From Gammaproteobacteria bacterium (lineage in GTDB: Bacteria > Pseudomonadota > Gammaproteobacteria > JAADJB01): a stretch of DNA of 64,000 nt. The notes beneath the pieces are model-generated. The model did not search any database, was not told the DNA's origin, and worked only from the letters and a program-made list of their open reading frames with translations. The stretch is from positions 1 to 64,000 of the forward strand of contig JAADJB010000014.1 in assembly GCA_013151035.1 (NCBI GenBank), given 5' to 3'. Below, in pieces: positions 1 to 64,000 of this stretch (position 1 is its first letter; each line of letters begins with the position of its first letter). The translations under genes were made by a program, and so were the position numbers.

Positions 1-60
1 ACGATTAACCCCAGCGTACCATAGGCACGCTGGGGTTAATCGTGGTCTGTCCCCGGTTTT
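1..60. repeat. REP-type repeat end fused to a 17-bp-stem hairpin
   Basis: Bases 1-17 and 27-43 are perfect reverse complements (arm ACGATTAACCCCAGCGT) around a 9-base loop. The right arm runs into GGTCTGTCCCCGGTTTT (44-60), the end of the dispersed repeat found at 512, 2821, 8574, 9426 and about 10,880. The mate of this half is probably upstream of the window. It differs from the other copies in having a long unrelated hairpin in place of the usual second arm. Confidence 0.8.
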
Positions 61-66
61 AACAAT

Positions 67-92
67 GGTGCGCAATGCGCACCTTTTTTTTT
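67..92 (+). terminator. Hairpin followed by nine T (terminator-like)
   Basis: GGTGCGC-AAT-GCGCACC (67-83) is followed directly by nine T (84-92), the layout of an intrinsic terminator for a gene upstream of the window. The stem also resembles the second dispersed repeat family here (GGTGCGC...GCGCACC, see 7310 and 61432), so it may be a repeat copy doing terminator duty. Confidence 0.6.
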
Positions 93-104
93 GCACCTAT
101 AATC

Positions 105-132
105 TTGACAATCATTAATACCATACTAAAAT
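105..132 (+). promoter_or_regulatory. Sigma70-type promoter of the DsrC-like gene
   Basis: A perfect -35 TTGACA (105-110), a 16-base spacer and a -10 TAAAAT (127-132) precede the DsrC-like gene, followed by an AGGAG ribosome site (154-158). This is among the strongest promoter matches in the window and suggests the gene is transcribed alone. Confidence 0.65.
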
Positions 133-166
133 AATAAGGTATTATAAGCTGACAGGAGATTGGGGT

Positions 167-508
167 ATGACCTTGAACATTGCTGGACGAACGATTGAAA
201 CGAATTACCAGGGCTTTCTTTTTAATATGGCCGACTGGAGCGAAGACTATGCCTCAGAGATTGCCGAGCGTGATAATCTGAAACTCTATAATGATCACTG
301 GGAGCTAATTTATTACTTCCGTGAAAGTCATATCGCCAATATGGCAGCTCCGACCATGCATCAGATGGTTCGAGATCTGGGCCGAAAGAATGTGCGTTTT
401 CATGAGCAGAAGGCCTATGAACAGCATATCTATAGTTTATTCAACAATGATCCTGTCCATGAGTTGTGCAAACTTGCCGGTCTGCCCATGCCCCAGCCTG
501 ACGATTAG
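167..508 (+). CDS. DsrC/TusE-family sulfur-carrier-like protein lacking the C-terminal cysteine
   Basis: This 113-residue protein has the DsrC/TusE/DsvC fold signature: an N-terminal GFL.N..DW motif, a DNL.L...HW stretch near residues 36-46, YSLF at 89-92, and a CKLAGLP tail. Family members carry persulfides on a penultimate cysteine (CysA); true DsrC also has a second cysteine about 11 residues earlier (CysB). Here Cys101 matches CysB, but the CysA position is Asp112 (tail PMPQPDD). It is therefore neither a canonical DsrC nor a TusE and may be one of the regulatory or degenerate relatives. The ATG at 167 has a good ribosome site (AGGAG, 8 bases upstream). No dsr or tus genes lie nearby. The family is clear; the function is not. 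Confidence 0.85.
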   Translation: MTLNIAGRTIETNYQGFLFNMADWSEDYASEIAERDNLKLYNDHWELIYYFRESHIANMAAPTMHQMVRDLGRKNVRFHEQKAYEQHIYSLFNNDPVHELCKLAGLPMPQPDD

Positions 509-511
509 TGC

Positions 512-574
512 AAAACCGGGGACAGACCACGGTTTATTGACATAAACCGAATAAACCGTGGTGTCCCCGGTTTT
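512..574. repeat. REPIN: two inverted REP copies
   Basis: Two copies of the 25-bp REP face each other: 512-535 (AAAACCGGGGACAGACCACGG...) and about 552-574, with a 15-base spacer. The right arm lacks two bases of the consensus (GTGGTGTCC instead of GTGGTCTGTCC). The right edge supplies the TAA stop of the leftward repressor-like gene (573-575). Confidence 0.85.
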
Positions 575-1007
575 ACTCTGCCAGGTGTATGATCTCTCGA
601 ATCTTTGCTGTTGGCACCTGGTTTAATTTGTGATCAATCATCTCACGGTGCAATAGTTGCAGGATACGTTGAAACTTCTCTGTGCTGAGTATGCGCTGTT
701 CATCATTTATTGTTTGATAAATCTGTGCCGCCAGGGTGTAGATGATGTCCTGATTGGTTGGCAGGGTATAGAGGGTATCGCCTTCAAGGATCACGGTCTG
801 ACCCTTAATTAGCCAGTCGAAGGAGATGTTTTTAACCTGACTATATTGGTACAACTCATCCCAGGGGATTGAATTACGCTGTTTACGGTCGACTATATTG
901 CGAGGACTTATATGGAGTATGTCACCTAGATCGCTGTCACTTTGCACGCCTTCACGTTCACGTATGCGATCGAAAATATCCCGTATTTTTAACTCTGATT
1001 TGTTCAA
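573..1007 (-). CDS. Phage-CI-type helix-turn-helix repressor without a peptidase domain
   Basis: The 144-residue product matches the N-terminal DNA-binding domain of phage CI-like repressors: a helix-turn-helix around residues 22-45 and the family signature SIPWDELYQYSQ...ISFDWLIKG (47-69). The usual C-terminal LexA/CI autoproteolysis domain is missing; residues 75-144 are helical and charged and could serve for dimerisation. The stop codon lies in the edge of the REPIN at 512-574. Upstream is an AT-rich region with palindromes that look like its own operators (1020-1080), with a 53-codon ORF transcribed the other way. No other phage gene is present, so it is probably a stand-alone or domesticated regulator. 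Confidence 0.8.
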   Translation of the reverse strand: MNKSELKIRDIFDRIREREGVQSDSDLGDILHISPRNIVDRKQRNSIPWDELYQYSQVKNISFDWLIKGQTVILEGDTLYTLPTNQDIIYTLAAQIYQTINDEQRILSTEKFQRILQLLHREMIDHKLNQVPTAKIREIIHLAE

Positions 1008-1019
1008 TCTTTACACCGC

Positions 1020-1080
1020 TTGCATATTATATGTATAATGAATTACATAATATATGCAATAACTACATATATTATGTAAT
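1020..1080. promoter_or_regulatory. Operator-like AT-rich palindromes between divergent genes
   Basis: The arms TTGCATATTATATGTA (1020-1035) and TACATAATATATGCAA (1044-1059) are near-perfect inverted repeats. A second perfect palindrome, TACATA-TAT-TATGTA, sits at 1064-1078. The shared half-site TACATA(A/T)AT recurs at least three times within 60 bases, 13 bases upstream of the repressor start. By analogy with lambdoid operators this is likely where the CI-like protein binds and controls itself; that role is inferred from layout. Confidence 0.6.
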
Positions 1081-1165
1081 ATTTTAGCTATAAATATCAA
1101 TAAGTTATAAATAATAGCACAGAGATGTGTATTGGTGTTGTTAGTGCAAATCATGGAGAGATGCG

Positions 1166-1327
1166 ATGAAGATTAAGGATAGAGAAAAATTACACCGTGA
1201 GATCGTTGAATTACAGACACTGCTGTTGGATGTTGATAAGGACAGCGATAAGGAAGTGGTTTGGGCGGCCTATTTGATTAGCTACAGTCTGAGTCAGTGT
1301 TGGAGATCTTTACTCAAAATTAGTTAG
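1166..1327 (+). CDS. Small ORF of unknown function, 53 aa, divergent from the repressor
   Basis: An ATG at 1166 preceded by GGAGAG (1155-1160) opens a 53-codon frame ending at TAG 1325-1327. The product begins MKIKDREKLHREIVELQ and ends CWRSLLKIS: a charged N-terminal helix then a more hydrophobic tail with two Trp and one Cys. I do not recognise it. Its position opposite the CI-like repressor, across the palindromes, makes it a candidate target of that repressor. It could also be a chance ORF. Confidence 0.45.
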   Translation: MKIKDREKLHREIVELQTLLLDVDKDSDKEVVWAAYLISYSLSQCWRSLLKIS

Positions 1328-1369
1328 AAGCATAAGGGGATAGACCTGAGGTCTGTCCCTGTTTATCTT

Positions 1370-1871
1370 CTATGATTTCCGTCGTCGCGCCATGCTGATA
1401 AGACCAATGAGACCGGAGCCGAACAACCAGATGGCGGATGGAATCGGTACGGCAGAGGTGGATAGTACACTGAGACGCAGGATGTCGGTGCCGAAATCAT
1501 CCAAGATATAGGTCAGATCCCATATCAGACCGGCATCCAGTAGACTTAGATTGATGAGGCTAAATTCTCCGATGATGGTTTCTGCCACCAGGAGGTCAAA
1601 GCTATTTCCGGCATACTGAGGTGGAACCCTTTGTGCTCTCCAGGGCGATGGAACCACCACCATCTGTGATCACATTGCTGTTCGCAACCGGTGCCCACAG
1701 ACGCACATAAAGATTGTCTGTCTCTGCGGGCGTACTGTTCGATAACCAGTTGGTGCTATTGAACCAGTCGTTGTTACCTGCGCCATTGTCAAAGGAACGG
1801 GTCGCGGCCACTGTTGACTGGATACACAAAGTAAGTATCAGGCAATAGATAAAAGATAGTGGGTGTTTCAT
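1370..1871 (-). pseudogene. PEP-CTERM exported protein gene interrupted by a frameshift
   Basis: Two overlapping leftward frames together make one protein. The first (1871 down to about 1602) encodes a signal peptide (MKHPLSFIYCLILTLCIQ..., cut after TVA) and a mature start with Trp/Asn-rich sequence (NDWFNSTNWLSN). The second (to 1370) has a GEFSLINLSLLDAGL...WDLTYILDDFG stretch and a textbook PEP-CTERM sorting signal: VPIPSAIW, a hydrophobic helix, then ARRRKS. The shift of one base lies somewhere between 1602 and 1663, where the first frame ends prematurely. The intact protein would be about 160 residues and be handled by exosortase. Either the gene is broken or there is a sequencing error; neither exosortase nor EPS genes are in the window. 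Confidence 0.75.
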
Positions 1872-2111
1872 TGTCTTATTCTCCTTTTGGCCCAGAGTCT
1901 CATTTATTTTAATCTACTAGGAAATAAAGCAATAATCATTTTAATGTATTTTTTTGATTGCTATCAATGTGTTATATATATCAATAAATGGGAGATGGAT
2001 GAACTGTAAAGATATGGGTAATAAAAGTTGGTATTTATTACACTTTTTATTTTTTGGGGTCTACACGTTGAAGGAATTGCTATACTATCCTCATAATGGC
2101 AGGGTGACAGG

Positions 2112-2519
2112 ATGGGTGATGTAGATATTCGTTGGCGACAGCGTTTTCAGAGTTTTTCTAATGCGCTGGCTCAGTTGACAGAGGCGGTTAATATTCGGCA
2201 ACAGCGTGCGTTGACTAATCTTGAAAAACAGGGCTTCGTCAAGACCTTTGAGTTTACTCATGAGCTGGCATGGAAGGTGATGCGGGATTATTTTATCTAT
2301 CAGGGTGATGCGAGTATTATGGGTTCCCGGGATGCAACCCGTGAGGCCTTTCAGAACAACCTGATCAGTGATGGTGATGTCTGGATGGATATGATAAAGA
2401 CCCGTAACAAGGCAGTGCATACTTATGATGAGGCCACTGTTAACGAGGTGATAGAGAAAACTACTTCAGCATATTATCCCCTGTTTCTGGTGTTTGAGAA
2501 GAAGTTGCGTAAGCTGTGA
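2112..2519 (+). CDS. HEPN-domain protein (HepT-like, HI0074 family) of a HepT/MntA-type pair
   Basis: The 135-residue all-helical protein belongs to the nucleotidyltransferase substrate-binding/HI0074 family of HEPN domains. It carries the HEPN motif R-x4-H followed by x-Y at Arg98, His103 and Tyr105 (RNKAVHTY). In characterised HepT/MntA systems the R-x4-H pair is the RNase active site and the Tyr of R-x4-H-x-Y is the residue AMPylated by the partner. The next gene, an MNT nucleotidyltransferase, overlaps its stop codon (GTGA, 2516-2519), so the pair is translationally coupled. Toxin activity is inferred; HI0074-family members have been studied less than DUF86 HepT proteins. Confidence 0.85.
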   Translation: MGDVDIRWRQRFQSFSNALAQLTEAVNIRQQRALTNLEKQGFVKTFEFTHELAWKVMRDYFIYQGDASIMGSRDATREAFQNNLISDGDVWMDMIKTRNKAVHTYDEATVNEVIEKTTSAYYPLFLVFEKKLRKL

Positions 2520-2854
2520 GTGAGCTGCAATCGACTGGTCTGTCAGTTGAAACAATAAAAAAAATACAACAGGTGTTTTCCGGGTATCCAGAGATTGATC
2601 AGGTTTTTTTATATGGTTCCCGTGCGAAAGGTGATTATCGTAACGGCTCTGATATTGATTTAACAATTATGGGTGATCTGCTGAGTCAATCACAACTGAC
2701 CCGAATAGAAAATGACTTGGATGATTTGCTGTTACCCTACAAGATTGATCTTTGCTTGTATCTCACTATCGAAAATCAGGATCTCGTTGATCATATTCAA
2801 CGTGTCGGCATCCTGTTTTTTAAACCGGGGACAGACCACGGTTTATTGACATAA
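2516..2854 (+). CDS. MNT-domain nucleotidyltransferase (MntA-like antitoxin) with a REP-encoded tail
   Basis: The 112-residue minimal nucleotidyltransferase has the pol-beta motif GSRAKGDYRNGSDID (Gly34, Ser35, Asp46, Asp48) and a third acidic residue, Asp78, in KIDLCLY. It should transfer AMP from ATP to the upstream HEPN protein, as MntA does. The GTG start at 2516 overlaps the HepT stop. The native protein should end near residue 102 (RVGILFF). Residues 103-112 ([10 protein letters not shown]) and the TAA are read from the REPIN at 2821-2876, so the repeat has replaced the original C-terminus. Confidence 0.85.
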   Translation: MSELQSTGLSVETIKKIQQVFSGYPEIDQVFLYGSRAKGDYRNGSDIDLTIMGDLLSQSQLTRIENDLDDLLLPYKIDLCLYLTIENQDLVDHIQRVGILFFKPGTDHGLLT

Positions 2855-2876
2855 ACCGTGGTCTGTCCCCGGTTTA
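2821..2876. repeat. REPIN with perfect 25-bp arms between convergent genes
   Basis: Bases 2821-2845 and 2852-2876 are exact reverse complements separated by TTGACA (2846-2851). This is the cleanest copy of the dispersed repeat and can fold into a 25-bp stem. It holds the stop codons of both converging genes: mntA (2852-2854) and acs (2874-2876). It could act as a bidirectional transcription or mRNA-decay barrier. Confidence 0.92.
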
Positions 2877-4835
2877 TGCGTGTGGTTGGCAAACGCTATC
2901 GATGATTATTCGGTTAGCAATCAGATCATCGACCACGGCAGGGTCTGCCAGGGTTGAGGTGTCGCCTAATTGGTCGATCTCGTTGGCAGCAATCTTGCGC
3001 AGGATGCGACGCATGATCTTGCCGGAGCGTGTCTTCGGCAGGGCGGGGGCCCACTGAATGATATCCGGTTTGGCAATCGCTCCTATCTCCTGGCGCACCA
3101 GGGCAATCAGTTCATTGAGTAGCTCATTCGAGGTCTCTATGCCTTTAATCAGAGTAACGTAGGCATAGATGCCCTGACCTTTGATATCGTGTGGGAAGCC
3201 GACCACGGCGGCTTCTGCTACGGCTTCATGCAGCACCAGTGCACTTTCGACCTCAGCGGTGCCCATACGATGCCCCGATATATTCAGTACGTCGTCGACG
3301 CGCCCTGTAATCCAGTAATCACCATCCTCATCACGACGGGCACCGTCACCGGTAAAGTAGAGCCCTGGATAGGTGCTGAAATAGGTATCAATAAAACGCT
3401 GATGATCGCCGTAGAGGGTACGCATCTGCCCAGGCCATGAGCCGGTAATGACCAGGTTGCCATTGCTGGCTCCTTCAATAAAAGCACCTTCACTATCAAC
3501 CAGTGCCGGTTTTATACCAAAGAAGGGACGGGTTGCCGAGCCGGGTTTTAAGCGGGAAGCACCGGGTAATGGGGTGATGAGGATGCCGCCGGTCTCGGTT
3601 TGCCACCAGGTGTCGACAATTGGACAGCGTTGCTCACCGACAACCCGGTAATACCATTCCCATGCTTCTGGATTGATGGGTTCGCCAACACTGCCTAATA
3701 AACGCAGTGATTGACGGCTGGTACGCGTAACCGGTTCGTTACCTTCACACATGAGTGCGCGGATGGCAGTGGGGGCGGTATAAAAGATATTGACCTGATG
3801 TTTGTCGATCACATCCCAGAAACGTGAGGCATTGGGATAGGTGGGGACACCCTCAAATACCAGAGTGGTGGCACCATTGGCTAATGGGCCATACACAATA
3901 TAGGAGTGGCCGGTCACCCAACCGACATCGGCGGTACACCAGTAGATATCGCCATCGTGGTAATCGAATACATAACGATGAGTCATGGCAGCAAAGAGTA
4001 GATAACCCCCGCTAGTATGGAGTACGCCCTTGGGTTTGCCGGTGGAACCGGAGGTGTAAAGGATAAACAGGGGGTCTTCGGCATCCATGATCTCTACCGG
4101 ACAGTCTGCGGAGACAGTGGCTATAGCCTCGTGATACCAGACATCGCGGGTGTTATGCCAGTCAATATCACCACCGGTACGACGGATCACCAGGGTGGTG
4201 TGGACATTGGGGCAGGACTCCAGGGCGCGATCAGTATTGGCCTTTAACGGGATGTGTTTGCCCGCACGCACTCCTTCATCTGCGGTGATGACCAGACGAC
4301 AATCCGAGTCGAGAATACGATCTTTTAATGATTCAGGAGAGAAGCCACCAAAGACGACAGAGTGCACTGCACCGATACGGGCGCAGGCGAGCATTGCCAT
4401 GGTGGCCTCCGGGATCATCGGCATATAGATGCAGACACGATCTCCTTTTTTAACGCCGCGTTGTTTGAGTACATTGGCGAAGCGGCAGACTTGCTCATGC
4501 AGTTCCCGATAACTGATATTGAGTGAGTCGCCGGGATCATCGCCTTCCCAGATAATGGCGGTCTGATCAGCGCGGGTTTCCAGGTGACGATCTACGCAGT
4601 TATGGCAGACATTGAGTTTACCGCCCTCAAACCAGCGAATATGGCCTTTGTGATAATCTTGTTCAGAGACCTTGTCCCAGGGTTGAAACCAGTCCAGATG
4701 TTGTGTGGCCTGTGCTGCCCAAAAGTTGTCAGGGTCATCAATGGATTCCTGATACATACGCAGATAAGTATCATTATCAATGAGTGCATGAGCAATAAAT
4801 TCGTCGGATGCTTGATAGACCTTGTTTTCTGACAT
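2874..4835 (-). CDS. acs: Acetyl-CoA synthetase
   Basis: The 653-residue protein is a full-length AMP-forming acetate:CoA ligase, converting acetate, ATP and CoA to acetyl-CoA, AMP and PPi. It has the adenylation motif [12 protein letters not shown] (about residue 260), the WWQTETGG acetate-pocket motif (about 410) and the hinge/C-terminal [11 protein letters not shown] near residue 610, whose Lys is the conserved site of regulatory acetylation. The ATG at 4835 is preceded by AAGGAA. The gluQ start-side neighbours are transcribed the same way (dksA-gluQ-acs), with a 12-base gap to gluQ. The stop codon TAA is the outer edge of the REPIN at 2821-2876. Confidence 0.97.
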
Positions 4836-4847
4836 CTTGGTTCCTTG

Positions 4848-5723
4848 TTAAATTTGTTGTGTACCGTTAGCGGGGATAGTCTTTACATTCCAATGTTGGA
4901 TAGCCCACGCCAGAATTTCTTCGAGTGATGCTTCTTCCAGCGCCTGTTCCGGTGCTTGATGCAGGAATCGTAACGCATCCAGAATCAATCCGGTAGGGCT
5001 TTGTTGATCCAGGGACAGGCTTTGGTGGCGTTTACCCAGTTTTTCACCCACGGCGTTAATGGCAACAGGGATGTGTAGATAACGGGGAGTAGGCAGGGTC
5101 AGGGTTTGTTGCAGGAGTATCTGCCGGGGTGTGGAGTCTATCAGGTCGTGGCCACGTACCACATGCGTGATGCCTTGTTCATGGTCATCAATGACGGTAG
5201 CCAGATGGTAACTACTGGTGCCATCGGCTCGGACAATAACAAAGTCACCGATATCCTGCTTGATGTTCTGTTGGTAATTACCAAACAGGCGGTCGTTAAA
5301 GCGGATGATTCGGTCATGGGCATACAGGCGCCAGCTCTGTTTATGTCGAGGATCGAAAGGCCTGTTATGGCAGGTACCGGGATAGAGGTTGTTTTCCTGT
5401 TGACGGATATCATGGCGTGAACAAGTGCAAGGAAATACTCTGGACTGGTCGATGAGTTGTTGTAATGCTTGTTGGTAGATATCGCTGCGTGGGCGTTGAT
5501 AGAGGACTGAATCGTCCCAGTGCAGGCTGAGACGTTCCAGGCTACGCAGGACGTTATCAGCACTGTCTGAAATGCTTCGTTCGCGATCCAGATCGTCAAT
5601 ACGGACAAGCCATTTGCCCTGTTGTGCACGGGCATCAAGAAAGCTGGCGAGTGCGCTGATCAGTGAGCCGAAGTGTAGATCACCAGTTGGAGAAGGGGCG
5701 AATCTACCGGTATATTGTTTCAC
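4848..5723 (-). CDS. gluQ: Glutamyl-Q tRNA(Asp) synthetase
   Basis: The 291-residue protein is a GluRS catalytic core without an anticodon-binding domain, the hallmark of GluQRS (YadB). This enzyme attaches glutamate to the queuosine base of tRNA-Asp. The HIGH-like segment is PSPTGDLHFGSL (residues 11-22), followed by RIDDLDRER. The zinc-site cysteines are in PCTCSR and YPGTCHNR, and the KMSKS-like loop is GEKLGKRHQS. It lies 18 bases after dksA, the same order as in E. coli. queF, which makes the queuosine precursor, is also in this window, so both ends of the pathway are represented. Confidence 0.95.
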   Translation of the reverse strand: MKQYTGRFAPSPTGDLHFGSLISALASFLDARAQQGKWLVRIDDLDRERSISDSADNVLRSLERLSLHWDDSVLYQRPRSDIYQQALQQLIDQSRVFPCTCSRHDIRQQENNLYPGTCHNRPFDPRHKQSWRLYAHDRIIRFNDRLFGNYQQNIKQDIGDFVIVRADGTSSYHLATVIDDHEQGITHVVRGHDLIDSTPRQILLQQTLTLPTPRYLHIPVAINAVGEKLGKRHQSLSLDQQSPTGLILDALRFLHQAPEQALEEASLEEILAWAIQHWNVKTIPANGTQQI

Positions 5724-5741
5724 TGCTACCCTGTTGATGTG

Positions 5742-6335
5742 TTACATGCGAGACTGCTTTTCACGGATCTCATCAAGGGTCTTACAGTCGATACAGAGGG
5801 TTGCTGTTGGGCGTACTTCTAATCTGCGCACACCAATTTTGACACCACAGGAGTCACAGTATCCGTAGTCTTCGTGTTCCAGTAATTCAATGGATTCATC
5901 AATCTTCTTGATCAGTTTGCGTTCACGGTCACGAGTACGCAGCTCCATGCTGAACTCGGACTCCTGGGTGGCACGATCATTGGGATCAGGAAAGTTAGCC
6001 GCATCATCTTGCATGTGATGTACGGTGCGATCCACTTCCTCCATTAACTCACTCTTCCATGTGAGCAGGATCTTGTGGAAGTGCTCAACCTGATCAGGGT
6101 TCATGTATTCTTCGCCTTTTTTCTCTTTGTAGGGAGAAATGCCATGATTCAATGGGGTATCGGTGCTGACGGCACGTTTTTTAGTCGTGCCAGCCTTCTT
6201 GGGAGCGGTTTTCTTCGCCACAGCCTTTTTTGGAGCCTCCTTTTTAGCTACCACCTTTTCAGGCGCCGATTTTTTTATTGTGCTAGCCTTTTTTGGCATG
6301 GTCTTTTTAGCTGCCGCTTTCTTCTTCGTTGGCAT
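5742..6335 (-). CDS. dksA: RNA polymerase-binding transcription factor DksA with a basic N-terminal extension
   Basis: Residues 75-197 form a typical DksA: the coiled-coil tip motif DxxDxA (Asp117, Asp120, Ala122 in DPNDRA) and the four-cysteine zinc finger (Cys160, Cys163, Cys181, Cys184). DksA works with ppGpp in the secondary channel of RNA polymerase. The unusual part is residues 1-60, a Lys/Ala/Pro-rich low-complexity tail (repeats like [12 protein letters not shown]) resembling histone H1 tails; E. coli DksA (151 aa) lacks it. The ATG at 6335 has a strong AGGAGA site 5-6 bases upstream, so the extension is probably translated. gluQ follows in the same direction. Confidence 0.95.
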
Positions 6336-6533
6336 GTACTTCTCCTGCTGAAATTCTGTATTGCAAATAATCAGGCTTTATCAAACGCCCTAGTTTCATC
6401 GCAGAGCTGGTCTGAGTCAAGTATTATTGATGCTTTGATCTGTAGCTTCTCTGGATAAAAGGTGCGGTTTTTGTCTGTATTTTTAGCGTATCATATAGAA
6501 ATTACTTTAATTTATGTTGGAGAAATTGAGTCA

Positions 6534-7301
6534 ATGAGTGATCTGGAAGCAATATTATTTGATGTTGATGGTACCCTGGCGGAAACAGAGGAGGTGCATC
6601 GTATCTCTTTTAATGAGGCGTTTAAGCGTGCAGGACTGGATTGGGTATGGTCAGAGAAATTATATGGTGTGTTACTGGAAATATCCGGTGGTAAGGAACG
6701 TATTCGCCTGTATCTGGATGAGCATAATACTGCTTTTTCACGCCCGGATGATCTGGATGGCTTTATTGCTGGGTTGCATAAGGTTAAAACAGAGGTTTAT
6801 ACCTCGACTACCGCAGCAGGGGGTATTCAACTGCGTCCGGGGGTTCGGCGTTTAATTGAAGAGGCACGGACGGCGGGTGTGCGTCTGGCCATTGCGACCA
6901 CCACGACCCTGGCGAATGTTGAAGCCCTGTTAACGGCGAGCCTGCATCCCGATAGTATGAGCTGGTTTGAGGTGATTGCTGCTGGTTCTATGGTGCCGGA
7001 TAAAAAACCAGCGCCGGATATCTATGAATATACCTTGCGTGAAATGAAACTGGAGCCTGCGCAATGTGTAGCCCTGGAGGATTCCAGTAATGGTCTGCGT
7101 TCAGCGATGGGTACCGGTAGTGGTATCCCTACGGTGATTACCGTGAGCCATTATTGTCAGGGCAATGATTTTACCGGTGCCGCCCTGGTGGTGGATCACC
7201 TGGGTGAGCCGGGACAGGCTAATCAGGTGATTGCTGGTGAAGGTGTGGTGAAGGAAGGTATGGTGGATCTGAATTGTTTGCGTGGGGTCGTAGGTGGATG
7301 A
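6534..7301 (+). CDS. HAD-family sugar phosphatase, CbbY-like
   Basis: From the ATG at 6534 (GGAGA 10 bases upstream) the product is 255 residues and starts MSDLEAILFDVDGTLAETE. The DxDGT nucleophile/acid pair is Asp10/Asp12. It has the later HAD motifs TTTT (about 127-130), DKKPAPDIY (Lys) and ALEDSSNG (acidic). The N-terminal cap and the AETEEVHRISFNEAF segment resemble CbbY, which removes the Rubisco inhibitor xylulose-1,5-bisphosphate in autotrophs. No Calvin-cycle gene is adjacent, so the substrate is open. A further in-frame start at 6462 would add an unlikely tail and has no ribosome site. Confidence 0.8.
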   Translation: MSDLEAILFDVDGTLAETEEVHRISFNEAFKRAGLDWVWSEKLYGVLLEISGGKERIRLYLDEHNTAFSRPDDLDGFIAGLHKVKTEVYTSTTAAGGIQLRPGVRRLIEEARTAGVRLAIATTTTLANVEALLTASLHPDSMSWFEVIAAGSMVPDKKPAPDIYEYTLREMKLEPAQCVALEDSSNGLRSAMGTGSGIPTVITVSHYCQGNDFTGAALVVDHLGEPGQANQVIAGEGVVKEGMVDLNCLRGVVGG

Positions 7302-7309
7302 GGGGTATT

Positions 7310-7369
7310 GGTGCGCAGTGCGCGCCCTACCTGATATATGCCACAGGGTAGGGTGCGTACTACGCACCA
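7310..7369. repeat. Dispersed GGTGCGC/GGTAGGGTGCGTACC inverted repeat (family 2)
   Basis: GGTGCGCAGTGCGCGCCCTA (from 7310) and GGTAGGGTGCGTACTACGCA (to 7369) form inverted arms of about 22 bases around a 15-base loop, lying between the phosphatase and aminotransferase genes. Each arm is itself a small palindrome. The same unit occurs at 61389-61453 as a pair and at 31146, 44539 and 15661 as single arms. Confidence 0.8.
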
Positions 7370-7412
7370 AAAACCTCTGTGGTTTAATTTTTTCAGGATA
7401 GGTCAGTAGTTA

Positions 7413-8576
7413 ATGAAAAAACCATTTCCTCTTGCCTCTCATCTTGATCGGATTCAGCCCTTTCATGTGATGGATCTGCTGGCGCGTGCGCGTGCGTTGG
7501 AGACGGCTGGACGAGATATCGTCCACATGGAGATTGGTGAGCCGGCGTTTGCGACACCAGTGCCGATTGTGGAGGCTGGTCAGCAGGCTCTGGCACAAGG
7601 GCATACCCACTATACTCCAGCACTGGGTCTACCTGCCTTGCGTGAGGCGATTGCGGGTAGCTATCAACAAAACTATGGAGTGTCCGTCGATGCCGCACGT
7701 ATCATTATTACACCGGGTTCATCAGGGGCCTTGTTGTTAGCACTGGCAACGCTGGTGGATACCGGTAAGCGAGTAATGATGACCGATCCCGGTTATCCCT
7801 GTAATCGTAATTTTGTTTATTTGTTGGGGGGTGAGGTGAGTGCCATTCCAGTGACGGCGGCATCGAATTATCAACCAACGTGTGAACAGCTACAGCAGCA
7901 TTGGGATGAGCAGACCACGGCTTTAATGTTGGCATCACCCTCAAATCCCACGGGTAGTTTGATTACTATGGGTCATCTTCAGCGGTTATATGATGAAGTG
8001 AGTGTGCGGCAAGGTCGTTTGATTGTTGATGAGATCTATCATGGTTTGGTCTATGAAGACGGTGTGCAAACCGCATTGTCGATAGCCGATGATTTGTTTG
8101 TGGTGAATAGCTTTTCCAAGTTCTATGGCATGACCGGTTGGCGACTGGGCTGGCTGGTGGCACCGACGGATTATGTGCCAGAGCTGGATAAACTGGCACA
8201 AAACCTGTTTCTAGCGGCACCAACTCCCGCGCAGTATGCCGCACTGGCTGCCTTTAAACCGGAGACGCAAGAGATTCTGCAGCAACGGCGCGATGACTTT
8301 CGAAAACGTCGGGATTATCTGGTTGAGGCTCTGCGAGAGATCGGTTTTGCTATTCCGGTAGTGCCACAAGGTGCTTTTTATATTTATGCCGATTGTTCAC
8401 AATTTAGTGATGACAGTATGGCTCTTGCCAATACTTTGTTAGAAGAGATCGGTGTTGCGATTACCCCCGGTCTGGATTTTGGTCAATATGAGTCAGCAAC
8501 CCATGTGCGTTTTTCCTATACCACGAGTATGGAGCGGTTAAAGGAAGGGGTAGCGCGTTTGCGGCAGTTTTTTTAA
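7413..8576 (+). CDS. Class I/II PLP-dependent aminotransferase
   Basis: The 387-residue protein is a fold-type I aminotransferase of the aspartate-aminotransferase superfamily. It has the substrate-loop MEIGEPAFATP (39-49), HYTPALGLPALREAI, PGSSGALLLAL, SPSNPTG (Asn for PLP), VDEIYHGLVY (Asp/Tyr) and the PLP Lys at NSFSKFYGMTGWRLGW (Lys236). The nearest well-known relatives are the Asp/Tyr/aromatic and putative MalY/PatB-like groups; the sequence alone does not give the amino acid. Its TAA stop (8574-8576) is the first three bases of the REP that starts the RAYT unit. Confidence 0.88.
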   Translation: MKKPFPLASHLDRIQPFHVMDLLARARALETAGRDIVHMEIGEPAFATPVPIVEAGQQALAQGHTHYTPALGLPALREAIAGSYQQNYGVSVDAARIIITPGSSGALLLALATLVDTGKRVMMTDPGYPCNRNFVYLLGGEVSAIPVTAASNYQPTCEQLQQHWDEQTTALMLASPSNPTGSLITMGHLQRLYDEVSVRQGRLIVDEIYHGLVYEDGVQTALSIADDLFVVNSFSKFYGMTGWRLGWLVAPTDYVPELDKLAQNLFLAAPTPAQYAALAAFKPETQEILQQRRDDFRKRRDYLVEALREIGFAIPVVPQGAFYIYADCSQFSDDSMALANTLLEEIGVAITPGLDFGQYESATHVRFSYTTSMERLKEGVARLRQFF

Positions 8577-8599
8577 ACCGGGGACAGACCACGGTTTTA
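8574..8599. repeat. Single REP, left side of RAYT
   Basis: TAAACCGGGGACAGACCACG then GTTTTA; one extra T relative to the 25-base consensus. It sits between, and forms the stop codons of, the converging aminotransferase and RAYT genes. Confidence 0.9.
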
Positions 8600-9286
8600 G
8601 CTGTTTTTTCTGGGACGACCAGATTCCCCCGGCATCACCCTGCGGCCAAGGATTGATTCAATCTGTGCTTTGAAATGGTCTGTTCCTAATGCAAAGTTAC
8701 CATTGGTTGCAGAACGGATGTTATCAAGTATTTCAGTGTCAATCGGATGTTGAAATAGTTTGCGATAGTTTTGTTTGCGGTGGTTATCATCGTGACCAAG
8801 ACCTTTGTAAATATCGTGTGGTGTAATCAAATCAGAGTTATCATTTAGTGCATTAATTCGATAACTGGACCACTGATATTCTTCGGGGTGCTTGACCATG
8901 TATGCTCGTACTGGATTTGATTCTATATAGCGGTAGCAGTTAAGGATGTAATTTTCTTCTTGTGTGATGCAGGAACGGAATCGGCCTTCCCACAATGTGC
9001 CGCTACGATGATGTGAGCGGTTAATATACTGAACATAGTGCTGTCCCAGACGTTTCATTAAAATACTAACAGAATCTTTTTTATGTGGCGTAAGTAGTAA
9101 ATGAACATGATTGGTCATGAGGACGTAGGCATGAATAGAACATACACTTAATTCGGCGTATTCTTTCAGCCAATCCAGATAAAACAGATAATCATTTTTG
9201 GTGTAAAAACAGGGTTGACGGTTGTTGCCACGTTGAATGATGTGTAAAGGCGTGTCAGGTAACACAATACGAGGTCGTCTTGGCAT
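8597..9286 (-). CDS. rayT: REP-associated tyrosine transposase (RAYT), Y1/HUH family
   Basis: The 229-residue protein begins MPRRPRIVLPDTPLHIIQRG and has the IS200-like HUH motif (His60-Val-His62 in TNHVHLLL) and a candidate catalytic Tyr at 84 or 87 (QHYVQYINR). The conserved GTLWEGRFRSC and YIESNPVRA blocks place it with RAYTs. RAYTs cut and move REP/REPIN single-stranded hairpins in trans. The identical REP sequence flanks it on both sides and occurs at six or more sites within 11 kb, so this is very likely the enzyme that spread them. The C-terminal 60 residues (SILGRRVMPGESGRPRKNS) are a typical RAYT tail, and the gene looks intact. Confidence 0.95.
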   Translation of the reverse strand: MPRRPRIVLPDTPLHIIQRGNNRQPCFYTKNDYLFYLDWLKEYAELSVCSIHAYVLMTNHVHLLLTPHKKDSVSILMKRLGQHYVQYINRSHHRSGTLWEGRFRSCITQEENYILNCYRYIESNPVRAYMVKHPEEYQWSSYRINALNDNSDLITPHDIYKGLGHDDNHRKQNYRKLFQHPIDTEILDNIRSATNGNFALGTDHFKAQIESILGRRVMPGESGRPRKNS

Positions 9287-9425
9287 AATGCAATCTTCCT
9301 TGATTGATTAGATGTTTTTGTGAACTGGGCACCACAGTAACTGGAACAACAGAAGTGCGCACTAAATGTGATCCAATACTTTTGCTTGGGTTTATATTAC
9401 CATCTTTTTGGAAATGCTTCGCTAA

Positions 9426-9450
9426 TAAACCGTGGTCTGTCCCCGGTTTA
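9426..9450. repeat. Single REP, right side of RAYT
   Basis: An exact consensus copy (TAAACCGTGGTCTGTCCCCG then GTTTA), inverted relative to the left copy. Its right edge is the TAA stop of the leftward FGGY kinase. Confidence 0.92.
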
Positions 9451-10743
9451 CTTCTTTGCCAACAGCGCTGCCCCATAGGCGGCCTCCTGTTGTTTGGCTG
9501 GCTGTACAGGGATGCCTAGCCGTTGGCTACGAATCTGTTGCCATATTTTATTATTAGCGCCACCACCGATGGTCTGTATTCGCTTGGGGTAGGGTGTGCC
9601 TAATTGTTCTAATCGGCGATAGCCCTGATATTCGATATCGGCGATACCCTCGAACATCCCTTGCAGGAACAGGTAGTCGTCAGCCGGGCGTGGTTCAAGC
9701 TGGGGTTGCTTGTGTGAGTTGTTATGCGGGAAACGTTCACCAACTGAGGGTAGGGGATAATAATCCAGTCCGCAGGGTTGTTGTGGGTCAATCAGTTGGC
9801 TGAGGCGTTGAATCTCATTATTGTTAAAGAACTGGCTCAATACGTTGCCACCACTATTGGAGGCACCGCCCACCAGCCATTGATCCCCAAGTCGATGACT
9901 ATAGACCCCGTAGTCAGAGGCAAATACCGGTTGATCTGACAGTATCTTGATCACCAGGGTGCTGCCAAGGGCAGTAACGGCGTCACCGAGCTGACAGCTG
10001 CCGGTGGCAATAAAGGCCGCCGTACTGTCGGTGGTGCCCGCCTTGATTTGACACTTTGGGTTGATATTGCAGCGTTTGGCAAGCGTGGGAAGTATTCTCT
10101 TGATAGTCTGGCCTGGCAGATGAATATCCGGCAGATTATCCTTATCTATTCCAATTATAAACAATAGGTTATTCCATGAACTTAAAGTAGAATCATAACC
10201 TAGTTTCAGGCTGTTATTGGCATCGCTGTGGTGGAATTCACCACACAGATGACCAGTCAGCCAGTCGGCCTGATGCAGGGCCTTGAAGGGGGTGATGGGT
10301 TTGTCGTGCTGGATCAGCCAGAGTAGTTTTGCCAGGCTGGAGGTGGGACTGGAGAAGGCATTGGCTGCGGTATTGTGGTTGGCTGCCAGTGCCTGTATCT
10401 GTGCCGCTTGTTGCTGTGCACGCTGGTCGTTATACATCAGTGCCGGGCTGAGAACGGTTCCCTGGGCATCGCACAGCAACAGAGTGGCTGAGGTGCCATC
10501 AAGGGCGATGGCCTGTAGGTTCTGTAGTGGATATTGTTGACCCAGTTCACTGAGGCAGGTATCCAGTGCCTGCCACCAATCAACAGGATCCTGTTCGACC
10601 TCATTACCCTGTTGCCGGGATGGGGGTAGGTCTTGACGTGTCTGGGCAAGGATATGCCCCTGTTCGTCAATTAGGCAGATGCGACAGGCCGAAGTGCCGA
10701 TATCAATGCCAAGCCAAGTGGCGGGTTGCTGAGAAGTGTTCAT
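9448..10743 (-). CDS. FGGY-family carbohydrate kinase (D-ribulose-kinase-like)
   Basis: The 431-residue protein has the FGGY fold: an N-terminal GIDIGTSACRICLID phosphate loop (12-26), LDGTSAT (about 82), TDSTAAFIATG, ALGSTLVIKILS, and a C-terminal IQTIGGGANNKIWQQI adenine-site motif. The short length and the YGVYSHRLGDQWLVGGASN block match the cyanobacterial/plant branch described as D-ribulose kinases better than xylulokinase or glycerol kinase. The substrate assignment is a family inference. The CbbY-like phosphatase nearby also acts on pentulose phosphates in its family, but the genes are not in one operon. Confidence 0.82.
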   Translation of the reverse strand: MNTSQQPATWLGIDIGTSACRICLIDEQGHILAQTRQDLPPSRQQGNEVEQDPVDWWQALDTCLSELGQQYPLQNLQAIALDGTSATLLLCDAQGTVLSPALMYNDQRAQQQAAQIQALAANHNTAANAFSSPTSSLAKLLWLIQHDKPITPFKALHQADWLTGHLCGEFHHSDANNSLKLGYDSTLSSWNNLLFIIGIDKDNLPDIHLPGQTIKRILPTLAKRCNINPKCQIKAGTTDSTAAFIATGSCQLGDAVTALGSTLVIKILSDQPVFASDYGVYSHRLGDQWLVGGASNSGGNVLSQFFNNNEIQRLSQLIDPQQPCGLDYYPLPSVGERFPHNNSHKQPQLEPRPADDYLFLQGMFEGIADIEYQGYRRLEQLGTPYPKRIQTIGGGANNKIWQQIRSQRLGIPVQPAKQQEAAYGAALLAKK

Positions 10744-10751
10744 GCTATTAA

Positions 10752-10912
10752 GTGCTCGATGGGAACAGACCTAAGATCAGTCCCCGGTTTAGTGTGACCT
10801 CAGACCCGCACAACCCGGGGACAGAGCCGGTTTTTGGCTCTGTCCCCATCGAGCACGTACCACAGCGGTTGATGTCGCAGAACCCCGGAAACCGTGGTCT
10901 GACCCCGGTTTA
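10752..10912. repeat. Cluster of degenerate REP sequences and nested palindromes
   Basis: This 160-bp gap holds several diverged REP pieces: CAGTCCCCGGTTTA (about 10778-10791), a perfect hairpin GGGGACAGAGCC/GGCTCTGTCCCC (10817-10828 and 10836-10847), and CCGTGGTCTGACCCCGGTTTA ending at 10912. An outer perfect inverted repeat GTGCTCGATGGG/CCCATCGAGCAC (10752-10763 and 10845-10856) encloses the first two. The right end stops 4 bases before the queF stop codon. Confidence 0.8.
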
Positions 10913-10916
10913 TGGT

Positions 10917-11306
10917 TTATGGCAGCTGCACCGCTTCTGGTGCCACCCAGTCCGGATTGCGGTGTTCCACTACAACCGTGGTATAGATGCCACCACGGAC
11001 ATTAAACTCAGCGGTCAGGCGCATGAAGCGGGGGTTGCAGGCCTTGACTAGATCACTCAGTATCCGGTTGGTGACATCCTCATGGAAGGCTCCCTCCTCA
11101 CGGAAGGACCAGGTGTAGAGCTTGAGGGATTTCAGCTCGACACAGGCCTGATCCGGTACATAGGCGATATTGAGGGTGGCAAAGTCCGGTTGCCCGGTCT
11201 TGGGGCACAGGCAGGTGAATTCGGGCACGTCGATACGGATGGTGTAGTCGCGCTGTGGGTGAGGGTTGGGGAAGGTTTCCAGTTCTTTGCTTGCTTGTGT
11301 GCTCAT
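10917..11306 (-). CDS. queF: NADPH-dependent 7-cyano-7-deazaguanine reductase, QueF type I
   Basis: The 129-residue protein is the short, single-domain QueF that reduces preQ0 to preQ1 in queuosine synthesis. It shows the active-site Cys in [14 protein letters not shown] (the second Cys aligns with the thioimide-forming residue), the QueF motif ELKSLKLY (about 57-64) and [10 protein letters not shown] with the substrate Glu/His. Length and motifs are normal for type I. It is transcribed alone, divergent from smc. The 136-base interval upstream shows no recognisable preQ1 riboswitch. Confidence 0.96.
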
Positions 11307-11454
11307 GTCGTTCCATTCATATTAAAAATTACAGAGGCTATTATGCCCTATTTTCTATTTTTTACATAACAAATAACACGCAAGCTATTGATAGTTCGTA
11401 AGGTGAAAAATTCTTACTTGCCTATTTTTACTGTCCTTTGTATTGTCGCTCTCC

Positions 11455-14400
11455 ATGCAACTATCAAAAATAAAATTAGCCGGATTCAAGTCCTTTGTTG
11501 ATCCGACCACGATTGATTTCCCTAGCAACCTGATTGGCATTGTCGGGCCGAATGGCTGTGGTAAATCCAATGTTATTGATGCGGTGCGTTGGGTGATGGG
11601 TGAGAGCTCGGCCAAGCACCTGCGTGGTGAGTCGATGGCGGATGTCATCTTTAATGGTTCATCGGCGCGTAAACCGGTGGGGCAGGCCTCGATTGAACTG
11701 ATCTTCGATAATTGTGAGGGTCGTATTGGTGGTCAATATGCACAATATAACGAGATATCCATCAAGCGTCAGGTGACCCGGGATGGTCATTCGCAGTATT
11801 TTCTGAATGGCACCAAGTGTCGTCGGCGTGATATTACCGATATCTTCCTCGGTACCGGTCTTGGACCACGTAGTTACTCCATTATTGAACAGGGCATGAT
11901 CTCACGTCTGATCGAGGCGCGGCCTGAGGATCTGCGGGTCTATCTGGAAGAGGCTGCGGGGATCTCCAAGTATAAGGAGCGCCGTAAGGAGACCGAGAAA
12001 CGGATTCGTCATACGCGTGATAACCTGGATCGTCTGCAAGATCTGATTGATGAGATTGAAAAGCAGTTGGAGAAGTTGCAGCGTCAATCCAAAACCGCTG
12101 AACGCTACAAGGAATTCAGGCAGCAGGAACGCAAGATTCGTGCAGAGTTATTGGCCTTGCGTTACCAGGCACAGGATACGGATAACCAGCGTTTTCAGCA
12201 GCGCATCAAGGAACAGGAGACGGCACTAGAGGCGGTGGTTGCGGAACAACGTGCGATTGAGGCCGAGATTGAAAAGGGACGCAGCGAACTCATTTCTGAG
12301 AACGATGTATTAAATGAGGTGCAGGGACGTTTCTATGGTCTGGGCGCGGATATTGCGCGTGTCGAGGAGACCATCCAGCATGGTAAATCTAATCGCCAAC
12401 GTCAGCAGCAGGAACTCACGCAAATGGAACAGGCCTGGAATGAGCTGTTGGCACATATCAAGCATGATGGCGAACGTCTGCAAGAACTGATGGATAATCT
12501 GAAGCAGCGAGAGCCTGAGCTGGAACAGTTGCGGGTCGCCGAACAGACTTCGGGTGATGCCTTGAGGCAGGTTGAACAGGCGATGCAGAGCTGGCAGACC
12601 GAGTGGGAAGATTATAACAAGCGTGCCGCAGAACCGGCACAGCGTGCCCAGGTTGAACGTACCCGTATTGATCATCTGGAACGTCAGTTGAAACAACTGC
12701 AAGAGCAGTTGGCAAAGATGGAGGCGGAGCAGGAATCTCTACAGGGTGAGGATCTGGAATCACTATTGCAGGATCTATTGCAACAGCAAGGTGAGGCTGA
12801 AAAGGATAGTCAGGGGCTGGATGAAAAAATGGTGGCACTGCGTCAGCATATTGATGAAGCGCGTAAGAGTCGCCATCAACATTCCTCGCAACTGGATGAG
12901 GCGCGTGGCAAGCAGCAGGATCTTCGTGGTCGCAAGACCTCGCTGGATGCACTGCAGCAGGCCGCCCTGGGGCAGAGTAATTCCTCGATTAGTCACTGGC
13001 TGGATAAATGTGGTCTGGCTCAGGCACCGCGTCTGGCACAGCAGATACAGGTTGAGTCTGGTTGGGAAAAGGCGGTTGAGACCGTTCTCGGTTTTTATTT
13101 GGAAGCGGTTTGTGTTAATGATATTAATAAGTTATCTGATAGTCTTAATGAATTGGATGAAGGTGTGTTGGCGTTATTTGATACCGGCACATCCGCATCA
13201 TCGATAACCACACCGACCGATGCCAAGGCATTATCTGACCTGGTACAAGCACCCTGGTCGATGTCGAGTTTGTTAGGCGGGGTGTATGTGGCTGAGGATC
13301 TGGCACAGGCACTTGCCTTGCGTTCTTCACTACAGGCGCATGAGTCGGTGATTACGCGTCAGGGTATCTGGTTGAGTGCGGGTTGGTTGCGGGTCACCCG
13401 CGATGTTGATGAAAAGGCCGGGGTACTGGAGCGTGAGAAAGAGATCACCTCTCTGGCTACACAGATTGATGAGCAAAAACAGTTGGTCGAGAGCCAGACC
13501 CAGATACTCGAACAGACCCAACTGGATATACAGACAAGTGAGCGGCAGCGTGAAGATTTACAGATCAAGGTGAATCAGGCGCATCGCCATGTCAGTGAGT
13601 TGAATGCACAGATCAATGCCCGACGTTCACGTCAGGAGCAGGTGAGTAAGCGTCTGGATAATCTATCCACTGACAGTGGTGAATTACAACAGCGTCAGAC
13701 CCAGGATCGTGAGGCACTGGCACAGGCACAGGTGAATCTGCAGCAGGCATTGGATGCAATGGATCAGCTGGAACAGGAGCGAACTATTTTTCAGCAACGA
13801 CGTGAACAACTGCGTGAGCAACTGGAGCAGTCACGTTCCAGTGCGCAGTCGGATCGTGACAAGGCGCATGCGATTGCCTTGAATATTGGTTCTATGAAGA
13901 CCTCGCATGAGGCGATTGAGCAAGGGCTTGGACGTATGCAGGGGCAACGTAATCATCTACAGACCCGGCGTGATGATCTGCGTAAGGTGCTGGATGAGAG
14001 TGAGACACCGCTACAGGAGCAGGAGCGTGATCTGGAACAGAAACTACAGTTACGTTCCGAGGTTGAAGCAGAGTTAGTGGTGGCGCGGCGCAAGGTTGAA
14101 AGCACCGAGCATGACCTGCGCAATAATGAACAGGCACGCGGGCAAAAGGAACAACAGGTGCAAGTGACCAGGGATCAGTTGGCGCAGGAACGCATGGCCA
14201 GTCAGGAGAGTGTGGTGCGTGCCAAGACCCTGCTGGAACAGATTGTCGAGACCGATTTTGAATTGGAAACCTTGCTCGAGACCATGCCCGAGGATGCCGC
14301 GTTGGATAAATGGGAGGCAGAGGCAGAACGTCTGGCGCAACGGATACAGCGTCTGGGGCCGATTAATCTGGCAGCGATTGATGAATTTCAGGAAGAGTCG

Positions 14401-14967
14401 GAACGCAAGACCTACCTGGATGCACAGAATGCTGATTTGGTGGAGGCGCTGGAGACCCTGGAAGAGGCGATCCACAAGATTGACCGCGAGACCCGTACAC
14501 GCTTTAAAGAAACCTTTGATAAGGTGAATATCGGTTTGCAGGCGATGTTCCCACGTTTATTTGGTGGTGGCCATGCCTATCTTGAGTTGACCGGGGATGA
14601 TCTTCTCGATACCGGTGTCACCGTGATGGCGCGACCACCGGGTAAGCGTAACAGTACCATTCATTTATTATCGGGTGGCGAGAAGGCGTTAACCGCAGTA
14701 GCGATGGTGTTTGCTATTTTCGAACTGAATCCATCGCCTTTCTGTATGCTGGATGAGGTGGATGCACCGCTGGATGAGGCCAATGTTGGACGTTTTTGTG
14801 CCATGGTCAAGGAAATGTCCGAGCACGTGCAGTTTATCTTTATTACGCATAACAAGATTACTATGGAATTAGCGCATCAGCTGAGCGGTGTGACTATGAG
14901 TGAGCCGGGTGTCTCCCGTCTAGTGACGGTGGATATTGCCGAGGCAACGAAGATCATTGCGGCATAG
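11455..14967 (+). CDS. smc: Chromosome partition protein SMC
   Basis: The protein is about 1170 residues, the full length of bacterial SMC. Order: Walker A GPNGCGKSNVIDAVRW (near 32-47), an R-loop FLNGTKCRRRDI, coiled coil to about 510, a hinge (about 510-660), a second coiled coil, the ABC signature LLSGGEKALTA and Walker B FCMLDEVDAPLDEAN, and a D-loop. It loads with ScpA/ScpB to organise newly replicated DNA. I chose ATG 11455 because SMC proteins start with M-x-L-x-K-I-K-L-A-G-F-K-S-F; a TTG at 11443 would add four residues, and neither has a strong ribosome site. zipA and ligA follow with small gaps. Confidence 0.97.
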   Translation: MQLSKIKLAGFKSFVDPTTIDFPSNLIGIVGPNGCGKSNVIDAVRWVMGESSAKHLRGESMADVIFNGSSARKPVGQASIELIFDNCEGRIGGQYAQYNEISIKRQVTRDGHSQYFLNGTKCRRRDITDIFLGTGLGPRSYSIIEQGMISRLIEARPEDLRVYLEEAAGISKYKERRKETEKRIRHTRDNLDRLQDLIDEIEKQLEKLQRQSKTAERYKEFRQQERKIRAELLALRYQAQDTDNQRFQQRIKEQETALEAVVAEQRAIEAEIEKGRSELISENDVLNEVQGRFYGLGADIARVEETIQHGKSNRQRQQQELTQMEQAWNELLAHIKHDGERLQELMDNLKQREPELEQLRVAEQTSGDALRQVEQAMQSWQTEWEDYNKRAAEPAQRAQVERTRIDHLERQLKQLQEQLAKMEAEQESLQGEDLESLLQDLLQQQGEAEKDSQGLDEKMVALRQHIDEARKSRHQHSSQLDEARGKQQDLRGRKTSLDALQQAALGQSNSSISHWLDKCGLAQAPRLAQQIQVESGWEKAVETVLGFYLEAVCVNDINKLSDSLNELDEGVLALFDTGTSASSITTPTDAKALSDLVQAPWSMSSLLGGVYVAEDLAQALALRSSLQAHESVITRQGIWLSAGWLRVTRDVDEKAGVLEREKEITSLATQIDEQKQLVESQTQILEQTQLDIQTSERQREDLQIKVNQAHRHVSELNAQINARRSRQEQVSKRLDNLSTDSGELQQRQTQDREALAQAQVNLQQALDAMDQLEQERTIFQQRREQLREQLEQSRSSAQSDRDKAHAIALNIGSMKTSHEAIEQGLGRMQGQRNHLQTRRDDLRKVLDESETPLQEQERDLEQKLQLRSEVEAELVVARRKVESTEHDLRNNEQARGQKEQQVQVTRDQLAQERMASQESVVRAKTLLEQIVETDFELETLLETMPEDAALDKWEAEAERLAQRIQRLGPINLAAIDEFQEESERKTYLDAQNADLVEALETLEEAIHKIDRETRTRFKETFDKVNIGLQAMFPRLFGGGHAYLELTGDDLLDTGVTVMARPPGKRNSTIHLLSGGEKALTAVAMVFAIFELNPSPFCMLDEVDAPLDEANVGRFCAMVKEMSEHVQFIFITHNKITMELAHQLSGVTMSEPGVSRLVTVDIAEATKIIAA

Positions 14968-14979
14968 GATGAATCAATC

Positions 14980-15660
14980 ATGGGTGTAATGGGGTGGGGC
15001 TTTTTTGTACTTGCGGCTATTGTCGTGATCGTTCTGTTGCGCCGTGGAATGCTGGCTTATCAGGAGCGCAATCAGCGTGCTGAGGCGATTGCACGAATGC
15101 GGCACACGGATCCCGCGTTAGGCGATCTGCAGCAGGAAGAAGATGAGCTTGATTTGCTGGATGATTATGACGATCAGGTGGCTCCAGCACCTTTGTCGGA
15201 TGATTTATTTACAGAACAGGATATGCCCGCCACAGCGCAGGAAGAAAAGCTGATCGTCCTGTATGTGGTGGCACAATCCGGGCAGTTTTTCACCGGCAAG
15301 GATATACAGCAGGCGATGCAGCAGACAGGTCTTTGTTACGGTGATATGAATATTTATCATGCCTATCCACATGGGACGAGTGCCGGTAACAGTCTATTTA
15401 GTGTCGCCAATGTGGTGGAACCGGGGACCTTTGATATCGATACGATGGATAAATTCAGCACCCCCGGCCTGAGTCTTTTCTTGCAGATGCCTTGTTTGAT
15501 GGATGAGCTTAAGGTGTTTGATCAAATGGTCGTAGCCGCCAGAAAACTAGCCGAATGTCTGCATGGTGAAGTGCTGGATGATCATCGCAGTGCTTTCCTG
15601 CAACAGACGCATGACCATTTGCGTGATGAGGTGGTGGCCTATCGTTTGAGACTAATGTAG
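14980..15660 (+). CDS. zipA: Cell division protein ZipA
   Basis: The 226-residue protein has an N-terminal membrane anchor (residues 5-20, N-out type), an acidic linker (about 50-85, shorter than the Pro/Gln-rich E. coli linker) and a C-terminal FtsZ-binding domain (about 87-215, with GKDIQQAMQQTGLCYGDMNIYH and MDKFSTPGLSLFLQMP). ZipA tethers FtsZ to the membrane. It follows smc by 12 bases and precedes ligA, a common gammaproteobacterial order. The TAG stop runs directly into a family-2 repeat (TGCGTACCACGCAC). Confidence 0.93.
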   Translation: MGVMGWGFFVLAAIVVIVLLRRGMLAYQERNQRAEAIARMRHTDPALGDLQQEEDELDLLDDYDDQVAPAPLSDDLFTEQDMPATAQEEKLIVLYVVAQSGQFFTGKDIQQAMQQTGLCYGDMNIYHAYPHGTSAGNSLFSVANVVEPGTFDIDTMDKFSTPGLSLFLQMPCLMDELKVFDQMVVAARKLAECLHGEVLDDHRSAFLQQTHDHLRDEVVAYRLRLM

Positions 15661-15674
15661 TGCGTACCACGCAC
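15661..15674. repeat. Short family-2 repeat arm
   Basis: TGCGTACCACGCAC abuts the zipA stop codon and matches the core of the family-2 repeat at 31146 and 44539. It lies 40 bases before ligA. Confidence 0.6.
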
Positions 15675-15696
15675 CATCAAAGCCACACGAAAATAA

Positions 15697-17715
<2,019 letters not shown>

Positions 17716-17773
17716 TTTGAGAAATGATAAATGTAAAAACAATAGCCTCTGCGGTAAGATAAACAACGTGAAC

Positions 17774-18367
17774 ATGCAAAATAAACAACCAACCTGTTTT
17801 ATTGTTGCCGGGCCCAATGGTGCCGGTAAAACAACCTTTGCCTTACGTTATCTGCCGGATGTGGAAAAATGCAATAATTTTGTGAATGCAGATTTAATTG
17901 CAGCTGGTCTTTCGCCCTTGCAACCTGAACGTGAAAAAATTATGGCTTCGCGTTTGTTGTTAAAAGAAATAAACCAGTTTATTAAAAAACGCCAGAGTTT
18001 TGCATTTGAAACCACCTTGTCTGGGAGAACCTATCTAAAACTGATTCGTCAGTTAAAGCAGGACAATTGGCGAGTGGTTTTGTTTTATCTTTTTTTACCC
18101 AATGTAGAGTGGTCTGTGAGCCGCGTGCGGGAGCGTGTTGCTCATGGTGGACACAATATTCCTGATATAGACATCCGTCGAAGATTCCCCCGTAGCCTGA
18201 AAAACCTCATACATGATTACGCTGGGCTTTGTGATGAAGTAATCTGTTTTAATAATCAGTCTATAGAACCCGAGCCCGTATTCACACAAGACAGTGAAGG
18301 GTTACATATTTTAAATAACAATCTATACCATGCTTTACTAAAGGAGGCGAACAGTGACGCAAACTGA
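17774..18367 (+). CDS. Zeta-toxin-like P-loop ATPase/kinase (COG4185-like)
   Basis: From the ATG at 17774 the product is 197 residues. It has a Walker A VAGPNGAGKTTF (residues 11-22), NADLIAAGLSP, the zeta-family FETTLSGRTYLKLI block and RVRERVAHGGHNIPD (substrate Arg/His), ending near the gene for a 53-residue partner. The family is usually called predicted ABC-type ATPase or zeta-like; true zeta toxins phosphorylate UDP-N-acetylglucosamine. A TTG at 17717 would lengthen it by 19 residues with no ribosome site. It is more AT-rich than ligA upstream, which suggests acquisition. Toxin function is not shown by sequence alone. Confidence 0.8.
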   Translation: MQNKQPTCFIVAGPNGAGKTTFALRYLPDVEKCNNFVNADLIAAGLSPLQPEREKIMASRLLLKEINQFIKKRQSFAFETTLSGRTYLKLIRQLKQDNWRVVLFYLFLPNVEWSVSRVRERVAHGGHNIPDIDIRRRFPRSLKNLIHDYAGLCDEVICFNNQSIEPEPVFTQDSEGLHILNNNLYHALLKEANSDAN

Positions 18368-18515
18368 AGAACGTACCAAACGAGCACTAAAGGCTTTAAG
18401 CCAGGCGATACAAGAAAGCTTGCAGCGTAAACGCCTGCTTGGTCAGTATGCGGTGATGGGGGAAAGCAAAATGCCTTCAAAAGTACCTGCCGATCAACTA
18501 CCTGATAATAAATGA
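18354..18515 (+). CDS. Small partner protein of the zeta-like ATPase, 53 aa
   Basis: A GTG at 18354 with a strong AGGAGG site (18341-18346) opens a 53-codon frame to TGA 18513-18515. It overlaps the end of the zeta-like gene by 14 bases, so the two are probably coupled. The product starts MTQTEERTKRALKALSQ and contains ESLQRKRLLGQYAV, a segment typical of small proteins that accompany COG4185 ATPases. It is a reasonable antitoxin candidate, here located after the toxin-like gene. Confidence 0.7.
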   Translation: MTQTEERTKRALKALSQAIQESLQRKRLLGQYAVMGESKMPSKVPADQLPDNK

Positions 18516-18616
18516 TATAACCCATTTAAGCTTATGTTTTATGTGGCTTGGGTTTACCCAAAGCTCACACTGAGCGCATCGTAACCCAACAACGCTTGTT
18601 TTGAGATGAATCTGTA

Positions 18617-20275
18617 ATGATTACAGTCAGTAAATTAATTGTTCGATATATGCAACGTCTGGGGATTGATACCATCTTTGGTATGCCGGGTGCGCACATT
18701 CTGCCGGTTTATGATTGTCTGTATGACTCGGATATTACCACTGTATTAGCCAAGCATGAACAGGGTGCTGCCTTTATGGCGGGCGGTTATGCGCGGGCAT
18801 CGGGTCGTATTGGTGCTTGTATTACCACGGCGGGGCCGGGTGCGACCAATCTGGTGACGGGTGTGGCGAATGCCTATGTTGATAAACTACCGATGCTGAT
18901 TATTACTGGTGAGACCTCGACTCATATCTTTGGTAAGGGTGGTTTGCAGGAGAGTTCGGGTGAGGGGGGCAGTATCGACCAATCATCCCTATTCAAGGGG
19001 ATTACTCGTTACCACAGTATTATTCAACGTACCGATTATTTAACCAATGTGCTGAATCGTGCGGCAAAGATTCTGTTGTCGAATAACCCGGGGCCGGTGT
19101 TGCTGAGTTTTCCTTTTAATCTCCAGCAAGAGATGGTGGATGAGACCTTGCTGGATAATATCAGGACGGAGAAAAACATTGATGCCAGCGTGGGTGGGGC
19201 TCAGGTTATTGCTCGCTTTGCTGATCTTCTGATTGAGGCGAAGGCGCCGGTTATTATCGCCGGTTATGGATGTATTCACTCCGGGGCAGAACAACAGGTG
19301 GCCGCCCTTAGTGAGACAATGGCGATTCCGGTTGCCAGTAGTCTGAAGGGCAAGGGTATCATCAGTGAACAGTCACCGTTGTCATTGGGTAGTCTGGGTG
19401 TGACGTCCTATGGCCCAGCACGCGATTATATTGTTGAGCAGGCGGATCTATTAATTATCCTTGGTGCGGCATTTAATGAGCGCACCAGTTATGTGTGGGA
19501 TAAAGACTTGTTGGCGCAAAAGAGGGTTGTTCAGGTTGATTACGATGAGGAACAACTGGAGAAAGTATTTACCGCTGATCTTGCTATTCAGGGTGATATC
19601 AAGGCAGTGCTGGAGGCGGTGTCGAGTCGTATTCAGCAACAGGGAGTGGGGCCCAGAGTGTTGGATCAACTGCCCGAGATGTTGATGGATACCGATCCGA
19701 ACAGTGATGCCGGAGTCTTTAGGCATCAGTTTGCCCTGGTTGAGGCATTTTTTACCTGTTTGGAGACCCATTTTCCGCAGGATATGATGTTATTTGATGA
19801 CAATATTATCTTTGCTCAGAATTTCTTTAGGGTATCCGCAGCCAATACTTATTATCCAAACTCAGGTGTGTCTTCGCTGGGGCATGCCATACCGGCTGCC
19901 ATTGGTGCTCGTTTTGCCAGGGAACAAACGGTGTTTGCGGTGTTGGGTGATGGAGGGTTTCAGATGTGTTGCATGGAGATTATGACGGCGGTGAATTACC
20001 AGATCCCGATCACCATTATTATGTTTAATAACTCCACCATGGGGCTGATCAGAAAGAATCAGTATCAGCAATATGAAGAGCGTTTTATTAATTGTGATTT
20101 TATTAATCCTGATTATGAAGTGTTAGCACAATCCTTTGGTATCCATTATCGACGTATTGAAACTATAGATGATATTGAACCGATGTTTACTTCAATGGAT
20201 CTTACTGGCTCGATTAATCTGATCGAGATCATGATTGATAAAGACCTGTTTCCCGGTTATATCTCAAAAAGATAA
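18617..20275 (+). CDS. Thiamine-diphosphate-dependent enzyme of the acetolactate-synthase family
   Basis: The 552-residue protein has the three-domain layout of ThDP decarboxylase/synthase enzymes. The pyrimidine-domain catalytic Glu48 is in KHEQGAAFMAGGYARA, and the ThDP-binding GDGGFQMCCMEIM...NN motif is near 445-475. It differs from the biosynthetic IlvB at 58100, also in this window, and has no regulatory subunit beside it. The insertion GKGGLQESSGEGGSIDQ is unlike housekeeping acetolactate synthase. Six bases separate it from the glycosyltransferase gene, so they are likely one operon. The substrate is unknown. Confidence 0.85.
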   Translation: MITVSKLIVRYMQRLGIDTIFGMPGAHILPVYDCLYDSDITTVLAKHEQGAAFMAGGYARASGRIGACITTAGPGATNLVTGVANAYVDKLPMLIITGETSTHIFGKGGLQESSGEGGSIDQSSLFKGITRYHSIIQRTDYLTNVLNRAAKILLSNNPGPVLLSFPFNLQQEMVDETLLDNIRTEKNIDASVGGAQVIARFADLLIEAKAPVIIAGYGCIHSGAEQQVAALSETMAIPVASSLKGKGIISEQSPLSLGSLGVTSYGPARDYIVEQADLLIILGAAFNERTSYVWDKDLLAQKRVVQVDYDEEQLEKVFTADLAIQGDIKAVLEAVSSRIQQQGVGPRVLDQLPEMLMDTDPNSDAGVFRHQFALVEAFFTCLETHFPQDMMLFDDNIIFAQNFFRVSAANTYYPNSGVSSLGHAIPAAIGARFAREQTVFAVLGDGGFQMCCMEIMTAVNYQIPITIIMFNNSTMGLIRKNQYQQYEERFINCDFINPDYEVLAQSFGIHYRRIETIDDIEPMFTSMDLTGSINLIEIMIDKDLFPGYISKR

Positions 20276-20281
20276 TAGCGA

Positions 20282-22084
20282 ATGTCTGCTAATCTCTGTC
20301 CGCGACTGGATTATTTTCTTACCCGCTATGCGGGAGATGCGGTGTTTGATGATCTGCATACTCGCCTGCATGCGGTTAACCGGGGTAGTGATGATCTGTT
20401 GTCTCTTTATCATGCCGTCATCCCGCTGATTGAACAACGGCTCTGGGCGCAGGGGCTTGATGAGGCCTTGCTTGAGCCTTATCAGCAGTTGTTTCAGGAG
20501 ATGGAAGGGCATATTGCGGGCAAGGGACAGGATGATCGTCATCGTTTTATCATCGTGATTCCGGTGGCGGATCGTCCACAACATCTAAAAACCTGTCTTG
20601 ATAGCCTGTTGTCGCTGTGTCGCTTGTACGGCTATACCCGTTTACAGGTGTTGATTGCTGATGATAGTGCTGGATGGGATAACATCGATCAGCACCAGCA
20701 GATTGCGGCATATTTTAATCAGCAGGGGCTACAGACAATTTATTATGGACAGGATGAGCAGAGGCAACAGATCGCTGACTTGACCATGGATCAACAGCAA
20801 CAGCTTGCCCCGATTATTGGTGATGGCCATGCCTCAGTGTTTTCTCACAAGGGCGCGTCTATTATGCGTAATATCAGCTACCTCAAGTTGCGTCAGCTTG
20901 CAGCCAGGGATGAACGGGTATTGTTTTATTTTATCGATAGTGATCAGGAGTTCAGGGTCAAGGTAGCAACAGTTGATGGGGGCAGGGATTGCTATGCAAT
21001 TAATTATTTCTATCATTTGGATCAAATATTTTCCAATACAGATGTCTCGATATTAACCGGTAAGGTCGTGGGTGATCCACCGGTATCCCCCTCGGTAATG
21101 GCGGCTAATTTTATGGATGATGTGATTCACTTTTTGAAGCGTATGAGGGATTATTCATCCAGCCAGGTCTGCCAGTTTCATCCGATTAACGTGACCGGGG
21201 TCGATGATGCTGCCTATCATGATATGGCGGACCTATTGGGTTTCAAGTCGGTATCAAAGCACTATGATTATGCCTGTTCAACTCAGGGTGAACATGATCA
21301 TAGCGCTTGTTTTAAGGAGTTTTCTGAACAGTTGAATCACTTCTTTGATGGTGAGCATCCAACACGCAAGAGTTATTACCAGCATGAGGATCTATCGGCA
21401 GGTATTAAACCGGCACGAACAATCTATACGGGTAACTATATCTTCAGACCCGCTGTATTGAAGTATTTTATTCCCTTTGCCCACTTGAAGTTACGTATGG
21501 CAGGGCCAGTACTTGGGCGTATTATCAAGGCGGAGATAAGTGAGGGTTTTGTCTCGGCTAATTTACCCATGCTACATAAGCGCACGATACAGGCTATTGG
21601 TGAGTCAGAATTCAGACCGGGTATTGATCGACAACAGAACAGGGTTGATTTATCCGGGGAATTTGAGCGGCAGTTTTTCGGTGATGTCATGTTGTTTAGC
21701 ATGGAGACATTGACCGCGCAGGGTTATCCGACACAGATGATTCCGGCGGAACAGATAGAGCAATGCCTGTTTGATACCGAGGTAAGGATGTCTCAACAAT
21801 ACCGGCAAAAGCAGCAACAGATTATAGAGAAGATAAATTTGTTGAAGGGTTTATTTTATGATCAGCATCATTGGTGGAGTGATGCCCCGGAGTTGGATCA
21901 GGCAAGGGCAGACTTCGGGAAGTTTATTGATAATATAGAACATAATTTTGGCAGAAATTCACCGGCCTATACCATGATTGAGTCAGAGGAGAACAAGGCA
22001 ATGCATCATCAAGAGATCCTGCAGGCTATTATGGGGTATGCCAAAAATCGTGATGACTGGCAGCAGATGTTGGCTGATGATTAA
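20282..22084 (+). CDS. Large family-2-like glycosyltransferase, unknown acceptor
   Basis: The 600-residue protein carries a GT-A-type domain starting near residue 85: RFIIVIPVADRPQHLKTCLDSLL, then VLIADDSAG and a DxD-like FYFIDSDQEFRV (about 218-229). An N-terminal helical region of about 80 residues and a long C-terminal region (with HDHSACFKEFSEQ, TIYTGNYIFRPAVL) lie outside the core. There are no membrane helices, so it should act in the cytosol or at the inner face. It is 6 bases downstream of the ThDP enzyme, which suggests a shared pathway, perhaps an unusual glycoconjugate. I recognise the fold but not the sub-family. Confidence 0.7.
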   Translation: MSANLCPRLDYFLTRYAGDAVFDDLHTRLHAVNRGSDDLLSLYHAVIPLIEQRLWAQGLDEALLEPYQQLFQEMEGHIAGKGQDDRHRFIIVIPVADRPQHLKTCLDSLLSLCRLYGYTRLQVLIADDSAGWDNIDQHQQIAAYFNQQGLQTIYYGQDEQRQQIADLTMDQQQQLAPIIGDGHASVFSHKGASIMRNISYLKLRQLAARDERVLFYFIDSDQEFRVKVATVDGGRDCYAINYFYHLDQIFSNTDVSILTGKVVGDPPVSPSVMAANFMDDVIHFLKRMRDYSSSQVCQFHPINVTGVDDAAYHDMADLLGFKSVSKHYDYACSTQGEHDHSACFKEFSEQLNHFFDGEHPTRKSYYQHEDLSAGIKPARTIYTGNYIFRPAVLKYFIPFAHLKLRMAGPVLGRIIKAEISEGFVSANLPMLHKRTIQAIGESEFRPGIDRQQNRVDLSGEFERQFFGDVMLFSMETLTAQGYPTQMIPAEQIEQCLFDTEVRMSQQYRQKQQQIIEKINLLKGLFYDQHHWWSDAPELDQARADFGKFIDNIEHNFGRNSPAYTMIESEENKAMHHQEILQAIMGYAKNRDDWQQMLADD

Positions 22085-22119
22085 ATCCAGGGTGTTATTC
22101 TCACGATAGCTTCGATCTT

Positions 22120-22145
22120 GTCATCCTCGCGCATGCGGGGATCTA
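22120..22145. repeat. Diverged GTCATTCCCGCG-type palindromic repeat
   Basis: GTCATCCTCGCGCATGCGGG (from 22120) followed by GATCTA resembles, in reverse, the repeat at 31179-31202. It sits in the gap between the glycosyltransferase and sulfotransferase-like genes. Confidence 0.55.
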
Positions 22146-22163
22146 TTAACTGGATAATAGTGA

Positions 22164-22694
22164 ATGAATATTTTTATATTAAATACCGGACGATGTGGTT
22201 CGACGAGCTTTATCAAGGCCTGCCAGCATATCGCTAATTATACCGCAGCCCATGAATCCAGAGTTACAACACTTGGACAGGAACGACTAGCCTATCCCGA
22301 TCAACATATCGAAGCCGATAATCGATTGTCATGGTTACTGGGCAGGCTTGACCTGGCCTATGGTGATCAGGCGTTTTATGTACATTTGGTCAGGGCGGTG
22401 GAGGATACTACGGCAAGTTTTTCCCGACGTGCAGACTTTGGTATTATGAAGGCCTATCGAGAAGGTATCCTCATGGGTGGGCAAGAGGTTCAGGCAACCA
22501 ATACAGTGGCACGGGATTATATTGATACCGTTGAGAGTAATATTGAGTTATTCCTCAGAGACAAAACAAGAACAATGAGTTTCCAACTGGAAACCGCCAA
22601 GGCTGATTTTTCTATGTTCTGGGACAGGATTGCTGCCGAAGGTAACCTAGAACAAGCGTTGGCAGAATGGGATATTATCCATAATGCTTCGTAG
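22164..22694 (+). CDS. Small sulfotransferase-like P-loop protein
   Basis: The 176-residue protein begins MNIFILNTGRCGSTSF, a 5'-phosphosulfate-binding loop of PAPS-dependent sulfotransferases (residues 7-16). VHLVRAVEDTTASFSRR (about 73-89) is in the place of the 3'-phosphate-binding motif. It is shorter than usual (about 200-300) and ends soon after FWDRIAAEGNLEQ. It may sulfate a product of the upstream ThDP-enzyme/glycosyltransferase pair; that is suggested only by position. Confidence 0.7.
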   Translation: MNIFILNTGRCGSTSFIKACQHIANYTAAHESRVTTLGQERLAYPDQHIEADNRLSWLLGRLDLAYGDQAFYVHLVRAVEDTTASFSRRADFGIMKAYREGILMGGQEVQATNTVARDYIDTVESNIELFLRDKTRTMSFQLETAKADFSMFWDRIAAEGNLEQALAEWDIIHNAS

Positions 22695-22842
22695 GTAGGA
22701 TGCATATTACATTATAATTACCCCGAGCATTTATTTTACGCATGAAGTCAGGTCCTCTGTCATCAAAATGACTTTTTAGTGTCACTTATTTGTTATAAAA
22801 CTTACGTATACTTCTTAATATTCTGTATTCGGAGTGTATATC

Positions 22843-23700
22843 ATGACAGACAAAGTAATACTCATTGTTCTTGATGGTTTAGCGTATAAGACTGCCGAAC
22901 AATGTATGGGGTTTGTTCAGTCGTTAGGTGAGCAAGGTCGGGCGACTCTTTACAAGGTACAATGCGAATTACCATCGATGTCTCGCCCACTCTACGAGAC
23001 CATTCTGACGGGCGTGACACCCGCCGTTAGTGGAATCGTTCACAACCAGGTGGTACGTAACTCCAACCAACAAAGTGTTTTTAGTTTGGCGCGTGAAGCG
23101 GGATTGTCTACCGCTGCTGCTGCATTTCATTGGTTCAGCGAGCTGTACAACGAAAGCCCTTACAATCCTGTACGAGACCGCCATACCGTCAATACCGAAC
23201 AACTCATCCAATATGGTTCTTTTTACCACGATGGGCAATACCCTGACGGTCATTTGTACCTTGATGCTGAATTATTACGTCGCCGTTACGATCCTGACTT
23301 TCTATTGGTTCACCCTATGAGTATTGATGAAGCAGGGCATCGCTCTGGACTTGATAGTTCTCATTACCGTAATGCCACACGCCGATCCGATAAAGAGTTA
23401 TCTGAATACCTTCCAGCCTGGATTGAAGCGGGTTACCAGGTTATCATTACTGCGGATCATGGCATGAATACGGATAAAAGCCACGGAGGCTCTTTAGCCG
23501 AAGAGCGAGATGTTCCGTTATATGTTATTGGCGATCGCTTCTCTCATCAAACAGGTTGTGCACCAAAACAAACTGAGATTTGCGGTATTGTTTGTGAACT
23601 ACTGGGACTTCTTGATCATAGTAAACCGGTGACTGAAAATTTATTACTGAATGAAGAGCGGGAACGATTTGAACACAAAATAATAATGGGAGCTTGGTAG
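22843..23700 (+). CDS. Alkaline-phosphatase-superfamily hydrolase (nucleotide pyrophosphatase/phosphodiesterase type)
   Basis: From ATG 22843 (GGAG 8 bases upstream) the protein is 285 residues. Metal ligands are seen at Asp11 (VLDGLA), HPMSIDEAGH, TADHGMN and SHGGS. The nucleophile position PSMSRP has Ser47 where NPP enzymes and phosphonoacetate hydrolases more often have Thr. The TGVTPAVSGIVHNQ block is characteristic of the NPP branch. It has no signal peptide, so the substrate is intracellular. It is separated by about 150 bases from the sulfotransferase-like gene and has a different codon flavour, so common function is uncertain. Confidence 0.8.
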   Translation: MTDKVILIVLDGLAYKTAEQCMGFVQSLGEQGRATLYKVQCELPSMSRPLYETILTGVTPAVSGIVHNQVVRNSNQQSVFSLAREAGLSTAAAAFHWFSELYNESPYNPVRDRHTVNTEQLIQYGSFYHDGQYPDGHLYLDAELLRRRYDPDFLLVHPMSIDEAGHRSGLDSSHYRNATRRSDKELSEYLPAWIEAGYQVIITADHGMNTDKSHGGSLAEERDVPLYVIGDRFSHQTGCAPKQTEICGIVCELLGLLDHSKPVTENLLLNEERERFEHKIIMGAW

Positions 23701-23796
23701 CTGACAAGACACTTTTGATACCGAATTATTATTAGGGAATATTTTCCAATTCTTGATGTGTTTTTGAATAACAACTAACCTGTTGTAGCTATTTTA

Positions 23797-23825
23797 TTGA
23801 CGTATAATTCCTTAAGACGTATGGT
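23797..23825 (+). promoter_or_regulatory. Possible sigma70 promoter of the DUF2141 gene
   Basis: TTGACG (23797-23802), a 17-base spacer and TATGGT (23820-23825) lie 52 bases before the ATG at 23877. The -35 is a 5/6 match and the -10 a 4/6 match. Confidence 0.4.
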
Positions 23826-23876
23826 TAAATTGTAAATACACGTTACACATGATTAGAATTTAGTGAAAATATATAT

Positions 23877-24296
23877 ATGAGATATCTACAAATATTTATA
23901 TCTGCCGCATTATTGGTCGTAATTAATACTGCAAGTGCAACAGATCTACAGGTTAATATTTCTGGCATTATAGAACCCGAAGGGTCTATAAGAGTTTCTT
24001 TGTTCCCTCAAGATAAAAAAGAGCCGTTCCCTCAACCAGTCGATGTAAAACAGCTGGCTACCGATGCAAGAATTGAAGGTGTTTCAGTCGTATTTAAAAA
24101 TATTGATGCTGGAACGTATGCTATTTCTGTATTACATGACAAAAATAATAATAGTGAAATGGACACATTTTTTGGCATTCCACAAGAACCATATGGTAAC
24201 AGTGGTGAGTACACTCGCTTTAAGCCTAATTATGAAGACTCAAAATTTGAAGTGAAAAATCAAAAAAGCATCACAATAGAAATTAAAGTTCACTAG
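23877..24296 (+). CDS. DUF2141 secreted protein
   Basis: The 139-residue protein has a signal peptide (MRYLQIFISAALLVVINTASA) and one DUF2141 domain, recognised by the calcium-loop-like HDKNNNSEMDTFFGIPQEPYG (about 89-109). The family is periplasmic or outer, beta-sandwich, of unknown function. No clear ribosome site precedes the ATG. It appears to be a single-gene unit. Confidence 0.85.
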   Translation: MRYLQIFISAALLVVINTASATDLQVNISGIIEPEGSIRVSLFPQDKKEPFPQPVDVKQLATDARIEGVSVVFKNIDAGTYAISVLHDKNNNSEMDTFFGIPQEPYGNSGEYTRFKPNYEDSKFEVKNQKSITIEIKVH

Positions 24297-24537
24297 CCTG
24301 GACGTCGATCGACAAAATACGGCTAAATGCTTTAATCGGGGTTGGTATTGGCAGGTGGAAATAATTCGCTCTGTTTGAGCCTGATCTGTTATACTTCCGC
24401 GCATTCGGCGCACTTTCGGTCTGCGCCTCACTCTGTCGTGGTATAAACCCTTCCCGGTACACCCCGCAAAATAACTATCCACCCTGGATCGAACGTAGGC
24501 AAAGGCCTTGTGCAGGTTGGTTCTGGAGCATTCTTAA

Positions 24538-25863
24538 ATGTCATTTGATTCCCTCGGTCTGTCGGCCGAATTAATCCGTGCTGTGTCTGAACAAGGCTAT
24601 AGTGAACCCACCCCGATTCAAAAACAGGCGATTCCGATTATTCTTTCGGGACGTGACCTTCTGGGTGGCGCGCAAACCGGCACCGGTAAGACCGCCGGTT
24701 TTACGCTGCCATTACTGCATCTTTTAAGTCAACAGGCACAAGGTAATGGGCATCGTGCTGTACGTGCGTTGATCCTTACACCCACACGTGAGCTGGCCGC
24801 TCAGGTGGGTGAAAGTGTGGCGACTTATGGTAAACACTTACCATTAAAGTCAATGGTCATCTTTGGTGGTGTCAAAATTAACCCGCAGATTGCAAAGCTG
24901 CGTCATGGTGTCGATATCCTGGTGGCAACACCAGGTCGTCTACTGGACCATGCCAGTCAGCGTACGGTTGATCTTTCCAAGGTTGATATCCTGGTGCTGG
25001 ATGAAGCGGATCGTATGTTGGATATGGGCTTTATTCACGATATTAAAAAGGTGCTGGCTCTATTACCTTCGAATCGACAGAATCTATTGTTCTCAGCCAC
25101 CTTCTCGGAGGATATGAAACGCTTGGCAGACAAACTGCTGGATTCACCTGCACTGATTGAAGTGGCTCGCCGTAATACGGCATCAGAGAGTGTTGAGCAG
25201 ATGGTACATCCGGTTGATCGTGAACGTAAACGTGAATTATTATCCTTCCTGATCGGGTCGCAGAACTGGCGTCAGGTATTGGTGTTTACGCGTACTAAAC
25301 ATGGTGCTAATCGTTTGGCGGAACAGCTTGGAAAAGATGGCCTGACAGCTGCAGCGATTCATGGTAACAAGAGTCAGGGTGCGCGCACGCGAGCACTGGC
25401 TCAATTCAAGGATGGTACTGTGCGTATTCTGGTGGCGACTGATATTGCTGCGCGTGGGCTGGATATCGATCAACTGCCGCATGTGGTGAATTTTGAGTTG
25501 CCGAATGTACCGGAGGACTATATTCATCGTATCGGTCGTACCGGTCGTGCGGGTCGTGAGGGTGAGGCGATGTCACTGGTCTGCGTGGATGAGAATAAAC
25601 TGTTGCGCGATATCGAACGTCTGATGAATCGTGAGTTGCCGAAGGTGGTGGTGGATGGTTTTGAACCTGATCCATCAATCAAGCCACAGCCGATCCAGAA
25701 TGGACGTAACTCGCGCGGTGGCAAGGGACGTTCAGGGGGTAATGGTGGGCATAATCGTGCACGTTCAGGTGGACGTAATTCCAATGCCTCGGGTAAGCCG
25801 CATAGGAAACCAGCGGGTTCCGGGAATTCTTCATCGAATCGTGGTAATCGGCGCGCAAGTTAA
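24538..25863 (+). CDS. rhlE: DEAD-box RNA helicase RhlE
   Basis: The 441-residue protein has all DEAD-box motifs: Q motif ([14 protein letters not shown]), [27 protein letters not shown], and the C-terminal domain's [16 protein letters not shown] and [10 protein letters not shown]. The tail after about residue 375 is rich in Gly, Arg, Asn and Ser ([14 protein letters not shown]), as in RhlE proteins that bind structured RNA. A 240-base untranslated-looking region precedes it, which could be a long leader as in cold-regulated helicase mRNAs; I see no specific motif there. Confidence 0.95.
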
Positions 25864-25888
25864 ATCAGGGCCATGCTCTTATGGTTCA

Positions 25889-26001
25889 AGGTGTGAAGTA
25901 CCTGTCTTTAGCAGAGACCCTTGCCCGCATGGACGCGGGCATGGAGCCTACAGGGATGTATTCACGGCGTGTCTCTGTTAAAGGCGGGTGCTTCATATCT
26001 C
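25889..26001 (+). repeat. Long hairpin repeat, copy A (possible structured RNA)
   Basis: The arms 25889-25918 and 25971-26001 are complementary apart from six positions, and all six are G-U pairs when read as RNA on this strand. The loop contains a second perfect hairpin, GCCCGC-ATGGAC-GCGGGC (25923-25940), and AGCCTACAGGGATG. The core (CAGAGACCCTTGCCCGCATG onwards) is shared with copy B at 43137-43250, in opposite orientation. It lies between rhlE and recQ. Confidence 0.82.
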
Positions 26002-26035
26002 TTGCTGTGCCCTGCATGATGACACGGAAGTTGAA

Positions 26036-27841
26036 ATGAGCAATAACGAGACACCATTGGATACTCTGCAACGGGTCTTTGGTTATTCCTCTTTTCGGCC
26101 ACAACAGCAGACCATTATTGAAGGACTGATTGAAGCTCAATCAGCCTTTGTATTGATGCCAACCGGTGGTGGTAAGTCACTCTGTTTTCAGATCCCGGCA
26201 CTGCATCGTTCTGGTGTGGCGATTGTAGTTTCACCACTGATTGCCTTGATGAAGGATCAGGTTGATAGCCTGCAGGCGAATGGTGTTGCTGCCGCCTATT
26301 ATAATTCCAGTCTGTCGGCAGAGGTATCGCGTCGGGTGTTGGCGCAATTCCATGCCGGGGAGCTGGATCTTTTGTATATTGCGCCTGAACGTCTGCTGGG
26401 CGATAGCTTCCTGGCACGACTGGAAGAGATCGAGATTGCCCTGTTTGCGATTGATGAAGCGCATTGTGTGTCACAATGGGGACATGATTTTCGCCCGGAA
26501 TATGTGCGCCTGGGTCGCTTACGTGAGCTTTTTCCGCAGATTCCTCTGATCGCCCTGACAGCGACCGCTGATGCACAGACCCGCCAGGATATTATCTCTC
26601 GCTTGCAATTGGGGTCGGCACCTTGTTATGTATCGAGTTTTGATCGACCTAATATTCGTTATACCGTTCTGGAGAAATCCAAACCCTTTGATCAGTTGAT
26701 TCGTTTTTTGGCTAATCGTCGAGATCAATCGGGGATTATTTATGCCTTGAGTCGTAAACGGGTGGAGGAGATTGCCGGGAAGTTACAGATACAGGGGCTC
26801 TCGGCAGAGCCCTATCATGCGGGCATGCCAACCGCACATCGTCAGCAGGTGCAGGAGGACTTCATCAAAGATGAATTACAGATTGTTGTTGCCACCGTGG
26901 CCTTTGGTATGGGAATTGATAAATCGAATGTACGCTTTGTGGTGCATTATGATATGCCCAAAAATATTGAGGGGTATTATCAGGAAACAGGACGTGCCGG
27001 GCGTGATGGGGTGGATTCTGAGGCACTTCTTTTATACGGGGCTCAGGATGTTGTTATGGCGCGTCGTTTGTTGGATAACAATCAAAACCCGGATCAGCAA
27101 CGGATTGAGATTCACAAGTTAAATGCGATGGTGGGTTTTTCAGAATCATTGACCTGCCGCCGACGTGTACTGTTGAATTATTTTGCCCAGGTCATGGATC
27201 AAGACTGTGGTAATTGTGATGTCTGCCTTGATCCCCCGCAGCGTTTTGATGCCACCGAGCTTGCGCGTAAGGCGTTGTCCTGTGTCTATCGTATACAGCA
27301 GCGTTTTGGTATCAAGCATGTTATTGATGTATTGCGTGGGGCGAATAATGAACGCATCCGTCGCTTTGGCCATGATCAGGTCTCGACCTATGGTATTGGC
27401 ACCGAAATGAACGATGATGAGTGGGGCAGCATTCTGCGTCAGTTGATCCACCGGGGTTATCTGATACAGGATATTGCCAATTATTCGGTGCTTAAATTAA
27501 CACCCTCAGCACGTCCTCTGTTGCGTGGTGAGATCGCACTGGAACTGGCGCGGCCACGCATTAAGGAAAAGACGCGTAGTAAGAAGGCGAAAAAACATAC
27601 CGCCTATGGCCCTTATGATGAAAACCTTTTTGAGCAGTTGCGGGTGTTACGTAAACAACTGGCAGATGATCAAGGCGTGCCACCCTATGTGGTGTTTGCT
27701 GATGCCAGCCTGATACAGATGGCACAGGATAAACCACAGAATGAATATGAACTGTTAGCGGTATCCGGTGTTGGTCAGCATAAGCTGGAGAAATATGGTG
27801 ACGCCTTTCTGAATATGATTGTTGAGTACAGTGAAAGTTAA
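26036..27841 (+). CDS. recQ: ATP-dependent DNA helicase RecQ
   Basis: From ATG 26036 (GGAAG 7 bases upstream) the product is 601 residues with the RecQ order: helicase motifs (MPTGGGKSLCFQIPAL, IDEAHCVSQWGHDFRPEY, TATAD, GRAGRDG), the zinc-binding RQC segment with CRR.VLLNYF and DCGNCDVC, a winged-helix region and a C-terminal HRDC domain (from about 520, EQLRVLRKQLADDQGVPPYVVF). It unwinds DNA in RecF-pathway repair. An in-frame GTG at 25988 falls inside the repeat and would add 16 residues of repeat-encoded sequence; it is unlikely. Confidence 0.96.
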   Translation: MSNNETPLDTLQRVFGYSSFRPQQQTIIEGLIEAQSAFVLMPTGGGKSLCFQIPALHRSGVAIVVSPLIALMKDQVDSLQANGVAAAYYNSSLSAEVSRRVLAQFHAGELDLLYIAPERLLGDSFLARLEEIEIALFAIDEAHCVSQWGHDFRPEYVRLGRLRELFPQIPLIALTATADAQTRQDIISRLQLGSAPCYVSSFDRPNIRYTVLEKSKPFDQLIRFLANRRDQSGIIYALSRKRVEEIAGKLQIQGLSAEPYHAGMPTAHRQQVQEDFIKDELQIVVATVAFGMGIDKSNVRFVVHYDMPKNIEGYYQETGRAGRDGVDSEALLLYGAQDVVMARRLLDNNQNPDQQRIEIHKLNAMVGFSESLTCRRRVLLNYFAQVMDQDCGNCDVCLDPPQRFDATELARKALSCVYRIQQRFGIKHVIDVLRGANNERIRRFGHDQVSTYGIGTEMNDDEWGSILRQLIHRGYLIQDIANYSVLKLTPSARPLLRGEIALELARPRIKEKTRSKKAKKHTAYGPYDENLFEQLRVLRKQLADDQGVPPYVVFADASLIQMAQDKPQNEYELLAVSGVGQHKLEKYGDAFLNMIVEYSES

Positions 27842-27923
27842 GCACAGGTTTTAGTAAAATAATAGCTCGCTTGCTAAAGATCGTTTAGAATCGTGATAGG
27901 TTAATTAATCTTTGGATGAAATA

Positions 27924-28997
27924 ATGAAAAAAGCGTTGATTACGGGTGTAACTGGGCAGGATGGCGCCTATTTGGCTGAGTTTTTGCTGGATAAGGGCTA
28001 TGAGGTTCATGGTGTTAAACGCCGATCATCCTCCTTTAATACAGGTAGAATCGATCACCTTTTTCATGACCCTCATGAAGACGGTATTCCTTTTTATTTG
28101 CATCATGGTGATATGACCGATTCCAGTAGTCTGATGCACATTATTCAGAAAGTGCAGCCGGATGAAATCTATAATCTTGCTGCGCAGAGTCATGTGGCAG
28201 TCTCTTTTGAGGAGCCGGAATATACCGCTAATTCTGATGCCCTGGGTGCCTTACGTATCCTTGAGGTTATACGAAGCCTGGGTCTGGAAAAAAAGACGCG
28301 TTATTACCAGGCTTCAACCTCGGAGTTGTTCGGCAAGATTCAGGAAACACCCCAAACAGAAAATACACCTTTTTATCCACGTAGCCCCTACGCGGTTGCC
28401 AAGCTATATGCCTACTGGATTACTATTAATTATCGTGAGGCCTACGGGATTTATGCCTGTAATGGTATCTTGTTTAACCATGAGTCACCGATACGCGGAG
28501 AAACCTTTGTTACACGCAAGATCACTATGGCGCTTGCCCGAATAAAACTGGGTCTGCAAGACTGCCTGTATCTCGGCAATATGGAGGCAAAGCGGGACTG
28601 GGGTCATGCCAGAGATTATGTCGAGATGCAGTGGTTGATGTTGCAGCAAGATAAGCCGGAGGATTTTGTGATTGCCAGTGGCGTACAGTATTCGGTGCGT
28701 GATTTTGTTAATCAGGCTGCTACCGAGCTTGATATGGCAATTCGTTGGGAAGGAACCGGTGTGGATGAAAAGGGCTATGTCATAAAAGATGGTAAGGATC
28801 ATTGTGCGGTTGCCATTGATGAGCGTTATTTCCGTCCCACTGAGGTGGAGACCTTGCTGGGAGATGCAAGCAAGGCGCGGGATAAATTGGGTTGGCAGCC
28901 AGTAATTACATTTGCTGAGTTAGTCAAAGAGATGGTGGCATCGGATCTGCGTGAGGCTGAGCTGGAATTACCCACTCATGTCAATAACGCACGTTAG
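27924..28997 (+). CDS. gmd: GDP-mannose 4,6-dehydratase
   Basis: The product (357 residues from ATG 27924) converts GDP-mannose to GDP-4-keto-6-deoxymannose. It has the NADP-binding [15 protein letters not shown] (8-22), the specific [16 protein letters not shown] stretch, the TSELFGK catalytic Thr/Glu and [10 protein letters not shown] (Tyr-x3-Lys). It also has the [17 protein letters not shown] and [14 protein letters not shown] blocks. It opens a three-gene set with the next two frames, which use its product. The gap to the next gene is 7 bases. Confidence 0.97.
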
Positions 28998-29004
28998 ACG
29001 TGAG

Positions 29005-29934
29005 ATGAAAAAAGGACTCCTTTTATTAACGGGTGGCAGTGGCATGGTTGGCCGCAACCTGATCGAATACAATAAAGATAATAGCTGGGATATACTTGCA
29101 CCGAGTAGTTCAGAGCTCAATTTAACTGATGCGGATGCTACGCTTGAGTATGTTCAGTCAGTAGCTCCGGATGTGATTATCCATGCGGCAGGTCGAGTCG
29201 GAGGGATTCAGGCGAATATTGCTGCACCAGTAGATTTTCTGGTGACCAATATGGATTTGGGCAGGAATATTGTGTTGGCAGGGTATCATGCCGGTGTGAA
29301 GCGGCTGTTAAATCTGGGGAGTTCATGCATGTATCCACGCGATGCGATTAACCCCCTGAGCGAGGATATGATTTTGAGCGGCTCACTGGAACCAACCAAT
29401 GAGGGCTATGCGCTAGCAAAAATTATGACAGCCAGACTTTGTCAGTATATCAATCAGCAGGATAGCGCTTATCAATACAAGACTCTTGTCCCGTGTAATA
29501 TCTATGGTTGCTATGATAAGTTTGACCCGCAACATTCCCATTTGATTCCTTCTATTATTCATAAACTTCATCAGGCAATAATAGCTTCATGTAATACGGT
29601 TGAGATATGGGGCGATGGTGAGGCTCGTCGTGAATTTATGTATGCCGGTGATCTGGCTGATGCGGTTTTTTATATGCTTGATCATTATGAGGATTGCCCT
29701 GATCTGATTAATATTGGTATGGGTGAGGACTACACGATTAATCAGTATTATGAAAAGGTGGCTGCTATTGTCGGCTATGAGGGTAACTTTAAGCATAATA
29801 TGGATCGACCGGTGGGTATGCGACAGAAGTTATTATCAGTGATACGGCAAACAGATATCGGCTGGAGACCGAGGGTGGATTTGTATAACGGTGTGAAAAA
29901 AACGTATGAGTATTACACGGTCTATCAATCATGA
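29005..29934 (+). CDS. GDP-L-fucose synthase-like or ColC-like epimerase/reductase
   Basis: From ATG 29005 the protein is 309 residues with the short-chain-dehydrogenase TGGSGMVGRN motif, HAAGRVGGIQAN, the Ser in LGSSCMYPR and the catalytic NEGYALAKI (Tyr-x3-Lys). These are standard for GDP-fucose synthase (WcaG/Fcl), which epimerises and reduces GDP-4-keto-6-deoxymannose. ColC of the colitose pathway is a homologous epimerase/reductase acting after ColD. Because the next gene is ColD-like, this gene may make GDP-L-colitose rather than GDP-L-fucose. The sequence does not decide. Confidence 0.85.
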   Translation: MKKGLLLLTGGSGMVGRNLIEYNKDNSWDILAPSSSELNLTDADATLEYVQSVAPDVIIHAAGRVGGIQANIAAPVDFLVTNMDLGRNIVLAGYHAGVKRLLNLGSSCMYPRDAINPLSEDMILSGSLEPTNEGYALAKIMTARLCQYINQQDSAYQYKTLVPCNIYGCYDKFDPQHSHLIPSIIHKLHQAIIASCNTVEIWGDGEARREFMYAGDLADAVFYMLDHYEDCPDLINIGMGEDYTINQYYEKVAAIVGYEGNFKHNMDRPVGMRQKLLSVIRQTDIGWRPRVDLYNGVKKTYEYYTVYQS

Positions 29935-31130
29935 GTTTCCGCTTTCCATTGGCGACATCAAGTTGGGATAATGATGAATACGCAGCATTACAGCGGGTCA
30001 TTGATACCGGACGATTCTCAATGGGGAACAGTGTTGCTGATTTTGAAAAAGGTTTTGCCGACTATATTGGTTCGAAATATTGTGTCATGGTGAACTCGGG
30101 ATCATCAGCCAATCTTCTTATGATTGCTGCCTTGCGCTATACCAATAACCCTGCTTTGAGGATCAAGCCCGGAGATGAGGTGATTGTGCCTGCTGTTTCA
30201 TGGAGTACGACCTATTACCCATTGCATCAGTATGGGCTAAAGATTAAATTTGTCGATATTGATATGCAGACATTGAACTATGATCTGGATCAACTGAGTG
30301 CTGCGATCTCTGATAAAACTCGGCTGTTATTTGCTGTCAATCTATTGGGTAATCCCAATGACTTCAAGCGCGTTAATCAATTGATTGAGGGGCGGGATAT
30401 TATCCTTATTGAGGATAATTGTGAATCAATGGGTGCTGAAATCAAGGGTAGAAAGACGGGTGGCTTTGGTGTCATGGGCAGTTTTAGCAGCTTTTTTTCG
30501 CATCATATCTCAACCATGGAAGGTGGGATGATTAATACGGATGATGAAGAGTTATATCATGTTTTGTTGTCCTTGCGTGCGCATGGCTGGACGCGTAACT
30601 TGCCAAAGCATAATCATGTTTGCGGTGAAAAGAGCGATGACCCTTTTAAGGAGTCCTTTCACTTTGTATTACCCGGTTATAATGTTCGACCATTAGAGAT
30701 GTCGGGGGCATTAGGTCTTGAACAATTGAAAAAATTGCCTTTTATGGTTGAGCAACGTAGAAAAAACGCTCGTTTGATGCAATCAGCATTAACACATGAT
30801 TCAGGGCTTATGTTACAGCAGGAGACGGGATCCAGTAGTTGGTTTGGTTTTAGCCTGGTGATTCACCCTGATTCTGCCATGCAACGTGAAGACCTGTTAC
30901 CTTTGTTGAATCAACAAGGGTTTGAGTGCCGCCCCATTGTTTCTGGTAATTTTGCTAACAATGAAGTGGTAGAAAAATATTTTGATTTTGAGATTCATGG
31001 GGCATTGCATCATGCGGATTATATTGATCGAAGCGGAATAATGATCGGGAATCATCATTATTCCATGCAGGATGCGGCTGATGTATTGGCAGAGATGATT
31101 GCCTCACCGAATTACAAACGATTGCAGTAG
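29931..31130 (+). CDS. ColD-like PLP 3-dehydratase (His in place of the catalytic Lys)
   Basis: The 399-residue protein is of the DegT/DnrJ/EryC1 fold with Ser/Gly-rich VNSGSSANLL (54-63), AVSWSTTYYP and IEDNCESMGA. Aminotransferases of this family have Lys in the SFHxxK....EGG motif; here the motif is SSFFSHHISTMEGG and the Lys position is His191. The same Lys-to-His change marks GDP-4-keto-6-deoxymannose 3-dehydratase (ColD) and CDP-hexose 3-dehydratase (E1/RfbH), which remove the 3-hydroxyl instead of transaminating. With gmd upstream, the substrate is probably GDP-4-keto-6-deoxymannose. It overlaps the previous gene (ATGA). Confidence 0.83.
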   Translation: MSFRFPLATSSWDNDEYAALQRVIDTGRFSMGNSVADFEKGFADYIGSKYCVMVNSGSSANLLMIAALRYTNNPALRIKPGDEVIVPAVSWSTTYYPLHQYGLKIKFVDIDMQTLNYDLDQLSAAISDKTRLLFAVNLLGNPNDFKRVNQLIEGRDIILIEDNCESMGAEIKGRKTGGFGVMGSFSSFFSHHISTMEGGMINTDDEELYHVLLSLRAHGWTRNLPKHNHVCGEKSDDPFKESFHFVLPGYNVRPLEMSGALGLEQLKKLPFMVEQRRKNARLMQSALTHDSGLMLQQETGSSSWFGFSLVIHPDSAMQREDLLPLLNQQGFECRPIVSGNFANNEVVEKYFDFEIHGALHHADYIDRSGIMIGNHHYSMQDAADVLAEMIASPNYKRLQ

Positions 31131-31145
31131 GGTGGTTTGATGGCA

Positions 31146-31202
31146 GGTAGGGTGCGTACCACGCACCATGGTTTTATGGATTCCCGCCTGCGCGGGAATG
31201 AC
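31146..31202. repeat. Two palindromic repeat units downstream of the deoxysugar operon
   Basis: GGTAGGGTGCGTACCACGCA then CC (31146-31167, family 2) is followed by ATTCCCGCCTGCGCGGGAAT (31180-31199) within a slightly longer unit. The second is a common bacterial palindrome, also seen diverged at 22120. Both fall between the ColD-like gene and purE. Confidence 0.75.
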
Positions 31203-31225
31203 AAGTCAGCGGGAATGGCAAGGAG

Positions 31226-31254
31226 TTAACGTAATAGCGGTAATGATATATAAT
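31226..31254 (+). promoter_or_regulatory. Promoter of purE-purK
   Basis: TTAACG (31226-31231), a 17-base spacer and a perfect -10 TATAAT (31249-31254) precede purE. No obvious PurR operator palindrome was seen near it. Confidence 0.55.
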
Positions 31255-31295
31255 ATCGGATTATTAATCAGAGACTCCCTCGTATGGAGAAGAAA

Positions 31296-31787
31296 ATGCA
31301 GCCTTTAGTTGGTATTATTATGGGTTCCAGTTCTGACTGGGATACCATGAAAAATGCAAGCATGACCCTGGATCAGCTGGGTGTAACCTATGAAACCGAA
31401 GTGGTTTCTGCGCATCGTACCCCGGATAAATTATTTCAATATGCCGAACAGGCTGCTGGTCGGGGTATCGAAGTGATTATTGCCGGTGCCGGTGGTGCGG
31501 CGCATCTACCAGGCATGGCCGCTGCCAAGACGATATTGCCGGTACTGGGTGTGCCGGTGCAATCGAAGGCATTGAAGGGTATGGATTCTCTGCTTTCTAT
31601 CGTACAGATGCCTGCCGGTATTCCAGTTGGAACGATGGCAATCGGTAAGGCGGGTGCAGTGAATGCGGCATTGCTGGCAGCAGCCATGTTAGCCAATCAT
31701 TATCCAGAAATCCGTAAGTCCCTTGAACACTATCGTACGCAACAGACAGAAGCGGTATTGAATAACCCGGATCCGGCGGCTGCATGA
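31296..31787 (+). CDS. purE: N5-carboxyaminoimidazole ribonucleotide mutase
   Basis: The product (163 residues from ATG 31296) is class I PurE, which converts N5-CAIR to CAIR in purine synthesis. It has the GSSSDWDTM phosphate loop, [10 protein letters not shown] and the [14 protein letters not shown] active-site block. I favour ATG 31296 because GGAG (31286-31289) is spaced right for it; an ATG at 31284 would add four residues. purK follows with a 4-base overlap. Confidence 0.96.
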
Positions 31788-32875
31788 GAATTGGTATATT
31801 AGGCGGTGGTCAGCTTGCGCGTATGCTGGCACTGGCGGGTATTCCATTAGGACAGCGCTTTGTTGTGCTTTGTCCAGGAGATGACCCGGGTGCAGCAACA
31901 GTGGCTGAACACCTCCATGCTCGTTTTGATGACAGGAATGCACTGGCAGAGCTGGCACAGCAAGTGGATCTGGTAACTTATGAATTCGAGAATGTGCCGC
32001 CTGAATCGGTTGACTACCTGAGTGATACCTTGCCTGTTTATCCCCCTCCCGGGGCATTGGCAACGGCGCGTGATCGTTATCGGGAAAAGACCCTGTTCAA
32101 TAAACTTGGAATTGGTACCGCTGCCTTTGTAACCCTGGATACGCTGGCTGACCTGCAACAGGCTATTGAACGTATTGGTCTACCGGCAATTATCAAGACC
32201 CGTACTGAGGGTTATGATGGCAAAGGGCAACAGTTAATACGGGATGCCTCACAGATTCCTGCCGCATGGGAGTCGATGGCGGGTGCTAAAGCAATTGTTG
32301 AGGCCTTTGTTCCCTTTGATCGTGAGGTATCAATTATTGCCGTTCGCAGTGTCTCGGGTGAGCTGGCCTTTTATCCCTTGAGCGAGAATCAGCATAAAGA
32401 GGGTATTCTGCGGCAATCAAGGGCTCTGATTAATGATTCGATGCAGGAAAAAGCAGAGTTCTATGCGGAACGTTTGTTGACGCACCTTGATTATGTCGGG
32501 GTGCTGGCGATAGAGTTTTTCCAGATCGGTGATGAATTATTAATCAACGAGATGGCACCCAGGGTACATAATTCAGGGCACTGGACCATTGAGGGTGCCC
32601 AAACCAGTCAGTTTGAGAACCATATCCGGGCGATTCTGGATCTGCCCTTGGGATCGACGGCTGCACTTGATCCATCGATAATGATTAACATTATTGGTGA
32701 ATTGCCTGATAGTGGCGAGGTGTTGAGTCTATCCGGTTCGCATCTGCATCTATATGATAAAGAGGAACGATCCGGGCGCAAGCTTGGGCATGTTACGCTG
32801 CATTCGGCTGATGAATCCGTGTTACAGGCAGGTTTAATCGCATTGGCTCGGATGAAGGGTATCGATTTATCCTGA
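31784..32875 (+). CDS. purK: 5-(carboxyamino)imidazole ribonucleotide synthase
   Basis: The 363-residue ATP-grasp enzyme makes N5-CAIR from AIR, bicarbonate and ATP, the substrate of PurE next door. Motifs: [12 protein letters not shown] (3-14), [17 protein letters not shown], and the metal-binding [14 protein letters not shown]. The start ATG overlaps the purE stop (ATGA, 31784-31787), so the two are coupled. A weak terminator follows. Confidence 0.96.
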
Positions 32876-32878
32876 ATT

Positions 32879-32898
32879 AAAGGGTATTGACCCCTTTT
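32879..32898 (+). terminator. Possible weak terminator after purK
   Basis: AAAGGG-TATTGAC-CCCTTTT gives a 6-bp stem ending in four T, four bases after the purK stop. Confidence 0.45.
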
Positions 32899-32959
32899 CT
32901 TGTTATTAAAATCTGCGTACAATGCACTTCTCGGTAGCAATGCTGAATATCCCTTATAC

Positions 32960-33035
32960 GGGCCGTTAGCTCAGTTGGTAGAGCAGGTGACTCTTAATCA
33001 CTTGGTCGAAGGTTCAAGTCCTTCACGGCCCACCA
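32960..33035 (+). tRNA. tRNA-Lys (CTT)
   Basis: 76 bases with acceptor GGGCCGT/ACGGCCC, an anticodon loop CTCTTAA (anticodon CTT), a T loop TTCAAGT and encoded CCA. A TACAAT -10 lies at 32918-32923, about 37 bases upstream, with a poor -35. Confidence 0.96.
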
Positions 33036-33109
33036 TATAAATCAATAGCTTATACGTTTGCATTCCTCTATTCTTATTCGATAACATCAATAAAATCAGG
33101 AGTTTAGCC

Positions 33110-33835
33110 TTGATATTAAACCCGAATCCAAAAATTACTATTGAGGATGTTCATGGTGTAGATTGTATGATAATCGATGATGCCTTTCTTGATCCGGATG
33201 CTTTGCGTGAATACGCGAAGAGTTCCCTGCATTCGCCTCGCAACATAAGAAACCCGATCGGTTATGAAATACACCCTGTTGATCTGAATGAGAGGTTGCC
33301 AGATTATGCGGTTGAACTTGCCGGTATGATCCATAAGCATATCGGTGAAAACATCTGTAATTTTTTTGGTTTGAATCCATCAGAAGTCAAGCTTGAGGTA
33401 TTTAAAGGACCTTATTTTAATTGCGTCGGTGTTGATAAAATCCCGGTTTTTACACCGCATGTGGATATCGGTCATGTTTCTTCTTTTGCGTATCTGGTGC
33501 TGCCTGAAAATTGTGCAGGTGGCACACGGATTTATCGGCATATTCCCTCCGATAAGATATATGTATTGCAGGAAAATAGTCATTCTTTAGCAGGCTTAAT
33601 GAAAAAGACATTGACAGAACCGCTTGTAGAAAGCACTGAAGAATGGGAAATGGTTCAGTATTTTGAGATGAAATACAATCGTCTTATTGCATTTAACTCC
33701 AGTTCGATTCATAAAATCGATTTAACCGGAGGGCGGTTTACAATGCAGATAGAAGCTACGCGTTTATGTTTGAACGCATTTTACAGGTATGTCTACCCTG
33801 ATGGTCGCCTTGCCTCCAGAAAAGCGACCACATAG
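33110..33835 (+). CDS. DUF6445-like putative 2-oxoglutarate/Fe(II) oxygenase
   Basis: The 241-residue protein shows the layout of DUF6445 proteins: an N-terminal IIDDAFLDPDALREYAKSS, a candidate Fe-binding HxD in TPHVDIGHVSSFAYL (about 116-130), a CAGGTRIYRH block and a distal His in NSSSIHKIDLTGGRFTMQIEA. These fit a double-stranded beta-helix oxygenase. Substrate unknown. The start is TTG at 33110, chosen because AGGAG (33098-33102) is 7 bases upstream and no ATG fits. It stands alone between two tRNA genes and is AT-richer than the core genes. Confidence 0.6.
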   Translation: MILNPNPKITIEDVHGVDCMIIDDAFLDPDALREYAKSSLHSPRNIRNPIGYEIHPVDLNERLPDYAVELAGMIHKHIGENICNFFGLNPSEVKLEVFKGPYFNCVGVDKIPVFTPHVDIGHVSSFAYLVLPENCAGGTRIYRHIPSDKIYVLQENSHSLAGLMKKTLTEPLVESTEEWEMVQYFEMKYNRLIAFNSSSIHKIDLTGGRFTMQIEATRLCLNAFYRYVYPDGRLASRKATT

Positions 33836-34479
33836 TTCGCTAAATCGGTTTTTTGTGGATCAGTGACAGGAACACTTTGTGCTAACATCCTGTTTTAATG
33901 GATGAGTTGTTTACTATAATGAAAAAAGACATTCAATATTATCTGCCTGAGGGGTTGTCATATCAGCTCTCGGGTGATCTCGGAAAGGCTGAGTCCCAAT
34001 ACCCTGAATAATCTGGGTATAGCTTTAATAAAATAACCATCAAAATAGGTCATGGAGTTCGCATCTTGATTCAGTGGTAATAGTGCAGAAATGCCAGCTA
34101 ATGTGCGATTGTTGCCCGGCGCTATAAATAGTTCGACATTATTCTTCCCACCGCTTGCACTGGCAACCCCAGGCAGTCAGCAATAACAGTGGCAATAGTG
34201 GTTCGCTTAAAAAAACGTATAGAATTGACGCGTGAATTTTGTCATGTGTGCGCCTTTATTTTTATCCGGTTTCTCATTTTAAGCTTCTCATTATAGTTAT
34301 GTGCATGTTATGAATAGGCTGTTTCTACGTTAAAGATACACCTATCTATATAATATTCAAGTAGATAACGTGACTATGCTTTATGGTTTTTATCTTGTCT
34401 GGTTAATGTATATTAATCTTTATTCAATAGCATAATCACGTTACAATGTGCGTATCTGTGGTTATGCTATTGATGTTTT
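33836..34479. other. Gene-free interval between DUF6445-like gene and tRNA-Leu
   Basis: About 640 bases with no gene I can support. There is a 37-codon rightward frame at 33898-34011 with no family match. There is also a 73-codon open leftward frame (33958-34176) lacking a good start; its translation (KNNVELFIAPGNNRTLAG...) reads like a protein fragment rather than random sequence. The last 120 bases are very AT-rich. The interval may be the remains of a decayed gene. Confidence 0.5.
34425..34472. repeat. Inverted repeat upstream of tRNA-Leu
   Basis: CAATAGCATAA (34425-34435) and TTATGCTATTG (34462-34472) are perfect complements, extendable to 15 bases with one mismatch. The right arm covers the likely -10 (TATGCT, 34463-34468) of the tRNA-Leu promoter, so it could be a regulatory site or a hairpin in the leader. 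Confidence 0.6.
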
Positions 34480-34564
34480 GCGAGGGTGGTGGAATTGGTA
34501 GACACGCTGGTTTTAGGTACCAGTGGGGGAACCCGTGAGAGTTCGAGTCTCTCCCTTCGCACCA
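34480..34564 (+). tRNA. tRNA-Leu (TAG)
   Basis: 85 bases with a long variable arm, acceptor GCGAGGG/CCTTCGC, D-arm with GGTAGACAC, anticodon stem CTGGT/ACCAG with loop TTTAGGT (anticodon TAG), T loop TTCGAGT and encoded CCA. Class II leucine tRNA. Five T follow soon after. Confidence 0.95.
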
Positions 34565-34609
34565 ATTTTTTTATGTTGTTGAATTTTTTGAGTATTTAGA
34601 GGTGGTTTT

Positions 34610-35914
34610 ATGCAAGTCTCCGTAGAGTCAGTGGGCGAATTAGGTCGCCGTATGACCATTCAGTTACCCGCAGAACGGATTGATACTGAAGTAGATAGTC
34701 GGTTGAAGTCTATGGTGGGTACGATTCGTCTTGATGGTTTTCGTCCGGGTAAGGTGCCTTTTAAGGTGATTCAACGCCGTTTTACCAAACAGGTGCGCGG
34801 TGAAATCCTGAATGACACGATGTATGCCACCTTTCAAGAGGCGTTAACACAGGAAAATCTAAAACCTGCGGGGGCACCTTCTCTGGAAATGCAGAAAAAT
34901 GCGGCGGGTGAAGATATTGAATACCGGGCAACCTTTGAAGTGTATCCCGATATCACCCTGACCGATCTAACCGATACCAGTATCGAGACACCGGTTACTG
35001 CGATTAGTGATAGTGATGTGGATGATGTGCTGGATAAGTTGCGTAAACAGCGTGTTGAGTGGTCACCTGTTGATCGTGCCGCACAAAAGGGTGATCAGTT
35101 GACCTTTGATTTTGATGGTAGCATCGATGGTGAAAGTTTTGCCGGTGGTTCCGCCAAAGATTATCAATTGGAACTGGGCTCTGGTCAGTTTATCTCGGGC
35201 TTTGAGGATGGTATGGAAGGCGTTTCAGTGGGTGAAGAAAAGACCCTGGATCTTAAGTTTCCTGATGATTATCAAGCCACTGAGCTGGCGGGTAAGGCGG
35301 TACAATTTGCCGTTAAGGTCAATGTGGTTGCTGAACCCAAGCTGCCAGATCTGGATGATGACTTTGTTGCCGGCATGGGTATTAGTGAAGGTGGTGTCGA
35401 GGCATTGCGTACCGAGGTACGTGACAATATGCAGCGTGAGATGGATCAGAATGCGCAGTCAATTATTAAAAACCGAGTGTTTGAGATATTGATGGAAAAG
35501 AACCCAATTGAGGTTCCATCGGCATTACTTGAAGAGGAAGTCGCCCGTATGCTGGAGGAGTCTGCCAGTAAGGTGGCGACTCAATCTCAGGATAAGGATG
35601 CTTTACGTGCTGTGTTTGAAAAAAGTGCGTATCGTCGGGTTTCGTTGGGTTTGATTATTGGTGAGATTATGAAACAGCATTCGATTCAGCCCGATCAGGA
35701 TCGTATGCGCCAGACCATTGAAAAAATGGCTGCCAGCTATGAGGATCCTGCGTCTGTTGTTCAACATTATATGGATACACCTGAGCTTTTACAGGGTATT
35801 CAGGGCGTTGTAATGGAAGAAATGGTGGTAGAGTGGCTATTGGGCCAGCTACAGGTTGAAGAAAAGAAAATGAATTTCCAGGAATTAATGGAAACTCAGC
35901 AGACAAATCTTTAA
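34610..35914 (+). CDS. tig: Trigger factor
   Basis: The 434-residue ribosome-associated chaperone and peptidyl-prolyl isomerase. The N-terminal ribosome-binding domain carries the signature [16 protein letters not shown] (44-59). A FKBP-type PPIase domain follows (about 150-240, [20 protein letters not shown]), then a helical C-terminal arm. The ATG at 34610 has an AGAGGTG site. clpP and clpX follow with short gaps, the classical order, so co-expression of folding and degradation is likely. Confidence 0.97.
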
Positions 35915-35927
35915 GGAATCATCAGTG

Positions 35928-36572
35928 ATGACAGTAATGGGTGGAAAGCAAGGTGGGCTGGATGTAGAAGCATTGAATCTCATTCCTATGGTGGTTGAAC
36001 AAACTGCAAGGGGTGAACGTTCCTATGATATCTATTCCCGTTTATTAAAAGAACGCATTATTTTTTTGGTAGGGCCTGTTGAAGACTATATGGCCAATGT
36101 TGTCGTGGCGCAGTTATTATTTCTGGAGTCTGAAAACCCGGATAAGGATATTCATCTGTATATTAATTCACCGGGTGGTTCAGTCAGTGCGGGTTTGGCG
36201 ATATATGACACTATGCAGTTTATCAAGGCGGATGTAGCGACAATGTGTATTGGTCAGGCGGCCAGTATGGGAGCATTATTGCTGGCCGGTGGTGCTGCTG
36301 ATAAGCGTTATTGTTTACCGCATTCACGGGTGATGATTCATCAGCCTTTGGGGGGTTATCAGGGGCAGGCAACAGATATTGATATTCATGCGCGTGAGAT
36401 TTTACTGATCAGAGAGCGTTTGAATAGTATTTTATCGCGTCATAGCGGGCAGGATTTGGAAACAATCCAGAACGATACAGAACGTGATAACTTTATGAGT
36501 GCAGATGAAGCCAAAGAGTACGGTTTGATTGATGATGTGCTTAGTCAAAGAACAGTGGATTCAGGTGAATAA
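35928..36572 (+). CDS. clpP: ATP-dependent Clp protease proteolytic subunit
   Basis: The product (about 214 residues) is a full-length ClpP with the catalytic Ser in GQAASMGA, His in VMIHQPLGG and Asp in the [12 protein letters not shown] block. It has the [12 protein letters not shown]-type handle and [11 protein letters not shown]. It forms the barrel degraded-substrate chamber partnered by ClpX downstream. Two starts are possible: GTG 35925 (7 bases after AAGGA) or ATG 35928 (10 bases); they differ by one residue. The gap to clpX is 13 bases. Confidence 0.97.
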
Positions 36573-36585
36573 ATGAGGTTTTATC

Positions 36586-37860
36586 ATGGGTGATGATCGC
36601 GACGATAAAGGTGATGATGGCAAGTTGTTGTATTGTTCCTTTTGCGGAAAAAGCCAACATGAGGTGCGTAAGTTAATCGCAGGTCCTTCGGTTTTTGTTT
36701 GTGATGAATGTGTTGAATTGTGTAACGACATCATTATTGAAGAGATGAAGGAAAAGAATGCGGAGACAGATGAGACCTTACTGACACCTAAGGAAATTAA
36801 TGCCATTCTTGATGAATATGTGATTGGGCAAACGCGGGCAAAAAAGGTGTTGTCTGTTGCTGTATATAATCACTACAAGCGTCTTGGAGGGCATTATGAT
36901 AGTAATAATGATGTTGAATTGTCCAAGAGTAATATCCTGTTAATTGGTCCAACCGGTACCGGAAAAACACTGCTTGCAGAGACCCTGGCGCGACTACTGA
37001 ATGTGCCTTTTACCATTGCTGATGCCACCACGCTGACCGAGGCGGGTTATGTGGGAGAAGATGTTGAAAACATCATTCAGAAATTGCTGCAAAAGTGTGA
37101 TTATGATGTGGAGAAGGCACAGACGGGTATTGTCTATATTGATGAGATTGACAAGATCTCGCGTAAGTCAGACAACCCTTCAATTACTCGCGATGTCTCC
37201 GGTGAAGGTGTACAGCAGGCATTATTGAAGTTGATTGAAGGCACGGTTGCCTCTGTTCCACCACAGGGTGGGCGTAAACACCCGCAACAGGAATTTTTAC
37301 AGGTTGATACCAGTAATATTTTATTTATTGTGGGCGGTGCCTTTGCCGGGTTGGAAAAAGTCATTCGTAACCGTTCCGAGAAGGGTGGTATTGGTTTTTC
37401 GGCTGAGGTTAGAAGCAAAGATGAATCCGGTAATGTTGGTGAGATATTATATGATGTCCAATCAGAAGACCTGGTTAAATATGGTTTGATTCCTGAGTTT
37501 ATCGGTCGTTTGCCGGTTATTGCTACGTTGGAAGAACTGGATGAGGATGCCTTGATTCGTATCCTGACGGAACCTAAAAATGCCATTACCAAACAATATC
37601 AAAAACTGTTTGAGATGGAAAATTGTGAGATTGAGTTTCGTGAAGAGGCCTTGCGTGCGGTTGCGCGCAAATCAATGACGCGTAAAACAGGTGCTCGTGG
37701 TTTGCGTACGATCCTGGAGCATGCTCTGTTAGATACGATGTATGATATACCATCAATGGATAATGTTCAGAAGGTGGTGGTTGATGAATCGGCAATTGAT
37801 GGTAAGTCCAGTCCTTATATTATCTTTTCTTCAGAAGAAAAAAGGCTTACTTCTGAATAA
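36586..37860 (+). CDS. clpX: ClpXP protease ATP-binding subunit
   Basis: The 424-residue AAA+ unfoldase has an N-terminal four-Cys zinc domain ([13 protein letters not shown]...VCDECVELC), Walker [18 protein letters not shown], Walker [11 protein letters not shown], the pore loop GYVGED, the ClpP-docking IGF loop (GGIGFSAEV) and the sensor-2 GARGLR. ATG 36586 is preceded by GAGG. It recognises ssrA-tagged and other substrates and feeds them to ClpP. Confidence 0.97.
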
Positions 37861-37961
37861 TGCTTCTTTATTAATATTCGGGGTTGAAGTTTTTCGATCC
37901 CGGATCCCTTTGATTCCATTGCATAATGTATTTTTTTTATAATACCTTGTGGTATTCGGTG

Positions 37962-37990
37962 TTGAATCTGTTGTATGTTGACCCTATATA
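37962..37990 (+). promoter_or_regulatory. Candidate promoter of lon
   Basis: TTGAAT (37962-37967), a 17-base spacer and TATATA (37985-37990) lie 62 bases upstream of the lon ATG. A 190-base gap separates clpX and lon, so lon likely has its own promoter. No clear heat-shock sigma consensus was seen. Confidence 0.5.
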
Positions 37991-38052
37991 CTTAAATAAG
38001 TGGAGCTACCATTCCGGTATCTACCATTAATTATTATTTAGAGGAAATGTGA

Positions 38053-40479
38053 ATGAGCCAGGATATTCAAACGGCAACGGTTAGTCAGATAACCCCTGTA
38101 TTGCCTTTGCGAGATGTGGTTGTTTATCCGCATATGGTCATCCCGTTATTTGTTGGTCGAGAAAAATCAATTCATGCGCTTGAGAATGCGATGCAGGATG
38201 ATAAAAAAATCATGCTGGTGGCGCAAAAGAGTGCGGAGATTGATGATCCTTCTTCTACCGATATTCACACCATTGGCACATTGGCCAGTATCTTGCAATT
38301 ACTGAAACTTCCTGATGGCACCGTTAAGGTGCTGGTTGAGGGTGTGGCGCGTGCAAAGATTGTTGATTTTGTTCAGGTGGATGATTTCTTTTCCGCCGAG
38401 GTTGAAAAGCTTCAGGTTGATGATGTTGAGAATGATCGGGAAGTGGATATCTCAATGCGGGCATTGCTCACCTTGTTCGATCAATATGTGAAGTTGAATA
38501 AAAAGGTTCCTCCCGAGATTTTGAGTTCACTCGCCGGTATAGAGGATGCCAGTCGTCTGGCGGATACCATTGCGGCACATATGGCCTTAAAGGTTGATGA
38601 GAAGCAGAAGGTTCTGGAGATTGAATCCACAGCACAACGTCTTGAACACCTGATGGTTATGATAGAGGGTGAAATTGATGTATTGCAGATTGAGAAAAAG
38701 ATTCGTACTCGCGTTAAGCAACAGATGGAGAAGAGTCAGCGCGAATATTATCTGAATGAACAGATGAAGGCTATTCAGAAAGAATTGGGTGAGATGGAAG
38801 ATATGCCCAATGAAGTGGAAGAGCTGCAACAGAAAATTGACAATGCTGGCATGTCAAAAGAGGCCAATAAAAAGGCATTATCCGAACTTAATAAGCTAAA
38901 ACAGATGTCGCCGATGTCGGCTGAGGCAACGGTGGTTAGGAATTATATTGACTGGCTGGTTAGTGTGCCGTGGAAGAAACGGAGCAAGATTCGTCATGAT
39001 CTGAGTCGTGCCGAGGATGTGCTGGAAGCGGATCATTATGGTCTGGAAAAGGTAAAGGAACGTATCCTTGAGTATCTTGCTGTGCAGAAACGGGTGCGTA
39101 AGTTAAAGGGGCCGATTCTGTGTCTGGTGGGGCCACCGGGTGTGGGTAAGACCTCATTGGGGCAGTCGATTGCTCGTGCCACAAATCGTAAGTTTGTGCG
39201 TATGTCTTTGGGTGGTGTGCGTGATGAGGCCGAGATTCGTGGTCATCGTCGTACCTACATTGGTTCATTGCCTGGAAAACTGTTACAGAATCTATCTAAG
39301 GTCGGCACGCGGAATCCTTTGTTCCTGTTAGATGAGATCGACAAGATGGCAATGGATTTCCGTGGTGATCCCTCTTCTGCATTATTAGAAGTGTTGGATC
39401 CTGAGCAGAATCATGCCTTTAGTGATCATTACCTGGAAGTCGATTTTGATCTGTCTGATATCATGTTTGTGGCAACTGCCAATAGCCTTAATATTCCAGG
39501 GCCATTGCTGGATAGAATGGAAGTTATTCGTATTCCTGGTTATACCGAGGATGAAAAGATTCACATTGCCCAGCGTTATTTGCTGGCAAAACAGATTAAG
39601 GCCAATGGCCTTAAGGATGCCGAAATCTCGATATCTGAATCGGCCCTGCGGGATATTGTTCGATATTATACGCGTGAGGCCGGGGTGAGAAACCTTGAGC
39701 GTGAGATTGCCAAGATTTGTCGTAAGGTGGTTAAGGAGTTAGTGCTAGGTAGCAAGAAGAGCAAGCTGAGTGTTACTCATAAGAATATTGAAAAATACCT
39801 GGGTGTGAAGCGTTTCCGTTATGGTATGGCTGAGGAAAAGGATCAGGTTGGGCAGGTAACAGGTCTGGCATGGACAGAAGTAGGTGGTGAATTATTGAGC
39901 ATTGAGTCGACGATTGTTCCGGGTAAGGGGCGACTGATTCATACCGGCCAATTGGGCGATGTGATGCAGGAATCCATTCAGGCAGCAACAACAGTCGTGC
40001 GTAGTCGTGCTGATAGCTTGGGTATTGATCCTGATTTTTATCAGAAATATGATATTCATGTGCATGTACCGGAAGGAGCAACACCCAAGGATGGCCCCAG
40101 TGCTGGTGTGGGTATGTGTACGGCTCTGGTTTCAGCGCTGACCAGTATACCTGTACGCGCCAATGTTGCGATGACAGGGGAGATTACTCTGCGTGGTGAG
40201 GTGCTGCCTATTGGTGGTCTGAAGGAGAAATTACTGGCAGCACATCGTGGTGGTATTACTACCGTATTGATCCCGATAGAGAATGAAAAGGATTTGGTTG
40301 ATATCCCTGAGAATGTGAAAAAGAATATTACTATTCATCCGGTGCGCTGGATTGATGAAGTCCTGGAATATGCCTTGTTGACCCGCCCTGTTCCAAATGC
40401 GGGTAGTTCGGCTGAAACGAAGACGCGTACCAGGAAAAAGACGGTGAAAGGAAAGACGGGAACGGTGCGTGCACATTGA
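38053..40479 (+). CDS. lon: ATP-dependent protease Lon
   Basis: The 808-residue protein has the LonA layout: an N-terminal substrate domain ([20 protein letters not shown], 16-35), a coiled coil, an AAA+ module ([21 protein letters not shown]) and the C-terminal protease domain with the Ser of [11 protein letters not shown] (about residue 680) and the Lys of [10 protein letters not shown]. The C-terminal tail is Lys/Arg/Thr-rich (about 20 residues). A GAGGAA site precedes ATG 38053. hup follows, as in E. coli. Confidence 0.97.
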
Positions 40480-40567
40480 TGTGGCTATAAGATATAAATA
40501 AGTCTATTTTTTATAGGATAAAGAAGTTTTTTGTAGTAGAATGATTGGCGAATAATAAGGGGGAATT

Positions 40568-40840
40568 ATGAATAAATCAGAGTTAATCGATGCCGTAGCG
40601 GCTGCAGCAGATATGTCCAAGACGGGTGCTGCAAGTGCAGTTGATGCTGTATTAGCAAGTATTACCGGTGCACTGAAAGCAGGTGATTCAGTAACCTTAA
40701 TTGGCTTTGGAACCTTTGAGGTTCGTCAAAGAGCAGCACGTAAAGGACGTAACCCACGTACGGGTGAAGAGATGCAGATTAAGGCATCAAAAGCGCCTGC
40801 ATTTAAGGCTGGTAAAGCATTAAAAGATGCTGTAAACTAG
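40568..40840 (+). CDS. hupB: DNA-binding protein HU (beta-like)
   Basis: The 90-residue protein is a standard [22 protein letters not shown], the beta-arm [27 protein letters not shown] with the DNA-intercalating Pro in RNPRTG, and the basic [12 protein letters not shown] end. It bends and packages DNA. AGGGGG lies upstream of ATG 40568. The position directly after lon supports the HU-beta name. Confidence 0.95.
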
Positions 40841-40851
40841 CCGACTTTCTT

Positions 40852-40927
40852 GGGTGCTTAGCTCAGCTGGGAGAGCAACGCCCTTACAAGGCGTGGGTCG
40901 GGGGTTCGATCCCCTCAGCACCCACCA
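40852..40927 (+). tRNA. tRNA-Val (TAC)
   Basis: 76 bases with acceptor GGGTGCT/AGCACCC, anticodon loop CTTACAA (anticodon TAC), T loop TTCGATC and encoded CCA. It lies 11 bases after hupB and 6 bases before tRNA-Asp. Confidence 0.96.
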
Positions 40928-40933
40928 AGATCT

Positions 40934-41010
40934 GGAGTGGTAGTTCAGCTGGTTAGAATACCGGCCTGTCACGCCGGGGGTCGCGGGTTCGAGTCCCGTC
41001 CACTCCGCCA
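40934..41010 (+). tRNA. tRNA-Asp (GTC)
   Basis: 77 bases with acceptor GGAGTGG/CCACTCC, anticodon loop CTGTCAC (anticodon GTC), T loop TTCGAGT and encoded CCA. This tRNA is the substrate of GluQRS (gluQ, 4848-5723) once queuosine is installed. Confidence 0.96.
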
Positions 41011-41024
41011 TATAGACGAGGAGG

Positions 41025-41049
41025 GGGTATCAGAGATGATACCCTTTTT
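41025..41049 (+). terminator. Intrinsic terminator after the tRNA pair
   Basis: GGGTATCA-GAGA-TGATACCC (perfect 8-bp stem, GNRA-type loop) followed by five T. It closes the hupB/tRNA-Val/tRNA-Asp transcript. Confidence 0.88.
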
Positions 41050-41199
41050 CTTATTCTTATTGTTATGGACCCGGCACGGATCAATCAGATCCATTCATTA
41101 TATAATTCCAAAATTTGTTGTAGAGATGTAGAATAGAGTGCTTCATTGACGTGAGCGCGTATTTTTGCGTGTCAAAAAAATTAATAAGAGAGATTTGTT

Positions 41200-43116
41200 A
41201 TGTTGCAGGTTATTCGTGATCGGGTCACAGGCTGGTTTGCATGGGTTATTGTTGGTCTGATTTCAGCGATATTTGTTTTAGGTGGAGTTAGCTCTTATCT
41301 GGATGACGATGCCAGTTTTTATGCCGCGCAGGTGAATGATGTTGATATTTCTATATATGAATATCAACGTTCATATCAGCAACAGAAACAACGTATGCGT
41401 CAACTAATGGGTGCAAGAGCGACCCCTGCTTTGTTGGAAAGCAAGGCGTTTAAGGCACAGGTGCTTAATCGTCTGGTTGATGATGAGATTCTTGTGCAGG
41501 CCGCAATGAAGATGGGTTTTTCTGTGGGGGATCAGTTGCTTGCTGTACATATTCAGCGCATTCCTGATTTTCAGGAAGACGGTGTATTCTCTTCTGAACG
41601 TTATCGTAATTCATTAACGATACAGGGGATGTCACCTTCTCAGTTTGAGTATTACATGAGACGTTCTATTTTGTTAAATCAGATTAGAGGTTCTATTGAG
41701 TTGCCTGTCATTATTACCGAACGTGATGTGACTGAACTATTGGCGATACAGAGCCAGCAACGTTCATTGCAGTATATACAGTTGCCACTGGCAGCAGTGA
41801 ATAAGGATATTGATGTTTCTGATCAGGAAATATTGCTTTTTTACACGGATCATAAGCAGGATTATATGAATCCAGAACGTGTGCAGCTGGCCTATATTGA
41901 GCTGGATGTTAATAAGCTAATAAAACAGGTTGAAATCCCTGGAGAAGATGAGGTTCTTACCTTATATGAGGAACAAAGTGATTCCTTTGTTAAGCCGGAA
42001 CAACGACAGGCACGTCATATTTTAATGCAGGTATCCTCTGATGCAGGTGATGAGGCGTTAGCCTCAGCTAGAAAGAAAGCGCAGTCTGTTCTTGAGCGGA
42101 TTAATCAGGGTGAGGATTTTGCTGTATTAGCAAAAGAGTTTTCTGATGACCCCGGATCTGCCCAGCAAGGCGGAGATCTTGGTTTATTTGAAAAAGGCTT
42201 GATGGAAGCATCATTCGATGATGTGGTGTTTTCCCTGAAAGAAGGGGATGTGAGCGATCTGGTGCAGACGACCTTTGGTTTCCATATTATTCAATTGACT
42301 GCTATTCAGGAAGAAAAGGTCAAGCCACTGGCTGAGGTGCGTGACGAGATTATCAGGAATTATCGTACGGATAAGGCTGGAAAATTATTTGTTGATCAAT
42401 CAGACCTGCTGGCAAATCTGAGTTATGAGTCACCTGACAACCTGGAGGTGGCGGCAGAGGCACTGGGTTTGACAGTCATTAATACCGACTGGATTACTCG
42501 ACAGGGTGATGGTCAGGGTATTAGCGGGAATCCAGAAGTTCTTACTGCTGCGTTTAGTCATGATGTGCTGGATCTGTCTAATAATAGTGAGGTGGTTGAG
42601 TTGTCGCCTGATCATGTTGTTGTGCTGCGGGTGCTTCAACATGAGGCTGCTTCAGTTAAACCGCTTGATCAGGTTCGTGAAGATATCAGCGTGGCTATCC
42701 ATAATAGTAAGGCAGGGAAGGCATTACGTGCTCGTGGTGAGGCCTTGCTTGCTCGTGTCAGAGAGGGTGAAACCCTGGCGGTATTGGCGCAGGAGCTGGA
42801 TCTTGAATTGAAAAAGAGTAGTGTGATTAATCGTACGGATAGCACTTATGATCGTGCCATTATTCAAGCTGCATTCCAGATGTCGGTGGATGAGAATAGT
42901 GCCGCATTGGTTGATGGTGTGGTGTTGTCTGCGGGTGATTATGCCCTGGTGCAGTTACTGGATGTAGAGGAAGGTGACGCACTGACACTGGATGATCCTG
43001 CGCGTAAAGGCTTTCGTCAGAAGCTTGAGCAGTTGTATGCGAATAGTGAGTATGAGTCGTTTATGAAGGGTTTGCGTGATAAGGCGGATGTTAATTTGAA
43101 TTTGGGTAAATTATAA
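41200..43116 (+). CDS. ppiD: Periplasmic folding chaperone PpiD (SurA-N and parvulin domains)
   Basis: The 638-residue protein is anchored by one N-terminal membrane helix (about 12-33), has a SurA-like chaperone region (residues 36-190), one parvulin PPIC domain (about 268-362, QARHILMQVSSDAG...GGDLGLFEKG...TTFGFHIIQL) and a C-terminal region. PpiD sits at the SecYEG exit and helps newly exported proteins. It follows hupB as in E. coli. Its stop is followed by the long hairpin repeat. Confidence 0.94.
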   Translation: MLQVIRDRVTGWFAWVIVGLISAIFVLGGVSSYLDDDASFYAAQVNDVDISIYEYQRSYQQQKQRMRQLMGARATPALLESKAFKAQVLNRLVDDEILVQAAMKMGFSVGDQLLAVHIQRIPDFQEDGVFSSERYRNSLTIQGMSPSQFEYYMRRSILLNQIRGSIELPVIITERDVTELLAIQSQQRSLQYIQLPLAAVNKDIDVSDQEILLFYTDHKQDYMNPERVQLAYIELDVNKLIKQVEIPGEDEVLTLYEEQSDSFVKPEQRQARHILMQVSSDAGDEALASARKKAQSVLERINQGEDFAVLAKEFSDDPGSAQQGGDLGLFEKGLMEASFDDVVFSLKEGDVSDLVQTTFGFHIIQLTAIQEEKVKPLAEVRDEIIRNYRTDKAGKLFVDQSDLLANLSYESPDNLEVAAEALGLTVINTDWITRQGDGQGISGNPEVLTAAFSHDVLDLSNNSEVVELSPDHVVVLRVLQHEAASVKPLDQVREDISVAIHNSKAGKALRARGEALLARVREGETLAVLAQELDLELKKSSVINRTDSTYDRAIIQAAFQMSVDENSAALVDGVVLSAGDYALVQLLDVEEGDALTLDDPARKGFRQKLEQLYANSEYESFMKGLRDKADVNLNLGKL

Positions 43117-43136
43117 GAGGCTCGTTCTCTGGATAC

Positions 43137-43250
43137 GAGACATGGATTGCTCCTTTATATCAGAGACTCGCCGTAAAACCATCCCTGGTGGCTCCATGCC
43201 CGCGTCCATGCGGGCAAGGGTCTCTGATATAAAGGAGCAACCCATGTCTC
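43137..43250 (-). repeat. Long hairpin repeat, copy B (possible structured RNA)
   Basis: The 31-base arms 43137-43167 and 43220-43250 are complementary at 30 of 31 positions; the one exception is a G-U pair when read as minus-strand RNA. The loop contains GCCCGC-GTCCAT-GCGGGC (43198-43215). It shares its core with copy A at 25889-26001 but in reverse orientation. It lies between ppiD and the symporter gene. Confidence 0.85.
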
Positions 43251-43277
43251 TTGAGTTAGCTTGGTGTATTGGTGGCG

Positions 43278-44543
43278 ATGTTAAAACTTAAACTTCATTG
43301 GCAGATTATTATTGCTCTGGTTCTTGCTGTGGTTGCGGGGAGCTTGAGTGGTAAGGATGCGGCTGTGTTCGGTCTCCGTTTTTATCAGGTCTACGATTTT
43401 ATTGGCACCTTGTTTATGAATGCCTTGAAGATGTTGATTGTGCCGTTGATCATGTCTTCTATTATCAGTGGTGTTGCGCGTTTGGGTGGTGGCTCTCTGG
43501 GGCGCTTGGGTGGCAAGACCTTGACCTATTATGCGGCTACCAGTCTAATTGCGATCCTGATTGGTTTGAGCATGGTTAATCTGATTGAGCCGGGTATTGT
43601 CGATGGTGAACCAGCGCATGAGTTGATTGGTCTTAATCAGGCGGCAGACGAGGTGGTGTCCCGGGTAGAAGGTCGGGGTATTGCGGATGTAGTTGATGTC
43701 TTTTTGCGTATGGTGCCGGTTAATATTGTTGATGCGGCTGCACAAGGGCAGATGTTGGGGCTGATATTTTTTAGCCTGTTATTCGGATATTTTATGACCC
43801 GGGTGACAAAGGAACATCATGGGGTTCTGGCGACATTCTGGGAGGCGATCTTCGCAGTAATGATGAAGATCACCGAGTGGGTGATGTCTTTTGCACCGCT
43901 GGGTGTGTTTGCTCTGGTGGCTAAGGTGGTTGCGGTGACGGGGTTGGCTGCGATAAAACCCTTATTGTTGTTCTTCCTGACAACATTGGGGGCATTATTT
44001 GTCCACTTTGCCATTGCCTTACCTTTGATTCTATTGTTTGTTGCCAGGGTCAATCCCTTACCACATTATCAGGCGATGGCACCGGCATTGTTAACCGCAT
44101 TTTCTACCGCATCGTCCTCATCAACCTTACCGATTACTATGGATTGTGTGGAAAAGCGTGCTGGAGTATCTAATCGCACCAGTAGCTTTGTATTGCCGCT
44201 GGGGGCAACGGTTAATATGGATGGTACCGCTCTGTATGAATGTGTAGCCGCATTGTTTCTGGCTCAGGCCTATGGGCTTGATCTGGGCTTTGCCGAACAA
44301 TTTTCTATTGTGTTGATTGCGTTACTGACATCCATTGGTGTTGCCGGTATTCCGGCGGCTAGTCTGGTGGCGATTACGATTATTCTAACCTCAATTGGTT
44401 TGCCTGCCGAGGCGGTTGGTATCATCCTTGCCGTTGATCGTGTGCTGGATATGTGCAGAACCAGTGTTAATGTGTTCAGCGATTCTTGTGGTGCGGTAGT
44501 GGTCGGAAAGCTGGAAGGTGAGCAGGATATTCTAAAACGGTAG
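43278..44543 (+). CDS. Dicarboxylate/amino acid:cation symporter (SLC1/DAACS family)
   Basis: The product (about 421 residues from ATG 43278) has eight hydrophobic helices and the DAACS hallmarks: the Ser-rich TASSSSTLP hairpin, GATVNMDGTALYE (Na+-site NMDGT), and DRVLDMCRTSVNVFSDSCGA with the substrate-binding Asp/Arg/Thr/Asn. The family takes up glutamate, aspartate or C4 dicarboxylates with Na+ or H+. Arg in DMCRTSVN is common in acidic amino-acid and dicarboxylate carriers. GTG 43272 is an alternative start; no strong ribosome site is seen. The TAG stop lies within a family-2 repeat. Confidence 0.93.
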   Translation: MLKLKLHWQIIIALVLAVVAGSLSGKDAAVFGLRFYQVYDFIGTLFMNALKMLIVPLIMSSIISGVARLGGGSLGRLGGKTLTYYAATSLIAILIGLSMVNLIEPGIVDGEPAHELIGLNQAADEVVSRVEGRGIADVVDVFLRMVPVNIVDAAAQGQMLGLIFFSLLFGYFMTRVTKEHHGVLATFWEAIFAVMMKITEWVMSFAPLGVFALVAKVVAVTGLAAIKPLLLFFLTTLGALFVHFAIALPLILLFVARVNPLPHYQAMAPALLTAFSTASSSSTLPITMDCVEKRAGVSNRTSSFVLPLGATVNMDGTALYECVAALFLAQAYGLDLGFAEQFSIVLIALLTSIGVAGIPAASLVAITIILTSIGLPAEAVGIILAVDRVLDMCRTSVNVFSDSCGAVVVGKLEGEQDILKR

Positions 44544-44560
44544 GGTGCGTACCACGCACC
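44539..44560. repeat. Family-2 repeat arm at the symporter stop
   Basis: GGTAGGGTGCGTACCACGCA then CC; the TAG of the symporter stop is bases 3-5 of the repeat. It is identical to the copy at 31146-31167. The fabI stop lies 10 bases beyond. Confidence 0.78.
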
Positions 44561-44569
44561 GTATACCTC

Positions 44570-45355
44570 TTATTCGATACGTCCGGACCCTACAATATGG
44601 TAACCGCCATCAACATAGATAACCTCACCGGTGACACCGGATGAAAGGTCGGAGGCGAGGAATGCAGCGGTATTACCGACCTCATCAATAGTGACATTTC
44701 TACGCAGGGGTGAATTCTTTTCACCGTATGCAAGTAGTTTTCTAAAATTACTAATACCCGATGCTGCCAGGGTGCGGATTGGACCTGCTGAGATGGCGTT
44801 GACACGGATATCCTCAGGGCCAAGGTTGAAGGCAAGGTAGCGCACATTGGCCTCCAGACTCGCCTTGGCAACACCCATGATATTGTAGTTTTGCAAGGCA
44901 CGTTCTGCGCCGAGGTAACTTAGGGTGATGATAGAACCCTTGCGCCCTTGCATCATGTTGCGTCCAGCCTTGGCTAGAGCAGCGAGGCTGTAGGAACTGA
45001 TGTCGTGAGCGGTATGGAATCCTTCCCGTGTCAGGTTGTCGAGGTATTCACCTTCGAGCATTTCGCGCGGGGCAAAGGCAACGGAGTGAATAATGATATC
45101 GAGGGAATCCCAGTAATTATCCAGTTGTTCAAACACGTTGGTGATTTGTTCATCACTACTGACATCACAGGGAATGACGATATCCGAGTCACATTCGGCA
45201 GCCATCTTCTCAACACGTCCTGCTAGCTTGTCATTTTGATAGGTAAAGGCGAGTTCGGCACCTTCTCGACGCATTGCTTGTGCAATACCCCATGCAATTG
45301 AACGAGTGCTTGCCAGACCTACGATGAGTGCCCGTTTTCCATCTAAAAAGCCCAT
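44570..45355 (-). CDS. fabI: Enoyl-[acyl-carrier-protein] reductase FabI
   Basis: The 261-residue protein is the NADH-dependent enoyl-ACP reductase that finishes each fatty-acid elongation cycle. It has the Rossmann [16 protein letters not shown] (13-28), HSVAFAPRE, and the active-site Tyr-x6-Lys in [20 protein letters not shown]. It is of normal length. It converges with the symporter gene and is apparently a single-gene unit. Confidence 0.97.
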
Positions 45356-45478
45356 AGTCTTTACCTTGATAATAATTATTCAAGCTCAAAATTATACGCT
45401 ACGATTAATTCGGGTGCGATAAGTTTTTATTGTGGATATTTTATCCATTTCATGCAAGTCTTGACCTGCCGTATTTAA

Positions 45479-47662
45479 GTGGGAATTGTCTTGTTGCGTT
45501 TTATTTCTGGTTTTTTATTACTATTGCAGCTATCTGCCTGTGATATCGGGGTGTGGAATAACCCCTATCCTACCCGTCAAGCTACGGATAATGTGATGTA
45601 TTCCTCCTTTAGTGAACGTCCCAAACATCTTGATCCGGTGCGCTCTTATAGTTCAAATGAGTATGCCTTTATAGCCCAGATCTATGAGCCGCCCTTGCAA
45701 TATCATTATCTGAAAAGGCCTTATCAATTGGTACCATTGGCGGCAAGCTCCATGCCAGTGCCAGTTTATCTGGATCAGGATAACAATATTCTGGATGGAT
45801 CGGATGAGACAGCCGCTGAGATTGCCTATTCTATTTATGATATTCATATAAAACAGGGTGTTTATTATCAACCGCATCCAGCATTTGTACGAAACCAGGG
45901 TGGTTTTTTATACCATCCGATCCAGCCGGATGTATTGCCATCAATCAGTCAATTATCTGATTTTCAGGAAACCGCCAGCCGGGAGTTGATTGCGGAAGAT
46001 TATGTCTATCAGATCAAGCGTATGGCTGATGTTAGTCTGCATTCTCCGGTATTGGGGCTAATGCAGGACTATATTGTGGGGTTGAAGGAGACCTCGGCAC
46101 AGATTAAGAAAGATCGTGTGGGTCATGCAAAGACATCTAGCGGTGATTTTTTTGATTATCGCACGATTGATCTGATCGGTGTTCAGGTGCTTGATCGTTA
46201 TACTTTTCGCATCAAGGTGTATGGCGAATATCCGCAATTATTATACTGGTTGGCAATGCCTTTTTTCGCCCCGATCCCGTGGGAAGCTGATCGTTTTTAT
46301 GCACAGCAAGGTTTGATTGAGAAGAATATTAATTTTGACTGGTATCCGGTGGGTACCGGGCCTTTTATGTTGACGGTGAATAATCCGAATCGTCAGATGG
46401 TGCTGGAGAAAAACCCGAATTTCAAACATGAAAGCTATCCGCAGGAAGGGTCGGTTGAGGATGTTGCTGCTGGTCTGTTGCAGGATGCAGGCAAGGCCCT
46501 GCCCTTTATGGATAAGGTGATCTTTAGTCTGGAGAAGGAAAATATTCCGTACTGGAGTAAGTTTCTGCAAGGTTATTATGATGTCTCGGCGATTAGTTCA
46601 GACAGTTTTGACCAGGCAATTCAATTAGCCAGTAGTGGCAATATGACCTTGAGTGATGAGATGCGGGAGCAAGGTATTGTCCTGCAGACAGCAGTGGCAA
46701 GTTCAATCTATTACATGGGTTTTAATATGCTGGATTCGATTGTGGGTGGCGATAGTGATAAGGCACGTAAACTACGTCAGGCGATCTCCATAGCCATTAA
46801 TTATGAGGAATATATTTCTATCTTTATGAATGGTCGTGGTATTTCGGCACAGGGACCGATCCCTCCGGGTATCTTTGGTTTTCGACAGGGTGAGGAGGGT
46901 ATGAATCCCTATGTTTATGATTGGCGGCAAGGGCAGGCTGAGCGTAAATCGATTGTGCAGGCAAAACGTCTTATGGTTGAGGCGGGTTATCCACAGGGCA
47001 GGAATGAGATGACAGGTAAACCGCTGTTATTGTATCTGGATAGCACGGGTGGTGGAGTGGATGATCGGGCACGTATGGACTGGTTGCGTAAACAATTTTC
47101 CAGTATCGACATCCAGCTGATTATTCGTAACACCGATTATAATCGCTTCCAGGAGAAGATGCGTAAAGGGACTGCGCAGATCTTTCAGTGGGGCTGGAAT
47201 GCCGATTACCCGGACCCTGAAAACTTTCTGTTTCTGCTTTATGGCGAGAATGCCAAGGTGGCTATGAATGGTGAGAATGCAGCCAATTATCGTAACCCGG
47301 CGTTTGACCGCTTGTTTTTGCAGATGAAGACGATGGACAATAGCACCAAACGGCAACAGATCATTGATCAGATGATCTCTATTGTACAACGGGATGCACC
47401 GTGGATATGGGGCGTTAACCCGCGTCAGTTCAGTCTGCATCATGCCTGGTATGGTAATGCCAAAACAAACTTGATGGCGAATAATACCCTGAAGTATAAA
47501 AAAATTGATTCAGACCTCAGGACGCAGATGCGGCAGCAGTGGAATAAACCGGTGATTTGGCCACTGTTGTTGATGTTATTACTGCTTATTTTATTGGTCC
47601 TGCCTGCCGTGGTTCTTTATCGTAGACGTGAACAGATGTCTGTCAGCAAGGGGATGAAATGA
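45479..47662 (+). CDS. Peptide ABC transporter substrate-binding lipoprotein with C-terminal membrane helix (YejA-like)
   Basis: The 727-residue protein belongs to the family-5 solute-binding proteins (DppA/OppA/YejA): KHLDPVRSYSSNEYAF, WYPVGTGPFML, and FQWGWNADYPDPENFLFLLYGEN near 575-600. It has a lipobox LSAC (Cys21), predicting attachment to a membrane. Unusually it also ends with a hydrophobic helix (about residues 692-714, WPLLLMLLLLILLVLPAVVL) and a basic tail, so it would be anchored at both ends. The start is uncertain: GTG 45479 as given or TTG 45491/45494. The permease gene overlaps its stop by 4 bases. Confidence 0.85.
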   Translation: MGIVLLRFISGFLLLLQLSACDIGVWNNPYPTRQATDNVMYSSFSERPKHLDPVRSYSSNEYAFIAQIYEPPLQYHYLKRPYQLVPLAASSMPVPVYLDQDNNILDGSDETAAEIAYSIYDIHIKQGVYYQPHPAFVRNQGGFLYHPIQPDVLPSISQLSDFQETASRELIAEDYVYQIKRMADVSLHSPVLGLMQDYIVGLKETSAQIKKDRVGHAKTSSGDFFDYRTIDLIGVQVLDRYTFRIKVYGEYPQLLYWLAMPFFAPIPWEADRFYAQQGLIEKNINFDWYPVGTGPFMLTVNNPNRQMVLEKNPNFKHESYPQEGSVEDVAAGLLQDAGKALPFMDKVIFSLEKENIPYWSKFLQGYYDVSAISSDSFDQAIQLASSGNMTLSDEMREQGIVLQTAVASSIYYMGFNMLDSIVGGDSDKARKLRQAISIAINYEEYISIFMNGRGISAQGPIPPGIFGFRQGEEGMNPYVYDWRQGQAERKSIVQAKRLMVEAGYPQGRNEMTGKPLLLYLDSTGGGVDDRARMDWLRKQFSSIDIQLIIRNTDYNRFQEKMRKGTAQIFQWGWNADYPDPENFLFLLYGENAKVAMNGENAANYRNPAFDRLFLQMKTMDNSTKRQQIIDQMISIVQRDAPWIWGVNPRQFSLHHAWYGNAKTNLMANNTLKYKKIDSDLRTQMRQQWNKPVIWPLLLMLLLLILLVLPAVVLYRRREQMSVSKGMK

Positions 47663-48636
47663 CCGCTTATATCTTGCGTCGTATCCTGTATGCCGTACCG
47701 ATCCTGTTAGGGATTAATATCCTGACCTTTGCCTTGTTTTTTGTGGTGAACACACCGGATGATATGGCGCGTATGCATCTCGGTATGAAGCGAGTTAGCC
47801 CGGAGTTGATTGTTAGCTGGAAGGAAGAACGAGGTTATAATAAACCGCTCTTTTACAATGAGCGTTCGGTCGGACTTGAGCAGTTGACCGATACCATATT
47901 CTTTCAAAAATCCATGCGCCTGTTTAGTGGACATTTCGGGCGTTCGGATGCGGGCAGGGATATTGGCAGTGATATCAAGCAACGGATGTGGCCCAGTCTT
48001 GCCATAGCCATCCCGGTATTACTGGTTGGTCTGTTGGTTAATGTGACCTTTGCCTTGTTGATCAGTTTTTTCCGAGGGACTTATCTGGATCTTGGTGCCG
48101 TTATTCTATGCGTAATCCTGATGTCGATTTCGGGTCTTTTTTATATTATGTTTGGCCAGTTTATGATCGGTAAGTTGTTTAAGCTGGTGCCGATCTCGGG
48201 TTATGAAGGCGGCTGGGATGCGATGCGTTTTCTTGTGTTACCGGTGATTATCGGCGTGGTTAGCGGTATTGGCGGGAGTACACGGTGGTATCGAACACTG
48301 TTTCTGGAGGAGATTAACAAGGATTATGTGCGCACGGCACGCGCTAAGGGAGTCTCCGAAATTCGGGTGCTATTCCGTCATGTCCTGCGTAATGCACTGA
48401 TCCCAATCCTGACAGGTGTTGTTGCTGTTTTGCCGTTGTTATTTATGGGAAGTCTTATTACAGAATCATTTTTTGGTATTCCAGGGTTAGGTAGTTATAC
48501 CATTGATGCCATTAGTAGCCAGGATTTTGCCATTGTCAGGGCAATGGTCTTTCTTGGCTCCGTGCTTTATATCTTTGGCTTATTGCTAACTGATATTTCA
48601 TATACCATTGCCGACCCCAGGATTCGTTTATCATGA
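47659..48636 (+). CDS. Peptide ABC transporter permease (YejB/DppB-like)
   Basis: The 325-residue membrane protein begins with the DppB-type MTAYILRRILYAVPILLGINILTF and has the binding-protein-dependent permease EAA motif VRTARAKGVSEIRVLFRHVLRNALIPIL (about 222-250). Six hydrophobic helices are visible. It overlaps the SBP gene upstream (ATGA) and the second permease downstream (ATGA). Confidence 0.92.
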   Translation: MTAYILRRILYAVPILLGINILTFALFFVVNTPDDMARMHLGMKRVSPELIVSWKEERGYNKPLFYNERSVGLEQLTDTIFFQKSMRLFSGHFGRSDAGRDIGSDIKQRMWPSLAIAIPVLLVGLLVNVTFALLISFFRGTYLDLGAVILCVILMSISGLFYIMFGQFMIGKLFKLVPISGYEGGWDAMRFLVLPVIIGVVSGIGGSTRWYRTLFLEEINKDYVRTARAKGVSEIRVLFRHVLRNALIPILTGVVAVLPLLFMGSLITESFFGIPGLGSYTIDAISSQDFAIVRAMVFLGSVLYIFGLLLTDISYTIADPRIRLS

Positions 48637-50051
48637 TTACCCCGGTATTTCTATGGACTGATATCCTGTTGGGTGTTTTATTGGTTTTTTTGTCAATTTA
48701 TGTTTTCCATGTGTGGCATACGCCTCCCTTGCGCCAGCGTTGGCAACAGATATTACGGCGACCTATTGGTGCTGTATCGCTGCTTGTCTTGCTCACCTAT
48801 TTATTGGTTGCAGTGCTTGACTCCATGCATTTCAGGACATCTTTAGCTGCTGCCGAGCATAGTCGTGAGGTGCATTATTCAGTGGAGGTGTTGAGTGTAC
48901 TGGATGTTATATTAACCTCGCTGCGTAATGCGCAGGAGCGCACTTATTCTGCGCCCTTTGCGACCCATGCTTATGTGCGGGAAACTCTATTAGTAGCGGG
49001 TGTGCAACAACGTATCTATCCCCGCTTGAAATATGGTGGTGCGCACCTGGATGATCCGGCACAGGATCGAGGTGCGGATCTGAAGACCCGGCTGGGATTA
49101 TTGTTAGTGAAAGGTGTCGTGTTTAGTGCTGCCTTTATCCTGTTATTGGCGAGCTGGATGAGTGCTAGAGGCTCAAACTCTTTGACTGGAGTCTTGTCTA
49201 TGATGATCCGGGGCAAAGGCCTGTATCCCTGGCGTTCACTGGCACTGGCATTGCTGGTGTTTTTTATGTTGTTGTTTATGATTACAGATCTCTCATCACT
49301 GTATCATATCCTGGGTACCGACAAGGTCGGTCAGGACGTGTTGTATCAAACCATCAAGAGTGTGCGCACAGGTCTGGTGATTGGTACCCTGACGACTCTG
49401 GTAATGCTGCCCTTTGCGATAATTCTGGGTGCCATGGCGGGTTACTTTCGCGGCTGGATTGATGATTTGATACAGTATTTGTATACCACCCTGAATTCTG
49501 TTCCAGGGGTATTGTTAATTGCGGCATCGGTATTGATGCTACAGATCTATATGGATAAAAATCCCGAGGCCTTTGAGACCATGGCAGAACGTGCCGATAT
49601 GCGTCTATTGTTTTTGTGTCTGATATTGGGGATTACCAGTTGGACGGGACTATGTCGTATGTTACGCGGAGAGGTGTTGAAGCTACGTGAGATGGAGTAT
49701 ATCCAGGCAGCACGCTGTTTTGGTGTCTCTCATGTGCGTATTATCCTGCGTCATATCCTGCCCAATGTGATGCATATTATCCTGATCACTGTGGTGCTTG
49801 ATTTTAGTGGTCTGGTGTTGGCGGAGGCGGTGCTTTCCTACATCGGGATCGGGGTTGATCCTACTACCTTTAGTTGGGGCAATATGATTAATAGTGCGCG
49901 TCTGGAGATGGCGCGGGAGCCGGTGGTCTGGTGGTCGTTGATGGCCGCCTTTATCTCGATGTTTGTGCTGGTGTTGTCGGCTAATCTGTTTGCCGATGTG
50001 GTGCGTGATGCATTTGATCCTCGCACTATGATGTCCGGGGGTGATCGATGA
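48633..50051 (+). CDS. Peptide ABC transporter permease (YejE/DppC-like) with an extended N-terminus
   Basis: The 472-residue protein ends in a permease domain with the EAA loop MEYIQAARCFGVSHVRIILRHILPNVM (about 351-377) and the LGTDKVGQDVL block before it. The first 220 residues hold extra membrane helices and a soluble stretch (STYLAPFATHAYVRETL-like region), longer than typical DppC but in line with YejE, which also has an N-terminal extension. It overlaps its neighbours on both sides. Confidence 0.9.
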   Translation: MITPVFLWTDILLGVLLVFLSIYVFHVWHTPPLRQRWQQILRRPIGAVSLLVLLTYLLVAVLDSMHFRTSLAAAEHSREVHYSVEVLSVLDVILTSLRNAQERTYSAPFATHAYVRETLLVAGVQQRIYPRLKYGGAHLDDPAQDRGADLKTRLGLLLVKGVVFSAAFILLLASWMSARGSNSLTGVLSMMIRGKGLYPWRSLALALLVFFMLLFMITDLSSLYHILGTDKVGQDVLYQTIKSVRTGLVIGTLTTLVMLPFAIILGAMAGYFRGWIDDLIQYLYTTLNSVPGVLLIAASVLMLQIYMDKNPEAFETMAERADMRLLFLCLILGITSWTGLCRMLRGEVLKLREMEYIQAARCFGVSHVRIILRHILPNVMHIILITVVLDFSGLVLAEAVLSYIGIGVDPTTFSWGNMINSARLEMAREPVVWWSLMAAFISMFVLVLSANLFADVVRDAFDPRTMMSGGDR

Positions 50052-51847
50052 CTAATACATCCTTGCTATTGCAGGTGCAGGATCTGCATACGAGTCTGTT
50101 GCTTGAGGATAAACGCTTGCGTGTGGTGGATGGTATTGATCTTGAGATTCACCGGGGTGAGACCCTGGCTATCCTTGGGGAATCCGGTTGTGGCAAGTCC
50201 ATGACTGCATTATCGCTGATGCGACTCTTGCCGACACCGGTTGGTCAGATTACACAGGGTAAGATCAGTTTGGGCGGGCTGGATATCCTGTCTCTGTCAG
50301 AGAGCGATATGCGTCGTCTGCGTGGTGCCCGGATTGCCATGATCTTTCAGGAGCCAATGACCTCGCTGAACCCGGTGCAGACCATTGGTCAGCAGATTGC
50401 CGAGAGTGTACGAATTCATTCGGATCTTAGTGGGCAGGCTGTACGTGAGCGGGTGCAGGCGTTGTTAATCAAGGTGGGTATTAGTGATAGTGAACGCACC
50501 TATGATAGCTATCCACATCAGTTATCAGGTGGTATGAAGCAACGCGCAATGATTGCCATGGCATTGGTGGGTGATCCTGAGTTATTGATTGCTGATGAAC
50601 CGACAACGGCGCTGGATGTCACGATACAGGCGCAAGTCTTGAGCTTACTCAAGGAACTGCAACAACAGACAGGTATGGCCATCTTGTTGATTACACACGA
50701 CCTTGGGGTTGTCGTTCAAGTGGCAGACCGGGTGGCAGTGATGTATGCCGGTCAAATAGTGGAACAGGCGGACTGTCAGCTGTTTTTCCAGCAACCTCGT
50801 CACCCTTATAGCCAGATGCTGTTTGAGTCATTGCCCTCGTTAAAGAAAAAAGGTAGCCCGTTAGCGGTTATTAGTGGACTCGTTCCTGAATTGGATCAGG
50901 TGTTTTCTGGTTGTCGTTTTGTTAATCGATGTCCCCATGCGTTACCCATATGCCATGACCAGATTCCTCTGTGGCAGGATTCGGCAATGGTGCGCTGTCA
51001 TCGGCACGCTGAAGAGATAGAATCGATACCGGTCAAGGACACGGAGGTAACTGTTGGAACCGGTTTTTCGGCACAACCGGCCTTACTCAAGGTTGTTGAC
51101 CTGAAGGTTCATTTTCCACTTAGGAAAGGCTTGTTTAATCGGGTGAAAGATTATGTGCGTGCGGTAGATGGTGTCAGTTTTAATATAGCCGCCGGGCAGA
51201 CCCTGGCTCTGGTTGGTGAGTCCGGTTGTGGCAAGACCACGGTAGGCAAGGCTATCCTGCAGTTGTATCAGGCAACAGCAGGTTCGGTCTTTTATGCCGG
51301 ACATGATCTGCAACAAGGTGACGGACGTTCTCATCTGACGGAATTACAGATGGTATTTCAGGACCCGTTTGCATCATTGAATCCGAGAATGAATGTCATG
51401 GAGTGTATTGAGGAAGGGATGTTGGTGCAGGGAATTGAGCGCGATGTTAATGCACGCAGAAGACGGGTGAGTCAATTACTTGAGCAAGTCGGTTTAGCAC
51501 CAGACTGTGGTCAACGTTATCCCCATGAATTTTCCGGGGGACAACGACAACGAATCAGTATTGCCCGGGCGATTGCGGTTAATCCACGCCTGTTGATTTG
51601 CGATGAACCAACCAGTGCGCTGGATGTATCGGTACAGGCACAGATTCTTAATCTATTTAAGACCCTGCAACAAGATTTGGGATTGTCCTATCTGTTTATT
51701 AGCCATGATTTGTCAGTGGTTAGCTATCTTGCTGATTATATTGCTGTTATGTATCAGGGGCGCATTGTAGAGCAAGGACTTTCTGGCGATATCCTGCAAC
51801 ACCCGCAACATCCTTATACACAAACCTTGTTGCAGGCAGCCCCTTAA
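50048..51847 (+). CDS. Fused dual ATP-binding protein of a peptide ABC transporter (YejF-like)
   Basis: The 599-residue protein is a fusion of DppD-like and DppF-like ATPases. First half: Walker [12 protein letters not shown] (about 40-50), [29 protein letters not shown], and an oligopeptide-transporter C-terminal Cys-rich [14 protein letters not shown]. Second half: [13 protein letters not shown] (about 394), [28 protein letters not shown]. Such a fused ATPase with one SBP and two permeases is the yejABEF layout, used in E. coli for peptide and microcin C uptake. All four genes overlap by 4 bases. Confidence 0.95.
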
Positions 51848-51937
51848 AATGGTTTTTATTCCAGTATGTTGCGAAATGTTTGCAATATTATCCGTTAGGT
51901 ATGTATAGTAAGCTTATGAATTCATACATAGATATAA

Positions 51938-53485
51938 ATGGGTAATATGATGACCTTGATCAGAAAGATATGTTTATTGTTGCTGTTGAATCTACTTCCA
52001 TCATTGTTACAGGCGCAAACCGACGGGATTGATGCTGTATTGGTGCTGGATAGCTCAGGGAGTATGCAAGACACTGATCCAGATCGTTTGCGAGTACCTG
52101 CCGCGAAATTATTTTTATCATTGCTGGGTAAAGATGATCGAGCCGGTGTGATTAGTTTTAGTGATGAAGCCTATCCTGTGGTACATGTGCGGCAGGCCTA
52201 TGGTCAATATAATCAGGATATTCTATTTGAGGGGGTCGATAAGATCTCGGCAAAGGGTGCCTATACCAATCTGCATGCGGCGCTGGTATCTGGTCGCAAG
52301 ATGTTACTGAATGCTAGTGAGAAAGGTCGTCGCCGTATTTTGATCTTGATGTCTGATGGTCGCATGGATGTGGGTGATGCCGACAAAGATCGCCGTTATA
52401 CCCGTGATATTATGAATAATCTGGCGAGTGGTCTGAAGCAGGATGGGGTTGAAGTCTTTAGTATAGCCTTTACCCGGCAGGCTGATGCAAAGCTGATGCG
52501 GGCGATTGCAGAAAAGAGTGGCGGTGTCTTTCATAGTGCTGCCGGTGTTGATGATCTGCATGATGTCTTTGGTTCGATCTTTGAGAATGTCAAACAGCCG
52601 GATATGCTACCTATGGAAGGCGGGCGCTTTGTGGTCGATGCTGCTGTTGAAGAGGTGACTATTGTGGCTAGTCGCAGACGTCCCGAGCATAGTGTTGTAC
52701 TGGAGCTGCCTAATGGAAAGAAATTAACAGCCAATAATATTGGTCGTATGGGTCGTTGGTCTGAATCGCCTCGATTTGACATGATTACTATTCAGAAGCC
52801 GATGGCAGGTGACTGGAAAATATTATCCTCCTCAATTAATGACAAGGCCTATGTGGTCACTAATCTGGGATTGGAGGCGAATCTTAAGAAAAATGAAATT
52901 CCTCTAGGTGCAGAGATGGACCTTTCGGCATGGATGCTTAAAGATGGCAAGGTGATTACGGTGGATGCATTGTTACAGGGTACGGAATTTATTGCCGAGG
53001 TAATTTCACCCACAGGGGATAGTAATCGTATTAAATTATGGGATAGCGTTGATCGTTCTGATTCACCCGATGGTCGTTATCAAGGTCAATTACTGCTTGA
53101 CCATGAGGGCAGACATAAGATTAAAGTCGTTGCCAAGGCGGCCACTTTTCAACGTGAAAAAACTTTTTATTTAAATGTATTGGCACCATCGAAAGATAAG
53201 ACTGCTGTTGAACCTGTAGCAAAAATCAAGCCCAAGGCCGAACCTAAGCCCGAACCTAAGCCTAAAGCCGAACCTAAGGCTAAGGTTGAAGAGCCGGTGG
53301 CTGATAAGGTTGAAAAAAAGGCGATTGATATTGGTTTGATCGTAATGATCTTTGTTGGTGCCAATGTAGTGGTCGGAATATTTATTGGGGGCTTCCTGTG
53401 GTGGCGTTCACGTAAGAACAAAAAACAGGCAGAGGACGATAAGAATAAAGACGAAGATGAAGACGAAGACGATGAATTAGGATGA
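51938..53485 (+). CDS. VWA-domain membrane protein with charged tail
   Basis: The 515-residue protein has a signal peptide (ending near SLLQAQ), a von Willebrand factor A domain at about 30-210 with the metal-ion site Asp38-x-Ser40-x-Ser42 (DSSGSMQD), then a beta-rich region (about 230-420). A Lys/Pro/Glu repeat linker (AEPKPEPKPKAEPK) leads to a single transmembrane helix (about 462-487, VGANVVVGIFIGGFLWW) and an acidic cytoplasmic tail (KNKDEDEDEDDELG). It would sit in the periplasm anchored to the inner membrane. The start may instead be ATG 51947 or 51950. The next gene, one base after the stop, encodes a coiled-coil membrane protein. Confidence 0.85.
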   Translation: MGNMMTLIRKICLLLLLNLLPSLLQAQTDGIDAVLVLDSSGSMQDTDPDRLRVPAAKLFLSLLGKDDRAGVISFSDEAYPVVHVRQAYGQYNQDILFEGVDKISAKGAYTNLHAALVSGRKMLLNASEKGRRRILILMSDGRMDVGDADKDRRYTRDIMNNLASGLKQDGVEVFSIAFTRQADAKLMRAIAEKSGGVFHSAAGVDDLHDVFGSIFENVKQPDMLPMEGGRFVVDAAVEEVTIVASRRRPEHSVVLELPNGKKLTANNIGRMGRWSESPRFDMITIQKPMAGDWKILSSSINDKAYVVTNLGLEANLKKNEIPLGAEMDLSAWMLKDGKVITVDALLQGTEFIAEVISPTGDSNRIKLWDSVDRSDSPDGRYQGQLLLDHEGRHKIKVVAKAATFQREKTFYLNVLAPSKDKTAVEPVAKIKPKAEPKPEPKPKAEPKAKVEEPVADKVEKKAIDIGLIVMIFVGANVVVGIFIGGFLWWRSRKNKKQAEDDKNKDEDEDEDDELG

Positions 53486-53489
53486 ATTG

Positions 53490-54680
53490 ATGGTGATTCA
53501 ATTAGATATCATTAGTATTTTGTTGGCCTTGGAACTGCTAGTGGTTTTGTTCGCGGGTTGTATTATTCTTTGGTTTAAGTTTAAAAAAGAAAAAAATAAA
53601 AAACCACAGGTTATTATTGAAAAACAAAAGGCATCTCTGAGCACACCTAAGGATTCCCTGGATTCATCCTATGAAGACTGTTTGCGTTCAGAATTGAAGC
53701 AATTGCAGGATACGATGACTGGCTTACCGGAGAGTCAGGTGGGTGATGTAATGGATAGTCGTGCCTTGCTGGAAGTACGTCAGGAATTTATCAAACTGGA
53801 ATTGTCGGCTCAGGACTGGTTGTCTGATTCTGATACTCACCATGAAAAATTGATGGAAGGGATTCGTTTATTGCTTACTCATTTTAATAAGTTATCTGAT
53901 ATAGGACCGGATAATACGGTCGTGAAGGATGATGAGGAAAAAGTGGATGGTTCGGAAAACTATGAAGATCAGCTGGAGTATTTTAAATCAGTTATTGATA
54001 ATCAACTGAATGTGATGCGTGCTCTACGCGAGAAATTGGCGGTAGCAGCGGGCTCGGAAGATGGTTTGTCGGATGAAATGAAAGAGCTTATGGGACATCT
54101 GGAACAGGCTGAGAAACAGGCCATTGAATTAGGCCGTTGTGTTGAGGTTCTGGAGGAAGAAAATGAACGTCTGCGTCAGGATACGGGGTCGCAGCAAGAT
54201 GTTGCTGTGGCAGGGGAAGTTAAGTCTAATGATGAGGTGATGGAAGATATCGGTGGTATGGAATCCATGGTATCAAATCAGCAGGAGACGATTAGTAAGT
54301 TAAAGGGGTTGTTGGATGATCTTGCTCTTGAAGCATCCAAAGCAGAAGAGCTGGAAGATTTAATTGGACATATCCAACGTGCTAATAAAGAGCTGAGTGG
54401 TTGCATTATGGTGTTGGAAGATGAGAATACGATGTTACGTAGTGAGATGGAGCGGTTGCGTAATAATTTATCGGCAATATTGCTGGCAAATAATGAGGCG
54501 GGTGATGATTCTGAATTGCAGTACAAGAATGAGTCGTTATCGAAGAAAATGGAAAGTCTGAAGTCCATGATTGATATTAAGGATACCACTATTGGTGAGC
54601 TACAACAGAAGGTTGAGGCATTAAAATCGGAATATATGACGGCAACAGGCAAGATGCCGGATATTGGTGAGGACGAATAA
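53490..54680 (+). CDS. Coiled-coil membrane protein of unknown function, partner of the VWA gene
   Basis: The product (396 residues from ATG 53490, AGGA 7 bases upstream) has one N-terminal membrane helix (about 8-28, [19 protein letters not shown]) followed by a basic patch and long coiled-coil segments (about 160-225 and 255-380, heptads in Leu/Met/Glu). The N-terminus outside and coil inside orientation is suggested by [10 protein letters not shown] after the helix. It is acidic overall. I recognise no family. It is 4 bases from the VWA gene and 11 bases from the epimerase gene, so one operon is likely. Confidence 0.7.
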
Positions 54681-54691
54681 AAGTACACGTT

Positions 54692-55708
54692 ATGAAGATA
54701 TTGCTTACAGGTTCTGCGGGTTTTATTGGTTCTGCATTGGCGATTCGTTTACTGGATCGCGGCGATGAAGTGATTGGTATTGATAATCTGAATGATTATT
54801 ATGATGTTAATCTGAAATTATCTCGCCTTAAGCGTACCCAGGAGCACCCTGCTTATACCGATATAAGAGGTGATATTGCAGATCGTGAATTAATAGCGAA
54901 CCTGTTTGAAGAACATCAGCCGGATGTGGTGGTTAATTTAGCGGCACAGGCAGGTGTGCGCTATTCAATTGAGAACCCACATGCCTATGTTGATACCAAT
55001 GTGGTTGGTTTTGTTAATCTGTTGGAAGGCTGTCGTCATAATAAGGTAAAGCACTTTGTATTCGCCTCCAGTAGTTCGGTTTATGGTGCGAATACCAAAA
55101 TGCCATTTTCTGTACATGATAATGTTGATCACCCGGTCAGTTTGTATGCTGCAAGTAAGAAATCGAATGAATTAATGGCGCATACCTATGCCCATTTATT
55201 TGATGTGCCTGTAACCGGGCTACGTTTTTTTACCGTTTATGGTCCCTGGATGCGACCTGATATGGCATTGTTTAAATTTACCAACAAGATTATGAAGGGT
55301 GAATCGATTGATGTCTTTAATTACGGTAAACATCGGAGAGACTTTACCTATATTGATGATATCGTAGAAGGTGTGGTGCGGGTGATTGACCGTATACCAC
55401 AGGGTAATCCACAGTGGGATAGTGATCAACCTGATCCTGCTAGTAGTCGTTCACCCTATCGGGTTTATAATATCGGCAACAACCAGATTGTTGAGTTGAT
55501 GCGTTATATTGAGCTGCTGGAGGAATCCTTGGGGGTAAAGGCGAAAATGAATATGTTGCCCCTGCAACCGGGTGATGTGCCAGATACCTATGCGGATGTG
55601 ACTGACCTGGTAGAAGATGTCGATTATAAACCGAATACCAGTGTGGAAGATGGGGTCAAGGCCTTTGTTGAATGGTATCGAGAATATTACAATATTTCAC
55701 CGAGTTGA
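54692..55708 (+). CDS. NAD-dependent epimerase, UDP-glucuronate 4-epimerase-like
   Basis: The 338-residue protein has [12 protein letters not shown] (7-18), [13 protein letters not shown], the catalytic Ser in SSSSVYG and Tyr-x3-Lys in [16 protein letters not shown]. The [20 protein letters not shown] and [11 protein letters not shown] blocks are characteristic of UDP-glucuronate 4-epimerases (CapI/LpsL type) that supply galacturonate for polysaccharides. It lies 11 bases after the coiled-coil gene. Its last 12 bases overlap the end of the convergent proS. Confidence 0.92.
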
Positions 55709-57400
55709 TTGCAAAAACGAAACAATCTCACTGAGCGCAATAGTCTGGTTTTCTCCGTTACGCGCCTTGTATTCAATCAGGCCCTGATCCAGATTTTTTT
55801 CTCCGATCACGATTCGGTGCGGAATGCCAATCAGTTCCATATCGGCAAACATAACACCAGGCCGTACCTCACGATCATCGAATAATATTTCAACACCGGC
55901 TTCTTGTAGTTCTTTATACAGAGACTCTGCTGCATCGCGTACACGTTGGGACTTCTTCATATTCATGGGTAACAGGCAGACCTGAAAAGGGGTGATGGAT
56001 GCCGGCCAGCAGATGCCGTTGTCATCGTTATTCTGTTCGATAGCAGCAGCGACTAAACGTGATACCCCAATCCCGTAACAGCCCATCTGCAGGATGCTAT
56101 CCTTGCCTTGTTCATCTTGTACCGAGGCATTCATTGCCTTGCTGTATTTGTCACCGAGCTGGAAGATATGACCGACCTCAATACCGCGGGCGATGGATAG
56201 TGTGCCTTGACCATCCGGGCTGGGGTCTCCTGCTATTACATTTCTCAGGTCGGCATCATCAACCAGTGGTAGGTCGCGTTCCCAGTTGACGTTTTGTAAA
56301 TGTTTTCCATTTTCATTGGCACCACAGACGAAATCAGACATAAGCAGTGTGGATCGATCTGCAATGATCGGGATTTGTAGACCGACAGGGCCCAATGAGC
56401 CTGGCTTGCAGCCGATGATATCGTGTATACGTTCTTCACTGGCAAATGTCAGTGGAGTGGTAATCTGTGGGATCTTTTCAGCCTTGATGGTATTCAGTTC
56501 ATGGTCACCACGTAATATCAGGGCAATAAGTTGATCGTCTTCACCTTCAACAATCAATGTTTTTATACACTGTTTACTTTCGATCTTGAGGAATGCAGCG
56601 ACTTCATCAATGCTATGTTGTTTCGGTGTGTCGATGGTTGCTATGGATGCCCCTGCCTGCGCACGGGTACTATCCGGTGCAATAATGGCCTCGGCAAGTT
56701 CGACATTGGCGGCATAATCACTGCTGTCAGAGAATGCGATAGCATCTTCTCCAGCGTCTGCCAACACATGAAATTCATGGGACATATTGCCACCAATGGA
56801 TCCGGCATCGGCTTGTACGGCACGAAAGTTCAGCCCTAAACGGGTGAATATACGTTGGTAGGTCTCATACATGACCTGATAGGTCTCATCCAGAGATTCT
56901 TTGTTCAGGTGGAAGGAATAGGCATCCTTCATCAGAAACTCGCGTGAACGCATAATGCCGAAGCGTGGTCTGACCTCATCACGAAATTTGGTTTGTATCT
57001 GGTAATAATTGATAGGTAACTGTTTATAGCTACGGATCTCATCGGCAGCCAGATGGGTGATTATTTCTTCATGGGTGGGACCGAGGCAGAATTCCCGATT
57101 ATGGCGATCATGGAAACGCAGGAGTTCAGGGCCATATTGATCCCAGCGTCCGGATTGTTGCCATAATTCTGCGGGTTGTATTGCCGGCATCAATATTTCC
57201 AGTGCACCCGCTTGTTCCATTTCTTCGCGTACAATCGCCTCAACCTTGCGTAATACCCTGAGTCCCAGGGGTTTCCAATTATAGATGCCGGCTGCCAGCT
57301 TGCGAACCATGCCCGCTCTCAGCATGAGTTTGTGACTAATGATCTCTGCATCGGCTGGGATTTCTTTCTGGGTGGAAATCGGGAATTGGGAAACGCGCAT
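55697..57400 (-). CDS. proS: Prolyl-tRNA synthetase
   Basis: The 567-residue protein is a bacterial-type ProRS with an inserted editing domain. Class II motif 1 is [22 protein letters not shown] (near 54-75), motif 2 [26 protein letters not shown], an editing domain about 225-400 and motif 3 [13 protein letters not shown]. The C-terminal anticodon-binding domain covers about 465-567. Normal length. It converges with the epimerase gene and shares 12 bases with it. Confidence 0.97.
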
Positions 57401-57447
57401 GGTAGGGCTGACCTTATGGGTAAGTAGTATGAAAATGATTGCAGGGG

Positions 57448-57918
57448 TTATAAATCAGAACAGTTTTTCTCAATCTTGTCACGCAGTTGTTGCCTGAGTC
57501 GACGGCGTTGCTCTTCGGACAGGCGGACATATTCACCTTCGGCGGTACGAAAACGTTGTCGTGCAGCATTGCCGAGATTGGCCAGATCAATACGTGCTTG
57601 TCTGCATTGCTGGATTAATTGCTCCTGCTTAACAATATCAATTTTCTGTTGTAGTTTCTTTTCCTTGCGCTGTTGACTCCATTCTTTCAGTTTTTGCTGG
57701 GCCTTGAGTAGTGATGTGCGCGCCTCTTCAGAGCTGATATCAGAGGGTACCGGGCGTGGGACTATAGTGCTTGCCCTGCCGATAGGGGGGGCTTGGGTGT
57801 ATTGAGTGGTGCCCTCATTATCGACCCACTTGTATATAGTGGCTTGAGCCGGTGATAGAAGCAGTAACAGCAAGCAACCCAGCAAAGGTATGAATGTATG
57901 TTTATATTGTGTTGACAT
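57448..57918 (-). CDS. DUF4124-domain periplasmic protein
   Basis: From the ATG at 57918 the product is 156 residues: a signal peptide ([16 protein letters not shown]), a DUF4124 domain ([20 protein letters not shown]), then an Arg/Gln/Glu-rich helical region with a Cys near the end (EKNCSDL). Many gammaproteobacteria have such proteins of unknown function. GAGAGA lies upstream of this start; a longer frame from 57990 would put 24 residues in front of the signal peptide and is less likely. Confidence 0.85.
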
Positions 57919-58037
57919 AGTTGTGAATTCTCTCATAACTGAATCATAATTACAGTCCATAGCATCGTGTTTTGTGGTTAAAAAGATCATTTACCTGTGA
58001 TTTAGGTGGGTTTTTATTGGTTTTTTTGTGGAATCCA

Positions 58038-58065
58038 TTGACCTTCGGTGGCAAAATACTAGATT
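58038..58065 (+). promoter_or_regulatory. Candidate promoter of the ilvB operon
   Basis: TTGACC (58038-58043), a 16-base spacer and TAGATT (58060-58065) lie 34 bases before the GTG start. The short leader leaves no room for a leader-peptide attenuator. Confidence 0.5.
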
Positions 58066-58099
58066 GAGCGTATTTATCTGAATTTAGGAGAATCTTGTA

Positions 58100-59794
58100 G
58101 TGGAATTAACAGGTGCTGATATCTTTGTCCATTGTCTGAAAGATGAAGGAATAGAATATGTATTTGGTTATCCTGGAGGTGCGGTATTGCACATCTATGA
58201 TGCCTTGTATCAGCAAGATGATGTCAAACATATTCTGGTGCGCCATGAACAGGCTGCAACACATGCCGCTGATGGCTATGCTCGAGCGACTGGCAAGGTG
58301 GGTGTGGCGCTGGTGACATCCGGGCCAGGTGCCACCAATGCCGTTACCGGGATTGCTACCGCTTATATGGATTCGATCCCGATGGTGGTCTTTACCGGAC
58401 AGGTGCCGACTCAGCTAATTGGTAATGATGCCTTTCAGGAAGTTGATGCGGTGGGTATTACACGCCCCTGTGTCAAACATAACTTCCTGATCAAGGATGT
58501 GAAGGATATCGCCAGCACTATTCGTAAGGCCTTTTATATTGCCAGTACCGGGCGACCAGGGCCGGTGGTAGTGGATATTCCGAAGGATATTACCGCTGAG
58601 CGTGCTGAATACTATTATCCTGAGAAAATAGAGATTCGATCCTACAATCCTGTACAGGAGGTCGATAGCGATCAGATTCGTAAGGCCGTTGCGTTGATGC
58701 TGGGTGCCAGACGTCCAATGTTATATACCGGTGGCGGTATCATCCTGGGTGATGCTTGTGACGAACTGGTCAAGATGACCCGTATGCTGGGGTTCCCGAT
58801 TACCAATACCTTGATGGGGCTGGGCGCCTATCCGGCATCCGACAAACAGTTTGTTGGTATGCTGGGTATGCATGGAACCTACGAGGCTAATATGGGAATG
58901 CATCATTGTGATGTGCTGATTGCGATTGGTGCACGTTTTGATGATCGTGTGACCGGTAATATCGAGAAGTTTTGCCCGACAGCAAAGATTATTCATGTTG
59001 ATGTGGATCCTGCCAGTATTTCCAAAAATGTGCGGGTGGATGTACCGATTGTCGGTTGTGTGAGTAATGTACTGGGTGAGATGCTGGAATGTATTAATGC
59101 CAGCGAAAGAAAGCCGGATGCCGATGCGCTGGCTGAATGGTGGCAGCAGATTGATGAATGGCGTTCCAAGGATTGCCTGAAATTTGATAAGTCCAGTGAT
59201 TTGATCAAACCTCAGGCTGTGATTGAAACCCTGCACCGGGTAACCAACGGCGATGCCTATGTGACATCCGATGTGGGGCAACATCAGATGTGGGCAGCAC
59301 AATATTACCCGTTTGATAAGCCAAGGCGCTGGATTAACTCGGGTGGTTTGGGAACTATGGGTTTTGGTCTGCCAGCCGCGATGGGAGTGCAATTAGCGCA
59401 CCCTGATGCCACGGTCGCTTGTATCACCGGAGAGGGCAGTATACAGATGTGTATACAGGAACTTTCAACCTGTTTGCAGTATAATCTGCCGATCAAGATT
59501 ATTACTTTGAATAATGGCTTCCTGGGTATGGTTAGACAGTGGCAGGAATTCTTCTATCAGGGGCGTTATGCGATGTCTTATATGGAATCCTTGCCAGATT
59601 TTGTGAAACTGGCTGAGAGTTATGGACATATCGGTATGAAGATTGAGAAACCAGGTGATGTTGAGTCAGCATTGCAAGAGGCGATGGCTATCAAGGATCG
59701 TACCGTTTTCATGAATTTCCTGACCGACAGCACGGAAAATGTATATCCTATGATTCCAGCCGGTGCTGGTCAGAATGAGATGATTCTTATCTAG
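58100..59794 (+). CDS. ilvB: Acetolactate synthase large subunit
   Basis: The 564-residue ThDP enzyme makes acetolactate or acetohydroxybutyrate, the first common step to valine, leucine and isoleucine. Catalytic Glu is in RHEQAATHAADGYARA (about residue 50), FAD-region GARFDDRVTGN, and the ThDP motif GEGSIQMCIQELS...NN (about 455-475). The GTG start has AGGAG 9 bases upstream. ilvH and ilvC follow, confirming the biosynthetic role, in contrast to the paralogue at 18617. Confidence 0.97.
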   Translation: MELTGADIFVHCLKDEGIEYVFGYPGGAVLHIYDALYQQDDVKHILVRHEQAATHAADGYARATGKVGVALVTSGPGATNAVTGIATAYMDSIPMVVFTGQVPTQLIGNDAFQEVDAVGITRPCVKHNFLIKDVKDIASTIRKAFYIASTGRPGPVVVDIPKDITAERAEYYYPEKIEIRSYNPVQEVDSDQIRKAVALMLGARRPMLYTGGGIILGDACDELVKMTRMLGFPITNTLMGLGAYPASDKQFVGMLGMHGTYEANMGMHHCDVLIAIGARFDDRVTGNIEKFCPTAKIIHVDVDPASISKNVRVDVPIVGCVSNVLGEMLECINASERKPDADALAEWWQQIDEWRSKDCLKFDKSSDLIKPQAVIETLHRVTNGDAYVTSDVGQHQMWAAQYYPFDKPRRWINSGGLGTMGFGLPAAMGVQLAHPDATVACITGEGSIQMCIQELSTCLQYNLPIKIITLNNGFLGMVRQWQEFFYQGRYAMSYMESLPDFVKLAESYGHIGMKIEKPGDVESALQEAMAIKDRTVFMNFLTDSTENVYPMIPAGAGQNEMILI

Positions 59795-59821
59795 GTTTCC
59801 CTAACACAGGTTGATGATTGA

Positions 59822-60325
59822 ATGCGGCATATTATTTCTATTTTAATGGAGAATGAGGCAGGAGCCCTGTCTCGTGTATCAGGTTTGTTTTCAGCGCGGG
59901 GGTATAATATTCAATCCCTGACGGTTGCACCGACCGAAGATCCATCCTTGTCGCGTATGACTATTGTCACCAGTGGTACGGATGGGATTATTGAACAGAT
60001 TATTAAACAGTTGAATAAGCTGGTGGATGTGGTTCGTCTGTCAGATATGACAGAAGGGCCTCATATCGAACGTGAGTTATTATTAATCAAGATTCGCGCT
60101 GTGGGCGCAGGTCGTGAGGAATTGCATCGTTTATGCGATATTTTTCGTGGCCGCATTATTGATGTTACCGAGACCACCTATATTATTGAGCTAACGGGCA
60201 AGGGCGAGAAGCTGGATGCCTTTATTGATGCGGTTGGCGACGATCTTATTCTGGAAACCGTGCGTTCCGGTATATCGGGGATTGCCAGCGGTGTTCGTGC
60301 CTTGAGTGTGGGAACAATGGAATAA
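59822..60325 (+). CDS. ilvH: Acetolactate synthase small (regulatory) subunit
   Basis: The 167-residue protein has an N-terminal ACT domain (ISILMENEAGALSRVSGLFSARGYNI, 4-29) that binds valine for feedback control, and a C-terminal domain activating the large subunit. Length and motifs are normal. It lies 27 bases after ilvB. Confidence 0.97.
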   Translation: MRHIISILMENEAGALSRVSGLFSARGYNIQSLTVAPTEDPSLSRMTIVTSGTDGIIEQIIKQLNKLVDVVRLSDMTEGPHIERELLLIKIRAVGAGREELHRLCDIFRGRIIDVTETTYIIELTGKGEKLDAFIDAVGDDLILETVRSGISGIASGVRALSVGTME

Positions 60326-60361
60326 CAATTTTTTATTTTTTTTGATTTTGGAGTGCAGTAG

Positions 60362-61381
<1,020 letters not shown>

Positions 61382-61388
61382 GCTTAAT

Positions 61389-61453
61389 GGTGCGTGGTAC
61401 GCACCCTACCGGGATACATGATGTTTGTTTTGGTAGGGTGCGCACTGCGCACC
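61389..61453. repeat. Family-2 inverted repeat pair after ilvC
   Basis: GGTGCGTGGTACGCACCCTA (from 61389) and GGTAGGGTGCGCACTGCGCA (to 61453) are inverted arms of about 22 bases with a 21-base loop. It matches 7310-7369 closely. Placed between ilvC and pssA, it may insulate transcripts. Confidence 0.82.
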
Positions 61454-61475
61454 ACAGCTCAGGGTTTTTCTTTAT

Positions 61476-62243
61476 ATGACAGTAGAAAAAAACACAGGTA
61501 AACGGCGTAAGGGTATTTATCTGCTCCCTAATCTGTTTACGACTGCGGGATTATTTTCCGGGTTTTATGCCATTGTTTCTGCTATGTCGGGCAACTTTGA
61601 GAATGCTGCTGTTGCCATATTTATTGCTATGATCATGGATGGTCTGGATGGGCGTGTTGCTCGTTTAACCAATACCGAAAGTGAATTTGGTGTGCAATAC
61701 GATAGTCTTTCCGATATGGTCTGTTTTGGTCTGGCACCTTCTCTGGTGATTTATGAATGGGCTCTGCGTGACATGCTGGGTGATGGCTGGATTTGGGGCA
61801 AGATGGGTTGGTTGGCTGCATTCATCTATACTGCGGGCGCAGCACTGAGGCTGGCGCGTTTTAATACCCAGGTCGCTGTTGTTGATAAGCGTTTTTTTCA
61901 GGGGCTACCGAGCCCGGCTGCCGCCGCGGTGCTGGCAGGTCTGGTCTGGATGTGTAGCGATCTTGGTATTAAAGGTCAGACGCTTCAGTTGCCGGTATTG
62001 ATATTGACGACACTGGTCGGCATATTGATGGTCAGTAATTTTCGTTATTATAGTTTCAAGGATGTTGATTTCAAGAACAGGGTGTCCTTTATGAAGATCC
62101 TGCTGGTGATTCCCTTATTTGTATTTACCTCAATTGATCCGCCCAAGGTGCTGTTTATAGTGTTTCTGATTTATATTCTGTCAGGCCCTGTTTATACTCT
62201 GAGTCTGTTGCGACGGAAAAGAAAGGAACGTCTGGAAGAATAA
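61476..62243 (+). CDS. pssA: CDP-diacylglycerol-serine O-phosphatidyltransferase
   Basis: The 255-residue membrane enzyme makes phosphatidylserine from CDP-diacylglycerol and serine. It carries the CDP-alcohol phosphatidyltransferase motif D-G-x2-A-R...G...D...D in DGLDGRVARLTNTESEFG and YDSLSDMV, and about seven hydrophobic helices. It is of the integral-membrane (type II) class. leuA follows after 26 bases, the usual order in many proteobacteria. Confidence 0.95.
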   Translation: MTVEKNTGKRRKGIYLLPNLFTTAGLFSGFYAIVSAMSGNFENAAVAIFIAMIMDGLDGRVARLTNTESEFGVQYDSLSDMVCFGLAPSLVIYEWALRDMLGDGWIWGKMGWLAAFIYTAGAALRLARFNTQVAVVDKRFFQGLPSPAAAAVLAGLVWMCSDLGIKGQTLQLPVLILTTLVGILMVSNFRYYSFKDVDFKNRVSFMKILLVIPLFVFTSIDPPKVLFIVFLIYILSGPVYTLSLLRRKRKERLEE

Positions 62244-62269
62244 TTGTAGTTAACGAATGGTGCTGAGCT

Positions 62270-63817
62270 ATGAGTGAAAAAGATACCCTCATTATTTTTG
62301 ATACAACCTTGCGTGATGGCGAGCAAAGCCCTGGCGCCTCAATGACGCGTGATGAAAAGGTCAGGATTGCAAAATCACTGGAAAAGATGCACGTGGATAT
62401 TATTGAGGCCGGTTTTCCGGTTGCCAGCACGGGTGATTTTGAGTCTGTGCAGGCGGTTGCTCAGGCGATAAAAAACAGTACGGTTTGTGGTTTGGCGCGC
62501 GCACTTGATCGTGATATTGATGGTGCCGGTGAGGCGCTGAAACCAGCAGCAAGATCGCGTATTCATACCTTTATTGCGACCTCTCCTATTCACATGCAGA
62601 TGAAATTACGCATGCAACCGGATCAGGTGCTGGAACAGGCAGTGAAGGCAGTCAAGCGCGCACTTCGTTACACTGATGATGTTGAATTCTCACCGGAGGA
62701 TGCTGGGCGTTCCGAGATTGATTTCCTGTGTCGGATCATTGAGGCGGTTATTGATGCCGGGGCGCGTACCATTAATATCCCGGATACGGTTGGTTATAAC
62801 GTGCCTCATCAGTTTGGTCAGTTAATGGCTAACTTGATTGAGCGTATTCCTAATGCGGATAAGGCGGTTTTTTCTGTGCATTGTCATAATGACCTGGGGC
62901 TTGCGGTAGCGAATTCCCTGTCAGCGGTGATGCAGGGTGCGCGACAGGTGGAATGTACGATTAATGGTCTGGGTGAACGTGCAGGTAATGCCGCCCTGGA
63001 AGAAATTGTGATGGCAGTAAAGACACGTCAGGATGTCTTTCCCTGCATCGTCAATCTGGATGCAACTGAGATTGTATCAACCTCAAGACTGGTGGCCGGG
63101 ATCACTGGTTTTGCGGTGCAGCCGAATAAGGCCATCGTGGGTGCCAATGCCTTTGCCCATGAATCTGGTATCCATCAGGATGGTGTGCTTAAGAACAGGG
63201 AAACCTATGAGATTATGCGTGCCGAGGATGTTGGTTGGAGTGCTAATCGCATTGTCCTGGGTAAGCACTCGGGTAGAAATGCCTTCCGTACACGTTTGCT
63301 GGAATTGGGCGTAGAGTTTGAATCGGAAGATGCCTTGAATGAGGCTTTTTCCAGCTTTAAAGATCTAGCTGATAAAAAACATGAGATCTTTGATGAAGAT
63401 CTACAGGCGTTGGTATCGGAGACCAGTCTTGCCGATGATGTTTATCGTTTAATATCCCTGAAGGTGTGTTCCGAGACAGGGGAAAAACCACACGCTGAAT
63501 TAACCCTGCTTATTGATGGCAAAGAGTACCAGGCGAGTGCCTCGGGTGGCGGGCCGGTGGATGCTAGTTTTTGTGCTATTGAGTCTATTGTGAAAAGTGG
63601 GGTCAATTTACAGTTGTACTCGGTTAATAATATCACCAGTGGTACGGATGCTCAGGGTGAGGTGACTGTACGTTTGGAGAAGGATGAGCAGATTGTGAAT
63701 GGGCAAGGTTCGGATACGGATATTGTGATTGCATCGGTTAAGGCTTATATCAATGCCTTGAATAAGATTCATCAGGCGCAGCAGCGGGAGCATCCACAGC
63801 AATATGTGGATGTTTGA
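62270..63817 (+). CDS. leuA: 2-isopropylmalate synthase
   Basis: The 515-residue enzyme commits 2-ketoisovalerate to leucine. The TIM barrel carries [16 protein letters not shown] (9-24) and the metal-binding [13 protein letters not shown]. The C-terminal LeuA regulatory domain (about 390-510) includes [12 protein letters not shown], the leucine feedback site. Complete at both ends. Confidence 0.97.
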
Positions 63818-63839
63818 GCGGATCTGCTTTGTTGTGAGA

Positions 63840-63866
63840 TCAGAGACACGCCATGTCTCTTGAATT
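63840..63866. repeat. Partial match to the flank of the long hairpin repeat
   Basis: TCAGAGAC (63840-63847) and CCATGTCTCTTGAATT (63851-63866) match parts of copy B (ATCAGAGAC, and CCATGTCTCTTGAGTT at its right edge, one mismatch). It coincides with the likely start of the final gene. Confidence 0.4.
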
Positions 63867-64000
63867 AATGCGATCCTATTATTTAGAAAAAATGGGTATA
63901 CAGACCTGGGAACTCAGGCATCCGCCGGTTCTGGTTGATACGCCTCTATCCCCTGATATAAATGATGTTGGTGATGAATCGACTATTCCAGATCTGGCGG
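63853..64000 (+). CDS. N-terminal fragment, HolD-like or uracil-DNA-glycosylase-family protein (runs off the window)
   Basis: An open frame runs from ATG 63853 to the window end, 49 codons. It reads MSLELMRSYYLEKMGIQTWE then RHPPVLVDTPLSP. The [RSY]YLEKMGI.W.LR start is shared by the psi subunit of DNA polymerase III (HolD) and by type-4 uracil-DNA glycosylases, so which one cannot be told from the fragment. An internal ATG at 63868 may be the true start, because the first codons overlap a repeat-like sequence. Confidence 0.55.
   Translation, partial: MSLELMRSYYLEKMGIQTWELRHPPVLVDTPLSPDINDVGDESTIPDLA

Follow-up and report, generated by a model that had tools for sequence, protein, structure and literature searches.

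A dispersed palindromic repeat family of Gammaproteobacteria, homologous to YPAL/RU-2, with a predicted dual CsrA/RsmA site

Two long hairpins, copies A and B, were analyzed in a window of 64,000 nucleotides (the whole stretch of DNA under study) from a gammaproteobacterial genome. The analysis confirms that the hairpin is real and lies far beyond chance, with the same sequence present about 115 times in the genome. Its architecture and its identity as a family are near certain. Copies A and B belong to a family of dispersed, probably mobile palindromic repeats in Gammaproteobacteria, which takes in the Yersinia repeat YPAL/RU-2. The reading that we favor, and to which we give even chances, is that of a YPAL-type mobile repeat carrying a predicted dual CsrA/RsmA site on the RNA of the strand that presents GGA in two hairpin loops (the GGA strand). 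The preliminary description of the hairpins had overlooked three points: they belong to a mobile repeat of about 115 copies, the key feature is not the arms but the two GGA loops, and most copies lie antisense to their neighbors.

Copy A spans positions 25889–26001 on the plus strand and, as judged from arm alignment and folding, has outer stem arms that drift yet pair. Its conserved 76-nt core (25907–25982) scores 91 bits with the class-wide covariance model R2 and 102.5 bits with the own-genome model R1. Within this core, hairpin 1 (25919–25944) has the loop CAUGGACG with its GGA at 25931–25933, and hairpin 2 (25946–25968), built on a GCC/GGC base, has the loop CAGGGAUG with its GGA at 25954–25956; both are delineated by the core alignment, covariation and loop counts. 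The plus strand folds at -73.9 kcal/mol versus -41.1 ± 4.0 kcal/mol for shuffled sequences (z = -8.25), and none of 200 shuffles folded as well. The 30 aligned arm positions comprise 24 Watson-Crick, three G-T and three T-G pairs and no A-C, in agreement with the earlier statement that all six arm differences are G-U or U-G. Copy A is in sense with its upstream gene, just 3′ of the stop codon, an orientation that is in the minority in the genome. This upstream gene encodes a DEAD-box RNA helicase (24538–25863, plus strand; stop codon 16–25 nt ahead of the element), and the downstream gene a RecQ helicase (25988–27841, plus strand), with its true start probably at the ATG at 26037.

Copy B spans positions 43137–43250 on the minus strand, as defined by arm alignment, and its 76-nt core (43156–43231) scores 89.4 bits with R2. 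According to the core alignment, hairpin 1 (43194–43219) again has the loop CAUGGACG, and hairpin 2 (43170–43192) combines the stem variant ACC/GGU with the loop CAGGGAUG. The arms contain 31 Watson-Crick pairs, the single G-T described previously, and one A-G at the inner end. The inner GCCCGC/GCGGGC hairpin of the preliminary description is found in copies A and B alike. Both flanking genes, a SurA/PpiD-type peptidyl-prolyl isomerase upstream (41200–43116, plus strand) and a sodium:dicarboxylate symporter downstream (43269–44543, plus strand; true start probably 43283), are antisense to the GGA strand.

Model R1, built from an alignment of own-genome copies, gives 115 matches dispersed over the 2.4-Mb genome, including copies A and B; a genome search with copy A as the query returned 40 scored places, and the core pattern 78. 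Copy length is nearly uniform across the genome. The outer arms vary among copies, to the point of wholly different sequence in some, but stay paired. No promoter-like sequence is conserved beyond about -60 upstream of the own-genome copies, and an element-borne promoter was rejected on these grounds. A run of five or more T residues is present in the right flank of 17 and the left flank of 8 of the 68 copies; an intrinsic terminator on the GGA strand was likewise rejected because the T-run is confined to a subset of copies. Target-site duplications in the own genome are unconvincing, as the longest shared flank strings (6.54) are close to those of a mismatched-pair control (6.16) and no clear duplications were seen.

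The core is composed of 12 outer-stem pairs, hairpin 1, a short linker and hairpin 2. Hairpin 1 consists of 9 pairs with a conserved U mismatch, and hairpin 2 of 3+3 pairs with a 5-nt bulge. When the own copies are placed on this structure, standard pairs fill 98.2% of the cells and both sides have changed in 16 of the 27 pairs, whereas slid versions of the structure, used as a control, are 31–48% paired. Compensatory variants include CCCGC/GCGGG versus GCCGC/GCGGC and UAC/GUA versus ACC/GGU, and the foot of hairpin 1 is C...G in some copies and G...C in others. An alignment of 51 distinct cores from across the class is free of gaps over 76 columns and shows 95.6% paired cells, with a covariation score of 0.672 versus 0.145 after shuffling. 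The covariation-like pattern noted earlier extends to every helix and is strong in the stems, while the loops stay CANGGANG. At four loci (L046, L055, L058 and L062), an insert of about 48 nt in hairpin 2 gives rise to the extra hairpins CCTACATGGATGTAGG and GCAATGCAGGAGCAATTGC, that is, to additional GGA loops.

Among own-genome copies collected with a loose pattern that tolerates up to six mismatches, loop 1 reads CANGGANG in 65 of 67 and loop 2 in 66 of 67, with variation in the N positions and the stems. Both loops are ANGGAN closed by C-G, the spacing from GGA to GGA is 23 nt, and the GGAs are predicted to be unpaired with probabilities of 0.98–0.99 and 0.74–0.81. Because the class-wide scan pattern fixed GACC, GCA-GGA-GC, GAGC and CA-GGA-G, the invariance of these segments across the class is no evidence of conservation; that evidence comes from the own-genome copies. 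Non-palindromic loops that are static while their stems drift indicate recognition of one strand.

The sequence CANGGANG corresponds to the CsrA/RsmA (RsmE) consensus. The literature gives A/UCANGGANGU/A as the consensus for RsmE and also describes a core of the CsrA SELEX ligands, which UACAGGGAUGU in hairpin 2 of copy A matches. The element has GGA in hairpin loops, in the CANGGANG context and at two sites, as is expected of a CsrA/RsmA target. The conserved cargo would be an RNA element on the GGA strand, in which a long stem, free in sequence, may act as a clamp that holds the two neighboring hairpins, and two GGA loops 23 nt apart would offer the geometry for a single CsrA/RsmA dimer to be bound at both of its RNA sites. 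Were the GGA strand of a copy such as copy A transcribed, the transcript could bind CsrA/RsmA and thereby recruit or titrate it; copies A and B may themselves have been mobile. That the predicted partner is CsrA/RsmA stands at about fifty-fifty. Tentatively, and with less confidence, we propose an ancient family of Gammaproteobacteria, comprising YPAL, its antisense counterpart Ysr224 and high-copy relatives in many families, whose predicted dual CsrA/RsmA cargo would make it a distributed mobile CsrA sponge. If so, CsrA activity would be buffered or locally recruited by dozens to more than 100 transposable binding sites; a mobile element would be spreading sites for a global regulator, and CsrA titration would become a copy-number trait of the genome. 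Such a role would also explain why two loops are frozen class-wide while the rest of the element drifts, and would join the YPAL/RU-2, Ysr224, TwoAYGGAY and Csr/Rsm literatures in one testable proposal.

The outer stems allow the strands to be compared. The preliminary description rested on seven of seven differences being G-U, which is correct for copies A and B and does not hold for all copies: over 68 own-genome copies, the count is 142 G-U versus 39 A-C. States common to more than three copies account for 109 of the 142 G-U cells, and private mismatches number 8 G-U versus 11 A-C; for mismatches not common to the six nearest copies, the counts are 53 G-U versus 36 A-C (p = 0.09). A-C as often as G-U in other copies, the outcome named beforehand as contradicting an RNA fold, is thus found in part, among the private own-genome mismatches only, and single copies appear to be near neutral after insertion. 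A transcribed-strand cause, with sense copies rich in G-U and antisense copies rich in A-C, was rejected, as the private counts of 16:6 and 33:26 are not significant. In 74 distinct elements from other Gammaproteobacteria, mutually less than 75% identical, the outer stems read on the GGA strand contain 95 G-U versus 25 A-C (p = 8e-11; 43 elements versus 9), and in 27 of 43 cases the fold of the GGA strand is slightly more stable than that of the complementary strand (p = 0.01). Since the GGA strand lies on the negative-GC-skew strand in 82 of 143 cases in the hosts of this test, with no consistent orientation, replication-linked mutation bias is no explanation for the excess. Single-stranded DNA likewise favors G-T over A-C, so that the G-U bias alone is no proof of RNA. 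Over long times, a strand-specific constraint at the RNA level is likely to have acted on the family, and it is not supported for single copies in this genome; the selection on an RNA fold put forward earlier is supported for the family, with its covarying stems and its 95:25 ratio, and is weak within the genome, where most of the raw G-U excess is inherited.

The main puzzle for the CsrA reading is the antisense lie of most own-genome copies. Of 68 copies, 50 have the GGA strand antisense to both neighbors and 9 have it in sense. At most copies the mRNA would therefore carry no exposed GGA, which counts against most of them acting as sense 3′-UTR sponges in this genome. The bias was rejected as a family-wide rule; it is strong in the own genome, absent in elements of other species (-- 28, ++ 22, +- 38, -+ 19), and the orientation is mixed in genome G224. 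The own-genome copies also follow GC skew: 59 of 68 (70 of 81 in an earlier count) have their GGA strand on the strand of negative skew, among them 7 of the 8 that sit in gene-neutral contexts. Insertion may have been oriented by replication or by the target terminator, or CsrA sites in mRNAs may have been selected against. Besides the antisense majority, the lack of a conserved promoter and private mismatches with no clear strand preference speak against the CsrA reading, as does the annotation of Ysr224, the Yersinia sRNA counterpart of the element, on the opposite strand.

The main rival to the CsrA reading is a single-strand transposition signal, whereby a transposase would read the paired hairpins of the folded GGA strand, with loops and stem stability kept for mobility. 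The element is indeed a dispersed repeat, G-T hurts a DNA hairpin less than A-C, and the own-genome association with GC skew is what strand-specific insertion at the replication fork would give; private mismatches that look neutral are expected if only active source copies are selected. This explanation has no need for the coincidence of CANGGANG with the CsrA/RsmE motif in both hairpins, however, and it is at odds with the absence of REP-type transposase genes beside copies, the missing REP GTAG foot and the lack of orientation bias in elements of other species; we regard it as rather unlikely, though to be taken seriously. Less probable still is an ordinary transcribed repeat, whose long hairpin would stabilize or process mRNA 3′ ends in either orientation while its GGA loops have no partner. 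Stabilization of 3′ ends is a known view of YPAL and REP-like repeats. It accords with the position of copies close behind stop codons (at most 40 nt in 47 of 63 stop-side ends, median 15) and with the reported co-expression of YPAL with upstream genes, perhaps with an effect on RNA stability (PMC2229807), but leaves unexplained both the G-U strand bias and the two non-palindromic loops kept as CANGGANG class-wide while all stems change. A pure DNA palindrome with founder effects, in which the G-U pattern of copy A reflects chance and ancestry, would suit the shared and private own-genome mismatches and is nevertheless disfavored, indeed very improbable, because the bias recurs in 74 mutually divergent elements for which, given their inconsistent skew orientation, mutation bias does not account.

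A scan of GTDB genomes with an exact pattern found at least 120 stretches; among the matches listed, almost all are from Gammaproteobacteria, with Xanthomonas, Stenotrophomonas, Haliea, Alteromonas, Shewanella, Rheinheimera, Methylococcaceae, Chromatiales and others as hosts. A match labelled Bacillus subtilis is probably contamination. Model R2 detects the element in 75 of 370 sampled Gammaproteobacteria genomes, and all 37 positives of a phylum-wide draw, the make-up of which is partly listed, fall within this class. Copy numbers reach 141 in G224, 44 in G083 and at least 48 in G035. In G224, close pairs in opposite orientation, 150–430 bp apart, are frequent (C36:88378- and 88651+; C1:37749- and 37991+). 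A tandem array at L282 (1788–3152, G523:C1) consists of six 227-bp units, each with one dual-GGA element and a GTAGGAGCGGCTTCAGCCGCGA REP, and results in twelve GGA hairpins in succession. Spread by phage was rejected: the core pattern has no match in viral contigs, no element was found in phage records, and one Yersinia-type copy occurs in a single viral contig. The own genome has one csrA, and csrA was found in 72 of the 75 element-bearing genomes; the other three (G066, G185 and G319) are all fragmented assemblies. Across the 370 genomes, csrA thus escaped detection in 3 of the 75 carriers of the element, compared with 45 of the 295 non-carriers (Fisher p = 0.007), an association that fits the CsrA reading and is confounded by phylogeny and genome reduction.

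Comparison with known systems places the element among several families. It resembles REP/REPIN-RAYT systems as a short dispersed palindromic repeat, but has neither a GTAG foot nor an adjacent RAYT, and the REPs of the genome are a separate sequence; a REP/RAYT origin was rejected, with none of four Y1_Tnp genes beside a copy. The window does hold an independent REP system: a RAYT/IS200-like transposase gene (8597–9286, minus strand; Y1_Tnp, E = 7e-14) lies about 1.2 kb from two classic REPs (GTAGGGTGCG..CGCACC), and REP copies GTAGGGTGCGNNNNRCGCACC occur at 7310, 7348, 31147, 44540, 61389 and 61433 (7 matches versus 0.03 expected). Rfam microRNA matches were set aside as chance matches to long hairpins. 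The CsrA-sequestering sRNAs CsrB and RsmX-Y-Z have GGA hairpin loops, as the element does, and these are CsrA/RsmA binding sites (PMC4333381). They are, however, single genes with their own promoter and many sites, whereas the element is dispersed, with two sites and no conserved promoter; a sponge sRNA gene of the CsrB/RsmZ type was rejected for want of its own promoter and terminator.

The consensus of Ysr224 (RF02770), a Yersinia sRNA, is the reverse complement of the element, but lies on the opposite strand and is annotated as a plain sRNA. With copy A it scores 13.5 bits (minus strand), and elsewhere 30.3 bits at best, below the Rfam gathering threshold of 70 bits. Ysr224 is among the most numerous bacterial sRNAs when every instance is counted (PMC9029176), which fits a repeat. 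What Ysr224 describes is a dispersed mobile repeat read in antisense, and the plain-sRNA annotation may have to be revised. On the GGA strand, the best Rfam match is TwoAYGGAY (RF01731), full length and in register (23.1 bits, E = 0.23); at its gathering threshold of 43 bits, there is no match in the 64-kb window. Both have two hairpins, A-Y/N-GGA-Y loops and a long, poorly conserved outer stem; the own-genome copies have ANGGAN in both loops, and AYGGAY in part of them. The second hairpin of TwoAYGGAY is much longer than that of the element, and TwoAYGGAY is not reported as a high-copy repeat. It has already been proposed to bind CsrA (PMC4333381).

A homologue is YPAL/RU-2, a MITE-like element of about 168 bp. 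A comparison by eye shows that the published sequence from Yersinia pestis includes the same core (PMC2759123), with the order hairpin 1 - TCGAGCC - hairpin 2 - TTTACGGCG and GGA in both loops. Model R2, built without Yersinia, recovers the YPAL-type copy of L273 with a score of 58.2 bits (E = 9e-12); a repeated GGCCACCTGTGTGGCC hairpin borders this element of 168 bp, and YPAL targets have been described with such a flanking hairpin (PMC2229807). In the published YPAL/RU-2 work consulted, no mention of GGA loops or CsrA was found, and none of the papers searched names both YPAL and CsrA, an absence that is not proof of novelty. Both families are intergenic, palindromic, close to stop codons and present in tens of copies per genome; most Yersinia species have 37–144 copies of YPAL, and Y. 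ruckeri has 2 (PMC2847712). By contrast, the outer arms are wholly different in sequence, the element departs from the 168-bp consensus, and no clear target-site duplications, which in YPAL are 3–26 bp, were seen at the own-genome copies. Because its core is homologous and its arms are different, the element is assigned to a family homologous to YPAL, distinct from YPAL itself.
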